DNA of 64,000 nucleotides from Tenggerimyces flavus (GTDB taxonomy: Bacteria > Actinomycetota > Actinomycetes > Propionibacteriales > Actinopolymorphaceae), in contig NZ_JAFBCM010000001.1 of the NCBI RefSeq assembly GCF_016907715.1, positions 930,001 through 994,000 of the forward strand, written 5' to 3'. Positions 1 to 64,000 of this stretch are shown here, piece by piece. Position 1 is the first letter of the stretch, and every line of letters starts with the position of its first letter. Position numbers and translations under genes: made by a program. Below the pieces are notes generated by a model. That model worked only from the letters and a program-made list of their open reading frames with translations, was not told where the DNA came from and made no database searches.

Positions 1-1232
1 AGCGCCACCGTCTGGCCGGCTGGCACCTTCAGGTCCAGGTGCGGCAGGATCGGCCGCCCCTCGACGTACCCGAACTCCACGCCGTCGAAGTGCACCTTGC
101 CGCGCGGGTGAGCGAGCGCGACCGGCTCCTTCGGCTCGGCGACGACCGGCTCCTCCTCCAACACGCCGGACAGCTTCTCCAGCGCGGCCGAGGCCGACTG
201 GAACGTGTTGTAGAACTGCGAGATCTCCTGCATCGGCTCGTAGAACTGCCGCAGGTAGAGCAGGAACGCCGCGAGCACGCCGACGGTCACCGCGTCCTGG
301 AAGATCAGGTAGCCGCCGTACAGCAGGACGATGGCGATCGTCACGTTGCCGATGGCCTTGATCCCCGGCATGAAGAGCGCGACCAGCCGCATGCTCCACA
401 TGTTCGCTTCGCGGTAGTCGGCGTTGACGTGCTCGAAGATCTCCTGGTTGCGCGGCTCGCGGCGGAACGCCTGCACCGCGCGCATGCCGCCCATCGACTC
501 GACGAAGTGGATGATCACCAGCGCGACGGTCTCCCGCGTACGCCTGTATGCGACGTTCGACTGCCGCCGGAACCAGCGCGTGAGCAGCCACAGGATCGGT
601 AGCGGCAGCAGCGCCACGACGCCGAGGTGGACGTCGAGGACGAGCAGCAGCACCGCCGTACCCACCAGGGTGAGCACCGCGGAGACCAGCCCGTCGAACC
701 CGGACTGGAGTAGCTCGTAGATCGCGTCGATGTCGGAGGTCAGCCGCGAGATCACCCGTCCGGACGTGTACTTCTCGTGGAACGACAGCGACAGCTTCTG
801 GAAGTGGTTGAACACCCGCCGTCGCAGCTCCAGGAGGATGTCCTGGCCGATCCGCCCGGACATCTGCAGGAAGATCTGCCGCGTGATCGCCTGCGCGATC
901 GTCGCGAACAGCACGACGCCGACGACCGTGAGTAGGACCCGGATGCCCTCGCCCGCCGCGATCGGCGGGATGCCGCGGTCGATGCCGACCTTGATCAGGT
1001 ACGGGATCGCCAGCCGTGCGGCGTTCTCCATAACGACGACCGCGATGAGCAGCGCGATCGCCTTCTTGTGGGGGCGGATCAGGTCGCCGAGCAGCTTGCG
1101 CGACCGTTCCCGCAGCAGCAGTGAGGTCTGCTCGGTCAGGTCGTCCTGGTTCTCGGCGGAGACTCCGCGCCAGCTCTGTGGCTCTGGCTCCTTCTCGCCG
1201 TCCTGGGGAGTGGTGTCGACTTGCGCGGTCAT
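1..1232 (-). CDS. ABC exporter half-transporter, partial (C-terminus off window)
   Basis: Reading leftward from an ATG at 1232, about 410 residues are visible before the window edge. An N-terminal cytoplasmic stretch is followed by the six-helix type I ABC exporter membrane domain (hydrophobic segments begin near residue 55, after HKKAIALLI) and then the start of the nucleotide-binding domain; the Walker A region lies outside the window. The ATG overlaps the stop of the upstream exporter gene by 4 bp (ATGA), so the two are translationally coupled and probably form a heterodimeric exporter for drugs, lipids or peptides. The substrate cannot be told. Only the N-terminal two thirds are present here because of the window boundary, not because the gene is broken. 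Confidence 0.92.
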   Translation of the reverse strand, partial: MTAQVDTTPQDGEKEPEPQSWRGVSAENQDDLTEQTSLLLRERSRKLLGDLIRPHKKAIALLIAVVVMENAARLAIPYLIKVGIDRGIPPIAAGEGIRVLLTVVGVVLFATIAQAITRQIFLQMSGRIGQDILLELRRRVFNHFQKLSLSFHEKYTSGRVISRLTSDIDAIYELLQSGFDGLVSAVLTLVGTAVLLLVLDVHLGVVALLPLPILWLLTRWFRRQSNVAYRRTRETVALVIIHFVESMGGMRAVQAFRREPRNQEIFEHVNADYREANMWSMRLVALFMPGIKAIGNVTIAIVLLYGGYLIFQDAVTVGVLAAFLLYLRQFYEPMQEISQFYNTFQSASAALEKLSGVLEEEPVVAEPKEPVALAHPRGKVHFDGVEFGYVEGRPILPHLDLKVPAGQTVA

Positions 1233-3049
1233 GAGAGCACCCCCTCGGCATCGAGATCGTCGGCATCCTGGGCGAGGAGCTCGCGGTAGGCGGGCACCTT
1301 CGCCAAGAGCTCCTGGTGGGTGCCGACGTGGGTGATCGTTCCGCGTTGCAGGAGCGCCACCTTGTCGGCGAGCAGAACGGTCGACGCGCGGTGCGCGACC
1401 ACGATGCCGGTCGCCTGCTCGAGCACCCGGCGGAGCGCCTCCTCGACGAGCGCCTCGGTCTCGACGTCGAGCGCCGAGAGCGTGTCGTCGAGGACCAGGA
1501 TCTTCGGCTCGGTCAGGACCGCGCGGGCCAGTGCGAGCCGCTGCCGTTGACCGCCGGACAGCGACATGCCCTGCTCGCCGATCCGCGTGTCCAGCTTCCA
1601 CGGCAGGTCGTAGACGAACATCGCCTGCGCGACCTGCAGTGCTTCCCGGATGTCCTCATCGGTGGCGTCCTGCCGCCCGAGCGTGAGGTTCTCCCGCACG
1701 CTCATGGAGAACAGCGTCGGCTCCTCGAATGCGGTCGCCACGACCGACCTCAGCGCGGGCAGCGTGAGGTCGCGTACGTCGTGCCCGTCGATCGTCACGC
1801 GGCCGGCGGTCACGTCGTACAGCCGAGGAACGAGCGCCGTCAACGTGGTCTTGCCCATCCCCGTCGCGCCTACGACCGCGACGGTCTCGCCTGGCTTGAC
1901 CTCGAGCCAGACGTCGTGCAGAACGTCGACATCGCTGTCGGGGAAGTGGAAGCCCACGCCCTCGAACCGCAGATTCCCACGCGGGTTGTCGATGGTCTCG
2001 GTCCCACCCTGGATCGAGGGCTCGGTGTCGAGCACCTCCTGGACCCGGTCGGCCGCGGTCATCGACTCCTGGCCCATCGCGAGGATGTGCCCGAGCGAGG
2101 CGATCGGCCAGACCAGCTGGAGCATCAGGGTGGTGAACGCGACGAGCGTGCCGAGCGAGAGGGCCTGCGTCCCGACCGCGAGCGCGCCGGTCAGCAGGAC
2201 GAGCGCGAGGGCTACGTTCGGGATGAAGCCGAGGAACGTCCAGAACCTCGAGCTCAGCCGTACCTTCTCCATCGACGTGCCGTACAGGTTGCGCGCGCCG
2301 TCGTCGAACGTGTCGAACATGTGATGCCGACGCCCGAACGCCTTGATCACGCGAATGCCGGTGGCACCCTCCTCGATCAGCGTCGCCAGGTCGCCCTGCT
2401 CGTCCTGGACCTTGCGGGAGATGCGGATGTACTTCTTCTCGAACCGGAGGGAGAGGAACACGACCGGCACGGCCATCGCGGCGACGAGGACGCCGAGCGG
2501 CCAGTACATGTTGAGCAGCAGGATCGTGACGGTGACCAGCTGGATGATGTTCGTGACCAGGAACAGGATCCCGAACCCGAGGAACCTTCTGATCACGGAC
2601 AGGTCGGTGGTCGCGCGGGAGAGGAGCTGGCCGCTCTGCCAGCCGCCGTGGAAGCCCATCGGGAGTCGCTGCAGGTGGGCGTACAGGTCGTCCCGGATCG
2701 CGGTCTCCAGGCCGAGGACCGCGCGAGACTGGATCCACCTGCGGACGAAGATCAGGAACGCCTCGAGGAAGCCGAGGAGCGCGGCGACTCCGCCGAGGAG
2801 GAGAAGTCCTTGGCTGTCGCGGTTGGCGATCGGGCCGTCGATGATCTCCTTGGTCACCAGCGGGATCGCCAGGCTGGCGCCGGTGCCGATGAGAGCTGCG
2901 GAGAACATGAAGACCAGGCGGCCGACGTACGGCCGGAGGTACGACTTCAGCCGCCACAGTGAGTCGAGGCCGTTCAACTGTGGGCGGAGTCTTGGTGACT
3001 TGGCGGGGGCGGGCATGTCTGTGGGCGGCGCGCTGCTATCTGAAGGCAT
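1229..3049 (-). CDS. ABC exporter, fused permease/ATP-binding protein
   Basis: 606 residues, the usual size of a full half-transporter. Residues about 30-330 are the transmembrane domain (PYVGRLVFMFSAALIG is the first helix). The ATPase domain follows with Walker A VGATGMGKTTL, signature LSGGQRQRLALARA and Walker B ILVLDDTLSALD, where the residue after the Walker B aspartate pair is T rather than E. The catalytic glutamate is therefore probably replaced, a known trait of the degenerate subunit of heterodimeric exporters. The gene is first in a two-gene unit with the next exporter gene (4 bp overlap). Start: ATG at 3049 with a GAGGAG sequence about 15 bases upstream; a second ATG at 3016 is possible. 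A PadR regulator sits 1.5 kb away in the opposite direction. Confidence 0.93.
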   Translation of the reverse strand: MPSDSSAPPTDMPAPAKSPRLRPQLNGLDSLWRLKSYLRPYVGRLVFMFSAALIGTGASLAIPLVTKEIIDGPIANRDSQGLLLLGGVAALLGFLEAFLIFVRRWIQSRAVLGLETAIRDDLYAHLQRLPMGFHGGWQSGQLLSRATTDLSVIRRFLGFGILFLVTNIIQLVTVTILLLNMYWPLGVLVAAMAVPVVFLSLRFEKKYIRISRKVQDEQGDLATLIEEGATGIRVIKAFGRRHHMFDTFDDGARNLYGTSMEKVRLSSRFWTFLGFIPNVALALVLLTGALAVGTQALSLGTLVAFTTLMLQLVWPIASLGHILAMGQESMTAADRVQEVLDTEPSIQGGTETIDNPRGNLRFEGVGFHFPDSDVDVLHDVWLEVKPGETVAVVGATGMGKTTLTALVPRLYDVTAGRVTIDGHDVRDLTLPALRSVVATAFEEPTLFSMSVRENLTLGRQDATDEDIREALQVAQAMFVYDLPWKLDTRIGEQGMSLSGGQRQRLALARAVLTEPKILVLDDTLSALDVETEALVEEALRRVLEQATGIVVAHRASTVLLADKVALLQRGTITHVGTHQELLAKVPAYRELLAQDADDLDAEGVLS

Positions 3050-3755
3050 CTTCGGGCGGGCAACTCCTCACCTGATCGAGCTGGAAAGGCCTTTCCAGGC
3101 CAGTAGTACGGCTCACCTGTGGTGCAACAAGTGAGCCCAGACAAGCTTATTCCGTGAGGACAACCGATTTCCCGAGGCAACCACATCTCGGGACGCGGCA
3201 CCGCGTGCCACGTGTCCGCATCAGGCCGCACGGGTGATTCCGGACCTCTGGCGACGGGAGGGGCGCCGAAAGTGTGGGGTGGGGACACCTGCCCGCCCGG
3301 CTTCATCGACACCACAAGAGACCGGGGAAGCCCCCACAAGCGACCTCAGCACGGCTGCAGACCCCAGCAAGAAGGAACCTCCCCCGGGACACCTGTTCCG
3401 GGGGCCGGGGGCGGCGCGTTTGAAACTGGTGGCCGGGCCGGGACGAGTCAAAGGCCGCTACGCGGTCGCGAAGCGACGTCGCCCCTCTGCGAAGCCGCCG
3501 CGACGCCCTTGACGCGCCCCGGACCGGCCACCACCATCGACCGCCGCCACAGACCCGAGAGCACCAAACCCAGCGGAGCGCCCGTCACGACTGACCTGGT
3601 TGAAGGTCACTTTGCCCATGAAGAGGGCGTTCCGGGAGCGCTCGAAGGGGCGGGGAATGCCCCCTTGGTGTGCAAAGTCGCGATGCGGGACGATCAGCCG
3701 AGCGCCGGCGGGCAGGGACGCGACCAACACGGCAGCAGAGCGCCGAGGCGGCTTC

Positions 3756-3775
3756 GAATGAAGGTGCCTTCATTC
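3756..3775. repeat. Perfect 9-bp inverted repeat
   Basis: GAATGAAGG, a 2-base spacer, then CCTTCATTC. It is AT-richer than its surroundings and stands at the border of the tandem-repeat zone. It could be a terminator-like hairpin or an operator; no T-run follows on either strand. Confidence 0.6.
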
Positions 3776-3930
3776 AAAGCGTGGCGGGTGGCGAGGTGGC
3801 CCACGGTGCTGGTGTGACGGGTGGCAGGTGGCGGGGCGCCAGTGGCGGGATGGCGGGGGCGCCAGTGGCGAGTGCCAGCGCCAAGTGATGGGTGCCAGGC
3901 GGCGGTTGCCAGGTGCCAGCAGCGGGGTGT

Positions 3931-4123
3931 CAGGCGGCGGGCGGCGGGCGGCGGGCGGCGGGCGGCGGGCGGCGGGCGGCGGGCGGCGGGCGGCGGGCGG
4001 CGGGTGCCGGAGTGCCAGGTGCCGGAGTGCCAGGTGCCGGAGTGCCAGGTGCCGGAGTGCCAGGTGCCGGGGGTGGCCAGGTGCCGGGGGTGGCCAGGTG
4101 CCGGGGGTGGCCAGGTGGCGAGG
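3931..4123. repeat. Three adjacent tandem arrays (7-, 15- and 17-bp units)
   Basis: From about 3932 to 4002 the heptamer GGCGGGC is repeated about ten times. It runs into about four copies of a 15-bp unit (GTGCCGGAGTGCCAG, about 4002-4068) and then about three copies of a 17-bp unit (GTGCCGGGGGTGGCCAG, to about 4123). The units share the core GGTGCC(G/A)G, so the arrays look related by slippage and degeneration. The DNA to the left (3780-3930) is a degenerate form of the same GGTGGC/GGTGCCAG vocabulary. No spacer structure, so this is not CRISPR. Confidence 0.85.
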
Positions 4124-4154
4124 TGGCCCGCGGTCCCGGTGAGGCGAGGTCCGG

Positions 4155-4180
4155 CTGGGTGAGGGGCACCCCGGTCCCAA
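4155..4180 (+). repeat. Half copy of hairpin repeat family A
   Basis: CTGGGTGAGGGGCACCCC followed by GGTCCCA matches the left arm of the complete stem-loops at 9213-9267 and 9348-9402. The right arm is missing; unrelated GGCCGGCCCACCCG sequence follows. It appears to be a decayed or truncated copy. Confidence 0.65.
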
Positions 4181-4217
4181 AGGCCGGCCCACCCGCCGTC
4201 CACTCCTCAACGCCGCA

Positions 4218-4281
4218 GTGATCATGAAGCCGAACCAGTCATATACGCCGGGTCTGCTTTCATGATCACGTTCATGATCAC
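4218..4281. repeat. Three copies of TTCATGATCAC in alternating orientation
   Basis: GTGATCATGAA at 4218-4228, TTCATGATCAC at about 4259-4269 and again at about 4271-4281. The first and second form an imperfect inverted repeat of about 12 bp around a 30-base centre; the second and third are direct repeats about 12 bp apart. The CATGATCA word also forms the core of palindrome family B at 27.6 and 32.0 kb. It may be a regulatory site for the divergent transcripts or a repeat remnant. Confidence 0.55.
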
Positions 4282-4501
4282 GGGCAGGTGGCCGGGGCTT
4301 CGAGTGAGGGAGCCGAGTGGCTCGAGGCAGTCGCGATGTGGTGAGCGATAGTCGGTTCGTGCGGGCCGAGCCCTAACTCGTCCAGAGAATCTTCCCCACC
4401 GCGCCAGCCACGTCTCTGCAGGTCAACGCCCTCTTCGGCGCCATCAGACCCAGGGCGAGCCACGAAACTTCAATCGCCACTCTTGCCTAACGACACGTTG
4501 C

Positions 4502-4546
4502 CGATATATCGTTACCTCAACGTCAACAACACTACTCGATATATCG
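4502..4546 (+). promoter_or_regulatory. Two CGATATATCG palindromes upstream of the PadR gene
   Basis: The same perfect 10-bp palindrome CGATATATCG occurs at 4502-4511 and 4537-4546, 35 bp apart centre to centre, the second ending 9 bases before the ATG. They are the only strongly AT-rich words nearby. PadR family regulators commonly bind AT-rich palindromes in their own promoter, so autoregulation is the likely role; this is inferred from position and symmetry. Confidence 0.7.
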
Positions 4547-4555
4547 GGAGACATC

Positions 4556-5227
4556 ATGACACGCAGATTCCCTCCTCTCAACGATCTGGCCGCCGCGTTC
4601 GGTGCCTTCGCGGGCACCGGCGCACCGGGGCCACGAGGTCACAGGGGTGGTGGCCACGGCCATCGCGGTGGGTTCGGGCCCGGTTGGGGTCGTGGACCCT
4701 GGGGCGGCGGCCGCGGTGGTTGGGGGCCTCCGTTCGACTTCCCCGGCCGAGGCCCACGGGCCAGGCGCGGGGACATCAAGGCGGCGATCCTCCACCTGCT
4801 CGCCGACCGGCCGATGCACGGCTACGAGATGATCCGCGAGCTGCAAGAGCGCAGCAACGGCGTCTGGAAGCCGAGTGCCGGGTCGATCTACCCCACGCTC
4901 CAGCTCCTCGAGGACGAGGGCCTGGTCACCGCGAACGAGGAGAGCGGCAAGAAGCTCTACTCGCTCACCGACTCCGGTCGCGAGACGATCGGTGGCGACG
5001 AGCCGAACGCGGCGCCGTGGGAGGAGTTCGCCGACCTGGCGAACTCGCCGTACCACCAGCTCCGCGTCACCATGGGCCTCCTCGCGGCCGCCGGGCAGGC
5101 AGCCCACGCGGCGAACGAGGACCAGCTCAAGCGGATCGTCCAGACCCTCAGCGAAGCCCGTTCGAAGATCTACCGGATCCTCGGCGAGGAAGACCCTGAG
5201 ACCAACGAGGGCACTACAGCCGAGTAA
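4556..5227 (+). CDS. PadR family transcriptional regulator
   Basis: 223 residues. Residues about 1-65 are a low-complexity, Gly/Arg/His-rich segment (repeated GGHGHRGG-type sequence). The PadR winged helix follows from about residue 68 (RRGDIKAAILHLL, MHGYEMIRELQERSNGVWKP, GSIYPTLQLLEDEGLV), then a helical C-terminus. The MHGYEM and GSIYPTLQLLED motifs are diagnostic. Such proteins are ligand-responsive repressors, often of drug exporters; the nearest candidate target is the divergent ABC exporter pair ending at 3049, though 1.5 kb lies between. Two CGATATATCG palindromes precede the gene. Start: ATG 4556 with GGGAG 6 bases upstream. The 3' end overlaps the convergent next gene by 14 bp. Confidence 0.92.
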   Translation: MTRRFPPLNDLAAAFGAFAGTGAPGPRGHRGGGHGHRGGFGPGWGRGPWGGGRGGWGPPFDFPGRGPRARRGDIKAAILHLLADRPMHGYEMIRELQERSNGVWKPSAGSIYPTLQLLEDEGLVTANEESGKKLYSLTDSGRETIGGDEPNAAPWEEFADLANSPYHQLRVTMGLLAAAGQAAHAANEDQLKRIVQTLSEARSKIYRILGEEDPETNEGTTAE

Positions 5228-5789
5228 GGATCACTGATCCTCGAGGCGAGATCCGGTACCCCACCGGCAAGCTCTCGGTAAGACCCAGCTCCTTCAACTT
5301 CCGCACATCGCGCTTGAAGACCAGGGTCTCCAACCCCAGGCCAGCAGCGAGGTCCGGGGCCCGCACACCGGGTTGCGACGCAATGAGTCGCAAGTACGTG
5401 GCGGTCCACGGGCCTCTACTGCTGGCCTTGTCGATGCGCGCCAGCCGTTCCAGGATCGCGCCCACCTCGTCCTCCGACAGCTCGGAGTTCTCCCGCAGCG
5501 CCGCCCGGGGATCGTCGCCGGCGTAGCGCAGCTTCACCTTCCACAGCGGCCGGTCCGGGTGGATCGCCTGCTGCTTCAGGAACGCCTCGCGACTGGCGAA
5601 CCCCGCCTGCTTGATCGCCCGGTCCGACACAGCCTCGAGCTTGACCTTGCGTACGTCGAGCACCTCGAGCACACCGACCTGGGTCCGCAACCGAGTACCC
5701 ACCACCACGCGCGGCCGGTCCCAGCGCCGGAACGCGAGCGAGACCTTGCCGGCCACGATGCCCTGCAGCACGGGGAGTTTGATCAGCAC
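5214..5789 (-). CDS. ASCH-like domain protein with C-terminal winged-helix-like region
   Basis: 191 residues from a GTG at 5789, chosen because VLIKLPVLQGIVAGKV is the natural N-terminus and any longer frame would run through the signal peptide of the divergent gene at 5890. Residues 1-75 (LPVLQGI..AFRRWDRPRV..GTRLRT) resemble an ASCH-type beta-barrel, a fold linked with RNA or modified-nucleotide binding. The C-terminal 60 residues (RDVRKLKELGLTESLPVGYR) look like a winged helix. Function unknown. It converges on the PadR gene with a 14-bp overlap of coding ends. Confidence 0.72.
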   Translation of the reverse strand: MLIKLPVLQGIVAGKVSLAFRRWDRPRVVVGTRLRTQVGVLEVLDVRKVKLEAVSDRAIKQAGFASREAFLKQQAIHPDRPLWKVKLRYAGDDPRAALRENSELSEDEVGAILERLARIDKASSRGPWTATYLRLIASQPGVRAPDLAAGLGLETLVFKRDVRKLKELGLTESLPVGYRISPRGSVILTRL

Positions 5790-5889
5790 AGGAACACACT
5801 CTGTACCAACCAAGGTGTATCTGGCACTACCAAGACCGGCCCGGCAGCAGGATGTCTCCGCTACCCCCTCCGCTCCTAGCGTCGAAGAC

Positions 5890-8800
5890 ATGAAACGCCA
5901 CCGCTTGCGTACGGCCGCGGCGATCCTCGCGACACTCGCGATCGCGAGTACGACGGTCGCCACCGCCCACGCCGAACAGTCAACTCCACAAGGACAAACT
6001 CAGCTAGCCCGCGGCCTGGAGTCCGTCGTCAGGGACGGTGCCATCGGCGCCCAGGGCGAGGTACGCGTCGGCAATCGCCGCATCGTCGCCACCGCCGGCG
6101 TGGCCGACCGCGAGACCAGGAAGAAGATGCCGGCGAACGGCTACTTCCGCGCGGCGAGCAACACCAAGACGTTCACCGCGACGATCGTGCTGCAACTGGT
6201 CGGCGAGGGGAAGTTGAGCCTCGACGACACCGTCGAACGCTGGCTCCCCGGCGTCGTCCAGGGCAACGGCAACGACGGCAGCCGCGTCACCGTTCGCGAT
6301 CTGCTGCGCCAGACGAGCGGGCTTGCCGACTTCTCCGACGACGTCCTGGCGCTGCGGTCGGAGAAGGACTACCTCGCGCATCGGTTCGACCACTTCGAGC
6401 TGGCGGACATCGCCGCTGCCGCGATGAAGCGGCCGCCGAACTTCTACCCCGACGGCAAGCGGTGGAAGTACAGCAACACGAACTACATCCTCGCCACGAT
6501 GGTCGTCGAGAAGGTCACCCGGAACGACTGGTACACCGAGGTGCAGGACCGCATCCTCACTCCCCTCGGCCTCGCGAACACCTTCCCCGCGCGCGACTAC
6601 CCGTACCTTCCGAAGCCCTCGGCGCACTCGTACGAGCGGTTCGCGGACGGCCAGCCGCTGGTCGACGTGTCCGCGTTCAACCTCTCGGTCATCAAGGGCG
6701 TCGGCGACCTGATCACGACGACCGAGGACCTCACCACGTTCTTCACCGCGCTGGCGGGCAGCAAGCTGCTGAAGCCCGCGCAGTGGGCGGAGATGACGAA
6801 GACGGTCAAGGCCGACGCGTTCGAGGAACTGCTGCCGGTCGGCGGCTACCGGTACGGGCTCGGCCTGTCCTGGAACCCGCTCACCTGCGGCGGCGGGTAC
6901 TGGGGTCACGGCGGCGACGGCGCCGGCTTCACCAGCCGCACCGCAGTCACGCCGGACGGCCGCCGCGCCACGCTCTACACGTCCACCACGTTGAACACCC
7001 TCGACCAGCACCGCAAGCTGCTCAGGGTGCTCGACATTGCCCTGTGCGACGCGCCCAAGGCCACCGCGCAGGCGGCAGCGGCGACCACGTCCTCGTACGG
7101 CAAGACCGACCTCGCCGGCGACTTGCGCAAGGTCGTCGCCGCGGGCGTCACCGGTGTGCAGGGCGAGGTGCGTTCCGGCCCCAACTCCACAATCGTCGCG
7201 ACCGCGGGGGTCGCGAACGTCGACTCCCACAAGGCGATGCCGGAGAACGGCAACTTCCGCGCCGCCAGCCACACCAAGACGTTCACCGCGACGATCCTCC
7301 TGCAGCTCGTCGGCGAAGGCAGGCTCAGCCTGGACGACACCGTCGAACGCTGGCTCCCCGGCGTAGTGAAGGGGAACGGCAACGACGGCCGCAAGGTCAC
7401 CGTGCGCCAGCTCCTGCAGCACACCTCCGGCATCCCCGACTACGCCGGCGACGTCGTCCCGCACGACGCCGCGACCTGGCAACGGGACCGCTTCAAGCAC
7501 TGGGACCTCGCCGACGTGGTCGAGGTGGCGATGAAGCACGAGCCGAGCTTCGAGCCGGGCACGAAGTGGGAGTACAGCAACACGAACTACGCGCTCGCGA
7601 CGATGATCGTGCAGAAGGTCACCGGCCGGGATTGGTACGCCGAGCTCGACCGGCGGATCCTCGAGCCGCTCAGGCTGAAGGACACGTTCGCGCCGCGCGA
7701 CAACCCGTACCTACCCAAGCCGCACGCGACCGGCTACACGAGGTTCGCGGAGAACGGCCCGCTGGTCGACACCACCGCGTTCAACTCCTCGGGCGGCAAG
7801 GGCGCGGGCGACCTCGTCTCGACGACGAAGGACCTGACCACGTTCTACACCGCGCTCGCCGGCGGCAAGCTGCTGAAGCCCCAGCAATGGACGGAGATGA
7901 CGAAGACCGTCAAGGCCGACGCGTTCGAGGACCTCCTGCCGGTCGGCGGCTACCGGTACGGGCTCGGCCTGTCCTGGAACCCGCTCACCTGCGGCGGCGG
8001 GTACTGGGGCCACGGCGGCGACCTGCCCGGCTTCAGCAGCCGCGTCGGCGCGACGTCCGACGGGCGCAGCGCGGGCGTGTATGCCTCGACCTGGTTCGAC
8101 GACCTGGAGCAGGACCGGCTCACGCTGAAGGCGATCGACCGGGCGCTGTGCGAGGCGCCGGCGCCGAAGTACGGGCGGTCGGCGTTCCAGAACGACCTCG
8201 ACGCGATCCACGACCTCGGTGTGACCGGCGTGCAAGGTCGGGTTGACACCGGAAAGCGCACGCTCGTTGGCGAAAGTGGTGGCGTTGACACCGATGGCTA
8301 CTTCCGGTTGGGCAGCGTGACGAAGCCGATGGTCGCGACCGTCATGCTGCAGCTCGTCGCCGAGGGCAAGGTCGGCCTGGAGGACACCGTCGAACGCTGG
8401 TTGCCGGGCGTGGTGAAGGGGAACGGCAACGACGGCAGCAAGGTCACCGTCCGGCAGCTCCTGCAGCACACCAGTGGAATCCACAGCTACACGAGCGAGC
8501 TGCCGCTCGACTCCGAGCAGGACTACTACGCGCACCGGTTCGACCATTACGACTCCGAGGACCTGATCGCGATCGCGCTGAAGCACCGGCCGGACTTCGC
8601 GCCGGGCACCAGGTGGTCGTACAACAACACCGGCTACGTCCTCGCCGGGATGATCATCGAGAAGGTCACCGGCAACCCGTGGGACGCCGAGGTGCAGAAC
8701 CGGATCCTCAACAAGCTCGGCATGCGTGACACGTTCGCGCCGGGCGACTACCCGTACCTGCCGGGCACGCACGCGCGGGGCTACCAGCAGTACGAGGAGA

Positions 8801-9201
8801 ACGGGAAGCTCGTCGACGTCACCGTCTACTCGCACTCGTGGGCGAACGCGGCCGGCGCGCACCTCACGACGGCGGCTGATGTGGAGAAGTTCTGGCACGG
8901 CCTGCTCGGCGGCCGCCTGCTGAAGCCCGCTCAGCTGGCGGAGATGAAGAAGACCCGTCCGGCGGAGGAGTTCTGGGACGTGTGGCCGGGCGCGGGGTAC
9001 GGGCTGGGCCTGATGTGGGTCCCGCTCGAGTCCGGCGGCGGCTACTGGGGCCACGGCGGTGACACGCTCGGCTTCAAGACGCGGTCCGGGATCACGGCCG
9101 ACGGTCGGCGGTCGATGGTGCTGTCGCTGAGCACCCAGCTCGCCAGCCCGGAGTCGGACTTCCTGGTCAACCGCCTCGCCAACCGCGCGCTGCGGCCGTA
9201 G
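5890..9201 (+). CDS. Secreted protein with three tandem serine beta-lactamase (class C/DD-peptidase-like) domains
   Basis: 1103 residues from ATG 5890. Signal peptide residues 1-28 (cleavage after AHA) predicts export. Three copies of a complete beta-lactamase/D-Ala-D-Ala carboxypeptidase-like domain follow, each with all three catalytic motifs: SxxK at S90-K93 (SNTK), S460-K463 (SHTK), S809-K812 (SVTK); YxN at Y194, Y562 and Y911; HGG at H340, H708 and H1055. Copy spacing is about 368 residues (1 to 2) and about 349 (2 to 3). Domains 1 and 2 are closest: 6832-6905 and 7936-8009 are identical over 74 bases. Domain 3 is more diverged and lacks part of the N-terminal lead-in. Single-domain enzymes of this family are normally about 350-450 residues, so this is a triplication. 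No lipobox, transmembrane helix or wall anchor follows, so it should be released. Substrate unknown: peptidoglycan, beta-lactam or ester. Confidence 0.93.
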   Translation: MKRHRLRTAAAILATLAIASTTVATAHAEQSTPQGQTQLARGLESVVRDGAIGAQGEVRVGNRRIVATAGVADRETRKKMPANGYFRAASNTKTFTATIVLQLVGEGKLSLDDTVERWLPGVVQGNGNDGSRVTVRDLLRQTSGLADFSDDVLALRSEKDYLAHRFDHFELADIAAAAMKRPPNFYPDGKRWKYSNTNYILATMVVEKVTRNDWYTEVQDRILTPLGLANTFPARDYPYLPKPSAHSYERFADGQPLVDVSAFNLSVIKGVGDLITTTEDLTTFFTALAGSKLLKPAQWAEMTKTVKADAFEELLPVGGYRYGLGLSWNPLTCGGGYWGHGGDGAGFTSRTAVTPDGRRATLYTSTTLNTLDQHRKLLRVLDIALCDAPKATAQAAAATTSSYGKTDLAGDLRKVVAAGVTGVQGEVRSGPNSTIVATAGVANVDSHKAMPENGNFRAASHTKTFTATILLQLVGEGRLSLDDTVERWLPGVVKGNGNDGRKVTVRQLLQHTSGIPDYAGDVVPHDAATWQRDRFKHWDLADVVEVAMKHEPSFEPGTKWEYSNTNYALATMIVQKVTGRDWYAELDRRILEPLRLKDTFAPRDNPYLPKPHATGYTRFAENGPLVDTTAFNSSGGKGAGDLVSTTKDLTTFYTALAGGKLLKPQQWTEMTKTVKADAFEDLLPVGGYRYGLGLSWNPLTCGGGYWGHGGDLPGFSSRVGATSDGRSAGVYASTWFDDLEQDRLTLKAIDRALCEAPAPKYGRSAFQNDLDAIHDLGVTGVQGRVDTGKRTLVGESGGVDTDGYFRLGSVTKPMVATVMLQLVAEGKVGLEDTVERWLPGVVKGNGNDGSKVTVRQLLQHTSGIHSYTSELPLDSEQDYYAHRFDHYDSEDLIAIALKHRPDFAPGTRWSYNNTGYVLAGMIIEKVTGNPWDAEVQNRILNKLGMRDTFAPGDYPYLPGTHARGYQQYEENGKLVDVTVYSHSWANAAGAHLTTAADVEKFWHGLLGGRLLKPAQLAEMKKTRPAEEFWDVWPGAGYGLGLMWVPLESGGGYWGHGGDTLGFKTRSGITADGRRSMVLSLSTQLASPESDFLVNRLANRALRP

Positions 9202-9212
9202 CTCGGACCGCT

Positions 9213-9267
9213 TTGGGTCGGGGGCACCCTGGTCCCATAGGTTCGGACCGGGGTGCCCCCGACCCAA
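9213..9267 (+). repeat. Hairpin repeat family A, copy 1
   Basis: A 55-base stem-loop with two 23-base arms (TTGGGTCGGGGGCACCC.. at 9213-9235 and its complement at 9245-9267, one G-U wobble) and the loop CATAGGTTC. It starts 12 bases after the stop of the beta-lactamase-domain gene. It could end transcription, but no T-run follows; the near-identical copies elsewhere argue for a repetitive extragenic palindrome. Confidence 0.85.
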
Positions 9268-9270
9268 CTC

Positions 9271-9346
9271 CCGGCGGCGACGACGGCGACGGCGGCGGCG
9301 ACGGCGGCGGCGACGGCGGCGGCGGCGGCGACGGCGGCGGCGGCTG
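9271..9346. repeat. GGCGAC/GGCGGC simple-sequence tract between two hairpins
   Basis: About 75 bases made almost only of GGC, GAC and GGCGAC trinucleotide units, lying exactly between family A copies 1 and 2. No gene runs through it. It could be a slippage-prone spacer created by expansion between the two palindromes. Confidence 0.75.
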
Positions 9347-9347
9347 T

Positions 9348-9402
9348 TTGGGTGAGGGGCACCCTGGTCCCATAGGTTCGGACGAGGGTGCCCCCGACCC
9401 AA
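9348..9402 (+). repeat. Hairpin repeat family A, copy 2
   Basis: Same architecture and same CATAGGTTC loop as copy 1: arms 9348-9370 and 9380-9402. Arm 1 has GGGTGAGGGGC where copy 1 has GGGTCGGGGGC; arm 2 has GGACGAGGG where copy 1 has GGACCGGGG. Same orientation as copy 1. Confidence 0.85.
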
Positions 9403-9451
9403 CCGCGGCTGGTGGGGCAGCCACCTCACGAGAGCGAGAGGGTGCTTGCTG

Positions 9452-9892
9452 GTGCGTATCCAGCTCGTCTGCTTGGGCAACATCTGCAGGTCGCCGATGG
9501 CGGAGGTCGTCCTCCGCCATCGGCTGCTTACTGCCGGTCGGGACGACGTCGAGGTGGAGAGCACCGGCATCGGGTCGTGGCACATCGGCGAGCTCATGGA
9601 TCCCCGGGCGCGGCAGGCGTTGAAGGAGCGCGGGTACGACGGCACAGCGCACCGCGCCCGGCAGTTCGACGACGACCACCTCGCGCAGGCCGATCTGATC
9701 CTCGCGATGGACCGTTCGAACCTCGCCGCCCTGCGCCGGAAGGCGCCCGGCGACGAGCGGATCCGGCTGTTCGGGTCGTATCTGACGGACGAGCCGGAGG
9801 TGCCAGACCCGTACTACGACGGCGGGTTCGACCGGGCGTTGGACCTCATCGAAGCGGCCACGGCCAAGCTGGTCGCCGCGCTGAAGGTTTGA
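9452..9892 (+). CDS. Low-molecular-weight protein tyrosine phosphatase
   Basis: 146 residues, normal for the family. The phosphate-binding loop C7-L-G-N-I-C-R13-S is at the N-terminus and the general-acid loop is DPYYDGGF near residue 118. It hydrolyses phosphotyrosine (or arsenate in relatives) in the cytoplasm. Start chosen as GTG 9452, with GAGAGGG about 10 bases upstream; a TTG at 9446 in the same frame is the alternative. Followed 31 bases later by a fructosamine kinase gene on the same strand, probably co-transcribed. Confidence 0.9.
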   Translation: MRIQLVCLGNICRSPMAEVVLRHRLLTAGRDDVEVESTGIGSWHIGELMDPRARQALKERGYDGTAHRARQFDDDHLAQADLILAMDRSNLAALRRKAPGDERIRLFGSYLTDEPEVPDPYYDGGFDRALDLIEAATAKLVAALKV

Positions 9893-9923
9893 CGCCCCAG
9901 CGCGACAGGAGCAGGATCGCCCG

Positions 9924-10811
9924 ATGGCACGCCTCGCCGGCATCGCCGCCCATGTGGCCGCGCTGCTCGGCACGCAGGTTCATTCGACCAGTCCGCTGGC
10001 CGGCGGAGACATCTGTCTCGCCACCCGCGTTCGGCTGACCGGCGGCCGCAGCGTCTTCGTGAAATCCAAGGCCGGCGCACCCGAGGGCTTCTTCGCCACC
10101 GAGGCGCGCGGCCTGGAGTGGCTGGCCGAGGCGGGCGAGGGCGCCGTCCGTACGCCCAAGGTCCTGGCGCACGACGCCGAGTGCCTCGTGCTGGAGTGGA
10201 TCGAGACCGCGAAGCCGAGCCGGGACGCCGCCGAACGGTTCGGCCGGGCGCTGGCAGCCACGCATCGCAGCGGCGCGGACGGGTTCGGCGCCTCGGCGGA
10301 CGGGTTCACCGGAACGTTGGCGCTGCCGAACGAGCCCGCGGAGACCTGGCCGGAGTTCTTCGCCGCGCGGCGAATCGAGCCGTTCCTGCGTTCGGCATTC
10401 AACCGCGGCGCGCTCGAGGGCGGCGACGCGAAGGCGATCGTCCAGGTGATGGACCAGCTCGCCGAGCTGGCCGGCCCGCCTGAGAAACCGGCGCGGCTGC
10501 ACGGCGACCTGTGGTCGGGCAACATCGTCTGGGCGACCGATGGCCAACCCCGCTTGGTGGATCCGGCCGCGTACGGCGGGCACCGCGAACAGGACCTGGC
10601 GATGTTGACGCTGTTCGGCGCACCGCAGCTGGACCGGATCGTCAGTGCGTACGACGACGCGTTCCCGCTCGCGGACGGCTGGCGCGACCGGCTGCCGATC
10701 TACCAGCTGCACCCGCTGCTCGTCCACGCGACGATCTTCGGCGGCGGGTACGGCGCCCGCGCAGGCGCCGCCGCGCGCGAGATCGTCAGCGCGCCAAGAG
10801 CTCGAAGCTGA
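9924..10811 (+). CDS. Fructosamine kinase family protein
   Basis: 295 residues. The aminoglycoside-phosphotransferase-like fold is shown by the catalytic loop H193-G-D-L-W-S-G-N and the metal-binding segment DPAAYGGHREQDLAM about 20 residues later, both typical of fructosamine-3-kinase/ketosamine kinases. These phosphorylate sugar adducts on protein or small amines so that they break down (deglycation). Neighbouring LMW phosphatases have been linked in some bacteria with this chemistry, so the pairing may be functional; that is inference. Start ATG 9924. The 3' end overlaps the convergent PIG-L gene by 26 bp. Confidence 0.9.
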   Translation: MARLAGIAAHVAALLGTQVHSTSPLAGGDICLATRVRLTGGRSVFVKSKAGAPEGFFATEARGLEWLAEAGEGAVRTPKVLAHDAECLVLEWIETAKPSRDAAERFGRALAATHRSGADGFGASADGFTGTLALPNEPAETWPEFFAARRIEPFLRSAFNRGALEGGDAKAIVQVMDQLAELAGPPEKPARLHGDLWSGNIVWATDGQPRLVDPAAYGGHREQDLAMLTLFGAPQLDRIVSAYDDAFPLADGWRDRLPIYQLHPLLVHATIFGGGYGARAGAAAREIVSAPRARS

Positions 10812-11493
10812 TCTTCGGCCGCGCGCCTTCCTCCGCCACGCACACGCGGGTCAGGAACTCGCGCGCGTAGGCCACCGGGTCGACGTCCTCGCTCGCGTTC
10901 AGCCCGCGGATGTACGCGGCGTGGGCGGCCAACGAGTGGACGGCAGCCTCGAACGTGTCGGCGATGTCGATCTCGTGCGTAGGAGTGGGCGAGCCGGCGA
11001 TCGCCGTCCAGCGCACGCCGTCCCACGGCTCGTCGTCGCCGGGGAAGAGCCACCGGTTGCCCGCGGAGGTCGTCGCGTCCAGCAGCGCACGGCCGAGCAC
11101 GCGGTGGTCGGGCGTGTTCCAGGCCCCGTTCCCCCACGTCTCGCGGTGGTTGAGCGTCACGATGAGCTCCGGCCGGTGGCGCCGGATCGCGTCGACCAGA
11201 TCGCGACGGAGCGGCAGGCCCTCCTCGATCACGCCGTCGTGGTGGTCGAGGAAGTCGACCACGTCCACGCCGACGATCGCGGCGCTCGCGCGCTGCTCGG
11301 CTTCCCGCAGCGGCGCGCACTCGTCGGGCGGGATGCCGTCGATGCCGGCTTCGCCGCGGGTGGCGAGCACGTACACGACGTGCTTGCCGGCCGCGGTCCA
11401 GGCGGCGATCGCGCCGGCGGCGCCGTACTCGAGGTCGTCAGGGTGGGCGACGACGGCGAGCGCGCGCTCCCAGTCGGTCGGCATCTGTTCCAT
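10786..11493 (-). CDS. PIG-L family deacetylase (LmbE-like)
   Basis: 235 residues. The zinc-binding signature A16-H-P-D-D-L-E22 is at the N-terminus and a second motif (NTPDHRVLG, histidine) in the middle. The family removes acetyl groups from N-acetylglucosamine-type conjugates; in actinobacteria members act in mycothiol synthesis (MshB), mycothiol conjugate cleavage (Mca) and antibiotic pathways. The short length and divergent middle do not allow assignment to MshB or Mca. Start ATG 11493 (MEQMPTDWE) has AAGG about 13 bases upstream; ATG 11484 is an alternative. Confidence 0.88.
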   Translation of the reverse strand: MEQMPTDWERALAVVAHPDDLEYGAAGAIAAWTAAGKHVVYVLATRGEAGIDGIPPDECAPLREAEQRASAAIVGVDVVDFLDHHDGVIEEGLPLRRDLVDAIRRHRPELIVTLNHRETWGNGAWNTPDHRVLGRALLDATTSAGNRWLFPGDDEPWDGVRWTAIAGSPTPTHEIDIADTFEAAVHSLAAHAAYIRGLNASEDVDPVAYAREFLTRVCVAEEGARPKISFELLAR

Positions 11494-11610
11494 GGGTCGC
11501 AACCTTATTCGCGGCCGGCTCGTCGAAGAAGCGGCCAATGTCGGGCGGTCAACGACCGCCACACCGAGTCGAAACTGAGCGAGCCGGCCGCGACATGATC
11601 GCAGTCCGGA

Positions 11611-12381
11611 ATGATTGAACGTGTGACAGAAGCCAGCCTCGCCGCGATCGACCACTGGCGCTCGCACTGGCGGGCAGCCGAATGGGTCGAGCGCGCGGAC
11701 CGCGACGTAGGCGAGCCGTGGTCGTTGCCGCTGGTCGTACGCGCGGAAAAGGCGTCGCCGCCCGATCATCAGCACGCGATGTACGCGGCGGCACGTTCGG
11801 TCGTCGCGATGCTGTCCTCGCCGGGCGCTGAGCCGGAAGGCCCGTGGTACCCGGCGATCCAGCGCTGGGCGGACGGGTTCATCCGCAAGGTCACACGCCG
11901 GGCGCGGGGCGTGCGCTGGCCGGAGGTGCAGGACCTGGCCGGCGTGACCTGCGCGGTCGGCACCGCGGAGGTCCGGGCGCTGCTCCCCCACCGGGTCGCG
12001 GCGCCGCCGGTCGTGGTGTCGAAGCTGCAGGTGGCGGGGCTCGACCTCGAGGCGGATCCGGAGCTGGCGCTGTCGGTCGAGCCGGTCGACGCCGAAGGTC
12101 CGGTGCTGACGATCGCGGTCGCGCCGGGGTTGGCGATGACGACCGGCAAGGCGTGCGCGCAGGTCGGGCACGCGGCCCAGCTCGGGCTGATCGAGCTCGA
12201 CCGCGACCTGGTGTGGGCGTGGGCGTCGGGCGGGTTCGCGTTGCGGCTGGTGTCGAACGCGGAGGCATGGAAGCGGCTCGGCGACCGGAAGGTACGGGCG
12301 GCCGTCGTCCGGGACGCGGGCTTCACCGAGGTGGCGCCGGGAACGGTCACGTGCGCGGCCACTTTCGACCAGCTCTCGTGA
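11611..12381 (+). CDS. Peptidyl-tRNA hydrolase 2 (PTH2)-like domain protein
   Basis: 256 residues. The C-terminal part (residues about 165-250) carries MTTGKACAQVGHAAQLGL, the hallmark lysine/histidine loop of archaeal-type peptidyl-tRNA hydrolase (PTH2), which frees stalled peptidyl-tRNAs. The N-terminal 150 residues have no recognised domain. Archaeal-type PTH2 is not the housekeeping enzyme of bacteria, and many actinobacteria hold such an extra protein of unproved activity. Start ATG 11611 with GGA directly before it; an in-frame GTG lies at 11623. Convergent with nothing; the iron-regulated gene follows after 32 bases. Confidence 0.78.
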   Translation: MIERVTEASLAAIDHWRSHWRAAEWVERADRDVGEPWSLPLVVRAEKASPPDHQHAMYAAARSVVAMLSSPGAEPEGPWYPAIQRWADGFIRKVTRRARGVRWPEVQDLAGVTCAVGTAEVRALLPHRVAAPPVVVSKLQVAGLDLEADPELALSVEPVDAEGPVLTIAVAPGLAMTTGKACAQVGHAAQLGLIELDRDLVWAWASGGFALRLVSNAEAWKRLGDRKVRAAVVRDAGFTEVAPGTVTCAATFDQLS

Positions 12382-12394
12382 GCGCGGGCTCCAG

Positions 12395-12413
12395 TTAGGT
12401 TAGCCTTGCTTAC
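12395..12413 (+). promoter_or_regulatory. Iron box (IdeR/DmdR/DtxR operator)
   Basis: TTAGGTTAGCCTTGCTTAC matches the left half and centre of the 19-bp consensus TTAGGTTAGSCTAACCTAA, with a looser right half. Its last base directly precedes the ATG at 12414. A repressor bound here would cover the start site, fitting iron-repressed expression of the siderophore-interacting protein. Confidence 0.85.
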
Positions 12414-13286
12414 ATGGCGAAGACCCCGACGCGTCCGGTCCGTACGCGCCCCGAGAACGCGCTGCTGTTCTTCCGTACCCACGTCACCGCCGTCACCCGC
12501 GTCACCCCGAACATCGTCCGGGTGACGCTTGGCGGGTCCGAGCTATCGGAGTTCGTCGGCGATGGGCCGGACCAGCGGATCAAGGTCTTCCTGCCGCCGC
12601 CGGGCGAGGTCGAGCCGAAGCTGCCGACGTACGGCGACGACTGGTACACCGTCTATCGCCAGCTGCCGGCGGACAAGCGCCCCGCGATGCGGACGTACAC
12701 GATCCGCAAGCACTACCCGGAGCGGAACGAGGTCGACGTCGACTTCGTGCTGCACGGCGACCTCGGCCCGGCCTCGCGCTGGGCCAACCAGGCCGCGCTG
12801 GGCGACGCGGTGCTGATCTGGGGGCCGTACGCCGACTACGAGCCGACGCCCAACACGACCTGGCAGCTGATCGCCGGCGACGCGACCGCGCTGCCCGCGA
12901 TCGGCGCGATCCTCGAGGAGCTGCCGGCTGGGACGGTGGCGAAGGTGTTCGTCGAGGTGGACTCGCCCACTGACGAGCTCCCGCTCGCGACTTCGGGCGA
13001 CGTGTCGCTGACCTGGGTGCACCGGAGCGCGGGCGTCGAGCTGGTGGACGTCGTCCGCGCCGCCGAGTTGCCGGAGGGCTCGCCGTACGTCTGGATGGGC
13101 GGCGAGGCCGGGCTGGTCAAGGCGTTGCGGCGGCACTGCGTGAACGACCGGCAGTACCCGCGGTACGACATCTACTTCTGTGGCTACTGGCGGCGCGGAC
13201 GGGCCGAGGACGACTTCGACGAGGTCGAGGCCGCCCAGGAGGAGCGCGCCGAGCTCGCAGCCGACGAGGCCGCCGGCGTGGTCTAG
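12414..13286 (+). CDS. Siderophore-interacting protein (FAD/NAD(P)H ferric-siderophore reductase)
   Basis: 290 residues. The FAD-binding motif R93-T-Y-T-I-R98 and the C-terminal GYWRRGRAEDD motif are typical of the SIP family (ViuB/YqjH-like), which reduce ferric siderophores in the cytoplasm to release iron. The middle NAD(P)H-binding part has GDATALPAIGAILE. Start ATG 12414 lies immediately after an iron box with no room for a ribosome-binding site, so the mRNA may be leaderless. No siderophore uptake or synthesis genes adjoin it here. A strong hairpin follows at 13308-13334. Confidence 0.93.
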   Translation: MAKTPTRPVRTRPENALLFFRTHVTAVTRVTPNIVRVTLGGSELSEFVGDGPDQRIKVFLPPPGEVEPKLPTYGDDWYTVYRQLPADKRPAMRTYTIRKHYPERNEVDVDFVLHGDLGPASRWANQAALGDAVLIWGPYADYEPTPNTTWQLIAGDATALPAIGAILEELPAGTVAKVFVEVDSPTDELPLATSGDVSLTWVHRSAGVELVDVVRAAELPEGSPYVWMGGEAGLVKALRRHCVNDRQYPRYDIYFCGYWRRGRAEDDFDEVEAAQEERAELAADEAAGVV

Positions 13287-13307
13287 GTCGTGTCTGGCGA
13301 ATAGCGC

Positions 13308-13334
13308 CGGTCATCGCGCGTAGCGCGATGACCG
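13308..13334 (+). terminator. Perfect 12-bp hairpin after the siderophore-interacting gene
   Basis: CGGTCATCGCGC, loop GTA, GCGCGATGACCG, 22 bases after the stop codon. No T-run follows, as is common for terminators of high-GC actinobacteria. It lies between convergent genes and could serve both directions. Confidence 0.65.
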
Positions 13335-13462
13335 CGCGGCGCCCCGCGCCCGGCTGGGCGTGGTGCAGGAGGAATTCATATTGGTTATATGGGTGACGAG
13401 GTGCACCGCGGCCAGGCGGGATGTGGGGTGTCGCGCGCCAGGCGATCTTTGGCAGACACGGC

Positions 13463-14044
13463 CTAGGTCCACAGGGGCACGAGGATCAGGCTGCCGCCGA
13501 TCGCGAAGTCGACGACCGCGCACCATTCGGCGAACGAGCGCGCGACCACCTTGTCTCGGATCAGGTGGACGATGTCCCAGACGCCGTGGCCGACCCAGCC
13601 GAGCGCGACCAGGTAGCGGGCGAGATCGGGGTCGACCAGCTGGCCGCCGACCGCGAGCGCGCCGAACAACACCATCCCGCCGAGCTGCAGCCGGAAGTCG
13701 GCCTCGCGATGCCTGCCGTGGGCGCTTCCCCAGATCGCTGCGGCCAGCGTGACCGCGAGGATGACGATCGAGGGGTCGACGACGTTCTGCAGCTTCAGCC
13801 CGGCGAACGCCGGCAGCGCCGCGAGCAGGATCGGCCAGGTGAGCCAACGGCGCTTCAGTGCCTCGACGACCACGTAGATCATCGGAAGCAGCAGCATCGC
13901 GTCGGCGAGGGTGCTGACCGTGTCGGGCGTGATCTCGCCGAAGAACGAGTCCACGCCGACCGGCAGCGCGACGAGGGTGGGCCAGCGCCTTCCGATCGCT
14001 CTGATCAGGCTGCGCGGCTTTTCGGTGTGCGTCGTGGTGTCCAT
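13463..14044 (-). CDS. Small integral membrane protein, function unknown
   Basis: 193 residues with an N-terminal cytoplasmic stretch and about five to six hydrophobic segments (for example AMLLLPMIYVVVEAL, PSIVILAVTLAAAIW, YLVALGWVGHGVWDIVHLI). The loop GWVGHGVWDIVHL with its histidines recalls other actinobacterial membrane proteins of unknown role, but I do not recognise a named family. Start ATG 14044. 75 bases separate it from the small HTH gene upstream on the same strand. Confidence 0.75.
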   Translation of the reverse strand: MDTTTHTEKPRSLIRAIGRRWPTLVALPVGVDSFFGEITPDTVSTLADAMLLLPMIYVVVEALKRRWLTWPILLAALPAFAGLKLQNVVDPSIVILAVTLAAAIWGSAHGRHREADFRLQLGGMVLFGALAVGGQLVDPDLARYLVALGWVGHGVWDIVHLIRDKVVARSFAEWCAVVDFAIGGSLILVPLWT

Positions 14045-14119
14045 GCACCCAGGCTGGGGCGGTGCGCGCGCAGGCCGTACCCGCGCGGTGTCACGACTTA
14101 CCCATGCGATCTACACGGG

Positions 14120-14377
14120 TCAGGCGGCTGCGGGCACCCGCCAGGCGAGCTTGCGCCGGCGCCGGACGACGGCGTGGCGCAGCCGTCGGCGGGCGGCGTG
14201 CAGGCGCTGGGCGTACTCGGTCGGTGAGTAACCCAGCGCCCGCGCGGCGTCCAGTCCGCCACCGTTGCCCACGGCGAGGATGGCTTGGTCGGAGGGGCTC
14301 AACTCGAGCGTGGCGGCGTCGATGTCGGCGCGAACCTCCGCGGTCACCGATGTCACCGTGGCTACCGTTGCGATCAT
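14120..14377 (-). CDS. Small helix-turn-helix-like protein (possibly DUF3263-related)
   Basis: 85 residues. The segment LSPSDQAILAV..GGLDAARALGYSPTEYAQRLHAARRRLRHA looks like a sigma-region-4 or DUF3263-type helix-turn-helix, followed by a very basic tail (RRRRKLAWR). That suggests DNA binding. Start ATG 14377 has an excellent GGGGGAGGG ribosome-binding site, which supports a real gene despite its size. Function unknown. Confidence 0.7.
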   Translation of the reverse strand: MIATVATVTSVTAEVRADIDAATLELSPSDQAILAVGNGGGLDAARALGYSPTEYAQRLHAARRRLRHAVVRRRRKLAWRVPAAA

Positions 14378-14410
14378 GAACCCTCCCCCGGAATGGTGCT
14401 CATCACGGGA

Positions 14411-15472
14411 TTAGACGACTGTCCCCTGCCTACTAGTTGCCTGAACCCGCCGATTCGTTACACGCCACGCCGTGATCAGGGCTTTTGCGGCTCCGTTGTC
14501 GATGGCTTCGGCGCCCTTGTGGAGGTGTCGTTGGAGCCTGTCGGCCAGTGGTTCGTCGGTCTGGTCGAACGTGCTGAGGGCGGCGGCCGCGTTCAGGAGG
14601 ACGGCGTCGCGGACGGGAGTTTGCTCGCCGTCGAGCAGCCGTTGGGCGGCTTCGGCGTTCTGCTCGGCGGTGCCGCCTTGCAGTGCTTCGGTGCTTGGTG
14701 GGGTGATGCCGAGATCTGCTGGGTGGAGCGTTGTTTGGCGTACGTCGCCGCCGCGGACCTCCCAGATGCTGGTTGTGGTCGTGGTGGTGAGCTCGTCGAG
14801 TCCGTCGTCGCCGCTGGCGATCAGGGCGTCGACGTTGCGGTGGGCGAGGACCTCGGCGATCAACGGGGCCTTGCTGGGGTCGGCGACGCCGACGAGCTGG
14901 TTCGTTGGCCTCGCTGGGTTGCTGAGCGGAGCGAGCAGGTTGATCGCGGTCGGGACGCCGAGCTCGCGCCTGACCGGGGCGGCGTGTCTCAGGCCGGGGT
15001 GAAAGCGCGGGGCGAACGCGAACGCGATGCCGATCTCGTTCGCTTGCGTGGCGACCTCGGCTGGGCCTTGGTCGATCTGGAGGCCGAGGCTTTCGAGCAG
15101 ATCGGCCGAGCCAACCTTGGAGGTGGCGCCGCGGCCGCCGTGCTTGACGACCTTGACCCCGGTGGCGGCGACGACGATGGCGGCGAGCGTGGAGAGGTTG
15201 ACCGTTCCGGTCCGGTCGCCGCCGGTGCCGGCGAGGTCTATGACTGGCCCTTCCAGGTGGATGGGCGGGGCTTGGTCGAGCAGGGCTTGGGACATCGCTT
15301 GGAGCTCGTTCGCGGTCTCGCCCTTGGCTCTTAGTGCTACGAGGAAGCCGGCGATGTGCGCTTGCGTGGCGCCGCCGTTGACGATCTCGTTCATCGCCCA
15401 GCTCGCCTGGTCTGGCGTGAGGTCATTGCGGCTGAGCAGGGTGCTGAGGAGGTCGGCCCAGGTCGTTCGCAT
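14411..15472 (-). CDS. trpD: Anthranilate phosphoribosyltransferase
   Basis: 353 residues, normal for TrpD. It joins anthranilate and PRPP to give phosphoribosyl anthranilate, the second step of tryptophan synthesis. Motifs seen: the PRPP-binding loop GTGGDRTGTVNLST, KHGGRGATSKVGSAD, and the anthranilate-side segment HPGLRHAAPVRRELG. Start chosen at ATG 15472 (MRTTWADLL) because AGAGGAG lies 6-8 bases upstream; an upstream in-frame GTG at 15505 would place this site inside the gene. It stands alone, away from other trp genes, and is preceded by a leader peptide with tandem Trp codons and a set of alternative hairpins, so tryptophan supply probably controls it by attenuation. Confidence 0.95.
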   Translation of the reverse strand: MRTTWADLLSTLLSRNDLTPDQASWAMNEIVNGGATQAHIAGFLVALRAKGETANELQAMSQALLDQAPPIHLEGPVIDLAGTGGDRTGTVNLSTLAAIVVAATGVKVVKHGGRGATSKVGSADLLESLGLQIDQGPAEVATQANEIGIAFAFAPRFHPGLRHAAPVRRELGVPTAINLLAPLSNPARPTNQLVGVADPSKAPLIAEVLAHRNVDALIASGDDGLDELTTTTTTSIWEVRGGDVRQTTLHPADLGITPPSTEALQGGTAEQNAEAAQRLLDGEQTPVRDAVLLNAAAALSTFDQTDEPLADRLQRHLHKGAEAIDNGAAKALITAWRVTNRRVQATSRQGTVV

Positions 15473-15520
15473 TTGTGACTCCTCTTGGTCGTGGGGACGA
15501 CTCACGCCGAGGAGATGCCG

Positions 15521-15579
15521 ATGGCCGCCTCGGGGAGGCGGCCATGGGTATCGGGAGGGACCGCCTTAGTCGGCGGCCC
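15521..15579 (-). promoter_or_regulatory. Tryptophan attenuator hairpin ladder upstream of trpD
   Basis: On the minus strand four mutually pairing strands follow the leader Trp codons. Strand 1 GGGCCGCC (15579-15572) pairs with strand 2 GGCGGTCC (15565-15558, one G-U). Strand 2 also pairs with the GGCCGCC part of strand 3 (15545-15535). Strand 3 ATGGCCGCCTC pairs perfectly over 11 bp with strand 4 GAGGCGGCCAT (15531-15521) around a 3-base loop. This is the classic 1:2, 2:3 antiterminator, 3:4 terminator layout. The 3:4 hairpin lacks a T-run, so it may instead block or slow elongation or need a factor. Confidence 0.85.
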
Positions 15580-15601
15580 ACCACCCGAGGAACGTGCGCA
15601 T
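15566..15601 (-). CDS. trpL: trp leader peptide, 11 aa with tandem Trp codons
   Basis: Reads MRTFLGWWAAD-stop; codons 7 and 8 are TGG TGG. The tandem Trp codons lie next to strand 1 of the attenuator, so a ribosome stalled for lack of Trp-tRNA would free strand 2. There is no ribosome-binding site; a TAGGAT -10-like box at 15614-15609 ends 7 bases before the ATG, so the mRNA probably starts at or next to the ATG (leaderless). Confidence 0.88.
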   Translation of the reverse strand: MRTFLGWWAAD

Positions 15602-15618
15602 GAGAGGGATCCTAGGGC

Positions 15619-15653
15619 AAACAAAACGGGATCCGGGGGCACGCCGGATCCCG
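15619..15653 (-). terminator. Intrinsic terminator downstream of dnaE2
   Basis: On the minus strand CGGGATCCGG, a 7-base loop, CCGGATCCCG, then TTTTGTTT. The arms pair perfectly over 10 bp and a T-rich run follows, unusual in this GC-rich DNA. It lies about 125 bases past the dnaE2 stop and just before the trpL promoter, so it insulates trpD from mutasome transcription. Confidence 0.85.
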
Positions 15654-15778
15654 TCCTGCTCTCCGTCGGTCGGCGGGTGAGCGCCTCCCTAGGAGTTGTC
15701 AGCCCTCCTTCAGGGCCCCTCAAGAGTGCCCGCCGCTTGCGTCCCGGCGTATCCGTGAAACCCCTCGGAATTGAGCGC

Positions 15779-18700
15779 TCAGTGGAAGTCGCGGGACATG
15801 GTGCGGATGTTGAGGTGGAGTTGTTCGAACTTCTCCGCGATCACGTTCGTCACGCCTTCGGCTCTTTCGAGGCGGCCGCGGATGAGGAGGGCGGCGGAGT
15901 CGCGGGCGATGCGGCGGAAGTGGTTCCAGGTTCCGTACGGGACCACGATGTTGATCATCCCGGTCTCGTCCTCGAGGTTCATGAACGTCACCCCGCCGGC
16001 GGTCGCGGGCCGCTGGCGGTGGGTGACGACGCCGGCGACGAGGATCTTGCGGTTGTTCTCGGTGGTGGCCAGTCGGGCGGCCGGGAGCACGCCACGGGCG
16101 TCGAGGGCCGCGCGGACGTGGCGGGTGGGGTAGTCGTCGGGTGAGATGCCCGTCGCCCACAGGTCGGCCATCACGGCCTCGGCGGGCCTGAGCTCGGGAA
16201 GCAGCGGCAGCTGGACGGGCTGCAGCGAGGCACCCAGCTGGTCGGCGCGTTCCTGCGCGGCCGAGCCGGCGATCCAGAGGGCTTCGCGGCGCGACAGCTC
16301 GAAGCAGTCGAACGCGCCGGCTGTCGCGAGTGCCTCCATCTGCACCGCGGTGAGGCCGATGCGGCGGACGAGGTCGGCCTGGTCGGCGTACGGGCCCTCG
16401 GCAAGACGCGAGGCGACGATCCGCTCGGCCAGCTCCTTGCCGATCGAACGGACCTCCGCCAGCCCGAGCCGGACGGCGAACCTCGTGTCCCGCCGATGCG
16501 CGTCGTAGTCGAACGGCGCGTCCCGGACGAACGGCTTCGGCTCCGAGATGTGCTCGGAGTCGTCGAACAGGCACTCCGACCGCCCCGTCGTCACCGACTC
16601 GTGCTCGTGGAGCGGCCGCACCAGCTCCAGGTCGGCGTGCACGTTCGACACGTGCAGGTCCGGCCGCCGCACCTCCACCCCGTGCCGCCGCGCGTCGGAC
16701 ACCAGGCTCTGCGGCGAGTAGAACCCCATCGGCTGCGCGCGGAGCAAGGCAGCGAGGAACATCGCGGGGTAGTGCAGCTTGAACCACGAGCTGGAGTACA
16801 CGAGCAACGCGAAGCTGATCGAGTGGCTCTCGGCGAAACCGAAGTCCGCGAACGCCTCGATCTTCTCGTAGATCATCTGCGCGGTGTCGCCGACGATCCC
16901 GTTCGACGCCATGCCAGCGAACAGTTTCTCCTTCAGCGACGAGATCTTCTCCAGCCCGCGCTTGGACCCCATCGCCCGCCGCAGCAGGTCGGCGTCGTCG
17001 CCGGTGCAGTTGCCGACCGTCATCGCGATCTGCATCAGTTGCTCTTGGAACAGCGGCACGCCTAGCGTGCGTTCGAGCGCCGACGTCAACGACAGATGCG
17101 GCGGGTCGGGCCGCTCGATGCCGAGCTTGCGGCGGATGAACGGGTGCACGGCGCCGCCCTGGATCGGCCCGGGGCGGATCAGCGCGATCTCGATGACCAG
17201 ATCGTAGAATCGCCTTGGCTGCAAGCGCGGAAGGGTGGAGATCTGCGCGCGGCTCTCGACCTGGAAGACACCAACGGAGTCGGCGCGGCAGAGCATGTCG
17301 TAGACGCCGGCCTCCTCCCTCGGGATCGAGTGCAGCTTCCACTCCTCGCCGAGGTGCTGCTTGATTCCGTCCATCGTGTACTGCAACGCGGCCAGCATCC
17401 CGAGCCCGAGCAAGTCGAACTTGACAAGGCCCATCCAGGCACAGTCGTCCTTGTCCCATTGGAGAACGGTGCGATCCTTCATCCGACCGGGCTCGATCGG
17501 ACAGACCTCGCCCACCGGCCGGTCGGTGAGCACCATGCCACCGGAGTGGATGCCGAGATGCCGCGGGAACGTCAACAGCTCGCCGGCGAGGTCGGAGACG
17601 GACGGCGGAATGTCGTTGTCCGCTTGGGATTCGACCTTTCCCCAGGACTCGACCTGCTTGGACCACGCGTCCTGCTGACCAGGACTGTGCCCGAGCGCCT
17701 TCGCCATGTCGCGGACCGCCATCTTGGGGCGATAGCTGATCACGTTCGCGACCTGGGCAGCGTTGCGCCGGCCGTACTTGTTGTAGACGTGCTGGATGAC
17801 CTCTTCGCGCCGGTCGGAGTCGAAGTCGACGTCGATGTCGGGCTCCTCCTCGCGTGTGCTGGAGAGGAAGCGTTCGAACGGGAGGTTGTAGTAGATCGCG
17901 TCGACCGCGGTGATGCCGAGCACGAAGCAGACCGCGGAGTTGGCGGCCGATCCCCTGCCCTGGCAGAGGATTCCGCGCTCCGTGGCGTAGTCGACGATGT
18001 CCTTGACGATGAGGAAGTAGCCGGGGAAGTCGAGCTTCTCGATGACGTCGAGCTCTTTGTCCAGGCGTGCGTAGTGGTTCGGCTTGTCCTCGCGGGTGCC
18101 GTAGCGGGTGTGCGCGCCTTCCAGAACGAGCCTGCGCAGCTCGCCCATCGGGGTCTGGCCGTCGGGCAGCTTCTGCAGTGGCAGCTTGGGCTTGGCTCGT
18201 TTGAGTGGAAACGCGAGCTGTTTGGCGAACTCGATCGTACGGTTGACCGCGCCCGGGTGGCGGTGGAAGAGCGCGGCCATCTCGGCGCCGGAGCGTAGGT
18301 GGGCGGTGCCGGCGGCGGGGAGCCAGCCGTCCAGCTCGTCGAGGCTGCGGCGCGCGCGTACGGCGGCGAGGGCGGTGGCGAGCTGCCTGCGCGGTGGTGC
18401 GGCGTAGTGCACGTTGCCGGTCGCCACGATCGGCAGCACACGTTCCTCGGCCAGTGCCGCGAGGGCGTCGTTGCGCCCGCTGTCGAGCGGATAGCCGTGG
18501 TCGGTGAGCTCGACGGCGACGTTGTCGCGGCCGAACTGGGCGACCAGCAGGTCGAGCTCGCGCGCCGCGCCGGCGCGCCCCTCGGCCTCGAGCGCCTGCC
18601 GGACCGTGCCCTTGCGGCAGCCCGTAAGAACGAGCCAGTCGTCGTTCGCGCGGCCGACCAGGTCGTCCAGGTGGTAACTGGGCTTGCCCTTTTCCGCGCC

Positions 18701-19204
18701 GACGAGCTGCGCCTCGGTGAGGGCGCCGGCGAGCGCGTGGTAGCCGTTCTCGCCGCGCGCCAGGACGAGCAGGTGGCTGCCCTCGGGGTCGGCGAACCCG
18801 TTCTGCGGCTTGGTCAGCTCCAGCGACAGCTCGGCACCGAAGATCGTGTCGAGGTCGTACTTCTCCGCCGCCTCGGCCATCCGCACGACGCCGTAGAAGC
18901 CGTCGTGGTCGGTGAGCGCGAGGGCGGACAGGCCGAGCCGGTACGCCTCCTCGACCAGCTCCTCGGGGTGGCTCGCGCCGTCGAGGAAGCTGAAGTTCGA
19001 GTGGCAGTGCAGCTCGGCGTACTCGACGGTCGGCTGGTCCGGCGGCTGGGGTCGCTCGTCGGGCGGTGGGTCGTACGGCGGCCGCACCAGCGACCACGCC
19101 GGGCTGTCGCCGCCGTCGCCGTCCAGCGGACGCTTGGTCGGCCGGCGGCCGGAGAGCTTGCGCTCGAGCTCCGACCATGGGATCGGCGGGTTGTCCCAGC
19201 CCAT
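15779..19204 (-). CDS. dnaE2: Error-prone DNA polymerase III alpha subunit DnaE2
   Basis: 1141 residues, typical of DnaE2. A proline-rich N-terminus precedes the PHP domain (HCHSNFSFLDGASHPEEL, TDHDGFYG), then the C-family polymerase domain with catalytic PDIDVDFD (about residues 454-461) and GSAANSAVCFVLGIT. Helix-hairpin-helix and OB-fold segments lie near the C-terminus (ILVAGVVTHRQRPATAGGVTF). Length and sequence fit DnaE2 rather than the replicative DnaE1. It carries out damage-tolerant, mutagenic DNA synthesis together with ImuA' and ImuB. It is third in the operon, 13 bases after imuB, under the LexA box at 21495-21510, and ends in a strong intrinsic terminator. Confidence 0.97.
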   Translation of the reverse strand: MGWDNPPIPWSELERKLSGRRPTKRPLDGDGGDSPAWSLVRPPYDPPPDERPQPPDQPTVEYAELHCHSNFSFLDGASHPEELVEEAYRLGLSALALTDHDGFYGVVRMAEAAEKYDLDTIFGAELSLELTKPQNGFADPEGSHLLVLARGENGYHALAGALTEAQLVGAEKGKPSYHLDDLVGRANDDWLVLTGCRKGTVRQALEAEGRAGAARELDLLVAQFGRDNVAVELTDHGYPLDSGRNDALAALAEERVLPIVATGNVHYAAPPRRQLATALAAVRARRSLDELDGWLPAAGTAHLRSGAEMAALFHRHPGAVNRTIEFAKQLAFPLKRAKPKLPLQKLPDGQTPMGELRRLVLEGAHTRYGTREDKPNHYARLDKELDVIEKLDFPGYFLIVKDIVDYATERGILCQGRGSAANSAVCFVLGITAVDAIYYNLPFERFLSSTREEEPDIDVDFDSDRREEVIQHVYNKYGRRNAAQVANVISYRPKMAVRDMAKALGHSPGQQDAWSKQVESWGKVESQADNDIPPSVSDLAGELLTFPRHLGIHSGGMVLTDRPVGEVCPIEPGRMKDRTVLQWDKDDCAWMGLVKFDLLGLGMLAALQYTMDGIKQHLGEEWKLHSIPREEAGVYDMLCRADSVGVFQVESRAQISTLPRLQPRRFYDLVIEIALIRPGPIQGGAVHPFIRRKLGIERPDPPHLSLTSALERTLGVPLFQEQLMQIAMTVGNCTGDDADLLRRAMGSKRGLEKISSLKEKLFAGMASNGIVGDTAQMIYEKIEAFADFGFAESHSISFALLVYSSSWFKLHYPAMFLAALLRAQPMGFYSPQSLVSDARRHGVEVRRPDLHVSNVHADLELVRPLHEHESVTTGRSECLFDDSEHISEPKPFVRDAPFDYDAHRRDTRFAVRLGLAEVRSIGKELAERIVASRLAEGPYADQADLVRRIGLTAVQMEALATAGAFDCFELSRREALWIAGSAAQERADQLGASLQPVQLPLLPELRPAEAVMADLWATGISPDDYPTRHVRAALDARGVLPAARLATTENNRKILVAGVVTHRQRPATAGGVTFMNLEDETGMINIVVPYGTWNHFRRIARDSAALLIRGRLERAEGVTNVIAEKFEQLHLNIRTMSRDFH

Positions 19205-19217
19205 CCTTCAGGCCACC

Positions 19218-20780
19218 TCAGTCATAGGAAGCCTCCAGCCACCAGCGGCCGCGCTCGTACAGCAGCGCGTAGCCGGCGCCGTCGGCGCAGACGACCTGGA
19301 AGCGCGCGTACCGGCGAGCGGCCGCCGCGTCCCACCAACGCTCCTCGACCAGCCACGGCCCAGCCCAGTGGGAGATCTCGCGCTGGTCGAAGCGGGCGGG
19401 GTCGGCGGTGAGCAGGCCGCGGTCGGTGAGCTCGACGCGTTGCTGGTCGGCGCCGAGGACCTCGACCGGGGTGGGTGCGGTGAGCACGGTGCTGGGCGGC
19501 GGGTCGGGCAGCTGGCCGGGCCAGGGCTGGTCGGGCACGCGTGCCGGGGTGGGTTCGTCGCCCCATGGGACGAACGTGACGCGGTCGGCCGGCGAGCGCC
19601 CGCCGGAGAGGATCGCGGTGAGAACGGCCTCGTGGCCGAGCATGCTCTGCACCCGGGTGAGCGCGCGGTGGACCCGTTCGTCCGGGGCCTGGTCGCCCCA
19701 CAGACCGTCCTGGTACGCGCCGGTCGGGGCGGCGTCCTCCGGGAACAGCTGGACCCTGAGCACGCCGAACGTCGCTTCCTCGCTGTCCTCCTCTTGGGTC
19801 GAACCCCAGAGCCCCTGCAGCTGCCAGCGGACCCGGTCGACGACGTCGTTCGCGGAGAACCAGCGCGGATGCCGCCACTGCCTCGACTTGACCTGGGCGG
19901 CGTCGGCGCCGCGCTCGGTGGTGACGTCGACGCGGAGGCAGGTGCAGACGAGGTCGCGGTCGGCGAGGGCGTCGACGAGGCGTTCGGCGGCGGACTTGAT
20001 CGCGAACGCGACCTGGTCGACGCGGTCGAGCGGGGGCTCGAACTCGACGCTGGTGGCGAGCTCGGGCGGCGGCCTTCGCGAGGCGAACGGGCGGTCGTCG
20101 TGGCCTGCCGCGAGCCGGTGGGCGAGGGCGCCGTCGATGCCGAAGCGCTCGAGTACGCGGCCGGCGGGGAGCTCGGCGAACGCGCCGAGGGTGCGGATGC
20201 CGAGCCTGCGCAGGAGATCGACGAGGTCGGGGCGGTCGAGCAGGTTGATGTTCAGGCCGGCGAGATGCTCGGCGGACTCTCCTGGTGGGAAGACGTGCAC
20301 GTGGTTCTTGTGGCGTTCGGCTTGGCGGGCGGCTTGTTCGGCGGCGAACGGGCCGTCGGCGATACCGATGACGGTGTGCGCGTTCGCCTGCTCGACGAGG
20401 TGGGCGCGGAGACGTTCGGCGAACTCCTCCTCGCCGCCGAAGTAGCGCGCAGGGCCGCGGGCTCGTACCGCGCACATGCCGGGCCGGATGACCTCGACGC
20501 CGGGCGCGATCGCCTCGACGGCGGCGACGATGGGCTCGAACGCGCGGGCGTCGACGGCCGGGTCGTACGGGAGCACGGCGAGCTCGGGGCACCTGGCTTG
20601 GGCTTCTCTGACCCGAAGGTCGCGGCGGACGCCGTCGGCGCGGGCGGGGGCGTTGCAGGCGTAGACGCGACCCTTGACGATGACGGCGACGGGCGTGTCC
20701 TTCGCGCAGCCGGCTTCCTGGGCCGCGGCGACGACGGGCCAGTCGGGGCACCAGACGGTGATGCAGCGGACGGGGTCCAT
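19218..20780 (-). CDS. imuB: ImuB, inactive Y-family polymerase homologue (mutasome adaptor)
   Basis: 520 residues from ATG 20780, which overlaps the imuA' stop by one base (TGATG). The Y-family fold is visible (VWCPDWPVVAAAQEAG at the N-terminus, where active DinB enzymes have the first catalytic aspartate in a DxFxASVE motif; NLLDRPDLVDLLRRLGIRTLGAFAELP is the helix-hairpin-helix thumb). ImuB proteins lack polymerase activity and act as a hub that binds the beta clamp; the word QDGLWG in the C-terminal half resembles the QLPLWG clamp-binding motif of Mycobacterium ImuB. The final part binds DnaE2 and ImuA' in relatives. Confidence 0.95.
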   Translation of the reverse strand: MDPVRCITVWCPDWPVVAAAQEAGCAKDTPVAVIVKGRVYACNAPARADGVRRDLRVREAQARCPELAVLPYDPAVDARAFEPIVAAVEAIAPGVEVIRPGMCAVRARGPARYFGGEEEFAERLRAHLVEQANAHTVIGIADGPFAAEQAARQAERHKNHVHVFPPGESAEHLAGLNINLLDRPDLVDLLRRLGIRTLGAFAELPAGRVLERFGIDGALAHRLAAGHDDRPFASRRPPPELATSVEFEPPLDRVDQVAFAIKSAAERLVDALADRDLVCTCLRVDVTTERGADAAQVKSRQWRHPRWFSANDVVDRVRWQLQGLWGSTQEEDSEEATFGVLRVQLFPEDAAPTGAYQDGLWGDQAPDERVHRALTRVQSMLGHEAVLTAILSGGRSPADRVTFVPWGDEPTPARVPDQPWPGQLPDPPPSTVLTAPTPVEVLGADQQRVELTDRGLLTADPARFDQREISHWAGPWLVEERWWDAAAARRYARFQVVCADGAGYALLYERGRWWLEASYD

Positions 20781-21484
20781 CAGCCGGCCTTGACCTGGCG
20801 CCATTGGGTGAGGTCGGTGGTCTCCGGCGCGGCTTCGGCGAGGTGGACGCCGCCGTCGCCGCCGGGGAGCCAGAGCTTCGCCGTCCGTTGAGGTCCGCGA
20901 CCGTCGGCGGTGACCGTGACCTCGCGGGCGGACAGGTGACCGTGGCCGTCGCCGAGGCCGTACCAGCGGCTCTCGGTCACAGCGAGCCGCTGCTCGGCGC
21001 CGGGCCAGTCGCCGTGCACGAGCAGGACTCCGCCGCGTTCGCGCAGCCTGGCCGCGAGCCTGCGCGTCTCGGCGTCGTACGCCGGCGTGGGTGGGCGAAC
21101 GACGACGAGGTCGAGGACGTCGACGAGCGTGCCGACGACGGTGAGCCAGCGCGGACCCGGCTCGGGGACGAGCACCAGCCTGTCGAGCTCGACCCCGAGA
21201 CGTGCGGCCGCCTCGATCCCGGCGTCCTGGACGCCGACCATCCCGGTCCACGACCCGGCGGCGGAGGCCTCGGCGAGCAGGGCGTACGTGAGCGCGTTGG
21301 AGCCCTGGACGACGTAGCTGCAGCCCTTCCGCAGCCCACCGTCGAGCAGCCCCGAGAACGCCTCCCGCGTCGGCAACGTCGGCGCCAGCCGACTCTGCGC
21401 CAGCTCCGCGCGCAGCCCATCGACGACCTGGTCCCGACGCTCCGCCGGCACCACGGTCAACCGACGCGCGACCGAACTCGCCAC
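20780..21484 (-). CDS. imuA': ImuA', RecA-related mutasome accessory protein
   Basis: 234 residues from GTG 21484. Recognised by its place directly before imuB and dnaE2 and by the RecA/SulA-like core (GGLRKGCSYVVQGSNALTYA, then DRLVLVPEPGPRW), without an intact Walker A motif. In mycobacteria ImuA' interacts with ImuB and is needed for damage-induced mutation. The start is 10 bases from a perfect LexA box at 21495-21510, so this is the first gene of the SOS-induced operon. Confidence 0.92.
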   Translation of the reverse strand: MASSVARRLTVVPAERRDQVVDGLRAELAQSRLAPTLPTREAFSGLLDGGLRKGCSYVVQGSNALTYALLAEASAAGSWTGMVGVQDAGIEAAARLGVELDRLVLVPEPGPRWLTVVGTLVDVLDLVVVRPPTPAYDAETRRLAARLRERGGVLLVHGDWPGAEQRLAVTESRWYGLGDGHGHLSAREVTVTADGRGPQRTAKLWLPGGDGGVHLAEAAPETTDLTQWRQVKAG

Positions 21485-21494
21485 GGTCCAATGA

Positions 21495-21510
21495 TCGAAC
21501 GTATGTTCGA
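21495..21510 (-). promoter_or_regulatory. LexA (SOS) box before imuA'-imuB-dnaE2
   Basis: TCGAACGTATGTTCGA is a perfect 16-bp palindrome that fits the actinobacterial LexA consensus TCGAAC-N4-GTTCGA. Its edge lies 10 bases upstream of the imuA' GTG, within the 42-base gap to the epoxide hydrolase gene. LexA binding here would repress the whole mutasome until DNA damage. Confidence 0.95.
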
Positions 21511-21526
21511 TCGTGTCAAACGGCGG

Positions 21527-22798
21527 TCAGCGGAGCAGGCGGGACCAGGTGCGGAGTTCGGTGGTGAAGATCGCGGGTTGCTCGAAGGCCGCGAAGTGGC
21601 CGCCGCGGGCGGCGCGCGTGTACGAGATCAGCTGGTTGCCGTACGTCGCCTCGGCCCAGCGCCGCGGCAGGGGGACGATCTCGGCGGGGAACGTGGTGAA
21701 GCCCACCGGGACGCTGTAGGGGTTCGGCGAGACCGTGTCGTGGTGGGTCGCCTGCCAGTAGAACCGGGCCGACGAGGTCGCCGTGCCGGTGAGCCAGTAG
21801 AGGGTGATGTCGTCGAGCATCTTGTCCAGGCCCAGCACGTTCTCCGGCGCCCCGGCGCTGTCGGACCAGGCCGCGAACTTCTCGTAGATCCACGCCGCCT
21901 GGCCGACCGGGGAGTCGTGCAGCCCGTACCCCAGCGTCTGTGGCCGGGTCGACTGTTGCGAGAAGTAGCCGAAACCATCACCGGAGAACTCCTGCAACTT
22001 CCGGAGCGCCTCCTGCTCCTCCGGCGTCGGGTCGGGCAGGTCGGGCGGTGAGAACTCGGCCCAGAAGTTCAGGTGGATGCCCGCCAGACCGGCCGGCGCG
22101 AGCTTGCCCAGTTCCGACGTGATCACGCCGCCCCAGTCACCGCCCTGCGCGACCCACCGGGAGTAGCCGAGCCGCGCCATCAGCGTTGTCCAGGCACGTG
22201 CCGTACGGCCCGGCGCCCAGCCGTTCTCCGTCGGTTTGTCGGAGAATCCGTAACCAGGCAAGGACGGAACGACGACATGGAACGCGTCGCTCGCACTCCC
22301 GCCGTACGCCGGCGGATCGGTCAGCGGGCCGATCACGTCCGCGAACTCCAGCACCGAGCCAGGCCACCCGTGCGTCAACAGCAACGGCAGCGCGTCCTTG
22401 TGCTTGGACCGTACGTGCAGGAAGTGGATCCCGAGACCGTCGAGCTTCGTCCGGAAGTTTCCGAAACCGTTCAGCCGCTTCTCGACCCTGCGCCAGTCGT
22501 GCTTGCCGGCCCAGTGCGTCACCAGCTTGCGTACGCGCTCCAACGGCGCGCCCTGGGTCTGGTCGGGTACCGTCTCCCGCTCCGGCCACCGCGTGGCCGC
22601 CAGCCGGCGGCGCAGGTCGGTCAGCGCGCTGTCCGGATACCGCACCGTGAACGGCGTCACCGCCTCCGTCGCCGCCGGAAGTTCCAGCCCGGCGTCGGCC
22701 GCGGCTTCCGAAGCCGTCATCCCCACCACTCCCCAAGGCGCGGCGGCGACCCCCAGGGTCGCCGCCAACACCATCCGCCTACTTGTCCGTTCGCTCAT
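21527..22798 (-). CDS. Epoxide hydrolase-like alpha/beta hydrolase, exported
   Basis: 423 residues. The N-terminus SERTSRRMVLAATLGVAAAP carries an RR and hydrophobic core resembling a Tat signal, so the protein probably crosses the membrane folded. The body is the microsomal-type epoxide hydrolase family: EHN-like N-terminal segment (VRYPDSALTDLRRRLAATRWP), oxyanion motif HGWPGS, nucleophile region QGGDWGG (Asp), and C-terminal RGGHFAAFEQP (His). It should open epoxides of xenobiotics or secondary metabolites; the substrate is unknown. Start ATG 22798. Its stop is 42 bases before the mutasome operon. Confidence 0.9.
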   Translation of the reverse strand: MSERTSRRMVLAATLGVAAAPWGVVGMTASEAAADAGLELPAATEAVTPFTVRYPDSALTDLRRRLAATRWPERETVPDQTQGAPLERVRKLVTHWAGKHDWRRVEKRLNGFGNFRTKLDGLGIHFLHVRSKHKDALPLLLTHGWPGSVLEFADVIGPLTDPPAYGGSASDAFHVVVPSLPGYGFSDKPTENGWAPGRTARAWTTLMARLGYSRWVAQGGDWGGVITSELGKLAPAGLAGIHLNFWAEFSPPDLPDPTPEEQEALRKLQEFSGDGFGYFSQQSTRPQTLGYGLHDSPVGQAAWIYEKFAAWSDSAGAPENVLGLDKMLDDITLYWLTGTATSSARFYWQATHHDTVSPNPYSVPVGFTTFPAEIVPLPRRWAEATYGNQLISYTRAARGGHFAAFEQPAIFTTELRTWSRLLR

Positions 22799-22856
22799 CC
22801 AGCCAGGCTAGGAAGGCGAACGGGCAGGACCTACTGATTCGATCGAGACCGAAGAC

Positions 22857-24548
22857 TCAGCGTGCCACGGGTCCCGGAACGTACGACAAGTACTCCCCGA
22901 GCCAGTCGATCTGGTCGTACTTGGGGTTCACGATCGGCTTACCCGCAACGAAGTTGCGCTCGTCGTCGATCGAGCCCGACCCGTCGTACTTCGCGACCAG
23001 CGGGTACGGGAACACCGGCCGCGTCCGCACCACCGGACCGCCGGGGTTCCAGGGATTGTCCGTGCCCGCCGCGACGATCCGCTCCGGCGCCTTCCCGCGC
23101 TCCACCCACGACACGAGCTCGTCGAACGGCTGGAACACGTTCAGCCCCTGCGGGTCGCCGCCGATCAGGCAGTGGTGTCCGCTCGGGATCAGGAACAGCC
23201 GCGCCCACTCCTGGGTCTTCGCCAGGCCGCCGTTCCGCGAAGCGAGCCGGCTGTAGTAGTCGACGGTCGCCTCCGCGGGCACCGCCATGTCCGACCAGCC
23301 GCTCCAGAGCAGCAGCTTGCCGCCGGCGCGCTTGAACTTCGACAGGTCGAGGCTCGCCGCGTTGCCCTTCCGTCCTTCCGGTGTGAGCCGGTGGAAGTCG
23401 CGCGCGGTGAACTCGTAGTCGAAGACCGACGAGTGCGGCTTGCCGATCGGGTAGCCGAGGTTCTCCAGGTACGCGTTGGCGTCCGGGATGATGAACGGGA
23501 CGTCGATGCCGTTGTCCGGGTCCGGCGTCCCGTACCCGATGAGCGCCAGCTCGCCGCCGCGCGGGAGCGAGGCCGGGTAGAGCACTCGGCCGTGCGCGTC
23601 GGCGGGACGCGTGTACAGCTTGCGCATCGCGGTCACCTGCGCCGCCGTCAGGCAGTCGGGGCGGTCGGCGCCGGACGGGCAGCGCAGCGCGACCGGATCC
23701 CACGTGCACGCACGCGGGTCGGCGAGGATGCCGTCCTCGAGCCCGTCGATCGTGTCGCACGCCGCGATCGCGGCCGCGTTGACCACGCGGAGCTTCACGG
23801 CGCTGAGCACCGCGGTCCCGTCCGGCCGCAGGTTCGCCTGCGCGAGCCAGGCGAGGTACGAGCCGAGCCCCGGACCCATGTAGTGCGCCGACGCCGAGGA
23901 GATGATGCCGTCGAAGTCGTACGGGTAGCGCTGCGCGAGCAGCAGCGCCTCGCGGCCGCCCATCGAGCAGCCGTCGAAGTACGACACCCGCGGCCCCTGG
24001 CCGTAGAACGTCTTGATGATCGCCTTCGACGCGCGCGAGAGCACGTGCGGCGCGCGGTAGAAGAAGTCGTCGCGGGCCTGCTGGTTGTCCTTCGCCCACT
24101 CGGTGTCGAGGAACGGCAGCTCGCCGGTCCCCACGTGGCCGTTGTCCGTCCCCGCGACCGCCACGTCGCCCGGCGCCTGCTTGCCGCAGTCGGGGAACGT
24201 GAGATCGGGGATCACGCCGCAGTACGCGCCGCAGCCCACCTGCAGGTAACGGCCGGAGTACGTCTGCGTCGGCAGCTTCAGCCGGAACTTGATCGCCGGC
24301 TCGATCGCGCCCTGCACGTCGCAGTGCTCGGGGCCTTGCGCGCCGGCCGGTACGACCGCCGCCTGCTCGACCTTCGTACGCGCGCCGGGCAGGTCGTACG
24401 CGCGCACCAGCTCCGCGCACTCGCGTACCGGAGACACCGTCCGTTCCGCCTTCTCGACGGCGGCTCCCGCAGGAACCGCCACCCCTCCCCACAGCGTGGC
24501 GATCCCGATCAGCGGGACCAGCCAGCGGTGGACACGTCGGATACCCAT
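22857..24548 (-). CDS. Tannase/feruloyl esterase family secreted hydrolase
   Basis: 563 residues. Signal peptide residues 1-29 (LIGIATLWGGVAVPAGA). The tannase/feruloyl esterase fold is shown by the nucleophile motif GCSMGGREAL, the paired cysteines around it (CGAYCG, CTWDPVALRC, CLTAAQV) and the C-terminal SGHHCLIGGDPQGLN with the catalytic histidine. These enzymes cleave phenolic esters in plant material outside the cell. Start ATG 24548. The preceding divergent region contains a 7-bp inverted repeat that may be its operator. Confidence 0.9.
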   Translation of the reverse strand: MGIRRVHRWLVPLIGIATLWGGVAVPAGAAVEKAERTVSPVRECAELVRAYDLPGARTKVEQAAVVPAGAQGPEHCDVQGAIEPAIKFRLKLPTQTYSGRYLQVGCGAYCGVIPDLTFPDCGKQAPGDVAVAGTDNGHVGTGELPFLDTEWAKDNQQARDDFFYRAPHVLSRASKAIIKTFYGQGPRVSYFDGCSMGGREALLLAQRYPYDFDGIISSASAHYMGPGLGSYLAWLAQANLRPDGTAVLSAVKLRVVNAAAIAACDTIDGLEDGILADPRACTWDPVALRCPSGADRPDCLTAAQVTAMRKLYTRPADAHGRVLYPASLPRGGELALIGYGTPDPDNGIDVPFIIPDANAYLENLGYPIGKPHSSVFDYEFTARDFHRLTPEGRKGNAASLDLSKFKRAGGKLLLWSGWSDMAVPAEATVDYYSRLASRNGGLAKTQEWARLFLIPSGHHCLIGGDPQGLNVFQPFDELVSWVERGKAPERIVAAGTDNPWNPGGPVVRTRPVFPYPLVAKYDGSGSIDDERNFVAGKPIVNPKYDQIDWLGEYLSYVPGPVAR

Positions 24549-24909
24549 TTGTTCGCCTCCTCGTTACCGTTCCGGTGTTTGGAAACTGCGTCCACCGGAC
24601 ACTGTGTACGATAGACACAGTTTGTGATAGTGACAAGACCCGAAGACTTCTCCATGACCTCGATCGAGCGAATCGCCAATCCTGGTTGAAGATTCACCGC
24701 GCCCCTCGGGCCGCCAAGTCGCCAACGGCCAACCCGGTGTCGGGCCCGGGGTTGCCGTACCCAAAATGGAGGAGCAGCATCTGCTTGAGAAAGTCGAAAG
24801 TTCGCACGACCACCCCCTCGCACCACCACACCAGACGTCCTCCGACGCACACGCCTGTGCCGCGTGTGGGTCGGGCCCTGCGCACCATCCCCACGCCCAG
24901 GAGGCCATC
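24549..24909. other. Divergent intergenic region, about 360 bp
   Basis: Lies between the tannase-like gene and the P-loop protein, which read away from each other, so it must hold both promoters. The left part is relatively AT-rich and contains the ACTGTGT/ACACAGT dyad. The right part (24766-24909) is an in-frame extension of the P-loop gene without family resemblance; I treat it as leader because a much better ribosome-binding site lies at 24897-24902. Confidence 0.6.
24601..24621. promoter_or_regulatory. Candidate operator, ACTGTGT-N7-ACACAGT
   Basis: Two perfect 7-bp half-sites separated by 7 bases, 53-73 bases upstream of the tannase-like start. The size and spacing suit a TetR or similar dimeric repressor. 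No regulator gene is next to it; the nearest TetR gene is at 26938. Confidence 0.55.
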
Positions 24910-26025
24910 GTGTCTGACGCGACAGCCACACCTCCGGTGGTCGTCGTCGACCGCCACATCACCTCGCTGGACGCAGCTCGGCTGCGTCGCGCGAAGGGCG
25001 CCTTCACGACCAGGAACGTCGATCCGCTGCGCCATCCGGAGCAGGTCGCCTGGTCGTTGATCGAGGGCGTGCGCCCCCATGCCGGGGATCTGGTGCTGGC
25101 CGAGGTGACGGACCTCGGTCAGCACAAGTCGATCGAACGCACCGACGGCCGCCGGTCGACGCTGTACGTCGGCGACGAGGTCGTGGTCGCGTACGGCGCC
25201 CGCTACGCGCCGGACCAGTTCGAGGGCGTCGTGCCGGCTGACCTCGGCCCGTGCGACCTGCTCGCGGCCGGCGGCATCGCGGGCAAGTGCGTGGCGAAGT
25301 CGTCGAAGGTGAACGTGCCGACCAAGCTGCGTCCGCTCGGGCTGCTCGCGGCGAACGGGCAGCGGCTGGACCTGCGCCGGTTCGCGACGTTCCCGACGGA
25401 CGAGATCGAGGCGATGACCCGGCCGCGGCACACGATCGCGGTGGTCGGCACGTCGATGAACTCCGGGAAGACCACCGCGCTCGCGGCGCTGGGTCGCGGC
25501 CTCACCCGCGCCGGACTGCGGGTGGGCGCGGCGAAGGTCACCGGGACGGGCGCCGGTCCGGACCTGTGGTCGTACACCGACGCGGGCGTGGAGTGGGTCT
25601 GCGACTTCACCGACGCGGGGTACGCGACGACGTACCAGGTCCCGATTCCCGAGCTCGAGCGCGTCGCGTCCGCCCTGGTCGACGGCCTCGCACGGCGCGG
25701 TGCAGACGTGGTGCTGGTGGAGATCGCGGACGGGATCCTGCAGCAGGAGACCGCGGGCCTGCTGGCCTCGCCGGTGATCCGGTTGCTGCTGGACGGCGTG
25801 ATCTTCGCGTCCGGTGACGCCCTCGGGGCGCACGCCGGCGTGGAACGGGTCCGTGCCTGGGGCTACGACGTTCGCGCCGCCGGCGGTCTGCTGACCGTGT
25901 CGCCGCTGGCGATCCGCGAGGCGGCCTCGTTGGGCATCGACGTGCTCAGCGCCGCCGACCTCGCCGACCCCTCGATCGCGACCAAGGTCGCAGGTGTCCT
26001 CGCGGAGTCCCAGCAGGCCTCGTAG
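24910..26025 (+). CDS. P-loop NTPase family protein of unknown function (DUF1611/MobB-like)
   Basis: 371 residues from GTG 24910, chosen for its AGGAGG 7 bases upstream (24897-24902); the frame is open further upstream to an ATG at 24766 but that part looks non-coding. Residues 180-188 are a Walker A motif G-T-S-M-N-S-G-K-T, followed by VGAAKVTGTGAGPDLWSY and DADVVLVEIADGILQQE-like strands of a SIMIBI-class NTPase. The N-terminal 150 residues form an unassigned domain (GDLVLAEVTDLGQHKSIE). The layout recalls DUF1611 and MobB-type GTP/ATP-binding proteins. Cytoplasmic; substrate unknown. Confidence 0.75.
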   Translation: MSDATATPPVVVVDRHITSLDAARLRRAKGAFTTRNVDPLRHPEQVAWSLIEGVRPHAGDLVLAEVTDLGQHKSIERTDGRRSTLYVGDEVVVAYGARYAPDQFEGVVPADLGPCDLLAAGGIAGKCVAKSSKVNVPTKLRPLGLLAANGQRLDLRRFATFPTDEIEAMTRPRHTIAVVGTSMNSGKTTALAALGRGLTRAGLRVGAAKVTGTGAGPDLWSYTDAGVEWVCDFTDAGYATTYQVPIPELERVASALVDGLARRGADVVLVEIADGILQQETAGLLASPVIRLLLDGVIFASGDALGAHAGVERVRAWGYDVRAAGGLLTVSPLAIREAASLGIDVLSAADLADPSIATKVAGVLAESQQAS

Positions 26026-26053
26026 TTGACGGTTCCGGCCTCTCGGGTGATGA

Positions 26054-26081
26054 TGAACGCCTGTTCGTGAACGAGTGTTCA
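26054..26081 (+). promoter_or_regulatory. Tandem GAAC-N4-GTTC dyads upstream of the methyltransferase-TetR operon
   Basis: TGAACGCCTGTTCG (26054-26067) and TGAACGAGTGTTCA (26068-26081) are directly adjacent, 14 bp apart centre to centre, and end 18 bases before the ATG at 26099. They probably bind the TetR protein encoded by the second gene. The GAAC-N4-GTTC core is shared with LexA boxes but the flanking C of TCGAAC is missing in both. Confidence 0.65.
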
Positions 26082-26098
26082 TAACGTGGAGGCCGCAG

Positions 26099-26938
26099 AT
26101 GGGGTCGATCGTCAACACCGAGCAGGCAGAGGCCTGGAACGGATACGAGGGCGAGCACTGGGCAGCCCACTACGACCGGTACGACCTGGTCAACGGCGGG
26201 TACAACGCTCGGCTGCTCGACGCCGCCGGCATCGGCACCGCGGATCGCGTGCTCGATCTCGGCTGTGGGAACGGCCAGCTGACCAGGGACGCCGCGCGGC
26301 GGGCCAGCACTGGTCGGGCGACGGGGATCGACCTGTCCGAGCCGATGCTCACTCGCGCCCGGGAGCGGGCGGAGGAGGAGGGCGTCGCGAACGTGGACTT
26401 CGTCCAGGCCGACGCCCAGGTCCACGCGTTCGAGGACGCCTCGTTCGACGCCGCGCTCAGCCGGTTCGGCGTGATGTTCTTCGCCGACCCCGTCGCGGCT
26501 TTCGCCAACGTGCGCAGGGCGTTGCGCAGCGGCGGGCAGCTGGCGTTCGCCTGCCTGCCACCGTTCGCCGGCACCGACCTCGGTACGGTCTTCGGCGCGC
26601 TCAGCCCGTACCTCCCGCAGCAGCCCACCGGCGCCGACGGCACCGGGCCGACGTCGTTCGCGGATCCGGAACGGACGAGGGCCGTGCTCACCGACGCGGG
26701 CTTCGTCGACTTCGGCTGCGAACGCGTCGAGACCGACCAGCTCTGGGGCCAGGACGTGCCCGACGCCGCGGAGTTCATGCTCGGCTGGGGACCGGTGAAG
26801 TTCAACCTCGGCCGGGTCAGGCCCGAGCAGGCCGAGGCCGCGAGCGCCGCGTTGACGAAGGCGCTCGAGCCGTTCGCACGACCGGACGCCGTCGTTCTCC
26901 GCGGCGCCGCCTGGCTCGTCACCGCGACGGCGCCGTGA
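26099..26938 (+). CDS. Class I SAM-dependent methyltransferase
   Basis: 279 residues from ATG 26099 with GGAGG 7 bases upstream. SAM-binding motif I is VLDLGCGNGQLT (residues 51-62) and motif post-I is ATGIDLSEPMLTRAR; motif IV includes FDAALSRFGVMFFADP. The UbiE/Coq5-like methyltransferase fold is clear but the acceptor is not. Co-transcribed with a TetR gene that starts in its stop codon (TGATG), and preceded by two likely TetR operators, suggesting that the enzyme modifies or detoxifies the ligand sensed by the regulator. Confidence 0.88.
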   Translation: MGSIVNTEQAEAWNGYEGEHWAAHYDRYDLVNGGYNARLLDAAGIGTADRVLDLGCGNGQLTRDAARRASTGRATGIDLSEPMLTRARERAEEEGVANVDFVQADAQVHAFEDASFDAALSRFGVMFFADPVAAFANVRRALRSGGQLAFACLPPFAGTDLGTVFGALSPYLPQQPTGADGTGPTSFADPERTRAVLTDAGFVDFGCERVETDQLWGQDVPDAAEFMLGWGPVKFNLGRVRPEQAEAASAALTKALEPFARPDAVVLRGAAWLVTATAP

Positions 26939-27540
26939 TGTCGCCGCGACGGGCGGCGGCCGTCGCGGAGGGGCGGAGCCTGCGGGAGCATCTGGTCGCG
27001 ACGGCGGAGCGACTCCTCGCCACGCGCGGGACGGCCGGCCTGAGCGTGCGCACGATCGCGCGCGAGGCCGGCGTCGCCGACGGCGTGCTGTACAACCACT
27101 TCGCGGACAAGGAGGAGCTCCTCGCCGCGGCGCTCGACGCGCACGTCCGGACGACGCAGGCGCGGCTCGGCACCCTGCCCGAGCCCGGCTCCCGCACGGT
27201 CGAGTTCAACCTGCGCACCCACCTCGCGTACGGCCTCACCCTGCACCGCGCGATCCTGCCGGCGTTCACCGGACTCGTCGGACAACCGGCTGTGCTGGCC
27301 AGGTTCGCCGAGCTGCACGACCAGAAGGCCTGGCGGGCAAGCCTCCGCGACTACCTGGCGGCCGAACGCGAACGCGGCCGGCTCGCGCCCGAGGCGCCGA
27401 TCGAGGCAGCGGTCGCCATGCTCGTCGGCCTCTGCCACGACACCGTGCTGTCCGGCCTGCTCGAAGCCCGACCACCGCGAACGCCGCCCCTCGAGGACGT
27501 CGTCGCGGTCGTCCTCCGCGGTCTAGGACCTGTTGCGTAG
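26938..27540 (+). CDS. TetR/AcrR family transcriptional regulator
   Basis: 200 residues. N-terminal TetR DNA-binding domain with helix-turn-helix GLSVRTIAREAGVADGVLYNHFADKEELLAAAL (residues about 38-70 in parts), followed by a helical ligand-binding domain with a proline-rich C-terminus. Start ATG 26938 shares one base with the methyltransferase stop. Likely autoregulates through the adjacent dyads at 26054-26081. Confidence 0.92.
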   Translation: MSPRRAAAVAEGRSLREHLVATAERLLATRGTAGLSVRTIAREAGVADGVLYNHFADKEELLAAALDAHVRTTQARLGTLPEPGSRTVEFNLRTHLAYGLTLHRAILPAFTGLVGQPAVLARFAELHDQKAWRASLRDYLAAERERGRLAPEAPIEAAVAMLVGLCHDTVLSGLLEARPPRTPPLEDVVAVVLRGLGPVA

Positions 27541-27570
27541 GTCGGGGGTGCTGGCGGAGGGGCACCGATG

Positions 27571-27655
27571 CCGCTTTACCTGGCGAGTGGGTGCTCTACG
27601 CGGGGTGTATCCCACGTAGAGCGGCAAATGATCATGTAAACATGATCATTTGCCG
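27571..27655. repeat. Palindrome family B, copy 1
   Basis: The core is CGGCAAATGATCATGT (27622-27637), AA, ACATGATCATTTGCCG (27640-27655): 16-bp perfect arms. Just upstream GCCGCTTTACCTGGCG...CCCACGTAGAGCGGC forms a second, imperfect stem (CCGCTTTAC against GTAGAGCGG). A closely similar two-part element sits at 31981-32049. It lies between convergent genes and might act as a bidirectional terminator, but its sequence identity to the other copy points to a repeat. Confidence 0.8.
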
Positions 27656-27668
27656 TCACACAGGGGCG

Positions 27669-28289
27669 CTAGACGGAGGCTCGCCGGCGACGCACTAGGC
27701 GGACCACGATCGAGACGACTGGCATCAGGGCCCAGCAGATATAGGCCCATCTGGTCAGGAACGCGACGGGGATCGAGAGGACGAAGCAGCCCACGAACGC
27801 GAGCGACCGCGCGTACCCGTCCTGCGCGGCCGCGAGGTCCGGTCCCTTGGGGCGCAACCCGTGGCGTCGGATCTCGCGCTGCATCAGCAGCAGGCAGCAG
27901 CCGGCGAGGACCTGCACCAGGGCGTAGAAGACGAACGGCACCGTGAACGCCTCGTCCGCCGTCAGCACCCGCGTCGCGAACGGGGTGACGATGATCGAGA
28001 ACAGCCACAGCAGGTTCCACAGCCCGAGCCGCCCGCCGAGCGCGGTCACGTGCGCGAACAGGCGGTGGTGGACGTTCCAGTGCGTCGCGATCACCGCGAA
28101 GCTGATCAGGAACGCGAGGTACTCGTGCCAGTGCTCGCCGAACGCACGCAGCACTTCCGCGTTCGTCGCACCTTCCGGAACGGGCAGCTCGAGGGCCAGC
28201 AGAGTGATCGCGATCGCGACGACCGCGTCGGAGAAGAGGACGAGGCGCTCCTTGTTCAGGATCCCCGCCCGCACCAGGTCATTGGTCAC
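27669..28289 (-). CDS. TMEM175 family potassium channel-like protein
   Basis: 206 residues with about six hydrophobic segments. The first helix carries R15-x-x-x-F19-S-D21 (RLVLFSDAVVAIAITLLALEL), the signature of bacterial TMEM175 (DUF1211) proteins, which form potassium-permeable channels. Only one such repeat is present, as expected for bacterial members that assemble as oligomers. The middle has HWNVHHRLF, also family-typical. Start ATG 28289. Convergent with the TetR gene across palindrome family B. Confidence 0.9.
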   Translation of the reverse strand: MTNDLVRAGILNKERLVLFSDAVVAIAITLLALELPVPEGATNAEVLRAFGEHWHEYLAFLISFAVIATHWNVHHRLFAHVTALGGRLGLWNLLWLFSIIVTPFATRVLTADEAFTVPFVFYALVQVLAGCCLLLMQREIRRHGLRPKGPDLAAAQDGYARSLAFVGCFVLSIPVAFLTRWAYICWALMPVVSIVVRLVRRRRASV

Positions 28290-28309
28290 GGAGGGACAGC
28301 GTAGAGCGT

Positions 28310-29233
28310 CTACCCAGACGTCGGTGAGAGCTCTGCGGGGACGGCGATCACGTCGACCATCGCGCCGTTGCGGAGGACGGTCAGCTCGACGGGACGGCCG
28401 ATCGCGTCGGCGAACATGAGCTTCTGCAGGTCCTGCGCGCCGCGCATCGGCTGGCCGGCGGCGGCGAGCAGCAGGTCGCCGGGGTGCAGGCCGGCTTGTT
28501 CGGCCGGGCTGCCGCTGACGACCTCGACCACGCGGAGCGCACGGCGGTGACCGACGCGTTCGGCGAGACCGCTCGGCACTGGCGCCGGCGTACTGACCAG
28601 GCCGAGGAACGCGCGGCGCACGCGCCCGTCGTGCAGCAGCTCGCCGATGATCCGCCGCGTGGTCCCGTTCAGCGGGACCGCGAGCCCGACACCGACGCCG
28701 GCGACCGCGGTGTTGATGCCGACGACTTCGCCGGTGGAGGTGGCGAGCGCACCGCCGGAGTTGCCCGGGTTGAGCGCGGCGTCGGTCTGGATGACGTCCT
28801 CGATCATGCGGACCGTACGCCCGTCGCGGGCCGGCATCGACCGGCCGAGCGCGCTGACCACCCCGGCGGTCACCGAGCCGGCGAGGCCGAGCGGGTTGCC
28901 GACCGCGACGACGAGCTGGCCGACGCGCAGCAGGTCCGCGTCGCCGAGCCTGGCCGGCGCGGGTACGTCCCTTCGTACGCGCAGGACGGCGAGGTCGGAC
29001 AGCGGGTCGCGACCGACCACGTCGAACGGGGCCTCCGTACCGTCCGCGAAGTCGGCGACCCCGCCGCCCGCGGAACCCACGACGTGGCCGTTGGTGAGCA
29101 GGTAGCCGTCCTCGGTGAAGACGACCGCCGATCCGCCACTCTCGCCACCACGGCGAGCCACCCGGAGGCTGGCGACCCGAGGGATCAGTTCGTCAGCGAC
29201 GCGGGTCACGATCTCTGAGTACGCGTCGAGCAC
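28310..29233 (-). CDS. HtrA/DegP-like trypsin-fold protease with PDZ domain
   Basis: 307 residues from GTG 29233. Catalytic triad regions: LLTNGHVV (His), DPLSDLAVLRV (Asp) and NPGNSGGAL (Ser). A PDZ domain follows (VVEVVSGSPAEQAGLHPGDLLLAAAG). Unlike most actinobacterial HtrA proteins there is no signal peptide or transmembrane helix in the visible N-terminus (MLDAYSEIVTRVADELIP), so this one appears cytoplasmic. The start is uncertain: no clear ribosome-binding site, and no other plausible start gives an export signal. Short gap of 20 bases to the TMEM175-like gene suggests joint transcription. Confidence 0.9.
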   Translation of the reverse strand: MLDAYSEIVTRVADELIPRVASLRVARRGGESGGSAVVFTEDGYLLTNGHVVGSAGGGVADFADGTEAPFDVVGRDPLSDLAVLRVRRDVPAPARLGDADLLRVGQLVVAVGNPLGLAGSVTAGVVSALGRSMPARDGRTVRMIEDVIQTDAALNPGNSGGALATSTGEVVGINTAVAGVGVGLAVPLNGTTRRIIGELLHDGRVRRAFLGLVSTPAPVPSGLAERVGHRRALRVVEVVSGSPAEQAGLHPGDLLLAAAGQPMRGAQDLQKLMFADAIGRPVELTVLRNGAMVDVIAVPAELSPTSG

Positions 29234-29311
29234 GATTACATGGTTACACCGCAATGCAACCACGCAGCTCCGTAGCAGGTACGGACGACAGGCGGCGGTG
29301 CCGCGCCGATC

Positions 29312-30031
29312 GTGAGGGAACCAGGTCGAGCACGTTCCCAGCGGCGTCGCCTGGGCGGGAGACTCCTGCAGGCGAACACCGTCGGGTCGGCGGACATCAT
29401 CGACAAGCAGGTGAAGTACCCGGACCTGGATCCGAACGCGATCGACAGCGCCGAGGTCGCCGACAACACGCTGAAGAGCGCGGACGTCCTGAACAACAGC
29501 CTCAGCGGCGTCGACGTCCTGGACAACTCGCTGGGTGCGGCGGACATCGCGGCGAACGGTGTCGGCAGCTCCGAGGTCGCGACGAACTCCCTGACCGGCG
29601 CCGACATCAACGAGGCGACGCTCAACGTCGGCCCGCGGGTACGAGCCCGCGCTGACGCCGGCCCCGGCGACCTCTCCTCCGGCCTCGGGACCGTCGGCGG
29701 GACGCTCAGCCTGCCGACCGACACCTGGCTGATCCACGCCAAGGTGAACGCGTACTCCACGAAGTACGACCCGGCCAACGAGGTGCTGTCGGCGTCGTGC
29801 GTGCTGAGGTTCGGCACGACCGACCTCGACGTGAGTCGCGTCTGGGGTGACAACGACTACCTCGGCGGCTCGCCGCGAGGCGGCGGCACGATGTCGATGA
29901 TTGGCTGGGCCACCGGCAGCGGCCTCGTCGCCGTCGGGTGCCAGGACCAGGCCACCAGTTCCAACACCGCCGCCCAGATGCAGTGGCACCAGCTGCGGAT
30001 CGTCGCGGTCCCGTTGAACGCGCTGAACTAG
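29312..30031 (+). CDS. Repeat protein with SADI-type decapeptides and C-terminal beta domain; possibly N-truncated
   Basis: Up to 239 residues from GTG 29312. Residues about 25-105 contain degenerate 10-residue repeats of the form S-A-D-(V/I)-x-(D/N)-N-(S/T)-L-x (NTLKSADVLNNSLSGVDVLD, NSLGAADIAANGVGSSEVA). The last 130 residues look like a beta-sandwich (LSLPTDTWLIHAKVNAYS). Similar actinobacterial surface proteins usually open with a signal peptide; here the first 20 residues are basic (GRARSQRRRLGGR), so the start may be lost or the gene decayed. Its stop shares the bases CTAG with the convergent WYL regulator. Confidence 0.65.
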   Translation: MREPGRARSQRRRLGGRLLQANTVGSADIIDKQVKYPDLDPNAIDSAEVADNTLKSADVLNNSLSGVDVLDNSLGAADIAANGVGSSEVATNSLTGADINEATLNVGPRVRARADAGPGDLSSGLGTVGGTLSLPTDTWLIHAKVNAYSTKYDPANEVLSASCVLRFGTTDLDVSRVWGDNDYLGGSPRGGGTMSMIGWATGSGLVAVGCQDQATSSNTAAQMQWHQLRIVAVPLNALN

Positions 30032-30996
30032 GTCGCGTCGGCGTTGGCGGTCAGCCGCCGCGCGAGGTCGCGGACCGCGGTGCGGAGCTCGTCCGGCCTC
30101 TGGATGGCGAACGGCCAGCCGAGGCCGGCGAGCATGTTCGCCATCCCGTCGAGCTGTTGGGCCCGCGTACGCAACAGCACACCGCCGCCCTCGACCTCGG
30201 ACAGGTCGCCGACGGACGGCGGGATCCGGCGGCGGACCTCGGCCAGCGTCACCTCGGTGAACACCACCGAGACCTCGTGGGCGTACGGCACCCGGGCCAG
30301 GGACTCGGTCACCGTACGGACCGGGTCGAAGTCGTCCGGCGGCGAGAACCGCTCGTCGGTCAGCGAGGCGCCGGTGATCCGGTCGAGCCGGAACGTCCGC
30401 ACCTCGCCGCGCAGCTGGTCCTGCCCGGTCACGTACCAGCGGCCGCCGTGCACGACCAGGCCGTACGGGTCGAGGTCGCGCTCGGACGCCTCGCCGCGGT
30501 ACGACGCGTACCGGATCCGCACCCGCCGCCGCTGATGCGCGGCCGCCGCCAACGACAGCACGATCGCGGTCTCCGGCGCCCGGCCGCCGCGCGGCGGCAG
30601 CGTGAGGCCGAGCGAGGACTCGACCGCGGCGACCCGTTCCCGCAACGCGGCGGGCAACACCCGTTGGAGCTTCGCCAGCGCGCTCTCCGCAGCGACGCCG
30701 GTCGTGGTGGTCGCGAGCCCCAGCGACCGGCCGGCGACCAACCCGAGCACGACCGCGGTCGCCTCGTCGTCGTCCAGCATCAGCGGCGGCAAGCGGAATC
30801 CGGGCAGCAGCCGATAGCCGCCGTACCGGCCGCGCGTGGCGACGACCGGGATGCCGAGGTCGACCAGCCGGCTCGCGTACCGGCGCACGGTCCGCTCGTC
30901 GATCTCCAGCCGGCGCGCGATCTCCGCGCCGGTCAGGCCCGGCCGCGCCTGCAGCAGCTCGAGCAGGGCGAGCGTGCGGGTGGTCGGATGTGGCAT
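30028..30996 (-). CDS. YafY-type transcriptional regulator with WYL domain
   Basis: 322 residues from ATG 30996, chosen for GGAGGA 7 bases upstream. N-terminal winged helix (RTLALLELLQARPGLTGAEIARRL, DERTVRRYASRL, GRYGGYRL), then the WYL domain (RIRYASYRG...DLDPYGLVVHGGRWYVTG) and a C-terminal extension. WYL regulators sense nucleic-acid or nucleotide ligands and often control stress or defence genes. Reads away from the alpha/beta hydrolase gene at 31085, a likely target. Confidence 0.92.
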   Translation of the reverse strand: MPHPTTRTLALLELLQARPGLTGAEIARRLEIDERTVRRYASRLVDLGIPVVATRGRYGGYRLLPGFRLPPLMLDDDEATAVVLGLVAGRSLGLATTTTGVAAESALAKLQRVLPAALRERVAAVESSLGLTLPPRGGRAPETAIVLSLAAAAHQRRRVRIRYASYRGEASERDLDPYGLVVHGGRWYVTGQDQLRGEVRTFRLDRITGASLTDERFSPPDDFDPVRTVTESLARVPYAHEVSVVFTEVTLAEVRRRIPPSVGDLSEVEGGGVLLRTRAQQLDGMANMLAGLGWPFAIQRPDELRTAVRDLARRLTANADAT

Positions 30997-31084
30997 CGAA
31001 ATTCCTCCACAAATCCGGGCCGGAACTGTCCGCATAAGACTCTAGCCTGGAGGCATCGGTTCACCAGGGGAAGGGATCAAGAGC

Positions 31085-31831
31085 ATGGCAACGTTCGTCC
31101 TCGTACCAGGCTTCTGGCTCGGCGGTTGGGCATGGGAAGACGTCGCGAAGCGGCTGCGGGAGCAGGGCCACGACGTCCATCCCGTCACGCTGACCGGACT
31201 CGGCGACCGCGCGCACCTGGCCTCGCCGGACGTCACACTGCAGACCCACGTGCAGGACCTCGTGAACGTGCTCGAGTACCAGGACCTGCGCGACGTCGTG
31301 CTCGTCGCGCACAGCGGCGGAGGCGTGCCGGCGACCGGCGCGGCCGATCGTGCGTACGAGCGGATCGCGCGGATGGTCTACGTGGAGAGCGGCCCGTTCC
31401 CGGACGGCGTCGCGCAGCTCGACATGTCCGACCCGGCCGAGGAGGAGAACGTCCGCGCCGACATCGAGGCGAACGGCGGGTTCTGCCCGCTGCCGTCGTG
31501 GGAGCGGCTCGGCGGGCCGGGCGAGATGTTCATCGCGGGGCTCGGCGACGCCGAGCGCGCGCGGATGGCGGCGCGCGCGGTGCCCGAGCCGGCGGACGCG
31601 ATCACGGCGTCGCTGGTCGCGGAGAACCAGGCAGCGGTGGACAAGCTGCCGCACACGTTGGTGTCGTGCGTCTTCACGGTCGACCAGGTCAAGGAGTACA
31701 TGGAGCAGGGCTTCTTCGCCGGCATGGCGGGCAAGCAGTGGACGTTCGAGTACGTGCCGACCGGGCACTGGCCGATGTTCTCCAAGCCCGTCGAGCTGGC
31801 CGACGCGTTGGACCGGATCGCGAAGGCCTAG
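31085..31831 (+). CDS. Alpha/beta hydrolase
   Basis: 248 residues. Oxyanion region VPGFWLGGWAWEDVA at the N-terminus, nucleophile elbow VAHSGGGVP (Ser near residue 78) and C-terminal PTGHWPMFSKP (His). The elbow reads H-S-G-G-G, typical of the esterase/hydroxynitrile-lyase-like group that also includes methylesterases. Cytoplasmic. Start ATG 31085 with GGGAAGG about 10 bases upstream. Divergent from the WYL regulator with 88 bases between, so probably under its control. Substrate unknown. Confidence 0.88.
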   Translation: MATFVLVPGFWLGGWAWEDVAKRLREQGHDVHPVTLTGLGDRAHLASPDVTLQTHVQDLVNVLEYQDLRDVVLVAHSGGGVPATGAADRAYERIARMVYVESGPFPDGVAQLDMSDPAEEENVRADIEANGGFCPLPSWERLGGPGEMFIAGLGDAERARMAARAVPEPADAITASLVAENQAAVDKLPHTLVSCVFTVDQVKEYMEQGFFAGMAGKQWTFEYVPTGHWPMFSKPVELADALDRIAKA

Positions 31832-32104
31832 CCTCGGGATTTCGGGTGTTGGTGGGCGACTTTGGCCTGTGAAGGCCGGAAGTGCCTGTCCTGCTGGGGA
31901 ACTTGGGATGGCGACCTCTCGAGTGATCCGAGCGGATGGCACTCCGTTGGGTGAGGCGTCGTGGTTCGCCTTACCCGGCCAATGGCCCCTCTACCTGGCG
32001 CCCACCCCACGTAAAGCGGCCAATGATCATGTAAACATGATCATTGGCCCCAGGGCGGGGCCGGGCCGGGCCGGGCGAACCGACTGCTGGACGAAAGATC
32101 GAGG
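31832..32104. other. Intergenic region between convergent genes, contains palindrome family B
   Basis: About 270 bases. No gene seen. The right half holds family B copy 2 (31981-32049); the left half shows nothing recognisable. Confidence 0.6.
31981..32049. repeat. Palindrome family B, copy 2
   Basis: Core GGCCAATGATCATGT (32018-32032), AA, ACATGATCATTGGCC (32035-32049), perfect 15-bp arms. Upstream the words CTACCTGGCG and CCCACGTAAAGCGGC match copy 1 at 27571-27655, including the compensating change from AAATGATC to CAATGATC on both arms. Such paired changes show that the stem, not just the sequence, is kept. Confidence 0.8.
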
Positions 32105-32521
32105 CTAGGCGACGCGGGTACGGGACCGGGCTTGGCTGGCTGTGACGGCCGCGCCGACCGCGAGCAGTGCGGCGGGGCCGAAGAACAGGCCGATGCTGAG
32201 CCCGGCCACCATCACGAACGCGCACACGACGAACGCCGCCGCCCAGAGCGCGATCACCTTCGCCTGCTGGTGAAACGGCGCGAACAGCGCGACACCCGTA
32301 GCGAGCACCGGCACCGCGAGCCAGCCGACCGTCCCCGGACCAGGCAGCCCGCCGATGGCCAGTGGCATCGCGAGCGCGGTCACGGTCGCCACGCCGAACG
32401 ACACGACCGCCAACCAGCGCGCGGTGGTCCCGATGCGCTCCTGCCACCCGGGCGCGGAGCCGAGCAGGTTGAGCCCCACCACCACGACCACCAGAGCGAG
32501 CAACAACAGCAGGCCGTACAT
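32105..32521 (-). CDS. Small membrane protein, function unknown
   Basis: 138 residues from ATG 32521 (MYGLLLLLALVVVVVGLNLL). Four to five hydrophobic segments fill most of the protein. No family recognised. The frame is open to an ATG at 32587, but the hydrophobic N-terminus at 32521 is a more natural start. The gene reads away from the toroid-fold protein at 32608. Confidence 0.68.
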   Translation of the reverse strand: MYGLLLLLALVVVVVGLNLLGSAPGWQERIGTTARWLAVVSFGVATVTALAMPLAIGGLPGPGTVGWLAVPVLATGVALFAPFHQQAKVIALWAAAFVVCAFVMVAGLSIGLFFGPAALLAVGAAVTASQARSRTRVA

Positions 32522-32607
32522 CTCGACCACCCCCAGCTGGAGAACTTCAGCATAGGCGTCCGTTCTGTTCAAGAACCAGTTGTCCACAAGGGCTTAACGT
32601 CATCGAT

Positions 32608-33510
32608 ATGAAACCGACAAACGACCTGCTCACCCGAGCCGGCGACTTCATCTGGCTGACGGCTCGCGTCCTGGAGCAACGACGGTACGAACACCTCTTC
32701 CACCATGGCTCGGCCGATGCGGTGCTCACCGCCCTGTCGGCGTACGAGAACCCCGACGGCGGCTACGCGTACGCGCTCGAGCCCGACAACCGCGGCCCGA
32801 ACAGCCAGCCGAACGCGACGATCTCGGCGGTCTCGATCTTCGAAGAGGTCAAGGCGATCGACTCCGATCGGGCGCAGGCCGCGGTCGACTACTTCGGCTC
32901 CGTCGTGCTGCCCGACGGGAGCACTCCGGTGCTGGTGCCGGGGTACGAGGGATTCCCGAACGCCCCGTGGATCGTGCCCGATCCGGACGGCGGCGGCTCG
33001 GTGCTGCTGACCGCGCTGATGATGGCCACGCTGTATCGCAGTGGGGTCGAGCGTCCGTGGATGGCGAAGTCGACCGACTACCTCTGGACGGCGATCGAGT
33101 CGATCGAGAAGACCCATCCGTACGAGGCGATCTTCGCGATGCTGTTCCTCGACCAGGTCCCCGACCGCGACCGCGCCGCGCGTGCGGCCGAACGGCTGGG
33201 CCGGATCGTGCGGGACGGCAACCTGGTCGTGCTCGACCACAGCGATCCCTCGAAGTACGAGGTCGAAGGGTATGCGCCGGGCGAGGTCTTCTACGCCCAT
33301 GACTACGCGCCGCGCCCGACGAGCCTGGCCCGCGCGTGGTTCTCCGACACGGAGCTGGCCGAGGCGCTCGACCACCTGGAGGCCGAGCAGGGCGAGGACG
33401 GCGGCTGGCCGGTCACGATGAAGCAGTGGGCTCCGGGCACGCACCTGGAGTGGCGGCCGATTCAGACGCTCGGTGTGCTGGCGACCCTGAAGGCGTACGA
33501 GCGCGTCTAG
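32608..33510 (+). CDS. Alpha/alpha-toroid (prenyltransferase/squalene cyclase-like) protein
   Basis: 300 residues. Repeated helical units with DGG-type turns (ENPDGGYAYALEPD, GEDGGWPVTMKQWAPGTHLEWR) are typical of the alpha/alpha-6 toroid shared by terpene cyclases and prenyltransferase beta subunits. The terpene cyclase DxDD or QW motif set is not complete, so catalysis is doubtful. No signal peptide. I do not recognise a defined function. Start ATG 32608. Its stop shares CTAG with the convergent ABC-2 permease gene. Confidence 0.75.
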   Translation: MKPTNDLLTRAGDFIWLTARVLEQRRYEHLFHHGSADAVLTALSAYENPDGGYAYALEPDNRGPNSQPNATISAVSIFEEVKAIDSDRAQAAVDYFGSVVLPDGSTPVLVPGYEGFPNAPWIVPDPDGGGSVLLTALMMATLYRSGVERPWMAKSTDYLWTAIESIEKTHPYEAIFAMLFLDQVPDRDRAARAAERLGRIVRDGNLVVLDHSDPSKYEVEGYAPGEVFYAHDYAPRPTSLARAWFSDTELAEALDHLEAEQGEDGGWPVTMKQWAPGTHLEWRPIQTLGVLATLKAYERV

Positions 33511-34292
33511 GTGAGCTCGAGCGAACCCGTCTGGCGGGTAAGCCGTTCGACCCGGTTGAACGCGAGCATCCCGAGGACGGGAAGGAGAATCGCGAACCCC
33601 GCAAGGGGAATCAGCTCCCGCCACAATGAGGTGATGCTCGCGCCCTTCGTGGACGCATCGACCAGGGCTTGGACACCGTACGCGAACGGGAAGAACCGCG
33701 CGGGGATGCGGATCCAGTCCGGCATCAACGCGATCGGGTACATCGTCCCGGCCAGCAACATGATCGGCCCGAACAGCAGGTTCGAGATTTGGTTGGCATC
33801 CCGGATCGCCACACCGATCGCGCCGACGACCATGCTGAAGCCCCACATGCAGGCGCCGAACAGCGCGAACGTCACCAACAGTGCGGGAAGATTCACCTTC
33901 ACCGTAAGGCCAAACGCCATCGCGCCCACCGCAATAGTGATCGCCGCGGTGGCGAGGGCCTCGACGATCGCGAACAGCTGGAATCCGCCGAGCCACGCGT
34001 AGCGCGAGCACGGCGCCAGGAACAGGTTGCCGAGCGAGCCGCGCCTGCGCTCGCCGTCGAGGACCTCGCCCGCGTTGTAGAGCATCGCGAACAGCAGCGC
34101 CATGCATGCGCCGCCGATGATCGCGTAGTCACGCAGCTGCTCGTTGTCCCGGTAGATGAGCCCGATCAGCAGCAGGTTGAAGACCGGGTACATCATCCAC
34201 ACCAACGCGTAGAAGAACGGCCCGGCGAAGAGGATCTTCGTCCGTCCGACCACGAACGCGGTCGAGAACACGATCCGAACCACAGCCGACAT
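33507..34292 (-). CDS. ABC-2 type transporter permease
   Basis: 261 residues, six predicted transmembrane segments. Family features: GEVLDGERRRGSLGNLFLAPCSR (the ABC-2 coupling helix segment) and NLLFGPIMLLAGTMYPIALMPDWI. It pairs with the next permease (34303-35112) and the ATPase (35109-35927) to make an ABC-2 transporter, usually a drug, lipid or polysaccharide exporter. Last gene of the sigma-factor operon. Start ATG 34292, 10 bases after the previous stop. Confidence 0.9.
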   Translation of the reverse strand: MSAVVRIVFSTAFVVGRTKILFAGPFFYALVWMMYPVFNLLLIGLIYRDNEQLRDYAIIGGACMALLFAMLYNAGEVLDGERRRGSLGNLFLAPCSRYAWLGGFQLFAIVEALATAAITIAVGAMAFGLTVKVNLPALLVTFALFGACMWGFSMVVGAIGVAIRDANQISNLLFGPIMLLAGTMYPIALMPDWIRIPARFFPFAYGVQALVDASTKGASITSLWRELIPLAGFAILLPVLGMLAFNRVERLTRQTGSLELT

Positions 34293-34302
34293 CAGTCAAC
34301 TC

Positions 34303-35112
34303 CTACAGCAGATCGAGGGTCGCGCGACGGCGGAGCGCGCTGTCCATCCGGCGCAGCGACCAGACGCCGATCGCGAGGAAGACCGCGCTGCTCGCCACGG
34401 TCGCGAGCAGGGCGCCACTCACCTCGGCCAACGACGCACCAGAGAGCGTCGTGGCGCGCAACGCCTCCACCGCGTGGGAAATCGGGATCACGTCGGTCAG
34501 CGGCTGCACCCAGTCCGGCAGGACCGAACGCGGAACGAAGAAGCCCGCCAGCAGATAGATCGGGCCCTGCAGGAAGTTGGACAGCGCGTTCGAGTGCCGG
34601 GACAGGATGAACAGCCCGCTGAAGCCCAGGCCGATGCACAACGTGCCGACGTACAGCGCGAGGAGGCAGACCAGAGCGGCGAGCGGGTCGGCGATGTCGA
34701 AGCGCCCACCCAGCACGGTCCCGAACAGCACCGTCAGCAGCAGACCGGAGACGTCGTAGCAGATGCAGCCGAGCCCGTACCCGAGGATGACCGGCCCGAT
34801 CCGCGTCGGCGCGGCGACGACGGCGGGCAGCGTGCCCTCATAGATCTCCGACTGCAGCGCGTTGCCGGCGCCCCAGACCGTCGCGTTCCACGCCATCGTC
34901 GCGATGACGCCGACCACGAGGAAGCCGATCACGTCCTCGCCCGGAACGGCGGTCTGCCCCGACACCTGGTACGCCAGCACGAACCCGAGCAGCAGCAAGA
35001 CGCCGAACAGCGGCATCCGGAGCATCATCACCGGGTTCGACGCGAACCGGAGCAGCAGCACCCGCGCGGTCGCGAACATCAGCAGCCAGTCCGCGCGGAG
35101 CGTGCCGGTCAC
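34303..35112 (-). CDS. ABC-2 type transporter permease
   Basis: 269 residues, six transmembrane segments. ALQSEIYEGTLPAVVAAPTR is the coupling segment and NFLQGPIYLLAGFFVPRSVLPDWVQPL matches the second conserved region, as in the sister permease. GTG 35112 overlaps the ATPase stop by 4 bp (GTGA). The two permeases are homologous but clearly diverged, so the transporter is probably a heterodimer. Confidence 0.9.
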   Translation of the reverse strand: MTGTLRADWLLMFATARVLLLRFASNPVMMLRMPLFGVLLLLGFVLAYQVSGQTAVPGEDVIGFLVVGVIATMAWNATVWGAGNALQSEIYEGTLPAVVAAPTRIGPVILGYGLGCICYDVSGLLLTVLFGTVLGGRFDIADPLAALVCLLALYVGTLCIGLGFSGLFILSRHSNALSNFLQGPIYLLAGFFVPRSVLPDWVQPLTDVIPISHAVEALRATTLSGASLAEVSGALLATVASSAVFLAIGVWSLRRMDSALRRRATLDLL

Positions 35113-35927
35113 GGCTGCTCCTCTTCGTACTCCCGGCCGGTCGCGGCGAGGAAGACCTCCTCCAGCGAGGCCACGTCCGCGGCGGCCTTGAGCTCCGCCG
35201 GCGTGCCACGCGCGACGATCAGGCCGCGGTCGACGATCGCGAGGTCGTGGCAGAGCACGTCCGCTTCGTTCATGTCGTGCGTGGTGAGCAGAACGGTGTG
35301 CTCGGGGACGAGGCTCGCGATCAGCTGGCGGACCTCGATCGCCGCCTTCGGGTCCAGGCCGATCGTCGGCTCGTCGAGGATCGCGACCTGCGGCTCGTGC
35401 AGCAACGTCTTCGCGATGTGCAGGCGCTGCTTCATGCCGCGCGAGTAGCTCTCGACGCGTTCGTCGGCGCGGGTGGTGAGGTCCATCCGTTCCAGCAGCT
35501 CGATGGACCGGCGTTCGATCCTCTCCTTGGTCAGGCCGTAGAGCCGACCGAAGTAGCGGAGATTCTCCTTACCAGACAGCTGGTTGTAGAGCCCCTTGTC
35601 GCCGCCGAACAGAACCCCGAGCCGGCGGCGTACGGCGGACTCGTCGGTGACGACGTCGAAGCCGTCGATCGTGGCGGTCCCGGCCGTGGGGATGAGCAGC
35701 GTGGAGAGCATCTTGATCGTCGTGGTCTTGCCGGCGCCGTTCGGGCCGAGGATGCCGAAGATCGTGCCGCGCGGAACGGCGAAGCTGATGCCGCGGACGG
35801 CCTCCACGACCTCGCCCGAGCGGAACCAGCCCTTGCGCTTGCGGAACGTACGGCGCAGGTCGTCGGCGACGATGGCGTTCCCGGCGGCCACCTCGCTGTC
35901 GGCGGACACCGGTGCGAGATTCGTCAT
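35109..35927 (-). CDS. ABC transporter ATP-binding protein
   Basis: 272 residues from ATG 35927, which overlaps the 74-residue protein's stop by 4 bp (ATGA). Walker A GPNGAGKTTT, a Q-loop region (LFGGDKGLYNQLSGKENL), signature YSRGMKQRLHIAKTL and Walker B VAILDEPTIGLDP, with the H-loop in LLTTHDMNEAD. Belongs to the ABC-2-associated (DrrA/CcmA-like) group. An N-terminal RKRKGWFRSGEVVEAVRG stretch is typical of this subgroup. Works with the two downstream permeases. Confidence 0.93.
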   Translation of the reverse strand: MTNLAPVSADSEVAAGNAIVADDLRRTFRKRKGWFRSGEVVEAVRGISFAVPRGTIFGILGPNGAGKTTTIKMLSTLLIPTAGTATIDGFDVVTDESAVRRRLGVLFGGDKGLYNQLSGKENLRYFGRLYGLTKERIERRSIELLERMDLTTRADERVESYSRGMKQRLHIAKTLLHEPQVAILDEPTIGLDPKAAIEVRQLIASLVPEHTVLLTTHDMNEADVLCHDLAIVDRGLIVARGTPAELKAAADVASLEEVFLAATGREYEEEQP

Positions 35928-36148
35928 GCGGCCCATCCCGCCGCCGCAAGGACAGGTTGACGGTGCGCCTGGACGAAGACGTTCGCCAGCTGCATGCCCT
36001 GCGTGCGCCACCACTGAGGCGGGAGGCCGGACGGCTGGTCGTGTCGCGCCACGATCGAACGGCGCATGCTCTCGACGTCGTCGGCGGCGAGTCGAACGGA
36101 CGTCGCCCAGCCGGCCAGCACGGTGTCGAGGCTGCTCGGTTCGGTCAT
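35924..36148 (-). CDS. Small protein (74 aa) between sigma factor and ABC ATPase
   Basis: 74 residues: MTEPSSLDTVLAGWATS at the start and PPQWWRTQGMQLANVFVQ near the end. Linked by 4-bp ATGA overlaps to the sigma factor before it and the ATPase after it. No transmembrane helix and no ZAS zinc motif, so it is not a typical anti-sigma factor. It may modulate the sigma factor or the transporter; function unknown. The tight coupling is the main evidence that it is real. Confidence 0.72.
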   Translation of the reverse strand: MTEPSSLDTVLAGWATSVRLAADDVESMRRSIVARHDQPSGLPPQWWRTQGMQLANVFVQAHRQPVLAAAGWAA

Positions 36149-36705
36149 CGTCGTGCCTCCTCGAGGCTTGGTTCGGACAGTCCCAGGTCGCGGGCGAGTG
36201 CCCGGCGGGCCTGGTTGAGCTTGTAGCGGACCGTTCCGGCCGGCAGCTCCAGCGCGGCGCCGATCTGGGCGCTGGTGAGCTCGCTGACCGCGTGCATGGC
36301 GAGGATCACCCGCAGGTCTTCGGGCAGGTTGCGTACGGCCGCGCCGACCTCGGAGACCAGCTCGGCGGTCGCCGCCCGTGCGTCCGGCTGGTCGGTCTCC
36401 GGGATCGTCGTACGGACGACGTCCTGCAGTGCCTCCCCCATCGCCTCGCGCGTCGCCCGGGCTCGGTACGTGTCGGTGACGAGGTTGCGAGCGACCGCGA
36501 AGATCCATGCCCGTTGGCGTTCCGGGGCGATCGCACGGACCTCGTCGAGCCGCCGCCACACCCGCAGGAACGTCTCCTGGAGCAGGTCGCGCGCGGTGTC
36601 GGGATCGCTCACCCGCCCGAGCAGGTACCCGTAGACGCCCGGCCGGTGCGCGTCGAAGATCTCGGTGAACGCGCGCTCCGCGGCGTCGGGATCAGGCATC
36701 ACCAT
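36145..36705 (-). CDS. RNA polymerase ECF-type sigma factor
   Basis: 186 residues. Region 2 (YLLGRVSDPDTARDLLQETFLRVWRRLDEV) and region 4 (NLPEDLRVILAMHAVSELTSAQIGAALELPAGTVRYKLNQARRALA, split in parts) are clear, with no region 3: an ECF sigma factor. Start ATG 36705; ATG 36699 is also possible. It overlaps the upstream gene by 14 bases and the next by 4, so its level is coupled with the beta-repeat protein and the ABC transporter. No membrane anti-sigma factor lies next to it. Confidence 0.92.
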   Translation of the reverse strand: MVMPDPDAAERAFTEIFDAHRPGVYGYLLGRVSDPDTARDLLQETFLRVWRRLDEVRAIAPERQRAWIFAVARNLVTDTYRARATREAMGEALQDVVRTTIPETDQPDARAATAELVSEVGAAVRNLPEDLRVILAMHAVSELTSAQIGAALELPAGTVRYKLNQARRALARDLGLSEPSLEEARR

Positions 36706-37621
36706 GGCCGTCGGACACGACGAGGTTGCCGTACTTCTCGGTCGTCAGCACCTGGAGCGCGGAGACGAGCTCCTTGCGCGCGCTCAGGTTGCCGACCAAC
36801 GTGACCTCGGAGACCTTCGCGCGCAGCAGTTCGGCGGGTACGTCGCTCTCGATCCGGAAGTCGCCGACCAGCGCGAGCGCGACCGGACCGTCCAGCGCGT
36901 CGAAGAACCCGCGCCCGAACGTCTCCTGACCCTTGAAGAACCGTGGCTCGCCGCCGTACCAGATGAGCTCGCCGCCACCGACCAGCCGCGGCGCCAGCAC
37001 GCCCTCGCTCGACCGTGGGGCGAGGAGTCTGCCGCCCCAGAAGACCTCCTGGAAACCGACCCTCGGCGCCAGGCTGGTGATGATGACGTCGCCGGCGAGC
37101 ATGAGCACGTCGCCCGCATTGCCGCCATGGTTCGCGAGGGTCTCGCCGCTGATCCGGATCTCGCCGCTCAGCGGCTGGAACCGTTGCCCCTGGACGTAGG
37201 TGTAGTAGTTCACCGCGCCGGTGACCCTGGTCAGACCGATGCCGAGGGCCGTCTCGCTGCCGCGCGGGGCGAGCACGGCGCCGATGACGACGACCTCGCG
37301 ATAGCCCACACGTTCGACCGGCGTCGTGACGACCAGGCCGCCGATGACCACAAGGACCTCGTTGTCGCCACCCGGGTCGGCCAACGCCTCGCCGGACAGC
37401 GTGAACATGCCGGTGTGGAAGCGGACATGCGCGTCGCGTGGCACCGGGATCACGTGGGCGACGTCGACCAGCCGGACGCGGGTGAGCAGCTCACCCCCGT
37501 CGGCCGGAACCACGAGGGTGGCGACGCCCCGGATCTCCTCCAGGCGCGCCAGGTTCTCCGGCGTCGCTTGGGAGAGATCGAGGAACGCGACGTTCTCGAT
37601 CACTGTCGGTTGGTCGTTCAT
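36692..37621 (-). CDS. Beta-repeat protein of unknown function, first gene of sigma-ABC operon
   Basis: 309 residues from ATG 37621 with GAGGAGG 9 bases upstream. No signal peptide or transmembrane helix. Two obvious internal repeats with a period of 82 residues: LSGEALADPGGDNEVLVVIGG..RVGYREVVVIGAVLAPRGSE (residues 75-123) and ISGETLANHGGNAGDVLMLAGD..RVGFQEVFWGGRLLAPRSSE (157-205); a weaker third unit follows. The strand-rich pattern suggests a beta-solenoid, as in bactofilins, but no known family is recognised. Its 3' end overlaps the sigma factor gene, so it may sense or scaffold for that system. Confidence 0.8.
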   Translation of the reverse strand: MNDQPTVIENVAFLDLSQATPENLARLEEIRGVATLVVPADGGELLTRVRLVDVAHVIPVPRDAHVRFHTGMFTLSGEALADPGGDNEVLVVIGGLVVTTPVERVGYREVVVIGAVLAPRGSETALGIGLTRVTGAVNYYTYVQGQRFQPLSGEIRISGETLANHGGNAGDVLMLAGDVIITSLAPRVGFQEVFWGGRLLAPRSSEGVLAPRLVGGGELIWYGGEPRFFKGQETFGRGFFDALDGPVALALVGDFRIESDVPAELLRAKVSEVTLVGNLSARKELVSALQVLTTEKYGNLVVSDGHGDA

Positions 37622-37689
37622 GCCCTTTGTCCTCCTCGAACCCCAGGGTCGCATCAAGGAAGACGGACGAGCGCGCGAAGTGTTGGGAG

Positions 37690-38637
37690 CTATCTTCCGA
37701 AGGTGTCGAACGCCGCCGCCGCGGCACCGATCACGCCCACCTGCTCGCCGAGCTCGGACAGCACCACCCTGCACCGTTCCCCGGCGAACTCGAACGCGAG
37801 CTCGTCGACGCGCTCGCGGACCGGCAGCAGCAGCTGGTCGTCCGACCGCGTCACGCCGCCGCCGAGGACGAGCACGTCCGCCTCGAACAGGTTGCTCAGG
37901 CTCGCGACTCCGGTGCCGAGGATCTCGGTCGTGTCGTCCCACAACGCGGCGGCCATCGGGTCTCCGTCGGCGGCGGCGCGCGAGACGTCCGCGGCGGTGA
38001 GGGTCGCGACCCGGGCGAGCGCGGAGTCCGCGCCGTCGTCGAGCAGCTCGCGCGCTCGCGCGGCGATCGACGTCCCCGAGCAGTAGGCCTCGATGCAGCC
38101 GCGCGACCCGCACGGACAGGGCCTGCCGTCGTGGACGACGACCATATGTCCGATCTCGCCGCCGTTGCCGCTGCGTCCGCGCATCAGCCGGCCGTCGAGG
38201 ATCGCGCCGCCGCCGACACCGGTCGAGACCGTCAGGTAGACCATCGACCGCGCGCCGCGGCCCGCGCCGTGCCGGTACTCGCCGATCGCCGCGGCGACGC
38301 CGTCGTTCTCCAGCCGAGCCGGCACGCCGTACGCCTGCTCGGCCCGCTCGGCGACCGCGATCTCGTCCCAGCCGGGCAGGTTGGGCGGGCCCTGGACGAG
38401 GCCTCGTTCGGTGTCGAGCGGTCCGCCGCAGCCGATGCCGACCGCGTGGAGTCCGCCGGAACCGGCCGCCGCGAGCGCTTCGTGTCCGAGCGCGAACAGT
38501 CTGTCGAGCATGTCGTCCGGCCCGCGTTCGGCAAGCGAACGGCGTTGCAGGAACGAGCACACACGACCGTCTTCGGCCACCACTCCCGCCGCGAGCTTCG
38601 TACCACCGATGTCCAATGCCAGCACGCGTTTGTGCAC
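37690..38637 (-). CDS. ROK family sugar kinase/glucokinase-like protein
   Basis: 315 residues from GTG 38637 (GAGGTGA 7 bases upstream). Phosphate-1 motif LALDIGGTKLAAG at the N-terminus, ROK signature around GEIGHMVVVHDGRPCPCGSRGCIEAYCSG with the zinc-binding C-x-C-G-x-x-G-C cluster, and catalytic ENDGVAAAIGEY. No N-terminal DNA-binding domain, so it is the kinase type rather than a regulator. It probably phosphorylates glucose, mannose or an amino sugar. Separate from the next operon by 68 bases. Confidence 0.9.
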   Translation of the reverse strand: MHKRVLALDIGGTKLAAGVVAEDGRVCSFLQRRSLAERGPDDMLDRLFALGHEALAAAGSGGLHAVGIGCGGPLDTERGLVQGPPNLPGWDEIAVAERAEQAYGVPARLENDGVAAAIGEYRHGAGRGARSMVYLTVSTGVGGGAILDGRLMRGRSGNGGEIGHMVVVHDGRPCPCGSRGCIEAYCSGTSIAARARELLDDGADSALARVATLTAADVSRAAADGDPMAAALWDDTTEILGTGVASLSNLFEADVLVLGGGVTRSDDQLLLPVRERVDELAFEFAGERCRVVLSELGEQVGVIGAAAAAFDTFGR

Positions 38638-38756
38638 CCAGGTCACCTCACACGCGATGGATGTGGAATCGATCCCAGACACTCGGTGACGGTAATCCCC
38701 CGCCGGGGCAGGGTCAAGGCGGGAATAGCCGGCTCGGAGGCCGAGTTAGGATCAAT

Positions 38757-38772
38757 ATATGCAAACGCATAG
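38757..38772 (+). promoter_or_regulatory. Candidate MarR operator, TATGC-N4-GCATA
   Basis: TATGCAAACGCATA at 38758-38771 lies in an AT-rich patch 28 bases before the ATG of the flavin monooxygenase gene. A MarR gene is second in that operon, so autoregulation through this dyad is plausible. Confidence 0.55.
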
Positions 38773-38798
38773 ACCATGAGGGACGAAGGAGACAGGTC

Positions 38799-39986
38799 AT
38801 GCAGTTCGGGGTGTTCTCGGTCAGTGACATCACGCGAGACCCCGTGTCGGGACAGACGCCGAGCGAGGCGGAGCGCATCGACGCGGTCGTACGGATCGCC
38901 CAGAAGGCCGAGGAGGTCGGGCTGGACGTGTTCGCGATCGGCGAGCACCACAACCCGCCGTTCTTCTCGTCCTCCCCCACCACCTTGCTGGCGCACATCG
39001 CGGCGACCACCGAGCGCCTGATCGTCTCGACGGCGACGACGTTGATCACGACGAACGACCCGGTGCGCATCGCGGAGGAGTACGCGATGCTCCAGCACCT
39101 GTCCAAGGGCCGCGTCGACCTGATGATGGGCCGCGGCAACACCGCGCCGGTCTATCCCTGGTTCGGCCAGGACATCCGGCAGGGCCTGCCGCTGGCGCTG
39201 GAGAACTACAACCTGCTGCACCGGCTATGGCGTGAGGACGTGATCGACTGGGAGGGCACGTTCCGTACGGCACTGCAGGGCTTCACCTCGGTGCCGCGCC
39301 CGCTCGACGACGTCCCGCCGTTCGTCTGGCACGGCTCGATCCGGACGCCCGAGATCGCCGAGCAGGCCGCGTACTACGGCGATGGCTTCTTCGCCAACCA
39401 CATCTTCTGGCCGAAGGAGCACTTCATGCGGTTGGTGAACTTCTACCGGCAGCGCTACGCGCACTACGGCCACGGCACCGAGAAGCAGGCGATCGTCGGC
39501 CTCGGCGGGCACATCTACCTCGCGCGCAACTCCCAGGACGCGATCAAGGAGTTCCGGCCGTACTTCAACGAGGCGCCGGTGTACGGGAACGGGCCCTCGC
39601 TCGAGGACTTCGTGGAGGGCACGCCGCTGACGGTCGGCAGCCCGCAGGAGGTCATCGACAAGACCCTGACGTTCCGTGAGCACTTCGGCGACTACCAGCG
39701 GCAGCTGTTCCTCGTCGACCACGCCGGCCTGCCGGTGAAGACCGTGCTCGACCAGCTCGACCTGCTGGGCGAGGAGGTCCTGCCGACGCTGCGCAAGGAG
39801 CTGTCGGCTCGGCGCGACCCGGACGTGCCGGACGCTCCGACGCACGCGAGCCTGGTGCGCGCGAAGTACGGCGACGCCGCTCCCCGGCAGCCGCGCCCGA
39901 ACGCCAACCGCGGCGACAACGTGACCGGCGCGTCGCCGTACCAGGACACCGACCCCGCCGTTCAGGCCACGTACCCGAGGCCCTGA
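38799..39986 (+). CDS. CE1758-type FMN-dependent luciferase-like monooxygenase
   Basis: 395 residues from ATG 38799 with GAAGGAG 9 bases upstream. TIM-barrel luciferase-like fold: MQFGVFSVSDITRDP at the N-terminus, GEHHNPPFFSSSP, DLMMGRGNTAPVYPWFG, and a C-terminal variable tail. Together with the MarR gene and the FMN reductase that follow it matches the Corynebacterium CE1758/CE1759 two-component flavin monooxygenase pair. The reductase would supply FMNH2. The substrate is unknown. Its stop overlaps the MarR start by one base. Confidence 0.88.
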   Translation: MQFGVFSVSDITRDPVSGQTPSEAERIDAVVRIAQKAEEVGLDVFAIGEHHNPPFFSSSPTTLLAHIAATTERLIVSTATTLITTNDPVRIAEEYAMLQHLSKGRVDLMMGRGNTAPVYPWFGQDIRQGLPLALENYNLLHRLWREDVIDWEGTFRTALQGFTSVPRPLDDVPPFVWHGSIRTPEIAEQAAYYGDGFFANHIFWPKEHFMRLVNFYRQRYAHYGHGTEKQAIVGLGGHIYLARNSQDAIKEFRPYFNEAPVYGNGPSLEDFVEGTPLTVGSPQEVIDKTLTFREHFGDYQRQLFLVDHAGLPVKTVLDQLDLLGEEVLPTLRKELSARRDPDVPDAPTHASLVRAKYGDAAPRQPRPNANRGDNVTGASPYQDTDPAVQATYPRP

Positions 39987-40435
39987 TGTCCGGCCGTGAC
40001 CGGCTCGCGAACCACGCCTGGGAGGGGCTGCTCTCGGCGCACGCCCGGCTGATGAAGGGGTTCGCGGCCGAGGAGATTTGGGGCGACGTGTCGATGCGGG
40101 AGTACGACGTGCTCTACACGCTGTCGAAGTGCTCTGGGCCGGTGCGGATCGGTGAGCTGCATCGGCACGTTCTACTCAGCCAGCCGGCTCTGTCGCGCCT
40201 GGTGGACCGGCTGGTGGAGCGGGGGCTGGTGCTGCGCGTTCCTTCCCCTGCCGACAAGCGGGGCGTGAGCCTGTCGCTGACCTCGCTGGGGTTGGAGACG
40301 CAGCGTCGGATCGGTGGCCAGCACGCGCGCTCGGTGACGCGCGCGGTGACGTCCGCGCTGAGCCAGGACGAGCTGGCCCAGCTCGCCGTACTCACCTGGA
40401 AGCTTGCTGGATCAGAGGGGACACTTCGCCCATGA
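39986..40435 (+). CDS. MarR family transcriptional regulator
   Basis: 149 residues. MarR winged helix: MREYDVLYTLSK, GELHRHVLLSQPALSRLVDRLVERGLVLR and the wing PSPADKRGVSLSLT. It starts in the stop of the monooxygenase (TGATG) and ends with a 4-bp overlap (ATGA) with the reductase. A regulator placed between two catalytic subunits makes it almost certain that it controls this operon. Confidence 0.93.
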   Translation: MSGRDRLANHAWEGLLSAHARLMKGFAAEEIWGDVSMREYDVLYTLSKCSGPVRIGELHRHVLLSQPALSRLVDRLVERGLVLRVPSPADKRGVSLSLTSLGLETQRRIGGQHARSVTRAVTSALSQDELAQLAVLTWKLAGSEGTLRP

Positions 40436-41109
40436 GCGATGCACTACGCCTTGTCGTCGTCACGGCGGGGACGAGCGACCCGTCGTCGACGCGGATGCTG
40501 GCCGACCGGGCCGCTTCGCGGGTCGCGGAGCTGGCGGGCTCGCGCGGGCGTGAGGTCGCGACGTCCGTGATCGACCTGCGCGAGCTGGCCACCGAGATCA
40601 CGACCGCGATGCTCTCCCAGCTGGTCGGCCCGAAGCTTCGCGCGGCGATCACGGCGCTTGGAGCTGCCGATGGGCTGATCGCGAGCACGCCGGTGTACGC
40701 GGCGGGGGCGAGCGGATTGTTCACGTCGTTCTTCCAGATCCTCGACAACGACCTGCTGATCGCGAAGCCGGTCATCCTCGCCGCGACGGCGGGGACGGCG
40801 CGGCACGCGCTGGTCGTCGACGACCAGCTGCGGACGCTGTTCGCGTACCTGCGGACGATGCCGGTGGCGACGTCGTTGTTCGCGGCGCCGGAGGACTGGC
40901 GCGACCCGTCCTTGGACGGCCGGGTGCGGCGGGCGGCGCTGGAGCTCGTGGTGCTGATGGTGAGCGGGTTCGCCGCGCAGGTACGGGCGGAGGGGTGGGG
41001 CAGCTACCAGCACGAGTTCGGCAGCGCGGGCGGTACGGAGTTGTCGATCGACCTCGACTCGGACCTGATGCGGCTCGCGACCGGAGGGTCCGCCGCCGAT
41101 ATCGATTGA
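40432..41109 (+). CDS. CE1759-type NAD(P)H-dependent FMN reductase
   Basis: 225 residues. Flavodoxin-like fold: LVVVTAGTSDPSSTRMLADR is the N-terminal phosphate loop region and DGLIASTPVYAAGASGLFTSFFQILD the second flavin-binding segment. Supplies reduced FMN to the monooxygenase two genes upstream. Start ATG 40432 overlaps the MarR stop by 4 bp. Confidence 0.9.
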   Translation: MSDALRLVVVTAGTSDPSSTRMLADRAASRVAELAGSRGREVATSVIDLRELATEITTAMLSQLVGPKLRAAITALGAADGLIASTPVYAAGASGLFTSFFQILDNDLLIAKPVILAATAGTARHALVVDDQLRTLFAYLRTMPVATSLFAAPEDWRDPSLDGRVRRAALELVVLMVSGFAAQVRAEGWGSYQHEFGSAGGTELSIDLDSDLMRLATGGSAADID

Positions 41110-41140
41110 CGCCCTTTCGGTGGGCTGACACCGTTCCGGG

Positions 41141-42331
41141 GTGCGGGGCCGGTCCCTGGCCGTGGCGTACGTCGCCACGGCCACTGTGTTCAGCGCACAG
41201 CTCGTTCTCGCTCCTGTCCTTCCGTCGCTGACTCGTACGCTCCTGCTGACCGAGTTCCAGGCGGGCTTGTTCGTCACGGTCTCGTCGGCGGCCCTGATGG
41301 TCGTCAGCCCGCTGTGGGGACGGGTCGTCACTCGCTTTGGCGCTCGGCGGGTGGCAACGCTGTCGATGGTCGGCATCGCGGTCTGCCAGCTCGCTTTCGC
41401 TGGTCTCGCGCAGGTGGCGCTCGCTGACGGACGGTCCGCCGCGACGTTCCCGCTGTTGCTAGCCTGCCGCGCGCTCGGCCAGGGCGTGGCGGCCGCGGCG
41501 ACGTCGGTCGCGGTGATCTCGTACCTCTCCCAGAACACCGCCGCGGGCGCCGAACGGGTCCGCGCGCTGGGCATGTTCGGCGCCGCGCTCGGGCTGGGCA
41601 CGGTCCTCGGGCCGGCGCTCGGCAGCTTCCTCGCTTCGCAGAGCCTGCTGTGGGCGTTGTACGTTCCGGCTCTTCCGGTCGCGGTGGTCGCTGTGGTGGT
41701 CTGGCGGTGGCTGGGCGACGGCCACGGTGTCGCTTCCGCGGGCGAGCGGGGTGCGTTGCGGGCGGTGCAGGTGTGGCCGTACCTCGCGCTCGGCGTCGTG
41801 TTGTTCACAGTCCTGGCGCCGGTGCCGCTGCTGCTGGGCTTCCTGGTGCAGGACCGCTTCCACCTGTCCGCCGAGGCCGGTGCCTCCGGTGCCGGACTGG
41901 CCCTCGTCGCGTACGGCTTGGTCTCGCTGGTGGTGCAGGCGTTCGTCGTCCGCTGGCTTGCTTGGCCGCCGATGCGGCTCGTGCGCGTTGGCGTACCGAT
42001 CTCGCTGGTCGCGTTCGTCGGGATCGCCGTCGCGCCGAATCTGGCCGTCGTCGTTTTGGCGACCGGTTTGTTCGGGCTGGGGCACGGCCTCGCGATCCCC
42101 GGCTACACCGCCGCGCCGACGTTCGCGGTCGCCTCGGACCAGCAGGGCAGGCTGGCCGGCTTCCTCACCTCGGCGAACGGCGCGGGCTCGATCCTCGGGC
42201 CGCTCCTCGCGACTCCGCTCTACGGCATCTCGCCGGCCGTCCCGCTGCTCGCGAACGCCGCGCTGATGGCGTTGCTGCTCGTGTTCGTCGGTCTCTCGAG
42301 CGGCAACTGGCAACGTTCCCACACAGGCTGA
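41141..42331 (+). CDS. MFS transporter
   Basis: 396 residues, twelve predicted helices. MFS motif A is present as GRVVTRFGARRVATLS after helix 2, and QNTAAGAERVRALGMFGAALGLGTVLGPALG is the helix 5 motif C-like segment of drug-proton antiporters. Start GTG 41141, 31 bases after the FMN reductase gene on the same strand, so it may export the product or toxic substrate of the flavin monooxygenase system. Confidence 0.88.
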   Translation: MRGRSLAVAYVATATVFSAQLVLAPVLPSLTRTLLLTEFQAGLFVTVSSAALMVVSPLWGRVVTRFGARRVATLSMVGIAVCQLAFAGLAQVALADGRSAATFPLLLACRALGQGVAAAATSVAVISYLSQNTAAGAERVRALGMFGAALGLGTVLGPALGSFLASQSLLWALYVPALPVAVVAVVVWRWLGDGHGVASAGERGALRAVQVWPYLALGVVLFTVLAPVPLLLGFLVQDRFHLSAEAGASGAGLALVAYGLVSLVVQAFVVRWLAWPPMRLVRVGVPISLVAFVGIAVAPNLAVVVLATGLFGLGHGLAIPGYTAAPTFAVASDQQGRLAGFLTSANGAGSILGPLLATPLYGISPAVPLLANAALMALLLVFVGLSSGNWQRSHTG

Positions 42332-42347
42332 TGGCAGGATGGTGGGG

Positions 42348-43244
42348 ATGACATCGGTGACCGCGTGCTCGGAGCTCTCGGCCGCGTTGGGTGAGCCGCT
42401 CGCCGGGACCGCCGCGGCAGCGGTGACGTATCTGTGCATCGAGCAGTCGGGGCCGTACGGGCGAGAAGCGCTGGTGGAGAGCCACTTCGACGCTGACGTG
42501 GGTTCGGCGCTGGCTGCGCGGTCGTCCAAGGGCGGGGTGCGGATCCAGCTGATCCGGCGGCCGGGGCCGCATGCGGATCGCCACGCTCCTGGCGCGCCGC
42601 GGACGGTCCTGATCGCGCACACGCGGCCGGGGCTGACGTGGTGCGAGCGGGCGGTGATCTCGTCGCCTGCGGACCTGCTCGCCCTGGATTTCGCCGAGCT
42701 GGCCGCGGGGGTGGCGCCGCGGTTTGGCGTGCTCGACTCGTCGCCGGTGCTGCTGGTGTGCACGAACGGCCGGCGCGACGTGTGCTGCGCGGTGCGCGGG
42801 CGTCCGTTGGCGCTGGAACTGTCCGCGCTGCATCCGGACGCGGTGTGGGAGTCGACCCATACGGGCGGGCATCGGTTGGCGCCGACGGCGGTGTCGTTGC
42901 CGACGGGGTACGTGTACGGGCGGCTGGACGTGGCGTTCGCGGAGTCGGTGCTTGCGGCCACCGCCAAGGGCACGATGCTGCTGGACCGCTGCCGCGGGCG
43001 GTCGACCTGGTCGGGGCCGGGCCAGGTGGCGGAGCTGGCGGTGCGGGAGCTGCTGGGCGAACGGGACGCGGACGCCGTGGTGGTGTCTGCCGGTCCGGAC
43101 GGGGCGCTCGAGGTGTCCGTGGGCTCGCGGCGGTGGCTGGTGTCGGTCGAGCAGCGGGTGCTCGAACCCCCGCGAGCCGTGAGCTGCGGCAAGGGGGCGG
43201 TGTCCCAGCCGGCCTACGTGGCGACCTCGGTCGAGGAGCTCTGA
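42348..43244 (+). CDS. Sucrase/ferredoxin-like family protein
   Basis: 298 residues from ATG 42348; ATG 42339 in the same frame is an alternative. The thioredoxin-like ferredoxin fold is marked by CTNGRRDVCCAVRGRPLA (conserved cysteines) and THTGGHRLAPTAVSLPTGYVYG, both diagnostic of the sucrase/ferredoxin-like family. It may hold a [2Fe-2S] cluster; its biological role is not settled. Follows the MFS gene by 16 bases. Confidence 0.85.
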   Translation: MTSVTACSELSAALGEPLAGTAAAAVTYLCIEQSGPYGREALVESHFDADVGSALAARSSKGGVRIQLIRRPGPHADRHAPGAPRTVLIAHTRPGLTWCERAVISSPADLLALDFAELAAGVAPRFGVLDSSPVLLVCTNGRRDVCCAVRGRPLALELSALHPDAVWESTHTGGHRLAPTAVSLPTGYVYGRLDVAFAESVLAATAKGTMLLDRCRGRSTWSGPGQVAELAVRELLGERDADAVVVSAGPDGALEVSVGSRRWLVSVEQRVLEPPRAVSCGKGAVSQPAYVATSVEEL

Positions 43245-43281
43245 CCAGCGCAAACATCCGCCGCCACCACGCTGCCTGAGC

Positions 43282-43336
43282 TTGGGTCGGGGGCACCCTC
43301 GTCCAGACCTATGGGACCAGGGCGCCCCCGACCCAA
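43282..43336 (-). repeat. Hairpin repeat family A, copy 3 (inverted)
   Basis: Arms TTGGGTCGGGGGCACCC.. at 43282-43304 and 43314-43336 with loop AGACCTATG, which is close to the reverse complement of the CATAGGTTC loop of copies 1 and 2. It is therefore the same element in opposite orientation, 34 kb away. It sits between convergent genes, 37 bases after the sucrase/ferredoxin stop. Confidence 0.85.
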
Positions 43337-43388
43337 CCCGGCTCGGCACGCTGCGAGGCTGGCGGCACAGCCGCCGGTCGGTAGCCGG

Positions 43389-44438
43389 CTAGCTCTTGCG
43401 GGTGCGGCCTCGGCGGCTCGTCGAACCGCGTTCGACGAGCGTGGTCTCCAGCAGCGCGGTACGGGGCCGGGCGGTCTTCTCGATCCGCGACAGCAGCAGC
43501 CGGGCGGAGCGGGCTCCCAGCTCGTACGCCGGCTGCGCCACGGTCGTGATCCCCGGCTGGACCATGCTCATCCACGGCGCGTCGTCGAAGGCCGCGAAGG
43601 ACAGGTCGTCGGGGATCTTCAGCCCCAGATCGTGCGCCTGGCGCCAGACGACTTCGGCGATCATGTTGTTCGCCGCGAAGACCGCGGTGGGGCGGCGGCT
43701 GCCGGTAAGGAGCTTGCGCGTCGTCTCGGCGATCTCGTCGCGGTCGAAGCCGCACTGCACGACGGCGTCGTCGCCTACGGGGCGTCCGGCTTCGGCCAAG
43801 GCTTGTCGATAACCCTTGACCCGACCGGCACCCGTCGTCCAGGTGGCCTCGTCCACGATCAACGTGATCCGCCGGTGTCCCAGCGACGCCAGCCGCCGGG
43901 TCACGTCGCGGGCCGCGGCGACGTTGTCGATCAACACCGCGTCGCACTCGCCGCGACAGAACTGGCGGTCGATCTCGATCACCGGAACGCCCTGCCGCAT
44001 GACGAACTGGGTCGCCGCCGCCGACACCGGCGTCAGCAAGACCCCCGCCACGCGCATCGCGAGGAACGTACGGGCCGCCGCCATCTCCTCCAGGTCGCTA
44101 CCCGCGTCGTCGACCAGCACGATCGTGTAGCCCTGTTCGCGAAGCACATTGCCAGCCCCGGCGGCGACTTCGGCGTAGAACGGGTTGCGCAGGTCCGAAA
44201 CGAGCAGCCCGACCGTCGGTGTACGCCGTGCTTTCAGGCTTCGCGCGTTGGCGTCCGGAACGTAGCCAAGCTCCTCCGCCGCGGCCAGCACGCGTTCCTT
44301 GACATCGGTCGCCGCATAGCCGTTTCCGGTCAGCGCGCGGGAAGCGGTGGAACGCGACACGCCCGCCCGGGCGGCAACGTCGGACAGGGTCGACCGGCCT
44401 GGGGTCTGCTTGGTCGTACGCCGAATCGCGCGAGCCAC
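43389..44438 (-). CDS. LacI family transcriptional regulator
   Basis: 349 residues. N-terminal LacI helix-turn-helix (TLSDVAARAGVSRSTASRALTG, hinge EELGYVPDANARSLKARRTPTVGLLV) and a periplasmic-binding-like sugar-sensing domain. Start taken as GTG 44438 (VARAIRR); GTG 44441 next to AGGAGG is equally possible. Divergent from the ROK regulator gene at 44674. A palindrome AACCGGTT in the gap is a candidate binding site. The GH30/GH16 pair 1.5-4.6 kb away is a plausible target set. Confidence 0.92.
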   Translation of the reverse strand: MARAIRRTTKQTPGRSTLSDVAARAGVSRSTASRALTGNGYAATDVKERVLAAAEELGYVPDANARSLKARRTPTVGLLVSDLRNPFYAEVAAGAGNVLREQGYTIVLVDDAGSDLEEMAAARTFLAMRVAGVLLTPVSAAATQFVMRQGVPVIEIDRQFCRGECDAVLIDNVAAARDVTRRLASLGHRRITLIVDEATWTTGAGRVKGYRQALAEAGRPVGDDAVVQCGFDRDEIAETTRKLLTGSRRPTAVFAANNMIAEVVWRQAHDLGLKIPDDLSFAAFDDAPWMSMVQPGITTVAQPAYELGARSARLLLSRIEKTARPRTALLETTLVERGSTSRRGRTRKS

Positions 44439-44541
44439 CACACCTCCTCTGACCGGATCCCCCCACACCCGTCACCCAAGTGCGGAACCGGATTCTTGCA
44501 CGCCAAGAACGGACCGTCGAGCCATCACACCGTAAGCCAGC

Positions 44542-44549
44542 AACCGGTT
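44542..44549. promoter_or_regulatory. Candidate LacI-type operator AACCGGTT
   Basis: AACCGGTT with a central CG, in the context GCAACCGGTTACC, about 100 bases upstream of the LacI start and 125 upstream of the ROK start. LacI family operators are typically short palindromes with a central CG. No longer symmetry is seen, so the call is weak. Confidence 0.4.
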
Positions 44550-44673
44550 ACCACCGACATTTCGCATTCGACCTCCTCCATGTGCCACCTGCCGGAACAC
44601 TTCAGACGTCGAACGAAAGGATAGGCGGTGTTGACACACCTCTGCCCCATAATCGACACCTAGCTCGCGAGAT

Positions 44674-45891
44674 ATGACGGAGATTTCGGTGGATGCCAGG
44701 CGAACCACGGTGCGCGACATGCGCCGTGCGAACCGCGCCGTCGTGCTGACGAAGCTTTACCGCGAAGGCCCGTTGTCACGCCAGGAGCTCACCGAGGTAA
44801 CAGCTTTGAGCCAGGCCAGCGTGAGCAACATGGTCGCCGAGCTCGTCGCGGACGGCCTGGTCGAGGACGCCGGTTTGGTCGAGTCCGATGGTGGCCGCCC
44901 CCGCACGTTGTTGCGCGTGTCGCCCTCCTACGCGTACGTCGTAGGCGTGGACATCGGCGAGACGCGCGTTCAGGTTGAGCTATTCGATTTGTCGATGCGC
45001 GAGATCGCCAAAGCGGATCACGCTTTTCGCTCCGCGTCGCCCAAGCCCGCGACCGTTGTCAACCACACCTTGTCTGGCCTTTCCGAGGTGATCAAGGAGG
45101 CCGACGCCGACCCGAATCGCGTTCTGGGCATGGGAGTTGCGGTCTCCGGCGTCGTCCAGCACCCGCAGGAAGGCGTCGTCGACGCGCAGAGCTTGGGCTG
45201 GAACTCCGTTCCACTGGGCGAAATGCTGCGCGCCGGCACGTCCATTCCCGTACGCGTGGACAACGGCGCGAAGGCACTCGGCCAGGCGGAGATGTGGTTC
45301 GGCGCCGGGCGAGGCGCCCGCGACGTCGTCGTCGCGCTGATCGGCTCCGGCGTCGGCGCGGCGGTCGTCACGAGTGGCTCGGTCTACCGCGGCTCCACCA
45401 GCAGCGCCGGCGAGTGGGGGCACACGACGATCGTGCACGGCGGCCGGCGCTGCCGGTGTGGCGCGCTGGGTTGCCTGGAGGCGTACGTCGGCGCCGAGTC
45501 GATCTTGGACCGCTACCGGCAGGCGAACAGGGGCCGGCCCGTCGGCGGCGGGCGCGAGGAGCCGATGCTCGCCACGCTGATCGCCTCGGCCGGGTCGTCG
45601 CGTACGGCGGCGAAGGTGCTCGAGGAGACCCTCGACATCCTCGGCGCCGGCCTCGCCACCTTCGTCAACCTGCTCAACCCGGAACGGATCGTGCTCGGCG
45701 GCTGGGCCGGCCTCGCGCTCGGGGAGCGCTACCTGCCGGAGATCCGTACGGCGACGGGCTCGCACGCGCTCCGAGGACCGTTCGAGCACACCACCATCGA
45801 GCTCTGCGAGCTGGGCGCGGACGCCGTCGCCCTGGGAGCGGCCACCCTTCCGGTCGCCCAACTCCTCGCCGACGGCGGCGTCCCGCGCTGA
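44674..45891 (+). CDS. ROK family transcriptional repressor
   Basis: 405 residues. N-terminal winged helix (RRANRAVVLTKLYREGPLSRQELTEVTALSQASVSNMVAELVADGLV, in parts) followed by a ROK sugar-kinase-like domain (VVGVDIGETRVQVEL) with the zinc cluster RCRCGALGCLEAYVG. This is the NagC/XylR-type repressor layout. Start ATG 44674 with no strong ribosome-binding site. It probably responds to a sugar released by the glycosidases encoded downstream. Confidence 0.92.
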   Translation: MTEISVDARRTTVRDMRRANRAVVLTKLYREGPLSRQELTEVTALSQASVSNMVAELVADGLVEDAGLVESDGGRPRTLLRVSPSYAYVVGVDIGETRVQVELFDLSMREIAKADHAFRSASPKPATVVNHTLSGLSEVIKEADADPNRVLGMGVAVSGVVQHPQEGVVDAQSLGWNSVPLGEMLRAGTSIPVRVDNGAKALGQAEMWFGAGRGARDVVVALIGSGVGAAVVTSGSVYRGSTSSAGEWGHTTIVHGGRRCRCGALGCLEAYVGAESILDRYRQANRGRPVGGGREEPMLATLIASAGSSRTAAKVLEETLDILGAGLATFVNLLNPERIVLGGWAGLALGERYLPEIRTATGSHALRGPFEHTTIELCELGADAVALGAATLPVAQLLADGGVPR

Positions 45892-45908
45892 CCGCCAGAG
45901 CTAAGCCC

Positions 45909-47756
45909 TCAGGGCGCCGTCCACTTCTGGTTGGCGGCACCCGTGCAGGACCAGAGCTGCAACGGAGTGCCGTCGGCGGAGGTGTTGCCGGTCACGTCCA
46001 GGCACTTGTTCGCTGCCGGGTTGACGATGTCCCGGCCCGCCGTGACGTTCCACTGCTGAGCGCCCGAGCCGTTGCAGGTGTAGAGCTGCACCCGCGCCCC
46101 GTTCGCCGTCGACCCGGCCGCGACGTCCAGGCACTTGCCCAGCGCGCGGATCGTGCCGTCGGTGCCGACCGTCCACTGCTGCGCGCCGCTGCCGTTGCAC
46201 GTGTACAGCTGCACCGCGGTCCCGTCGGCGGGATTCGCGCCCGCCACGTCGACGCATTTGCCCGCCAGCCCGGTCACCGGCCCCGTACGTCCGCCGCCAC
46301 CGCTCTGCGTACCCGACCAGGTCCACGTCACCGAGGTCTTCGTCGGCAGGCTGTACGTGAACGACTGCCCGCCCCAGTTGACCTTCACCGACTGCGTGCC
46401 GCCGGTGTTGTTGTACGCGATCAGTGCCTTCGAGCCATCTGGGTTCTTCCAAGCCACGTTGGGCACTGAGCTGTTCGACGTCGAATCGATGCGGAGCGCG
46501 CCCGGCTTCACGAACTTCGTCAGGTGCCCCATCGTGTAGTACTCGACGGTGAGATCCACCTGTCCGTGCCGCGCGCCGCCGTTCTGAACGGTGATCAGCC
46601 CGGTGCAGATGCCGCAGCCGCCGTTGTGCGGGTTGTGGTTCTGGTCGACCGCGAGGCTCCACTTGACCCAGCTGCGGTCCCAGTTCCGCGTGTAGTCGAC
46701 CAGGTTGAGCATGTCCTCGGTCTGCTGGTTGGCGATCCACGTCCCGCCGGAGTGCTCGGTCATGTAGTGGCTGATCGCCGGGTACTGGTTGTGGATCGTG
46801 GTCTGCAGCGTCACGTCACCGCCGTACCCGTGCCACGCGATCCCGCCGAACAGCGGGTCGTTCCGCAACGCGGCGTCGGCCAACGGCACCGAGCCGAGGT
46901 CGTTGTAGTTGCCCCAGTTGTAGTCGAGCACCATCACCTTCGTGGTGATGCCGGCCGCCCGGAACGCGGGGAACAGGTTGTTCTTCGTGAACTCCAGCAG
47001 CCCGCTGCCGTTCCAGTTCATCGACGGGTAGTTCGTGCCCGGGCCGCAGCAGGTCGGCTCGTTCTGCACCGACACGTAGTCGATCTTGACGCCCTGCGCC
47101 GCGTAGCCCTGGACGTACTTCACGAAGTACTGCGCGTACATCGGCGCGTACTCCCACTTCAGCCAACCCTGGTTGATCATCGTGCCGTTGTCCTTCATCC
47201 ACCCGGGCGCGCTCCACGGCGCTCCCTTCACCTTCAGCGCCGGGTTCAGCTGCTTGGCCTGCTTGGTCAACGCGAGCACGTCGTTGTCCGGGGCGAGCGT
47301 GAAGTCGTTCAGGTCGCAGCACGTGTCGTCAAAGGAGTAGTTGAACCGCGCGAGGTCCGACGCGCCCATCGGGTTGCGTGTGAACGCGAGGCCGATGCCG
47401 TTCACCGGGTCGAACAGCTTCCGCGTGACGTCGTCCCGCGTCGCCTCGCTGACGATGCCGCTGCCGCGCAGCAGCCACGCCGTCGAGTCGGTGAACGATG
47501 CCCCGCCGCCTTCGAACGGTTGGAACGTCACGTTCTCGTTCACCGTGATCGTCTGGCTGCCACCCGGGCTGCTGGCCGCGAAGTTGACCGGCGCCTGCTG
47601 CTGCAGACCTCGTGTGACGACGCGCCCTCCGGCGTCGGAGGTGGTGGTCAGCCAGCTGTTCACCTGCTCGCCGGCCGCGTCCGCGGTGCCGGGCAGGGCG
47701 ACCGCGACCAGGGCGACGAGAACGAGCGGGATCGTTCGTTTCTTGAAGTCAAGCAC
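45909..47756 (-). CDS. Secreted GH30 glycoside hydrolase with ricin-type (CBM13) C-terminal lectin domain
   Basis: 615 residues from GTG 47756, chosen for GGGAGA 6 bases upstream. Signal peptide (LVLVALVAVALPGTADA). GH30 domain: VTFQPFEGGGASFTDSTAW, general acid/base in VSVQNEPTCCGPG (Glu about 233) and nucleophile in YMTEHSGGTW (Glu about 334). A beta-sandwich follows, then three ricin-B beta-trefoil repeats from about residue 490 (KCVDVAGANPADGTAVQLYTCNG). GH30 members cut beta-1,6-glucan, glucosylceramide or xylan; subfamily cannot be fixed by eye. The lectin domain is nearly the same as that of the divergent GH16 enzyme. Confidence 0.93.
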   Translation of the reverse strand: MLDFKKRTIPLVLVALVAVALPGTADAAGEQVNSWLTTTSDAGGRVVTRGLQQQAPVNFAASSPGGSQTITVNENVTFQPFEGGGASFTDSTAWLLRGSGIVSEATRDDVTRKLFDPVNGIGLAFTRNPMGASDLARFNYSFDDTCCDLNDFTLAPDNDVLALTKQAKQLNPALKVKGAPWSAPGWMKDNGTMINQGWLKWEYAPMYAQYFVKYVQGYAAQGVKIDYVSVQNEPTCCGPGTNYPSMNWNGSGLLEFTKNNLFPAFRAAGITTKVMVLDYNWGNYNDLGSVPLADAALRNDPLFGGIAWHGYGGDVTLQTTIHNQYPAISHYMTEHSGGTWIANQQTEDMLNLVDYTRNWDRSWVKWSLAVDQNHNPHNGGCGICTGLITVQNGGARHGQVDLTVEYYTMGHLTKFVKPGALRIDSTSNSSVPNVAWKNPDGSKALIAYNNTGGTQSVKVNWGGQSFTYSLPTKTSVTWTWSGTQSGGGGRTGPVTGLAGKCVDVAGANPADGTAVQLYTCNGSGAQQWTVGTDGTIRALGKCLDVAAGSTANGARVQLYTCNGSGAQQWNVTAGRDIVNPAANKCLDVTGNTSADGTPLQLWSCTGAANQKWTAP

Positions 47757-47884
47757 GTCGATTCTCCCTTTCTGCAAAGGGGATGCGGCTTCTATTACGC
47801 CTTATATTGACAGCTAGACGTAACTCTTCATAGCGTTCGCCTCACCGAAGGTGCACCCATCGTTCAACGGATAGAGGTGTGTCC

Positions 47885-49117
47885 ATGAGGATCTTCCGCT
47901 TGCTGCTCGCCGCAACGGTCTCCGTGGCGACCGTGTCGCTGATCGCGGCGCCCAGCCAGCCCGCGGCGGCCGCCATCGGGCAGCTCACGTTCTCCGACGA
48001 GTTCAACGGTCCCGCCGGCGCCGCGCCAGACGGGAGCAAGTGGCGCCACGACATCGGCGGCAGCGGCTGGGGCAACAACGAGCTGCAGTACTACACGAAC
48101 CGCACCGACAACGTCGCCCAGAACGGCGCCGGCCAGCTGGTGATCACCGCGCGCCGGAACAACCCGGCCAACTTCGGCTGCTGGTACGGGACCTGCGAGT
48201 ACACGTCCGGCAAGCTCACGACGTCGGCGACGTTCACCCAGACGTACGGACGCTTCGAGGCGCGCATGAAACTCCCACGTGGACAGGGAATGTGGCCCGC
48301 GTTCTGGATGCTCGGCAACAACATCGGCGACGTCGGCTGGCCGGCCAGCGGCGAGATCGACATCATGGAGAACATCGGCCGCGAGCCGACCCGCGTGCAC
48401 GGCTCGACGCACAGCCCGAACCACTCCGGCGGCAACCCGCTGACCGGCACGTACACGTTGCCGGGCGGGCAGCAGTTCCCCGACGACTTCCACACGTTCA
48501 CGGTGGACTGGGAGCCGGGCGTGTTCACCTGGTACGTCGACGGCATCCAGTACTCGCGGCACGTCCGCGCGGACGTCGGCGGCGACCCGTGGCCGTTCGA
48601 CCACCCGTTCTTCATGATGATGAACCTCGCGGTCGGCGGAAACTGGCCGGGCTCGCCGGACGGCAGCACGGTGTTCCCGCAGACGCTGCAGGTCGACTGG
48701 GTGCGCGCGTACGCGTACACGAGCAGCCCCGGTGGCCGGACGGGCCAGATCACCGGCCTCGCGAACAAGTGCGTCGACGTTGCCGCCGCGAGCTCGGCCG
48801 ACGGGACGGCCGTGCAGCTCTACACCTGCAACGGGACGAACGCGCAGCAGTGGACGGTCGGCTCCGACGGCACGATCCGCGCGCTGGGCAAGTGTCTCGA
48901 CGTCGCCGCGGCGGGTACGGCGGACGGAACGAGGGTGCAGCTCTACACCTGCAACGGCTCGGGCGCGCAACGGTGGACGATCACCGGAGCGCGGGACATC
49001 GTCAACCCCGCTTCGAACAAGTGCCTCGACGTCACCGGCAACAACTCCGCCGACAGCACGCCACTGCAGATCTGGACCTGCGGTGGCGGCGCCAACCAGA
49101 AGTGGACGGCGCCCTAG
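47885..49117 (+). CDS. Secreted GH16 beta-glucanase (laminarinase-like) with ricin-type (CBM13) domain
   Basis: 410 residues from ATG 47885 with GAGG 7 bases upstream (GTG 47879 is in frame). Signal peptide (LLLAATVSVATVSLIAAPSQPAAAA). GH16 catalytic motif G-E157-I-D159-I-M-E162 and the substrate-cleft segment MKLPRGQGMWPAFWMLGNNI fit bacterial beta-1,3-glucanases. From about residue 284 three ricin-B repeats follow, ending NQKWTAP as in the GH30 enzyme. Together the two divergent enzymes would attack beta-1,3/1,6-glucan of fungal walls or similar. Its stop is 3 bases from the convergent AraC gene. Confidence 0.94.
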   Translation: MRIFRLLLAATVSVATVSLIAAPSQPAAAAIGQLTFSDEFNGPAGAAPDGSKWRHDIGGSGWGNNELQYYTNRTDNVAQNGAGQLVITARRNNPANFGCWYGTCEYTSGKLTTSATFTQTYGRFEARMKLPRGQGMWPAFWMLGNNIGDVGWPASGEIDIMENIGREPTRVHGSTHSPNHSGGNPLTGTYTLPGGQQFPDDFHTFTVDWEPGVFTWYVDGIQYSRHVRADVGGDPWPFDHPFFMMMNLAVGGNWPGSPDGSTVFPQTLQVDWVRAYAYTSSPGGRTGQITGLANKCVDVAAASSADGTAVQLYTCNGTNAQQWTVGSDGTIRALGKCLDVAAAGTADGTRVQLYTCNGSGAQRWTITGARDIVNPASNKCLDVTGNNSADSTPLQIWTCGGGANQKWTAP

Positions 49118-49120
49118 ATC

Positions 49121-50050
49121 TCAGACGAACGTCGTGCCGTTGCGGGCCCGGAAGGCCGCCGGGGCGAGGCCGAAGCGCCGGCGGAAGGCGGTGGTGAAGT
49201 GGCGAACGTCGGGGTAGCCGCAGCTGTGCGCGACCTCCTTGATCGCCACCTCGCCGGGCTCGACCAGCAGCTGGGCCGCGACCTCGAGCCGGTAGCTCGC
49301 GAGGTAGGCGTGGATGGTCGTGCCCAGCACCGACCGGAAGAGCCGGTTGGCATGCCGTTCGGACAGGTGCACCTGCGCGACGACGTCCCGGACGTGGACC
49401 GGCCGGTCGTAGTTGTCCTCGAGGTACTGCGCCATCGTCCGCGCGACCTGCTCGTCGCGCCCGCCGGGATCCACGGCCGGTGGGAGCGGCGTCGCGCCGA
49501 CGATGGCCCGGGCGGTGTCGATGACCAGCGTCGACGACAGCGAGCGGACCGCCTCCTCGAACGCGGGGAGCGGCGAGGCAGCCTCGCGGGTGAGCAGCTC
49601 GAGCAGCGCCGGCACCGAGCCGGTGGCGTCGGTCACCGCCGCCGACCCGGACGAGGCGAACGCGTGCAGCAGCTCGTCCGCGGCGGTGTCGCGTACCGAC
49701 AACGGCTGCGCGGCCCGGCGGCGCGGCGGCTGCAACACCAACGTGTACGACCAGAAGTGGATGCCGAGCGGATCGGCGTCGTCCGCGACGATCTCGTGCA
49801 CGTCGCCCGGCCGCGCGACGAACAGGTCGCCCGCTCGTACCGGATGCGACACGTCACCGACTCGATAGACCCCGCGACCCGTGTAGGCGTAGCAGATCTC
49901 GAAGAACGAGTGCGCGTGCCAGAAGTTCCGCCACGGCTGTGGCTCGAAGAAGCCCCAGTTCAGGAACTCCGCACGATGGCCGGCCACGTCGACCCCGATC
50001 CGCGCCGCGGACAGGTCGACGAACGGCCGGCCGTCGTACGAAAGCGTCAC
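49121..50050 (-). CDS. AraC family transcriptional regulator
   Basis: 309 residues from GTG 50050. N-terminal cupin sensor (HAHSFFEICYAYTGRGVYRVG, AGDLFVARPGDVHEI) and C-terminal AraC DNA-binding domain with two helix-turn-helix units (VHVRDVVAQVHLSERHANRLF and VAIKEVAHSCGYPDVRHFTTAFRRRFG, in part). Its start overlaps the stop of the phytanoyl-CoA dioxygenase gene by 4 bp (GTGA). Such cupin-AraC regulators usually control sugar use; here the coupling to the dioxygenase is direct. Confidence 0.92.
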   Translation of the reverse strand: MTLSYDGRPFVDLSAARIGVDVAGHRAEFLNWGFFEPQPWRNFWHAHSFFEICYAYTGRGVYRVGDVSHPVRAGDLFVARPGDVHEIVADDADPLGIHFWSYTLVLQPPRRRAAQPLSVRDTAADELLHAFASSGSAAVTDATGSVPALLELLTREAASPLPAFEEAVRSLSSTLVIDTARAIVGATPLPPAVDPGGRDEQVARTMAQYLEDNYDRPVHVRDVVAQVHLSERHANRLFRSVLGTTIHAYLASYRLEVAAQLLVEPGEVAIKEVAHSCGYPDVRHFTTAFRRRFGLAPAAFRARNGTTFV

Positions 50051-50808
50051 CGATCGCCCAGCGCCCTCGAACTCGGGTCGATGCCGCGCAGCATCATGCC
50101 CTGGCCGAGCGACTGCGAGTGCGAGTCGCCGATCGGCTCGTCCTCGGGGTCGCGGTACTGGACCAGCAGCGTGGTCCGCGCCTCGTCCGTCGTGTTCGTG
50201 CCCGAGCCGTGCACCGTGTGGTAGCTGAAGAACAGCACGTCGCCGGCCTCGGCCTCACACGGCACCGAGTTCTCCAACGGCCATTCGGAGAACGGCAGGT
50301 GGTAGCTGCCCTCGGTCTCGTGCTGCAGGGCGCCGTTCTTGTGCGAGCCGGGCACGACGCGTACGCAGCCCTTCTCGACCGGCGCGTCGTCGAAGTGGAA
50401 GATCGCCGCGCCCACCGAGTCCTTCGTGTGCGGGAAGAAGGGGTGGTCCTGGTGCATCGGGAACGGCGAGCCCTTCTCCGGCGGTTTCACGAACATCTTC
50501 GTGTGGTGCAGCTGCACGTTCGGCGTTCCCATGATCGCCGCGGCCACGTCGGTGAAGCGCGGATCGGTGATCAGCCGCGCGAACGCCGCGGAGTAGAACT
50601 GCACGTCGTGGCAGTGCTTGAGCTCGGTCGCCGCACCCATGGTGAGCTCCTTCGCGCTCCCCCAGGTCGGGTCCCAGTCGCGGTTGAGCCGGCCGATCAG
50701 GTCGTGGCTCTCCTGCCGGTACGTGGCCGCCTCGTCCTTGCCGATGAGTCCCTTCACCAGCAGGTAGCCGTTGTCTCGGTACGACGCGAGTGCCGCCTCG
50801 TCGACCAT
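50047..50808 (-). CDS. Phytanoyl-CoA dioxygenase family protein
   Basis: 253 residues from ATG 50808 with GGAGG 6 bases upstream. Fe(II)/2-oxoglutarate oxygenase core: iron ligands in MHQDHPFF (H-x-D) and the distal histidine in YHTVHGSGTNTTDEARTTLLVQY, with the 2-oxoglutarate-binding arginine nearby. Family members hydroxylate phytanoyl-CoA, ectoine or various natural products; the substrate is unknown. Co-transcribed with the AraC regulator. Confidence 0.9.
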   Translation of the reverse strand: MVDEAALASYRDNGYLLVKGLIGKDEAATYRQESHDLIGRLNRDWDPTWGSAKELTMGAATELKHCHDVQFYSAAFARLITDPRFTDVAAAIMGTPNVQLHHTKMFVKPPEKGSPFPMHQDHPFFPHTKDSVGAAIFHFDDAPVEKGCVRVVPGSHKNGALQHETEGSYHLPFSEWPLENSVPCEAEAGDVLFFSYHTVHGSGTNTTDEARTTLLVQYRDPEDEPIGDSHSQSLGQGMMLRGIDPSSRALGDR

Positions 50809-50993
50809 GTGATCCTCCAACGTCGGTGCGAATGTCGTCGCTTCGACGGTATGCAGCCCATGCTGCCAGCCAGAGAGCCTCGACGGACGCTGATGTTCGG
50901 AAAACGGACATGGACTTGCCTCGCCCCAGGGCGGTTGCCGCGCCTCGATCGAGCAGGGGTGTGCCGGCGGTCGGCTGGGCCTAAAGTGCGGTT

Positions 50994-51626
50994 GTGCTGT
51001 CTCCCGACGAGCTTCTGACCACCACCCGCGCGGTCCGGCGACGCCTGGACCTCGACCGACCGGTGCCGCTCGAGCTGGTCCGCGAGTGCATCGAGATCGC
51101 GCTGCAGGCGCCGTCCGGCAGCAACCGCCAGACCTGGCACTTCGTGGTCGTGACGGACGCGGACCAGCGGGCCGCGCTCGGCGAGGTGTACGGGCGCGCG
51201 GTCCGCGGCTACCTCGCGTCGCCCGGCGCGGCGGGCAGGCTGTACGCCGACGATCCGTCCCGCGCACCGGTCCAGACCCGTGTCGGCTCGAGCGTCGCGT
51301 ACCTCGGCGAGGTCATGGGTCGCGTTCCGGTGCTCGTGGTCCCGTGTCTGCAGGTCAAGCGGCTGTCAGCGTCCAACCAGGCCGGAACGTGGGGTTCGGT
51401 CCTGCCGGCAGCGTGGAGCTACTGCCTCGCCGCTCGGGCGCGAGATCTCGGAACGGCGTGGACGACGCTGCACCTCACGTACGAGGACGAGGTCAACGCG
51501 ATCCTCGGGCTGCCGGCGGACATCCGTACGGCGGCGCTGATCCCGACCGCGTACACGCTCGGCACCACGTTCAAGCCCGCGCCGCGCCAACCCGTCGACG
51601 AGGTGCTCCATCTCGACCGCTGGTGA
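50994..51626 (+). CDS. Nitroreductase family protein
   Basis: 210 residues from GTG 50994. FMN-binding segments: RAVRRRLDLDRPVP, ALQAPSGSNRQTWHFVVVTD and GLPADIRTAALIPTAYTLGT, the normal nitroreductase layout. Uses NAD(P)H to reduce nitro compounds, quinones or enones. Upstream region of about 185 bases shows nothing else. Followed by an aldolase gene whose likely true start overlaps the end of this gene. Confidence 0.9.
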   Translation: MLSPDELLTTTRAVRRRLDLDRPVPLELVRECIEIALQAPSGSNRQTWHFVVVTDADQRAALGEVYGRAVRGYLASPGAAGRLYADDPSRAPVQTRVGSSVAYLGEVMGRVPVLVVPCLQVKRLSASNQAGTWGSVLPAAWSYCLAARARDLGTAWTTLHLTYEDEVNAILGLPADIRTAALIPTAYTLGTTFKPAPRQPVDEVLHLDRW

Positions 51627-51663
51627 CCTCGCCCGGATCGCGCGACCTGACGGCACGTTCCTC

Positions 51664-52461
51664 ATGGTCGCGATGGATCAGCGCGAGTCGCTCCGCGCGA
51701 TGCTCGGCGGCGCCGGCGACGACGAGTTGGTCGCGTTCAAGGCCGACGTCGCGGCCGTTCTCGCGCCCGAGGCGTCGGGATTCCTCGTCGATCCGGCGTA
51801 CGGAGGCCGTATCCTCGCGGGCGATGGAAAGGCTGGGCTGATCGTTGCCGCGGACACACTGGTGGGCACCGAGTCCGAAGTCGTCGCCGACGCGCGGTTC
51901 GACGACACGCTCGACCTGTCTGGCTTCGCTCGGGCAGGCGTCGCGGCGGCGAAGCTCCTCGTGGTGTGGCGGGACGACGGCCGGACGGCGGAGCGCGTGG
52001 CGGACGCGGCCCGTTTCGTCGAGGCGTGCCGGGAAGCCGGGCTGGTGAGCATCGTGGAGGGCGTGGTCCGGCCGATCACCTCTCCCACCCGCGAGGCGGA
52101 GCTCGTCTCGTGCGCACGTGCGTTGGGCGCTCTCGGTCCTTCGCTCTACAAGGCGGAGGTGCCGTACTTCGGGCGTGGTCCGGCCGCGCGGATCACCGAC
52201 GCCGCGTCGGCTGTGTCGGCGGCGGTCGGGTGTCCGTGGGTCGTGTTGTCGTCGCACGTGGAGCGCGCCGACTTCGCCGCCGCTGTGGAGGCGTGCTGCC
52301 GCGGTGGGGCGTCGGGCATGCTCGCGGGGCGGGCGTTGTGGACGAACGCGTTGTCGTCGGCCGACCGACGGGCGACGCTGGCCGCGGAGTCCGTTCCGTA
52401 CCTGCGGTCGCTGTCGACCGTGGTCGCCGCGGACGCCCGGCCGTGGACGGCTGTGCCGTGA
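51664..52461 (+). CDS. LacD/YihT-like class I aldolase
   Basis: 265 residues from the first ATG (51664), which begins MVAMDQRESLRAML, the conserved first strand of LacD (tagatose-1,6-bisphosphate aldolase) and YihT (sulfofructose-1-phosphate aldolase). Homologues begin 15-20 residues earlier, and the frame upstream encodes a fitting STAGDLARIARPDGTFL, but no ATG, GTG, TTG or CTG is available there; an ATC at 51610 with GAGG 6 bases before it may be the true start. The Schiff-base lysine is in SLYKAEVPYF. Ends with a 4-bp GTGA overlap with the PfkB kinase gene. The substrate may be a sugar or sulfosugar phosphate. Confidence 0.85.
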   Translation: MVAMDQRESLRAMLGGAGDDELVAFKADVAAVLAPEASGFLVDPAYGGRILAGDGKAGLIVAADTLVGTESEVVADARFDDTLDLSGFARAGVAAAKLLVVWRDDGRTAERVADAARFVEACREAGLVSIVEGVVRPITSPTREAELVSCARALGALGPSLYKAEVPYFGRGPAARITDAASAVSAAVGCPWVVLSSHVERADFAAAVEACCRGGASGMLAGRALWTNALSSADRRATLAAESVPYLRSLSTVVAADARPWTAVP

Positions 52462-53324
52462 CGCGGCTCGTCTTCCTGGGGCTCGCGACGATGGACGCGA
52501 TCGCGGTCGTGCCGCGGTTGCCGGGGCCGGACGAGCGGCTGGAGGCGTTGTCCGTCGTTCATGCCGGCGGTGGGATCGCGGCGACGGCCTCGGTCGCGGC
52601 CGCGCGGCTCGGCGCTTCGGCGGCGTTCGTGGGGCCGGTGGCCGACGACGAGGAGGGCGAACGGATCCTCGCCGGGCTATACGCCGAGGGCGTCGACGTG
52701 TCGGGCGTGCTGCGCGTTCCCGCTGGTCAGGGCGGGTCGAGCGTGATCCTGGTGGACCAGACGACGGGTTCGCGGGCGATTGCGACACGGCCGCTCGTGC
52801 CGTTCGCGATCCCGCCGGGTCTCGTCGCGGGCGCGGACTGGGTGCACGTCGACCACCACGGCTGGCCGGCGGTGGTGCCGTTCCTGGGTGGGCCGGCGCG
52901 GATCTCGGTCGACGCGGGCAACCCGATCCCGGATCTCGTGCTGGACCAGGTGGACCTGTACGTGCCGACGCTCGCGGCGCTGCGGCTGCGCTACCCCGCG
53001 GCGACGGCGCCCGGCGAGCTCGTCGAGCTGGCGCTGGCCGACGGCGCCCGCTGCGTGGTGGCGACCGACGGCGAGCACGGCTCGTACGGCTCCGCGACGC
53101 CCGGCGAGCTCGTGGTCGCGCCGGGCATCGCGGTCGACGTACGCAGCACGCTCGGCGCGGGCGACGTCTTCCACGGCGCCCTGCTCGTCGCGATCTCCCG
53201 CGGCGACTCGCTCGCTGACGGGATGCGCTTCGCCAACGCCGCCGCGGCCCTGTCCTGCCGCGCCGTCGACGGCCGCTCCGCCATCCCCACGGCTGCCGAG
53301 CTGGCGGTCTGGCTCAGTCGCTAG
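52458..53324 (+). CDS. PfkB family carbohydrate kinase
   Basis: 288 residues from GTG 52458. PfkB features: glycine-rich AGGGIAATASVAAARLG near the N-terminus and the catalytic C-terminal motif STLGAGDVFHGALLVAI (catalytic Asp). Paired with a LacD/YihT-type aldolase, it would phosphorylate the ketose phosphate that the aldolase then splits, as LacC/LacD or YihV/YihT do. Its TAG stop shares CTAG with the convergent GH99-like gene. Confidence 0.9.
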   Translation: MTRLVFLGLATMDAIAVVPRLPGPDERLEALSVVHAGGGIAATASVAAARLGASAAFVGPVADDEEGERILAGLYAEGVDVSGVLRVPAGQGGSSVILVDQTTGSRAIATRPLVPFAIPPGLVAGADWVHVDHHGWPAVVPFLGGPARISVDAGNPIPDLVLDQVDLYVPTLAALRLRYPAATAPGELVELALADGARCVVATDGEHGSYGSATPGELVVAPGIAVDVRSTLGAGDVFHGALLVAISRGDSLADGMRFANAAAALSCRAVDGRSAIPTAAELAVWLSR

Positions 53325-54994
53325 CTCGGGTTGCCCACGCAGCCCGCGCCGTTGGTGAGCTGGAAGCCCGAACGGACCGCGTTCAGGTACAGGCACCCGT
53401 CGCGCTTGTTCGGCTCGACGTAGCCACCCTCGTGCCACTCGTTCCAGGCGTAGACCAGCACGAAGTTGTCCACCAGCGCGGGTCGCGTCGAGGCGTCCAT
53501 GTCCGCCTGGACGTTCGCGATCAGCGCGCGGAACCGGTCGATGGTGTGGTCCGGGTACCAGCGGAACGACTTCTCCAGGTTCGCCTGCGTCGGCGGGTTC
53601 GGGTCCGGGATCTGGATCCCGATCCGCGGCCGCTCGTCGAAGTTCGACGTGATGCACCGCATCAGCACCCCCGGCCGGGAGGCGAAGAACGCACGCTGGT
53701 TGTCGACGTACGTCTGGTACGAACGGCTCGGGCTCCACTGCCCCTGACACTGCCGGCCCTCGAACCCCGCCGCCGCCGTCTCGATCCCGAGGTCGGCGTT
53801 GTGGGTGATGAGGATCTCCTCGCCGAACTTCGCCCGCGCCTTCGCCCGGATCGCATCGTTGAACCGGCGAACGGACGGCACGTCGCTGCCCTGAGCCGTG
53901 CCCGCGCCGATGCCACGCGTGTCGCACACGGTCAGCACCTTGCGTCCGTCGTTCGCACGCAGGAAGTTCGGCTGGCTGAGGTAGCTGTCGACGATGACCT
54001 GCGCCGCGCGGTCGATCTGCTCCGCGGGCAGCTGCAGCCCGACCGGGCCGTCCTTCCACGGGTGGATGCAGGGCATGATCGTGAAGTCCATGGAAGCGCG
54101 GTTCGCCGCGCGCAGGAAGGACTTCAGGCCCTCAACGTAATTCTCGTTGCCGCCGTTCGCGGGGTTCCAGTACCAGTAGAACGCGAAGTGATCGAGGCCC
54201 GCGCCGGCGGCCTGCTTGATCTGCTTCTCCAACGTCGCGGTCTGGCTGTCGTCGTAGTAGCCGATCGACGGCTCGAGATCCGACCAGTCCTCGTTCGCCC
54301 AGTGCCAGGGGCGCTTCTCCACGCCGACGCCGGCGAAGTCGCGCAGGCCCGCCCACCAGTCGCGGCGGCCGTACACGCGCTCGGCGTTGTCCAGCAGCGA
54401 CTGGTTGCCCTTGGCGTCCCAGTTCGCGAAGTAGATCGCGCCGGCGCGGTTGTACGTTGTCGGCGCGAAGCCCAGCCGCCCGTCGGTGCGGTAGCCGCGC
54501 GCGGCGAAGTCGGCGCGCTGGCCCTCGGGGACGACCCTCCATTCGACGCCGTTCGACATCCGCCACAGCGCTGCCGTGCCGGTCGCCTGGGTCGCCCAGA
54601 GATGGCCGATCACGCCCTCGTTGAGGTACTTGCCGCTGGCGACGAGCGCGTCGCGTTCGCTGGTCGACGGCGTGAGCAGGTACGCCGAGCGCGCCTTCAG
54701 GCGCATCCGGAACAGCGGCTGCGAGCCGGTGAACGGCTGCCGGCGCAGGTAGCCGAGCTTGCTCCGCACTGGCGTCATGCCGTACTTGCTGTCCGCGGCG
54801 GCAGCTTCGGAGCTCGACAGCGTCCAGAACCACCCGTTGTCGGCCGTCCGCAGCTCGACCAGCGGCACCGGGTCGGTGACCTTGGCCTCCGTCTGAGCGG
54901 GAGTCAGTCGCGGCACGTCGGCCTGCGCGGGCACGGCGGGTGCGATGAACGCGGTCAGTGCGAGAACGGCGATCCCCAAGCGCATAAGTCGCAT
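53321..54994 (-). CDS. Secreted GH99-like/WbsX-family protein with N-terminal lectin-like segment
   Basis: 557 residues from ATG 54994 (ATG 54985 also possible). Signal peptide (LGIAVLALTAFIAPAVPAQA). Residues about 30-180 contain WFWTLSSSEAA and a repeated HLWATQATGTAALWRM type pattern, resembling a DUF5648-like carbohydrate-binding segment. The C-terminal part carries DHFAFYWYWNPANG, WKDGP, YAWNEWHEGGYVEPN, the signature of GH99-like WbsX proteins, which may cut or handle polysaccharides. Co-oriented with, and 10 bases downstream of, an ArsR-type regulator gene. Confidence 0.85.
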   Translation of the reverse strand: MRLMRLGIAVLALTAFIAPAVPAQADVPRLTPAQTEAKVTDPVPLVELRTADNGWFWTLSSSEAAAADSKYGMTPVRSKLGYLRRQPFTGSQPLFRMRLKARSAYLLTPSTSERDALVASGKYLNEGVIGHLWATQATGTAALWRMSNGVEWRVVPEGQRADFAARGYRTDGRLGFAPTTYNRAGAIYFANWDAKGNQSLLDNAERVYGRRDWWAGLRDFAGVGVEKRPWHWANEDWSDLEPSIGYYDDSQTATLEKQIKQAAGAGLDHFAFYWYWNPANGGNENYVEGLKSFLRAANRASMDFTIMPCIHPWKDGPVGLQLPAEQIDRAAQVIVDSYLSQPNFLRANDGRKVLTVCDTRGIGAGTAQGSDVPSVRRFNDAIRAKARAKFGEEILITHNADLGIETAAAGFEGRQCQGQWSPSRSYQTYVDNQRAFFASRPGVLMRCITSNFDERPRIGIQIPDPNPPTQANLEKSFRWYPDHTIDRFRALIANVQADMDASTRPALVDNFVLVYAWNEWHEGGYVEPNKRDGCLYLNAVRSGFQLTNGAGCVGNPS

Positions 54995-55004
54995 TTGGCC
55001 GATC

Positions 55005-55688
55005 CTAGGCGACTTGGGCCTCCCACCCGAAGGTTGTCCACAGGCCCTGCCGCCCCGGCGGTGTGACCTGGACGGCCCTGCCGGTCCCGATGCGCACCAG
55101 CCAGCCGCGGTCGAACAGCTCCGCCGTGATCGCCGCACCGAGGGCGCCGGCGAGGTGCGGGCGACGTTCGGTCCAGTCGACGCAGTGCCGGACCAGCACC
55201 CGCCGCCGCTGCCGGAGCGCCTCGACATCGACGCCGAACTCGGTGAACGCGCGCGCGCCGACTGGCGTCAGCGCCTCCTCGTCGAGGTAGCCGAGCACGT
55301 GGAACGCGGACGTCAACGCGACGCCCGCCTGGCCGGCGAGGTGGTCGTAGCACGTACGAGCCGCCGCCGTCGCTCGGCCGCGCGAGGCCTCGCGGAGGTT
55401 CCGTACCGGCCGAGGAGGCGCGATCGTCAGCAGCGCCTCGAGCGCGAACGCGACCTCGGGCCCGGCGAGCCGGTAGTAGCGGTGCCGACCCTGCGGAACG
55501 ACCACCGCCAGCCCACCTTGGACGAGCCGGCCGAGGTGCTCGCTCGCCGTCGACGGCGCGATGTCCGCGGCCCGGGCGAGCTCGCCGGACGTCCAGGCCC
55601 GCCCGTCCATCAGACGCATGCACATCCGCGCCCGGCTCTCGTCCGCGAGCAGGGTCGCGAGACCCGCGAGGTCGGAGTCGGCGATCAT
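55005..55688 (-). CDS. ArsR-type winged-helix transcriptional regulator
   Basis: 227 residues from ATG 55688. N-terminal winged helix: LADESRARMCMRLMDGRAWTS, ELARAADIAPSTASEHLGRLVQGGLAVVV and the wing PQGRHRYYRLAGPEVAFALEAL. The C-terminal 130 residues form an extra domain ending RQGLWTTFGWEAQVA. No ArsR metal cysteine pair in the usual helix. Divergent from the flavin reductase gene with a palindromic site between, so it probably represses both. Confidence 0.9.
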   Translation of the reverse strand: MIADSDLAGLATLLADESRARMCMRLMDGRAWTSGELARAADIAPSTASEHLGRLVQGGLAVVVPQGRHRYYRLAGPEVAFALEALLTIAPPRPVRNLREASRGRATAAARTCYDHLAGQAGVALTSAFHVLGYLDEEALTPVGARAFTEFGVDVEALRQRRRVLVRHCVDWTERRPHLAGALGAAITAELFDRGWLVRIGTGRAVQVTPPGRQGLWTTFGWEAQVA

Positions 55689-55710
55689 GCCGCTCACCGT
55701 ACGTCCGGAA

Positions 55711-55732
55711 CGCTTCGGCCAGGACCGAAGCG
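55711..55732. promoter_or_regulatory. Candidate ArsR-type operator, CGCTTCGG-N6-CCGAAGCG
   Basis: Perfect 8-bp half-sites separated by 6 bases, in the 66-base gap between the divergent ArsR-type regulator and flavin reductase genes. Ideally placed to control both promoters. Confidence 0.7.
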
Positions 55733-55754
55733 ACTCGCTCCTAGCTTCGAGACC

Positions 55755-56354
55755 ATGACTGCGACGCGGGTGATCACGCCTTCGATCCTCTACTTTGGTA
55801 CGCCGGTCGTTCTGGTGACGACGACGAACCCGGACGGCACCGCCAACATCTCGCCGATGTCGTCCGCCTGGGCGCTCGGCTCGACCGTCGTCCTCGGGCT
55901 CGGCGACGACGGCCAGTGCGTCGCGAACCTGTCCCGCCTCGGCGAGTGCGTGCTCAACCTCCCCTCGGCCGCACTGTGGACGCAGGTGGAACGGATCGCG
56001 CCGTTCACCGGCCGCGACCCCGTTCCGGAGGACAAGCAGGCGCGGTACACGTTCGAGCCGGACAAGTTCGGCGCCGCCGGCCTCACCCCGCTCGCCTCGG
56101 AGGTGGTCCGCCCGCCGCGCATCGCCGAGTGCCCGCTGCAGCTGGAGGCCGAGGTCGCGTCGATCACACCGGGCAAGGAGGGCGGGTTCGCCATCGTCGA
56201 GACCCTGGTACGTCGGGTGCACGCGCACGAGGACGTGACGATCCCCGGCACGAACCACGTGGACACCGCACGCTGGGAGCCGCTGCTGTACGTCTTCCGC
56301 CACTACTACGGCACGGGCGAACGGCTGGGCGAGTCGTTCAAGGCCGAGTACTGA
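55755..56354 (+). CDS. Flavin reductase family (FMN-binding split barrel) protein
   Basis: 199 residues. Split-barrel flavoprotein: TPVVLVTTTNPDGTANISPMSSAWALGSTVVLGLG is the typical FMN-binding first part, in which serine and threonine contact the phosphate. Members reduce FMN or act as small oxidoreductases. Start ATG 55755. Divergent from the ArsR-type gene with a shared operator and followed by an MFS pump. Confidence 0.85.
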   Translation: MTATRVITPSILYFGTPVVLVTTTNPDGTANISPMSSAWALGSTVVLGLGDDGQCVANLSRLGECVLNLPSAALWTQVERIAPFTGRDPVPEDKQARYTFEPDKFGAAGLTPLASEVVRPPRIAECPLQLEAEVASITPGKEGGFAIVETLVRRVHAHEDVTIPGTNHVDTARWEPLLYVFRHYYGTGERLGESFKAEY

Positions 56355-56397
56355 CGCCAGGAGGGAGAAGTTCCCCCAGCGAACTAAAGTCGGCGAG

Positions 56398-57924
56398 GTG
56401 ACGGACGGTTCGGCGCGGCAGACGACGGGGCCCAGCCCTACCCGCAGGGGCCGGGTCGTCACGGCGCTGATGCTGACGATGGCGCTCGCGGCGATGGACA
56501 CGACGATCGTCGCGACCGCCCTCCCGCAGGTGGTCGGCGACCTCGGTGGGCTGGCGTACTTCTCCTGGCTGTTCTCGGTCTACCTGCTCGCCCAGACTGT
56601 CACGATCCCGATCTACGGCAAGCTCGCCGACACGTACGGCCGCAAGCGGGTGCTGATCGTCGGCGTGCTGATCTTCTTGCTCGGCTCCGGCCTGTCCGCG
56701 CTCTCCTGGGACATGGTCGCGCTGATCGCCTTCCGCGGCATCCAGGGCATCGGCGCCGGCTCGATCGGGGCGGTCGTCACGACGATCGTCGCGGACCTCT
56801 ACAACCTGAGCGAACGCGGCAAGGTGCAGGGGCGGATGGCGTCCGTCTGGGGCATCTCGGCGGTCGTCGGCCCGACGATGGGCGGCGCGTTCGCCGACTA
56901 CGCGAGCTGGCGGTGGGTGTTCCTCGTCAACCTGCCGGTCGGTGCCGCGGCGCTCGCGCTGATCGTTCGCTACCTGCACGAGAAGGTGCCGGAACGCACC
57001 CGACATCGCGTCGACTATCTCGGCGCCGCGCTGGTGATGACGACCGCCGGGCTCTTCGTTTTCGCTTTGCTGCAAGGCGGAACGGCGTGGCCATGGCTGT
57101 CCGCACCGAGCTTCATAGTCTTCGGCTGCTTCGCGCTCGCCGCCGCGGCGACGGTGATCGTCGAACGTCGTGCCGCCGAACCGATCGTCCCGGGTTGGGT
57201 GTGGTCGCGCCGTACGTTGCTCGGCGGCAATCTCACGATGGCCTGCCTCGGGTTGCTGGTGATCGGGCCGAGCGCGTACCTCCCGACGTACGGCCAGGGC
57301 GTCCTCGGACTCTCCGCGATCGTCGCCGGCCTCGTGCTCGCGACGATGAGCATGACCTGGCCGATCGCGGCGTCGCAGGCGAACAAGCTCTACCTGCGGA
57401 TCGGCTTCCGCGACACCAGCCTGATCGGCGTCGCCCTGTGCCTGGTGGCGATCGCGATCTTCCTCCTCCAGCCGGCCACGCCGTCGGTGTGGCCGGTCGT
57501 CGCGTCCACGCTCGTGCTCGGCGCGGGCTGCGGCCTGCTGTCGGTGCCGACGCTCGTCGGCATCCAGTCGCACGTGGAGTGGAACGAACGCGGCGTGGCG
57601 ACCAGCTCGATCATGTTCAACCGGTTCCTCGGCCAGAGCATCGGCGCCGCGGTGTTCGGGGCGATCGCGAACGCCACGCTGGTCCGCGCGTTGGCCGACG
57701 CGCCGGCCGGGCTGCGTGGCGAGCTGCCGAAGGACCTGAACGGGATCTCGGAGGTGCTCGACGGCGCGAACGGCCCGGCGATGACGTACCTGCGGACCGC
57801 GATCGAGGCGGCGACCCACAACGTCTACCTCGGCCTCACCGTCGCCGCCCTCCTCGGCGTTGTCGTGCTGCTGTTCGTCATGCCGCGCAAGATCACCGTG
57901 GTGTCTCACGACAACAGCCAGTAG
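56398..57924 (+). CDS. MFS drug:H+ antiporter (DHA2/EmrB-QacA type)
   Basis: 508 residues, fourteen predicted helices. Motif D1-like MDTTIVATALPQVVGDLGG in helix 1, motif A GKLADTYGRKRVLIVG and motif C GISAVVGPTMGGAFADY. Start GTG 56398 with GGAGGGAG about 35 bases upstream and weak sites nearer. Likely exports a toxic compound, possibly together with the flavin reductase gene 43 bases upstream. Its stop codon TAG is also part of the -10-like box of the trp leader. Confidence 0.9.
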   Translation: MTDGSARQTTGPSPTRRGRVVTALMLTMALAAMDTTIVATALPQVVGDLGGLAYFSWLFSVYLLAQTVTIPIYGKLADTYGRKRVLIVGVLIFLLGSGLSALSWDMVALIAFRGIQGIGAGSIGAVVTTIVADLYNLSERGKVQGRMASVWGISAVVGPTMGGAFADYASWRWVFLVNLPVGAAALALIVRYLHEKVPERTRHRVDYLGAALVMTTAGLFVFALLQGGTAWPWLSAPSFIVFGCFALAAAATVIVERRAAEPIVPGWVWSRRTLLGGNLTMACLGLLVIGPSAYLPTYGQGVLGLSAIVAGLVLATMSMTWPIAASQANKLYLRIGFRDTSLIGVALCLVAIAIFLLQPATPSVWPVVASTLVLGAGCGLLSVPTLVGIQSHVEWNERGVATSSIMFNRFLGQSIGAAVFGAIANATLVRALADAPAGLRGELPKDLNGISEVLDGANGPAMTYLRTAIEAATHNVYLGLTVAALLGVVVLLFVMPRKITVVSHDNSQ

Positions 57925-57935
57925 AGTGCGGCGCT

Positions 57936-57977
57936 ATGGGTACGCGAATGCAGCAGCAGTGGTGGCGCCGCCTCTAG
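57936..57977 (+). CDS. trpL: trp leader peptide, 13 aa with tandem Trp codons
   Basis: Reads MGTRMQQQWWRRL-stop, with TGG TGG as codons 9 and 10. A TAGAGT -10-like box at 57922-57927 lies 8 bases before the ATG and there is no ribosome-binding site, so the transcript is probably leaderless, the same layout as the trpD leader in this window. Confidence 0.92.
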   Translation: MGTRMQQQWWRRL

Positions 57978-58033
57978 GGCGGGTGCCAACCCCTTCGCGT
58001 ACGACAGCGACCGCCCTTGCCGGCGGTCGTTTT
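57964..58033 (+). terminator. Tryptophan attenuator of trpEG
   Basis: Strand 1 GGCGCCGCC (57964-57972, across the Trp/Arg codons) pairs with strand 2 GGGCGGGTGCC (57977-57987). Strand 2 GGGCGG can instead pair with CCGCCC (58011-58016). Strand 3 CGACCGCC (58008-58015) pairs with strand 4 GGCGGTCG (58022-58029) and is followed by TTTT (58030-58033), an intrinsic terminator. Ribosome stalling at the Trp codons would favour the 2:3 antiterminator. Confidence 0.9.
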
Positions 58034-58081
58034 CGTGTGTGCCCATCCGGCAAGGGCCTGTTCACAGGAGGCCTTTCCGAG

Positions 58082-60226
58082 ATGGATCACCAGTACGAGA
58101 CCGCCGGCGGCATCACCGTCCACCGGCACGCGACCCCCGCGGACGGCGCGACGCTGGCCGAGCTCGCGGTCGAGCTCGACGAACGCCGCGGCGCCATCCT
58201 CAGCTCCGGCGTGGAGTATCCGGGCCGCTACACCAGATGGCACGTCGGGTACGTCGACCCGCCGCTCGAGCTGGTCGCGCGCGGCCGGTCGGTCGAGGTG
58301 CGAACCCACAGCGCGCGCGGGCGGGTGCTCCTGCCCGCGCTCGCCGAGGTGCTGCGGCCGGTCGGCGAGGTCGTCTCCGAGTGCGAGAAGACGTTCACGC
58401 TCTACATCCCGCCAGGGACCGAGGCCTTCGAGGAGGAGGACCGGAGCCGGCAGCCGACGGTCTTCTCCGCGCTGCGGGCCGTGGTCGACGCGTTCGCGAG
58501 CCCGTCGGATGAGCACCTGGGGTTGTACGGCGCGTTCGGGTACGACCTCGCGTTCCAGTTCGACCCGGTCCGGCTCAGGCACGCGCGGGACGCGGAGCAT
58601 CGCGACCTCGTGCTGCACCTGCCCGACGAACTGCTGGTGTGGGACCGGCGCCGCGAGACGTGCATGCGCTACACGTACGACTTCACCGTCGGCGACCGCT
58701 CGACCGTCGGGCTGCCGCGCGGCACCGAGCCCAGCCCGCCAGCGCCTCGACGCGCTGTTCCCGAGCGGCAGCCGCGCGGCACGTACGCGCAGGTGGTCCG
58801 CGACGCGAAGGAGTACTTCCGCCGCGGTGACCTGTTCGAGGTCGTGCCCGGGCACAAGCTGTACGGCACGTGTGACCGGCCGGCCGCGTTCTACGAACGG
58901 CTGCGCACGCAGAACCCCGCGCCGTACGAGTTCCTGTTCAACCTCGGCGCGGGCGAGTTCCTCGTCGGCGCCTCGCCGGAGATGTACGTCCGCGTCGCGC
59001 CGTCCGTGCCCGGCGTACCGCAGCGGATCGAGACCTGTCCGATCTCCGGCACGATCAAGCGCGGCACCGACGCGCTGGAGGACGCCGAGCAGATCCGTAC
59101 ATTGCTGAACTCCACGAAGGACGAGTCGGAGCTCACCATGTGCACCGACGTCGACCGCAACGACAAGGCGCGGGTCTGTGTCCCGGGGTCGGTGCGCATC
59201 CTCGCCCGTCGCCAGATCGAGCTGTACAGCAGGCTGATCCACACGGTCGACCACCTCGAGGGTCGGCTGCGGCCCGGGCTGGACGCGTTCGACGCGTTCC
59301 TCACGCACATGTGGGCGGTGACGGTGACCGGCGCGCCGAAGCTGTGGGCGATGCAGTTCATCGAGGAGCACGAGGCGCTGCCGCGGCGCTGGTACGGCGG
59401 CGCGGTGGGGTTCGTCGGGTTCGACGGCTCGATGAACACCGGGCTCACGTTGCGTACCGCGCACATCGAAGGCGGCGTGGCGACGATCCACGTCGGGTCC
59501 ACGCTGCTGTTCGACTCCGATCCGGAGGCAGAGGAGGCGGAGACCGAGCTGAAGGCGAGCGCGCTGTTGGGCGCTCTGACGCCGCCGGCTCCCGTCTCGG
59601 CGCACGCTCTGCTGCGGGAGCAGCCGGGCGCCGGCATGGACGTGCTGGTCGTCGACCTGGAGGACTCGTTCGTCCACACCCTTGGGGATTACTTCCGGCA
59701 GCAGGGCGCGCGCGTCCGTACGCTTCGACATGGACGGGCGTTGGAGGCGTTGCGGTCGTCGTCGCCGGATCTCGTCGTGCTGTCGCCCGGGCCGGGGCAG
59801 CCGTCGGACTTCGACTGCGCGGGGTTGATGGCGTTGCTGGACGAGCGGGGGCTGCCGACGTTCGGCGTCTGCCTCGGCATGCAGGCGATGCTGGAGGCGC
59901 GCGGTACGTCGCTGTCGCAGCTGGAGACGCCAGCGCACGGGAAGCCGGGCCGCATCCGCGTGCTGGGCGGCTCGCTGCTCGACGGGCTCGGCGAGGAGTT
60001 CACGGCCGGGCGCTACCACTCGCTGCACGCGAGGCCGGCCGAAGTGAAGGGGTACGAGGTCACCGCGGTGCTCGACCAGGTCGCGATGGCGATCGAGGAC
60101 CCGGTGCGGCGGCAGTGGGGCGTGCAGTTCCATCCCGAGTCGATCCTCACGGCGTCCGGCGGAACGGGACACCGGCTGATCGCGAACCTGCTCACCCAGT
60201 GCTCGCTCGCGGCGGTGGATCGATGA
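58082..60226 (+). CDS. trpE: Fused anthranilate synthase, TrpE-TrpG
   Basis: 714 residues from ATG 58082. The TrpE (chorismate-binding) part spans about residues 1-510, with VGASPEMYVRV, CPISGTIKRG (about 319-328) and GFVGFDGSMNTGLTLRT. The TrpG glutaminase part spans about 520-710, with VLSPGPGQPSDF, the nucleophile C597 in GVCLGMQAM, and H684-P-E686 in QFHPES. It makes anthranilate from chorismate and glutamine in one polypeptide. Such fusions occur in rhizobia and in a set of actinobacteria, often with a leader attenuator, as here. Overlaps the next gene by 4 bp. Confidence 0.96.
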   Translation: MDHQYETAGGITVHRHATPADGATLAELAVELDERRGAILSSGVEYPGRYTRWHVGYVDPPLELVARGRSVEVRTHSARGRVLLPALAEVLRPVGEVVSECEKTFTLYIPPGTEAFEEEDRSRQPTVFSALRAVVDAFASPSDEHLGLYGAFGYDLAFQFDPVRLRHARDAEHRDLVLHLPDELLVWDRRRETCMRYTYDFTVGDRSTVGLPRGTEPSPPAPRRAVPERQPRGTYAQVVRDAKEYFRRGDLFEVVPGHKLYGTCDRPAAFYERLRTQNPAPYEFLFNLGAGEFLVGASPEMYVRVAPSVPGVPQRIETCPISGTIKRGTDALEDAEQIRTLLNSTKDESELTMCTDVDRNDKARVCVPGSVRILARRQIELYSRLIHTVDHLEGRLRPGLDAFDAFLTHMWAVTVTGAPKLWAMQFIEEHEALPRRWYGGAVGFVGFDGSMNTGLTLRTAHIEGGVATIHVGSTLLFDSDPEAEEAETELKASALLGALTPPAPVSAHALLREQPGAGMDVLVVDLEDSFVHTLGDYFRQQGARVRTLRHGRALEALRSSSPDLVVLSPGPGQPSDFDCAGLMALLDERGLPTFGVCLGMQAMLEARGTSLSQLETPAHGKPGRIRVLGGSLLDGLGEEFTAGRYHSLHARPAEVKGYEVTAVLDQVAMAIEDPVRRQWGVQFHPESILTASGGTGHRLIANLLTQCSLAAVDR

Positions 60227-60900
60227 GCACGATGCTGGTCACGTCCCGGTCGTTCACCGAGTACTCCGCGTTCTTCGACCTGCCAACTCCCTTGCCCGCT
60301 TCGATCCTGGACTGTTCGGCCGGCGGCTCGGGTTTCACCGCGGTCGCCGCTTCGCACGGGGTCGACGCCGTCGCGCTGGATCCCGCGTACGCGATGGCAC
60401 CGGCCGAGCTCGGCTCGCACGTGCGGAAGAGCAACACGGGTGGCACGCAGATGGTCGCGGACAACGCGGACGCCTTCGTGTGGGGGTGGTACGGCTCCCG
60501 GTCGCGCCGCGACGAGCTGCGGGCGGAGGCCGCCGAGGTGTTCGTCGAGGACCTGGCGTCGCATCCGGAGCGGTACGTCGCGGGCTCGCTGCCCGTGCTG
60601 CCGTTCGCCGACGGGCGATTCGAGCTGGCGTTGTGCTCGCATCTGCTGTTCACCTGGGCGAACCAGTTCCCCGAGTCGTGGCACCTCTCCTCGTTGCGCG
60701 AGCTGGCCCGGGTGGCGCGCGAGGTGCGGGTGTTCCCCTTGGTGCACCAGGCGGACGCGGCACCGATCCCGTTCCTCGCGCCGCTGCTCTCCGCGCTGGA
60801 GGCCGAGGGCGTGGCTTCGGAGATCCGGCGAGTGCCGTACGAGTTCCAGCGTGGAGCGGACGAGATGCTGGTGCTCTCGGGTCAGGCGAGCCAGTCGTAG
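60223..60900 (+). CDS. Methyltransferase-like SAM-binding-fold protein
   Basis: 225 residues from ATG 60223, overlapping the trpEG stop by 4 bp (ATGA), so made together with it. Motif I ILDCSAGGSGFTAVAASHGVDAVALDP fits a Rossmann-type methyltransferase, but the glycine-rich loop is unusual, and the later PVLPFADGRFELALCSHLLFTW matches motif IV. The function in a tryptophan-regulated operon is unknown. The 3' end overlaps the convergent ornithine cyclodeaminase-like gene by 19 bp. Confidence 0.8.
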   Translation: MSTMLVTSRSFTEYSAFFDLPTPLPASILDCSAGGSGFTAVAASHGVDAVALDPAYAMAPAELGSHVRKSNTGGTQMVADNADAFVWGWYGSRSRRDELRAEAAEVFVEDLASHPERYVAGSLPVLPFADGRFELALCSHLLFTWANQFPESWHLSSLRELARVAREVRVFPLVHQADAAPIPFLAPLLSALEAEGVASEIRRVPYEFQRGADEMLVLSGQASQS

Positions 60901-61781
60901 CGCGTGCCTGTGTCGGTCGTTTGGGCTGCCTGGTAGGCGATCCAGGACATCGCGAGGTCCTGCCAGGGCAGCCCGACGGGCGCGTAGACGGTGCGTTCGG
61001 TGGTGTCGCGCCGGCCTTCGGCGTGTCCGTTGACGACATCGGCCAGCGTGGCAGCGGCGTTCGTCGTGCCGACGTTCGCGGCGAGCTGCACGTCGTCGAC
61101 GATCACCCGGCTGGTCGCGAACACGTCGCCGGCGAGCTCGACCTTGCCGGGCTCGTCGGCGCCGAGGCTGGTGAGGTGCATGCTGTCGCGTACGTCTTGC
61201 GCGGTGAGGATTGGCGCGCGGGACCAGGTGGCGAGCACGACGACGTCCGCTTGTGCCGCGAGGTCGCGCGACGAGTCGACGACGGTCGCTTGGTGGAACG
61301 CGCGGGCTCGTTCGGCGTCGGTGTCGTACGCGATCAGGTCGAACTCGCGGAGCTGCCGGAGGCCACGTACGACCAGGTCGGCCTGCGCGCCGGCGCCGAT
61401 CACGCCGACCGTCTCCGCGTCTGGTCGCGCGAGCAGGTGCGTGCCGAGGGCGGCTGCGAGACCCGTGCGCCAGGCCGTGATGGTGGCGGAGTCGAGGACG
61501 GCGAGCAGCTCGCCGGTCCCGAGGTCGTGCAGGCAGACGACCCCGCGTAGGGCCGGATGCGCAGCGGGGAACTTCGCGTTCGCCTTGACCGTGTACGCCG
61601 GGATGCCGTCGACGAGCCCGGGAATGAGCGCCGTCGCGGTCCCCGGCCCAGGCAATTCCGTCCGCACCCGCTGCGCCACGACCGCGGTCGGCTCGGCGGC
61701 GAAGCCCGCGCGGATCGCCTCCAGCCCGGCTTCGACCGTGAGGAGGCCGAGCAGATCGGTGCGGTTCAGCAGCAACGTCAT
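60882..61781 (-). CDS. Ornithine cyclodeaminase/mu-crystallin family protein
   Basis: 299 residues. The Rossmann NAD-binding motif VGVIGAGAQADLVVRGLRQL (starts near residue 124), substrate-side VRTELPGPGTATALIPGL and KANAKFPAAHPALRGVV are typical of the family, which includes ornithine cyclodeaminase, alanine dehydrogenases and ketimine reductases. The exact reaction cannot be told by eye. Start ATG 61781, divergent from the FAD oxidoreductase gene at 61853 with 71 bases between. Confidence 0.88.
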   Translation of the reverse strand: MTLLLNRTDLLGLLTVEAGLEAIRAGFAAEPTAVVAQRVRTELPGPGTATALIPGLVDGIPAYTVKANAKFPAAHPALRGVVCLHDLGTGELLAVLDSATITAWRTGLAAALGTHLLARPDAETVGVIGAGAQADLVVRGLRQLREFDLIAYDTDAERARAFHQATVVDSSRDLAAQADVVVLATWSRAPILTAQDVRDSMHLTSLGADEPGKVELAGDVFATSRVIVDDVQLAANVGTTNAAATLADVVNGHAEGRRDTTERTVYAPVGLPWQDLAMSWIAYQAAQTTDTGTRYDWLA

Positions 61782-61852
61782 CCGGTGGGGTCCAGGATCG
61801 GGCTGTCGTGCACCTCATCAGTCATGACAGCGACCCTGGCATAGTGACAGGC

Positions 61853-64000
61853 GTGTCGTTGCAGGTGGAGCTCGAACGAGTCGTCCAGGGTCAGGTGCGC
61901 TTCGACACCACCACTCGCGCGGTCTTCGCGGTCGACGCCTCCAACTACCGCCACGTACCCCTCGCCGTCGTGCAGCCGCGTGAGGTCGACGACGTCCTCG
62001 CGGCGGTCGATGTGTGCGACCGGCTCGGCGTGCCGCTGTTGCCACGCGGCGCTGGTACGAGCATCGGCGGGCAGGCGATCAACGAGGCCGTCGTGCTCGA
62101 CTTCTCCCGCCACCTCAACCGAGTCCTGAGCATCGACCCCGGCAAGCGCACCGCTCGGGTGCAGCCGGGTACGGTGCTCGACGATCTGCGCAAGGCAGCA
62201 GCTCCGCACGGGCTCACGTTCGGACCTGACCCGTCCACGCACAGCCGCTGCACGCTCGGCGGGATGATCGGCAACAACGCCTGCGGCTCGCATTCGGTCG
62301 CGTGGGGCAAGACGGTCGACAACGTCGAGTCGCTCGATGTCCTGCTGGCCGACGGCACCCGCCTCACGCTCGGACCCTCGACCCCTGACCACGAGGTCGT
62401 ACGCAAGCTGCGAGCGCTCGGCGACCGCTACGGCGCGCTGGTCCGCGACGCGTTCCCCCAGCTCACGCGCCGCGTGTCCGGCTACAACCTCGACCAGCTG
62501 CTGCCCGAGAACGGCTTCCACCTGGCCAAGGCGATCGTCGGCACCGAGGGCACCTGCGTCACGATCCTCGAGGCCGAGGTCACGCTCGTCGATGCTCCGA
62601 AGGCGCGAGCGCTCGCCGTCCTCGGCTTCCCGGACGCGTTCGTCGCTGCCGACCACGTGCTGCCTATCCTCGACCTGAAGCCGCTCACGATCGAGAGTGT
62701 CGACGCGGCGATCGTCGCGATCGCGCGGCGTCGTTCGCCGGCCAACCCGGCGCTGGACGGGCTCCCGCAGGGCGGCGCGTGGCTGTACGTCGAGACCGGC
62801 GGCGACACGCTCGCCGAGGCAGAGGCCCAGGCGCGCGAGATCGCGCGGGCGGTCGACTCGACGCACGCGATCGTCACCGATCCCGCGGTCATGCGGGCGA
62901 TCTGGCGCGTCCGCGAGGAGGGCGCGGGTACGGCGACGCGGCTGCCCGACGGCAGCGAGGCGTGGCCGGGTTGGGAGGACGCGGCCGTCCCGCCCGAGCG
63001 GCTCGGCTCGTACCTGCGCGGCTTCGACGGCCTGCTGCGCGAGCACAAACGGCAGGGCCTCTACTACGGCCACTTCGGCGACGGCTGCATCCACGTTCGC
63101 ATCGACTTCGACCTGCTCACGGCGCCTGGGATCAAGGGGTTCCGGCGGTTCATGGAGGACGCGGCGGACCTCGTGGTCGCGCACGGCGGGTCGCTCTCGG
63201 GCGAGCACGGCGACGGTCAGGCGCGGGCGGAGCTGCTCGCGCGGATGTACCCGCCGGAGCTGCTGGCGGCCTTCGGCGAGTTCAAGGCGATCTGGGATCC
63301 GCGCGGGCTGATGAACCCGCATCGGATCGTGGAGCCCGCCAAGCTCGACGACGACGTGCGGGTGTTCCTCGGGACGCCGAAGATCAACGGGGACACGACG
63401 TTCGCGTTCTCCCACGACCGGGACGGCTTCTTCGGCGCGACCCGGCGCTGCGTCGGCGTGGGCAAGTGCGTCGCGTCCGACGGCGGGGTGATGTGCCCGT
63501 CGTACCGGGCGACCCGCGAGGAGCAGCACTCGACGCGCGGCCGGGCTCGGCTGCTGTTCGAGATGGCGAGCGGGCAGCTGGTGGAGGACGGCTGGCGTTC
63601 GACCGAGGTACGGGACGCGCTCGACCTCTGCCTGTCCTGCAAGGGCTGCAAGACCGACTGCCCGGTGAACGTGGACATGGCGACGTACAAGGCGGAGTTC
63701 CTCAGCAAGCACTACGAAGGTCGGGTGCGGCCGGCGTCGCACTACTCGATGGGCTGGCTGCCGACCTGGCTGCGGCTCGGGTCGCCGTTCGCTCGGGTGG
63801 TGAACGCGCTGACCTCGGCGCGGCCGGTGGCGTGGCTGGCGAAACGGCTCGGCGGGATCGCGGCGGAACGGGCCATCCCGCGGTTCGCCGTCGGCTCGCT
63901 CGTGCGCCGGCTGCGCGGCCGCCCCGCTCCGGACCTGCCGCCCGACGCGCCGCGGGTGCTGCTGTGGCCGGACACGTTCACGAACTACTTCGACCCCGCG
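61853..64000 (+). CDS. FAD-linked oxidase / Fe-S oxidoreductase fusion (GlcD-GlpC type), partial
   Basis: 716 residues visible, running off the right edge. N-terminal FAD-binding PCMH domain (PLLPRGAGTSIGGQAINEAVVLDF, GMIGNNACGSHSVAWG), FAD-oxidase C-terminal domain (YYGHFGDGCIHVRIDFD, GEHGDGQAR), then a ferredoxin-like part with C-x-x-x-x-x-C (CVGVGKCVASDGGVMCPSYR) and C-x-x-C-x-x-C-x-x-x-C-P (LCLSCKGCKTDCPVN). Such fused proteins oxidise D-lactate, glycolate or similar 2-hydroxy acids and pass electrons to the chain. Start GTG 61853 (GTG 61844 also in frame); no good ribosome-binding site, possibly leaderless. Confidence 0.92.
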   Translation, partial: MSLQVELERVVQGQVRFDTTTRAVFAVDASNYRHVPLAVVQPREVDDVLAAVDVCDRLGVPLLPRGAGTSIGGQAINEAVVLDFSRHLNRVLSIDPGKRTARVQPGTVLDDLRKAAAPHGLTFGPDPSTHSRCTLGGMIGNNACGSHSVAWGKTVDNVESLDVLLADGTRLTLGPSTPDHEVVRKLRALGDRYGALVRDAFPQLTRRVSGYNLDQLLPENGFHLAKAIVGTEGTCVTILEAEVTLVDAPKARALAVLGFPDAFVAADHVLPILDLKPLTIESVDAAIVAIARRRSPANPALDGLPQGGAWLYVETGGDTLAEAEAQAREIARAVDSTHAIVTDPAVMRAIWRVREEGAGTATRLPDGSEAWPGWEDAAVPPERLGSYLRGFDGLLREHKRQGLYYGHFGDGCIHVRIDFDLLTAPGIKGFRRFMEDAADLVVAHGGSLSGEHGDGQARAELLARMYPPELLAAFGEFKAIWDPRGLMNPHRIVEPAKLDDDVRVFLGTPKINGDTTFAFSHDRDGFFGATRRCVGVGKCVASDGGVMCPSYRATREEQHSTRGRARLLFEMASGQLVEDGWRSTEVRDALDLCLSCKGCKTDCPVNVDMATYKAEFLSKHYEGRVRPASHYSMGWLPTWLRLGSPFARVVNALTSARPVAWLAKRLGGIAAERAIPRFAVGSLVRRLRGRPAPDLPPDAPRVLLWPDTFTNYFDPA

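Follow-up and report, generated by a model that had tools for sequence, protein, structure and literature searches.

In Bacillus subtilis, the sigY-yxlCDEFG operon combines an ECF sigma factor, a small protein and an ABC-2 type transporter, and YxlC serves as the anti-sigma factor of the SigY system. The locus described here, from Tenggerimyces flavus, resembles this system in layout, in that an ECF sigma factor, a small protein and an ABC-2 type transporter are encoded together. It differs in that the B. subtilis operon is not known to hold a counterpart of REP, the beta-repeat protein encoded by the first gene of our locus, and in that our transporter is not conserved with the first three genes.

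AAC and CGT boxes and positive autoregulation are described as typical of ECF factors (PMC8103513). The genes of two groups, ECF286 and ECF292, adjoin those of Asp23-family proteins, described as predicted anti-sigma factors (PMC8999054). The likeness to our locus, as these groups are described there, is an ECF gene beside a soluble protein without a classical anti-sigma domain; the difference is that neither Asp23 nor any other family model reaches its cut-off with REP. What our locus has in common with the ECF systems set out in PMC8999054 is an AAC/CGT-type promoter and a small sigma factor of two domains, next to which a small and apparently soluble protein is encoded. It differs from them in that the small protein, SML, lacks cysteines and has no family in Pfam or NCBIfam, and in that REP has no counterpart in section 2 of that paper.

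Organization of the Operon

The window, i.e., the whole stretch of DNA analyzed, comprises 64,000 nucleotides. An ORF check confirmed the six minus-strand genes, and all five junctions between them, that an earlier note on this DNA had described:

36692-37621, minus strand: REP, 309-aa beta-repeat protein (ORF list; Pfam and NCBIfam scans)
36145-36705, minus strand: SIG, 186-aa ECF sigma factor (Pfam PF04542, E 3.5e-14; PF08281, E 1.2e-10)
35924-36148, minus strand: SML, 74-aa predicted helical protein (adjoins SIG in 9/9 genomes)
35109-35927, minus strand: ABC transporter ATPase (Pfam ABC_tran, E 4.6e-30)
34303-35112, minus strand: ABC-2 permease 1, accessory (Pfam ABC2_membrane, E 1.5e-11)
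33507-34292, minus strand: ABC-2 permease 2, accessory, last gene (Pfam ABC2_membrane, E 3.3e-19)
32608-33510, plus strand: convergent gene, whose 3' end overlaps permease 2 by 4 bases

The overlaps along the operon are 14, 4, 4 and 4 bp, with one 10-base gap at 34293-34302. The proposal that the six genes together form an undescribed system stood for the first three, which constitute a conserved module for which no described counterpart was found, but not for the transporter genes, which fall outside the conserved unit. PADLOC returned no match for three of the T. flavus proteins, and no paper on the triad was found among the literature matches listed, judged on titles and the starts of abstracts. 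The locus points to a module of the ECF sigma type whose REP and SML families are both missing from the libraries searched.

Conservation of the REP-SIG-SML Triad

The triad is a rare module scattered over actinobacteria. The order REP-SIG-SML is kept in all nine genomes where a REP homologue was detected, that of T. flavus included; three belong to the T. flavus order and six to another class of the phylum. SIG adjoins REP in every one of them. Junctions tabulated for seven loci are -23 to +1 bases for REP/SIG and -8 to +3 for SIG/SML. Among the sampled genomes of the T. flavus order, SIG was detected at E ≤ 1e-35 in 3 of 391, the same three that contain REP. The genes 3' of the triad vary among the eight other genomes. 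By the measure set in the earlier note, a gene order retained in some relative and no separate promoters, the triad held up (9/9 genomes) but the transporter did not as a conserved element, being seen behind the triad in the T. flavus genome only.

Neighbors were assigned by phmmer searches (E ≤ 0.01) with the six T. flavus proteins against heuristically called ORFs; these were called by a rough GC-position rule that missed REP in one locus (L055), SIG in two (L004 and L057) and SML in one (L005), all of which were read directly. A first scan of genome contigs for REP returned no relative, a second returned Microlunatus parietis as the sole relative, and a plasmid search gave no REP match. The nine-genome count leaves out six partial REP matches of family f60 (L058-L063) and one match in G309. 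The former were rejected as RHH-type proteins (130-139 codons as called) matched by the C-terminal segment alone, two of the six being RHH_8 by scan and the other four judged by eye from the sequence start; the latter (E 4.6e-4) was rejected as a chance match because of its short span.

In trees of REP (n = 8; G1148 partial, G878 omitted) and SIG (n = 9), the T. flavus sequences pair with those of G007, a genome of the same family. Both trees place G388 on a long branch among the other-class sequences, with G1112 as its partner in one tree and G1140 in the other. These trees give only hints of horizontal transfer of the triad.

A Predicted ECF-Type Promoter Precedes the Triad

The candidate promoter lies upstream of REP:

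37659-37687, minus strand: predicted ECF-type promoter, CCCAAC-N16-CGTCTTC (core common to 8/8 loci)

Its 12-base core ends 39 bases upstream of the REP start, and the end of the ROK gene upstream lies 2 bases before the element. By its sequence, the element has the putative -35 (AAC) and -10 (CGT) boxes expected of an ECF promoter ahead of a sigma factor operon. The pattern CCAAC-N14-TCCGTCT precedes the triad in all eight loci with enough upstream DNA, which span two classes, and the predicted promoter is sharp enough for a test in a single experiment. It is very improbable that the element is instead an operator for another regulator, with SIG acting on unrelated targets. The conserved TCC before CGTCT extends the 3' block beyond a simple CGT box and would suit an operator; however, the AAC-to-CGTC spacing is 16 in all eight loci, as fits an ECF promoter, the element accompanies the triad operon in both classes, and no inverted repeats of at least 8 were found in 37622-37760. 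Sigma-70-type promoter sites were not found in 33000-38900, a weak test in such DNA. A promoter before REP with no internal sigma-70-type site would fit a single transcript over the operon.

The exact 12-base form occurs once each in G838, G976, G1112, G878 and G1148, always before the triad operon, and was not found in the incomplete G1140; a reversed control of the pattern gave 0 matches in all six other-class genomes. Across the window and the fetched loci longer than 9 kb (491,842 bases on both strands, some overlapping), the 12-base pattern gave eight matches, all of them triad promoters, with that of G388 counted twice. In G007 and G388 the exact 13-base form was found before the triad only; the T. 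flavus genome has two further copies, both inside ORFs, for a total of three. When one mismatch was allowed, the 13-base pattern and its control gave 22 vs. 9 matches in T. flavus, 3 vs. 3 in G007 and 9 vs. 11 in G388, and the T. flavus excess cannot be dismissed. Loci were available for 18 of these 22 matches, with the site displayed in the 10 on the locus plus strand. One T. flavus site (L032) and one G388 site (L018) fall outside called ORFs. Judged by eye, no match listed within one mismatch, the triad promoters aside, has both CCAAC and TCCGTCT.

A broad SIG regulon is unsupported by these pattern searches, though it may exist. The loci that yielded the motif are also those in which it was counted, and fewer than about one chance occurrence of the exact 12-base form is expected per genome of such size; for these reasons the lone 12-base copy excludes only full-consensus targets and leaves room for further SIG target promoters that may have diverged.

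SIG and Its Small Neighbor SML

SIG is an ECF sigma factor with regions 2 and 4 only: Sigma70_r2 (PF04542) and Sigma70_r4_2 (PF08281) score above cut-off and no further family reaches its own. The observation that no membrane anti-sigma gene lies beside SIG was upheld by the hydropathy of SML, whose best 19-residue mean is 0.67 vs. 2.48 for permease 1. The maximum for SML homologues is 0.35 to 1.07 (9/9); SML thus has no obvious transmembrane helix such as a canonical membrane-bound anti-sigma factor carries. Nor is it of the zinc-binding (ZAS) type with its conserved cysteines, since cysteines are absent from all nine homologues.

The motifs LD..L..W and WW are invariant in the seven SML sequences aligned. 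With regard to the helical fold of class I anti-sigma domains, structure prediction of 35924-36148 gave a modest pLDDT of 69.9 with predicted helices at residues 6-18, 22-35, 44-63 and 65-72, and Foldseek found no PDB match to the model at E ≤ 0.001. No family was found for SML in Pfam (three members scanned) or NCBIfam (seven members scanned). The suggestion that the 74-aa protein might regulate the sigma factor is plausible; SML adjoins SIG in all nine genomes and is likely a soluble anti-sigma factor of SIG.

REP, a Beta-Repeat Protein

The 82-residue beta-repeat period proposed from the sequence alone was recovered, within one residue, when a column profile of six REP homologues was compared with itself: the score peaked at offset 83 (68.9), with offset 82 next (15.8), against a mean best score of -3.7 (sd 4.9, maximum 11.5) in 200 column shuffles. 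Two repeat units are clear and a third is weak. REP was also rightly called unrecognized, as nothing scored above cut-off in Pfam or NCBIfam. REP alone matched no PDB sequence, and a three-sequence profile gave only four PDB matches, all at E 0.65 or worse. AlphaFold prediction of 36692-37621 yielded a pLDDT of 80.9 and a pTM of 0.62. In the comparison with leucine-rich-repeat and other known solenoids, Foldseek found no match to the REP model among PDB and viral models at E ≤ 0.001, and VIA-align returned weak, mixed rows that include several leucine-rich-repeat proteins, with a best Z of 4.1 over 74 residues. The bactofilin/polymer-forming Pfam family was absent for REP at E ≤ 1 and for three homologues at E ≤ 10, a search that distant kinship could escape. 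We infer a cytosolic location for REP.

RHH_8 (PF17723) was considered as the REP family and rejected (12.6 bits vs. a cut-off of 25.4 for P0001); among 28 relatives, G007 gave the sole match, below cut-off. The likeness is confined to the C-terminal segment of REP, which weakly matches model positions 82-117 of 119 in the three members scanned (best E 0.0011), whereas the ribbon-helix-helix half is unmatched in REP.

Proposed Mechanism

We propose, with a probability of roughly 0.5, that the triad forms a self-contained ECF sigma module under positive autoregulation, in which SML would be the anti-sigma factor and REP the output. Gene order, close packing, the promoter sequence and the joint occurrence of SIG and REP in the order sample are observed, and the further steps of this reading are inferred. 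SIG would transcribe its own operon from the predicted promoter and have few other targets. SML, as a soluble helical anti-sigma factor, would keep SIG inactive until its release by a signal that is probably cytoplasmic, and REP, taken as cytosolic, would be the product for which the switch exists. REP is assigned as output because it is the only constant product, other than the sigma factor and putative anti-sigma factor, in the eight genomes that lack the transporter.

REP might also act as a regulator rather than as the output. A doubtful but possible alternative is that REP, not SML, is the main SIG regulator, i.e., a beta-repeat sensor in the cytosol that either sequesters SIG or activates it, with SML as a co-factor and the output being a co-transcribed neighbor (here the transporter) or unseen targets. 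Within the order sample REP was indeed found wherever SIG was, and it overlaps or abuts SIG; anti-sigma function has also been predicted for other soluble families encoded next to ECF genes, such as the Asp23-family proteins given for ECF286/ECF292 (PMC8999054). However, this alternative leaves no constant output in the eight other genomes, where the following genes differ.

We consider unlikely a bolder form of the autoregulated module, in which its own operon would be the sole target of SIG. The module would then be an all-or-none switch that fills the cytoplasm with REP, possibly as a polymer, under a tiny anti-sigma factor of a new family, and that crosses actinobacterial classes and gains cargo, here an exporter. 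If the regulon truly comprises one promoter, the module would stand out as a remarkably clean switch of natural origin, suited to bistability studies and to use as an orthogonal part.

The Transporter Genes

The earlier note had also cast the transporter as a possible output or sensor of the system. This was not borne out for a conserved role: no matches to the T. flavus ATPase or permeases were found downstream of the triad in any of the eight other genomes, same-family G007 included (phmmer, E ≤ 0.01, on the roughly called ORFs), and the transporter was rejected as a conserved part on this absence (8/8). The three genes seem to have been added locally in T. flavus. Under the autoregulated-module reading, the ABC-2 exporter would have been appended to the transcript at its 3' end and be induced together with the triad. 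The locus suggests a way for a transporter to join a regulatory unit in one lineage.

By analogy with sigY-yxlCDEFG, the six genes might instead be a resistance or export operon, with the transporter as main output and the triad as its dedicated control unit. The 4-base overlaps linking SML, the ATPase and permease 1 and the lack of sigma-70-type sites found within 33000-38900 would agree with this, but the transporter is not seen behind the triad even in G007, and we hold this reading to be improbable.

The transporter has the domains of a DrrAB-type ABC-2 exporter, with one ABC_tran match and two ABC2_membrane matches scoring above cut-off. The best NCBIfam model for the ATPase is drrA, at 276.9 bits vs. 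a cut-off of 312.45, and the permeases score 30.3 and 54.7 bits against drrB, vs. a cut-off of 223.05. The arrangement in G007 differs, with an ABC ATPase gene located upstream and on the opposite strand.

Gene order and conservation of the locus

The six genes described in the earlier note were located on the minus strand at the positions it gave, and its five junctions were recovered on the sequence, i.e., overlaps of 14, 4, 4, and 4 bases and a single 10-base gap. Pfam assigns the second gene to the ECF sigma factors; the last three encode one ABC ATPase and two ABC-2 permeases. The locus and its neighbors are as follows:

37690-38682 (-), ROK-family gene upstream of the operon (PF00480, E 1e-62)
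37659..37687 (-), ECF-type promoter
36692-37621 (-), REP, 309-aa beta-repeat protein
36145-36705 (-), SIG, 186-aa ECF sigma factor
35924-36148 (-), SML, 74-aa protein
35109-35927 (-), ABC ATPase
34303-35112 (-), ABC-2 permease
33507-34292 (-), ABC-2 permease
32608-33510 (+), convergent 300-aa gene, 4-base overlap with the 3' end of the last permease gene

The product of the convergent gene had no match in Pfam at E<=0.01. The ROK-family gene shares its strand with the ECF promoter and ends two bases ahead of it, and hence transcription from this gene into the operon is possible.

REP matches were rare, occurring in 2/8 family, 3/391 order, and 1/394 class genomes (the last being the source genome), although several of the REP searches scored just a few first-look candidates per genome, such that weak homologues could go undetected. 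The family of Microlunatus parietis (G388, same order) gave matches in 2/198 genomes, full length in G388 only. Eleven of the 396 genomes of the phylum sample matched, five with full-length or split proteins (the source genome, G838, G878, G976, and G1112) and six partially. In the class of G838, there were matches in 6/66 genomes: G838, G976, G1112, G1140, G1148 (cut at a contig end), and G878 (split). As the family, order, class, and phylum samples overlap, the full, cut, or split matches pool to nine genomes, i.e., these six, the source genome, G388, and the same-family genome G007.

The order REP-SIG-SML was kept in all nine; the triad locus of G1148 is apparently divided between two contigs. 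In G878, an apparent frameshift splits REP (L057 7288-8252), with SIG, SML, and the promoter seemingly intact; the copy may be decaying, or the assembly may be at fault here. In contrast, the transporter does not hold as a conserved part of the operon: behind the triad, the ABC genes were unmatched in 8/8 other REP genomes, and the genes that follow vary (in G976, for example, one encodes a CHRD-domain protein, and in G838 one encodes a methyltransferase). Within the order, SIG tracked REP: a SIG alignment used as query matched 3/391 order genomes at E<=1e-35, the same three with REP, and the source genome's SIG by itself matched 2/8 family genomes at E<=1e-20, again the REP genomes. In the REP and SIG trees, G388 (L005/L006) groups among the other-class sequences on a long branch, with a different partner in each; judged from these trees, there is a hint that the triad module was transferred.

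A shared putative promoter before the triad

The core CCAAC-N14-TCCGTCT was present in 8/8 triad loci with enough upstream DNA; it was absent from the remaining locus (G1140), but there the contig ends about 120 bases upstream of REP. AAC and CGT boxes are typical ECF promoter features (PMC8103513). The core ends 32 to 60 bases ahead of REP in the source genome, G007, and G388, too short a distance for an extra open reading frame (ORF). It ends 212 to 249 bases ahead in G1112, G976, G838, and G878, and 272 bases ahead in G1148, where the contig stops just inside REP. An extra small ORF lies in this interval in 5/5 other-class loci with enough upstream DNA, of 67 to 69 codons in the first four and read by eye in G1148:

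L054, 896-1102
L055, 7319-7525
L056, 7637-7840
L057, 7077-7286
L080, from 1560

The exact 12-base core occurred once in each of 5/6 other-class genomes, every time before the triad operon (the sixth being G1140), compared to zero matches for its reversed control. For the source genome, G007, and G388, the search used a 13-base form and allowed at most one mismatch, yielding three, one, and one exact copies (the two extra source-genome copies lie inside ORFs) and 22, 3, and 9 matches in all, versus 9, 3, and 11 for the control. Since the motif was derived from the loci in which it was counted and so long a pattern rarely repeats by chance, these counts show just that a second full-consensus copy was not found; they do not amount to an absence of other targets.

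A proposed sigma factor switch

We observed a fixed gene order, close packing, a promoter sequence, and co-occurrence of SIG and REP within the order. In the mechanism that we propose, SIG would transcribe from the promoter before REP, SML would be its soluble anti-sigma factor, and the triad operon would be its main target. A switch with this main target would act through a product other than itself, leaving REP, by exclusion, as the putative output. We give the full mechanism a probability of about 0.5.

For SML acting as an anti-sigma factor, the odds are likewise about even. The module resembles ECF units, described in PMC8999054, that pair the sigma factor with a small soluble protein, whereas by the features tested SML differs from both zinc-binding and membrane anti-sigma factors. 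SML had no hit above cut-off in Pfam (own and three members) or NCBIfam (own and seven members), and its structure model (pLDDT 69.9) predicts helices at 6-18, 22-35, 44-63, and 65-72. PADLOC matched none of the source genome's REP, SIG, and SML.

The exporter genes are probably co-expressed with the triad in the source genome, given that they extend the chain of 4-base overlaps and that a search of the operon region found no sigma-70-type promoter. One terminator-like site (33604-33590) lies inside the last permease gene on the operon strand; two such sites were found in the region versus 2.2 expected, i.e., not above expectation.

Properties of the beta-repeat protein

Self-comparison bore out the repeat reported for REP, with a score of 68.9 at offset 83; the best scores of shuffled controls averaged -3.7 (sd 4.9) and reached 11.5 at most. 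By sequence, REP is without a named family in the libraries searched: there was nothing above cut-off in Pfam (own and three members) or NCBIfam (own and six members) and no match in a PDB sequence search, while a three-member profile gave four PDB matches, all at E 0.65 or worse. An AlphaFold model from a two-sequence alignment (mean pLDDT 80.9, pTM 0.62) is dominated by strands with short helices and had no significant match in the structure libraries searched. We read the predicted fold as solenoid-like, provisionally so because the five models span pLDDT 80.9 down to 38.6. We infer a cytosolic location for REP; averaged over 19-residue windows, its hydropathy peaks at 1.55 in the source genome and at up to 1.87 in relatives.

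The six partial matches of the phylum sample are RHH-type proteins that match REP over its C-terminal segment alone; both of the two scanned in Pfam were PF17723 (RHH_8):

L058, 6598-6996
L059, 8622-9038
L060, 6734-7126
L061, 3750-4148
L062, 5855-6247
L063, 5891-6310

The gene after the RHH-type protein encodes a PHB-depolymerase-type esterase (PF10503) in L060, and by eye the corresponding genes in L061, L062, and L063 begin like it.
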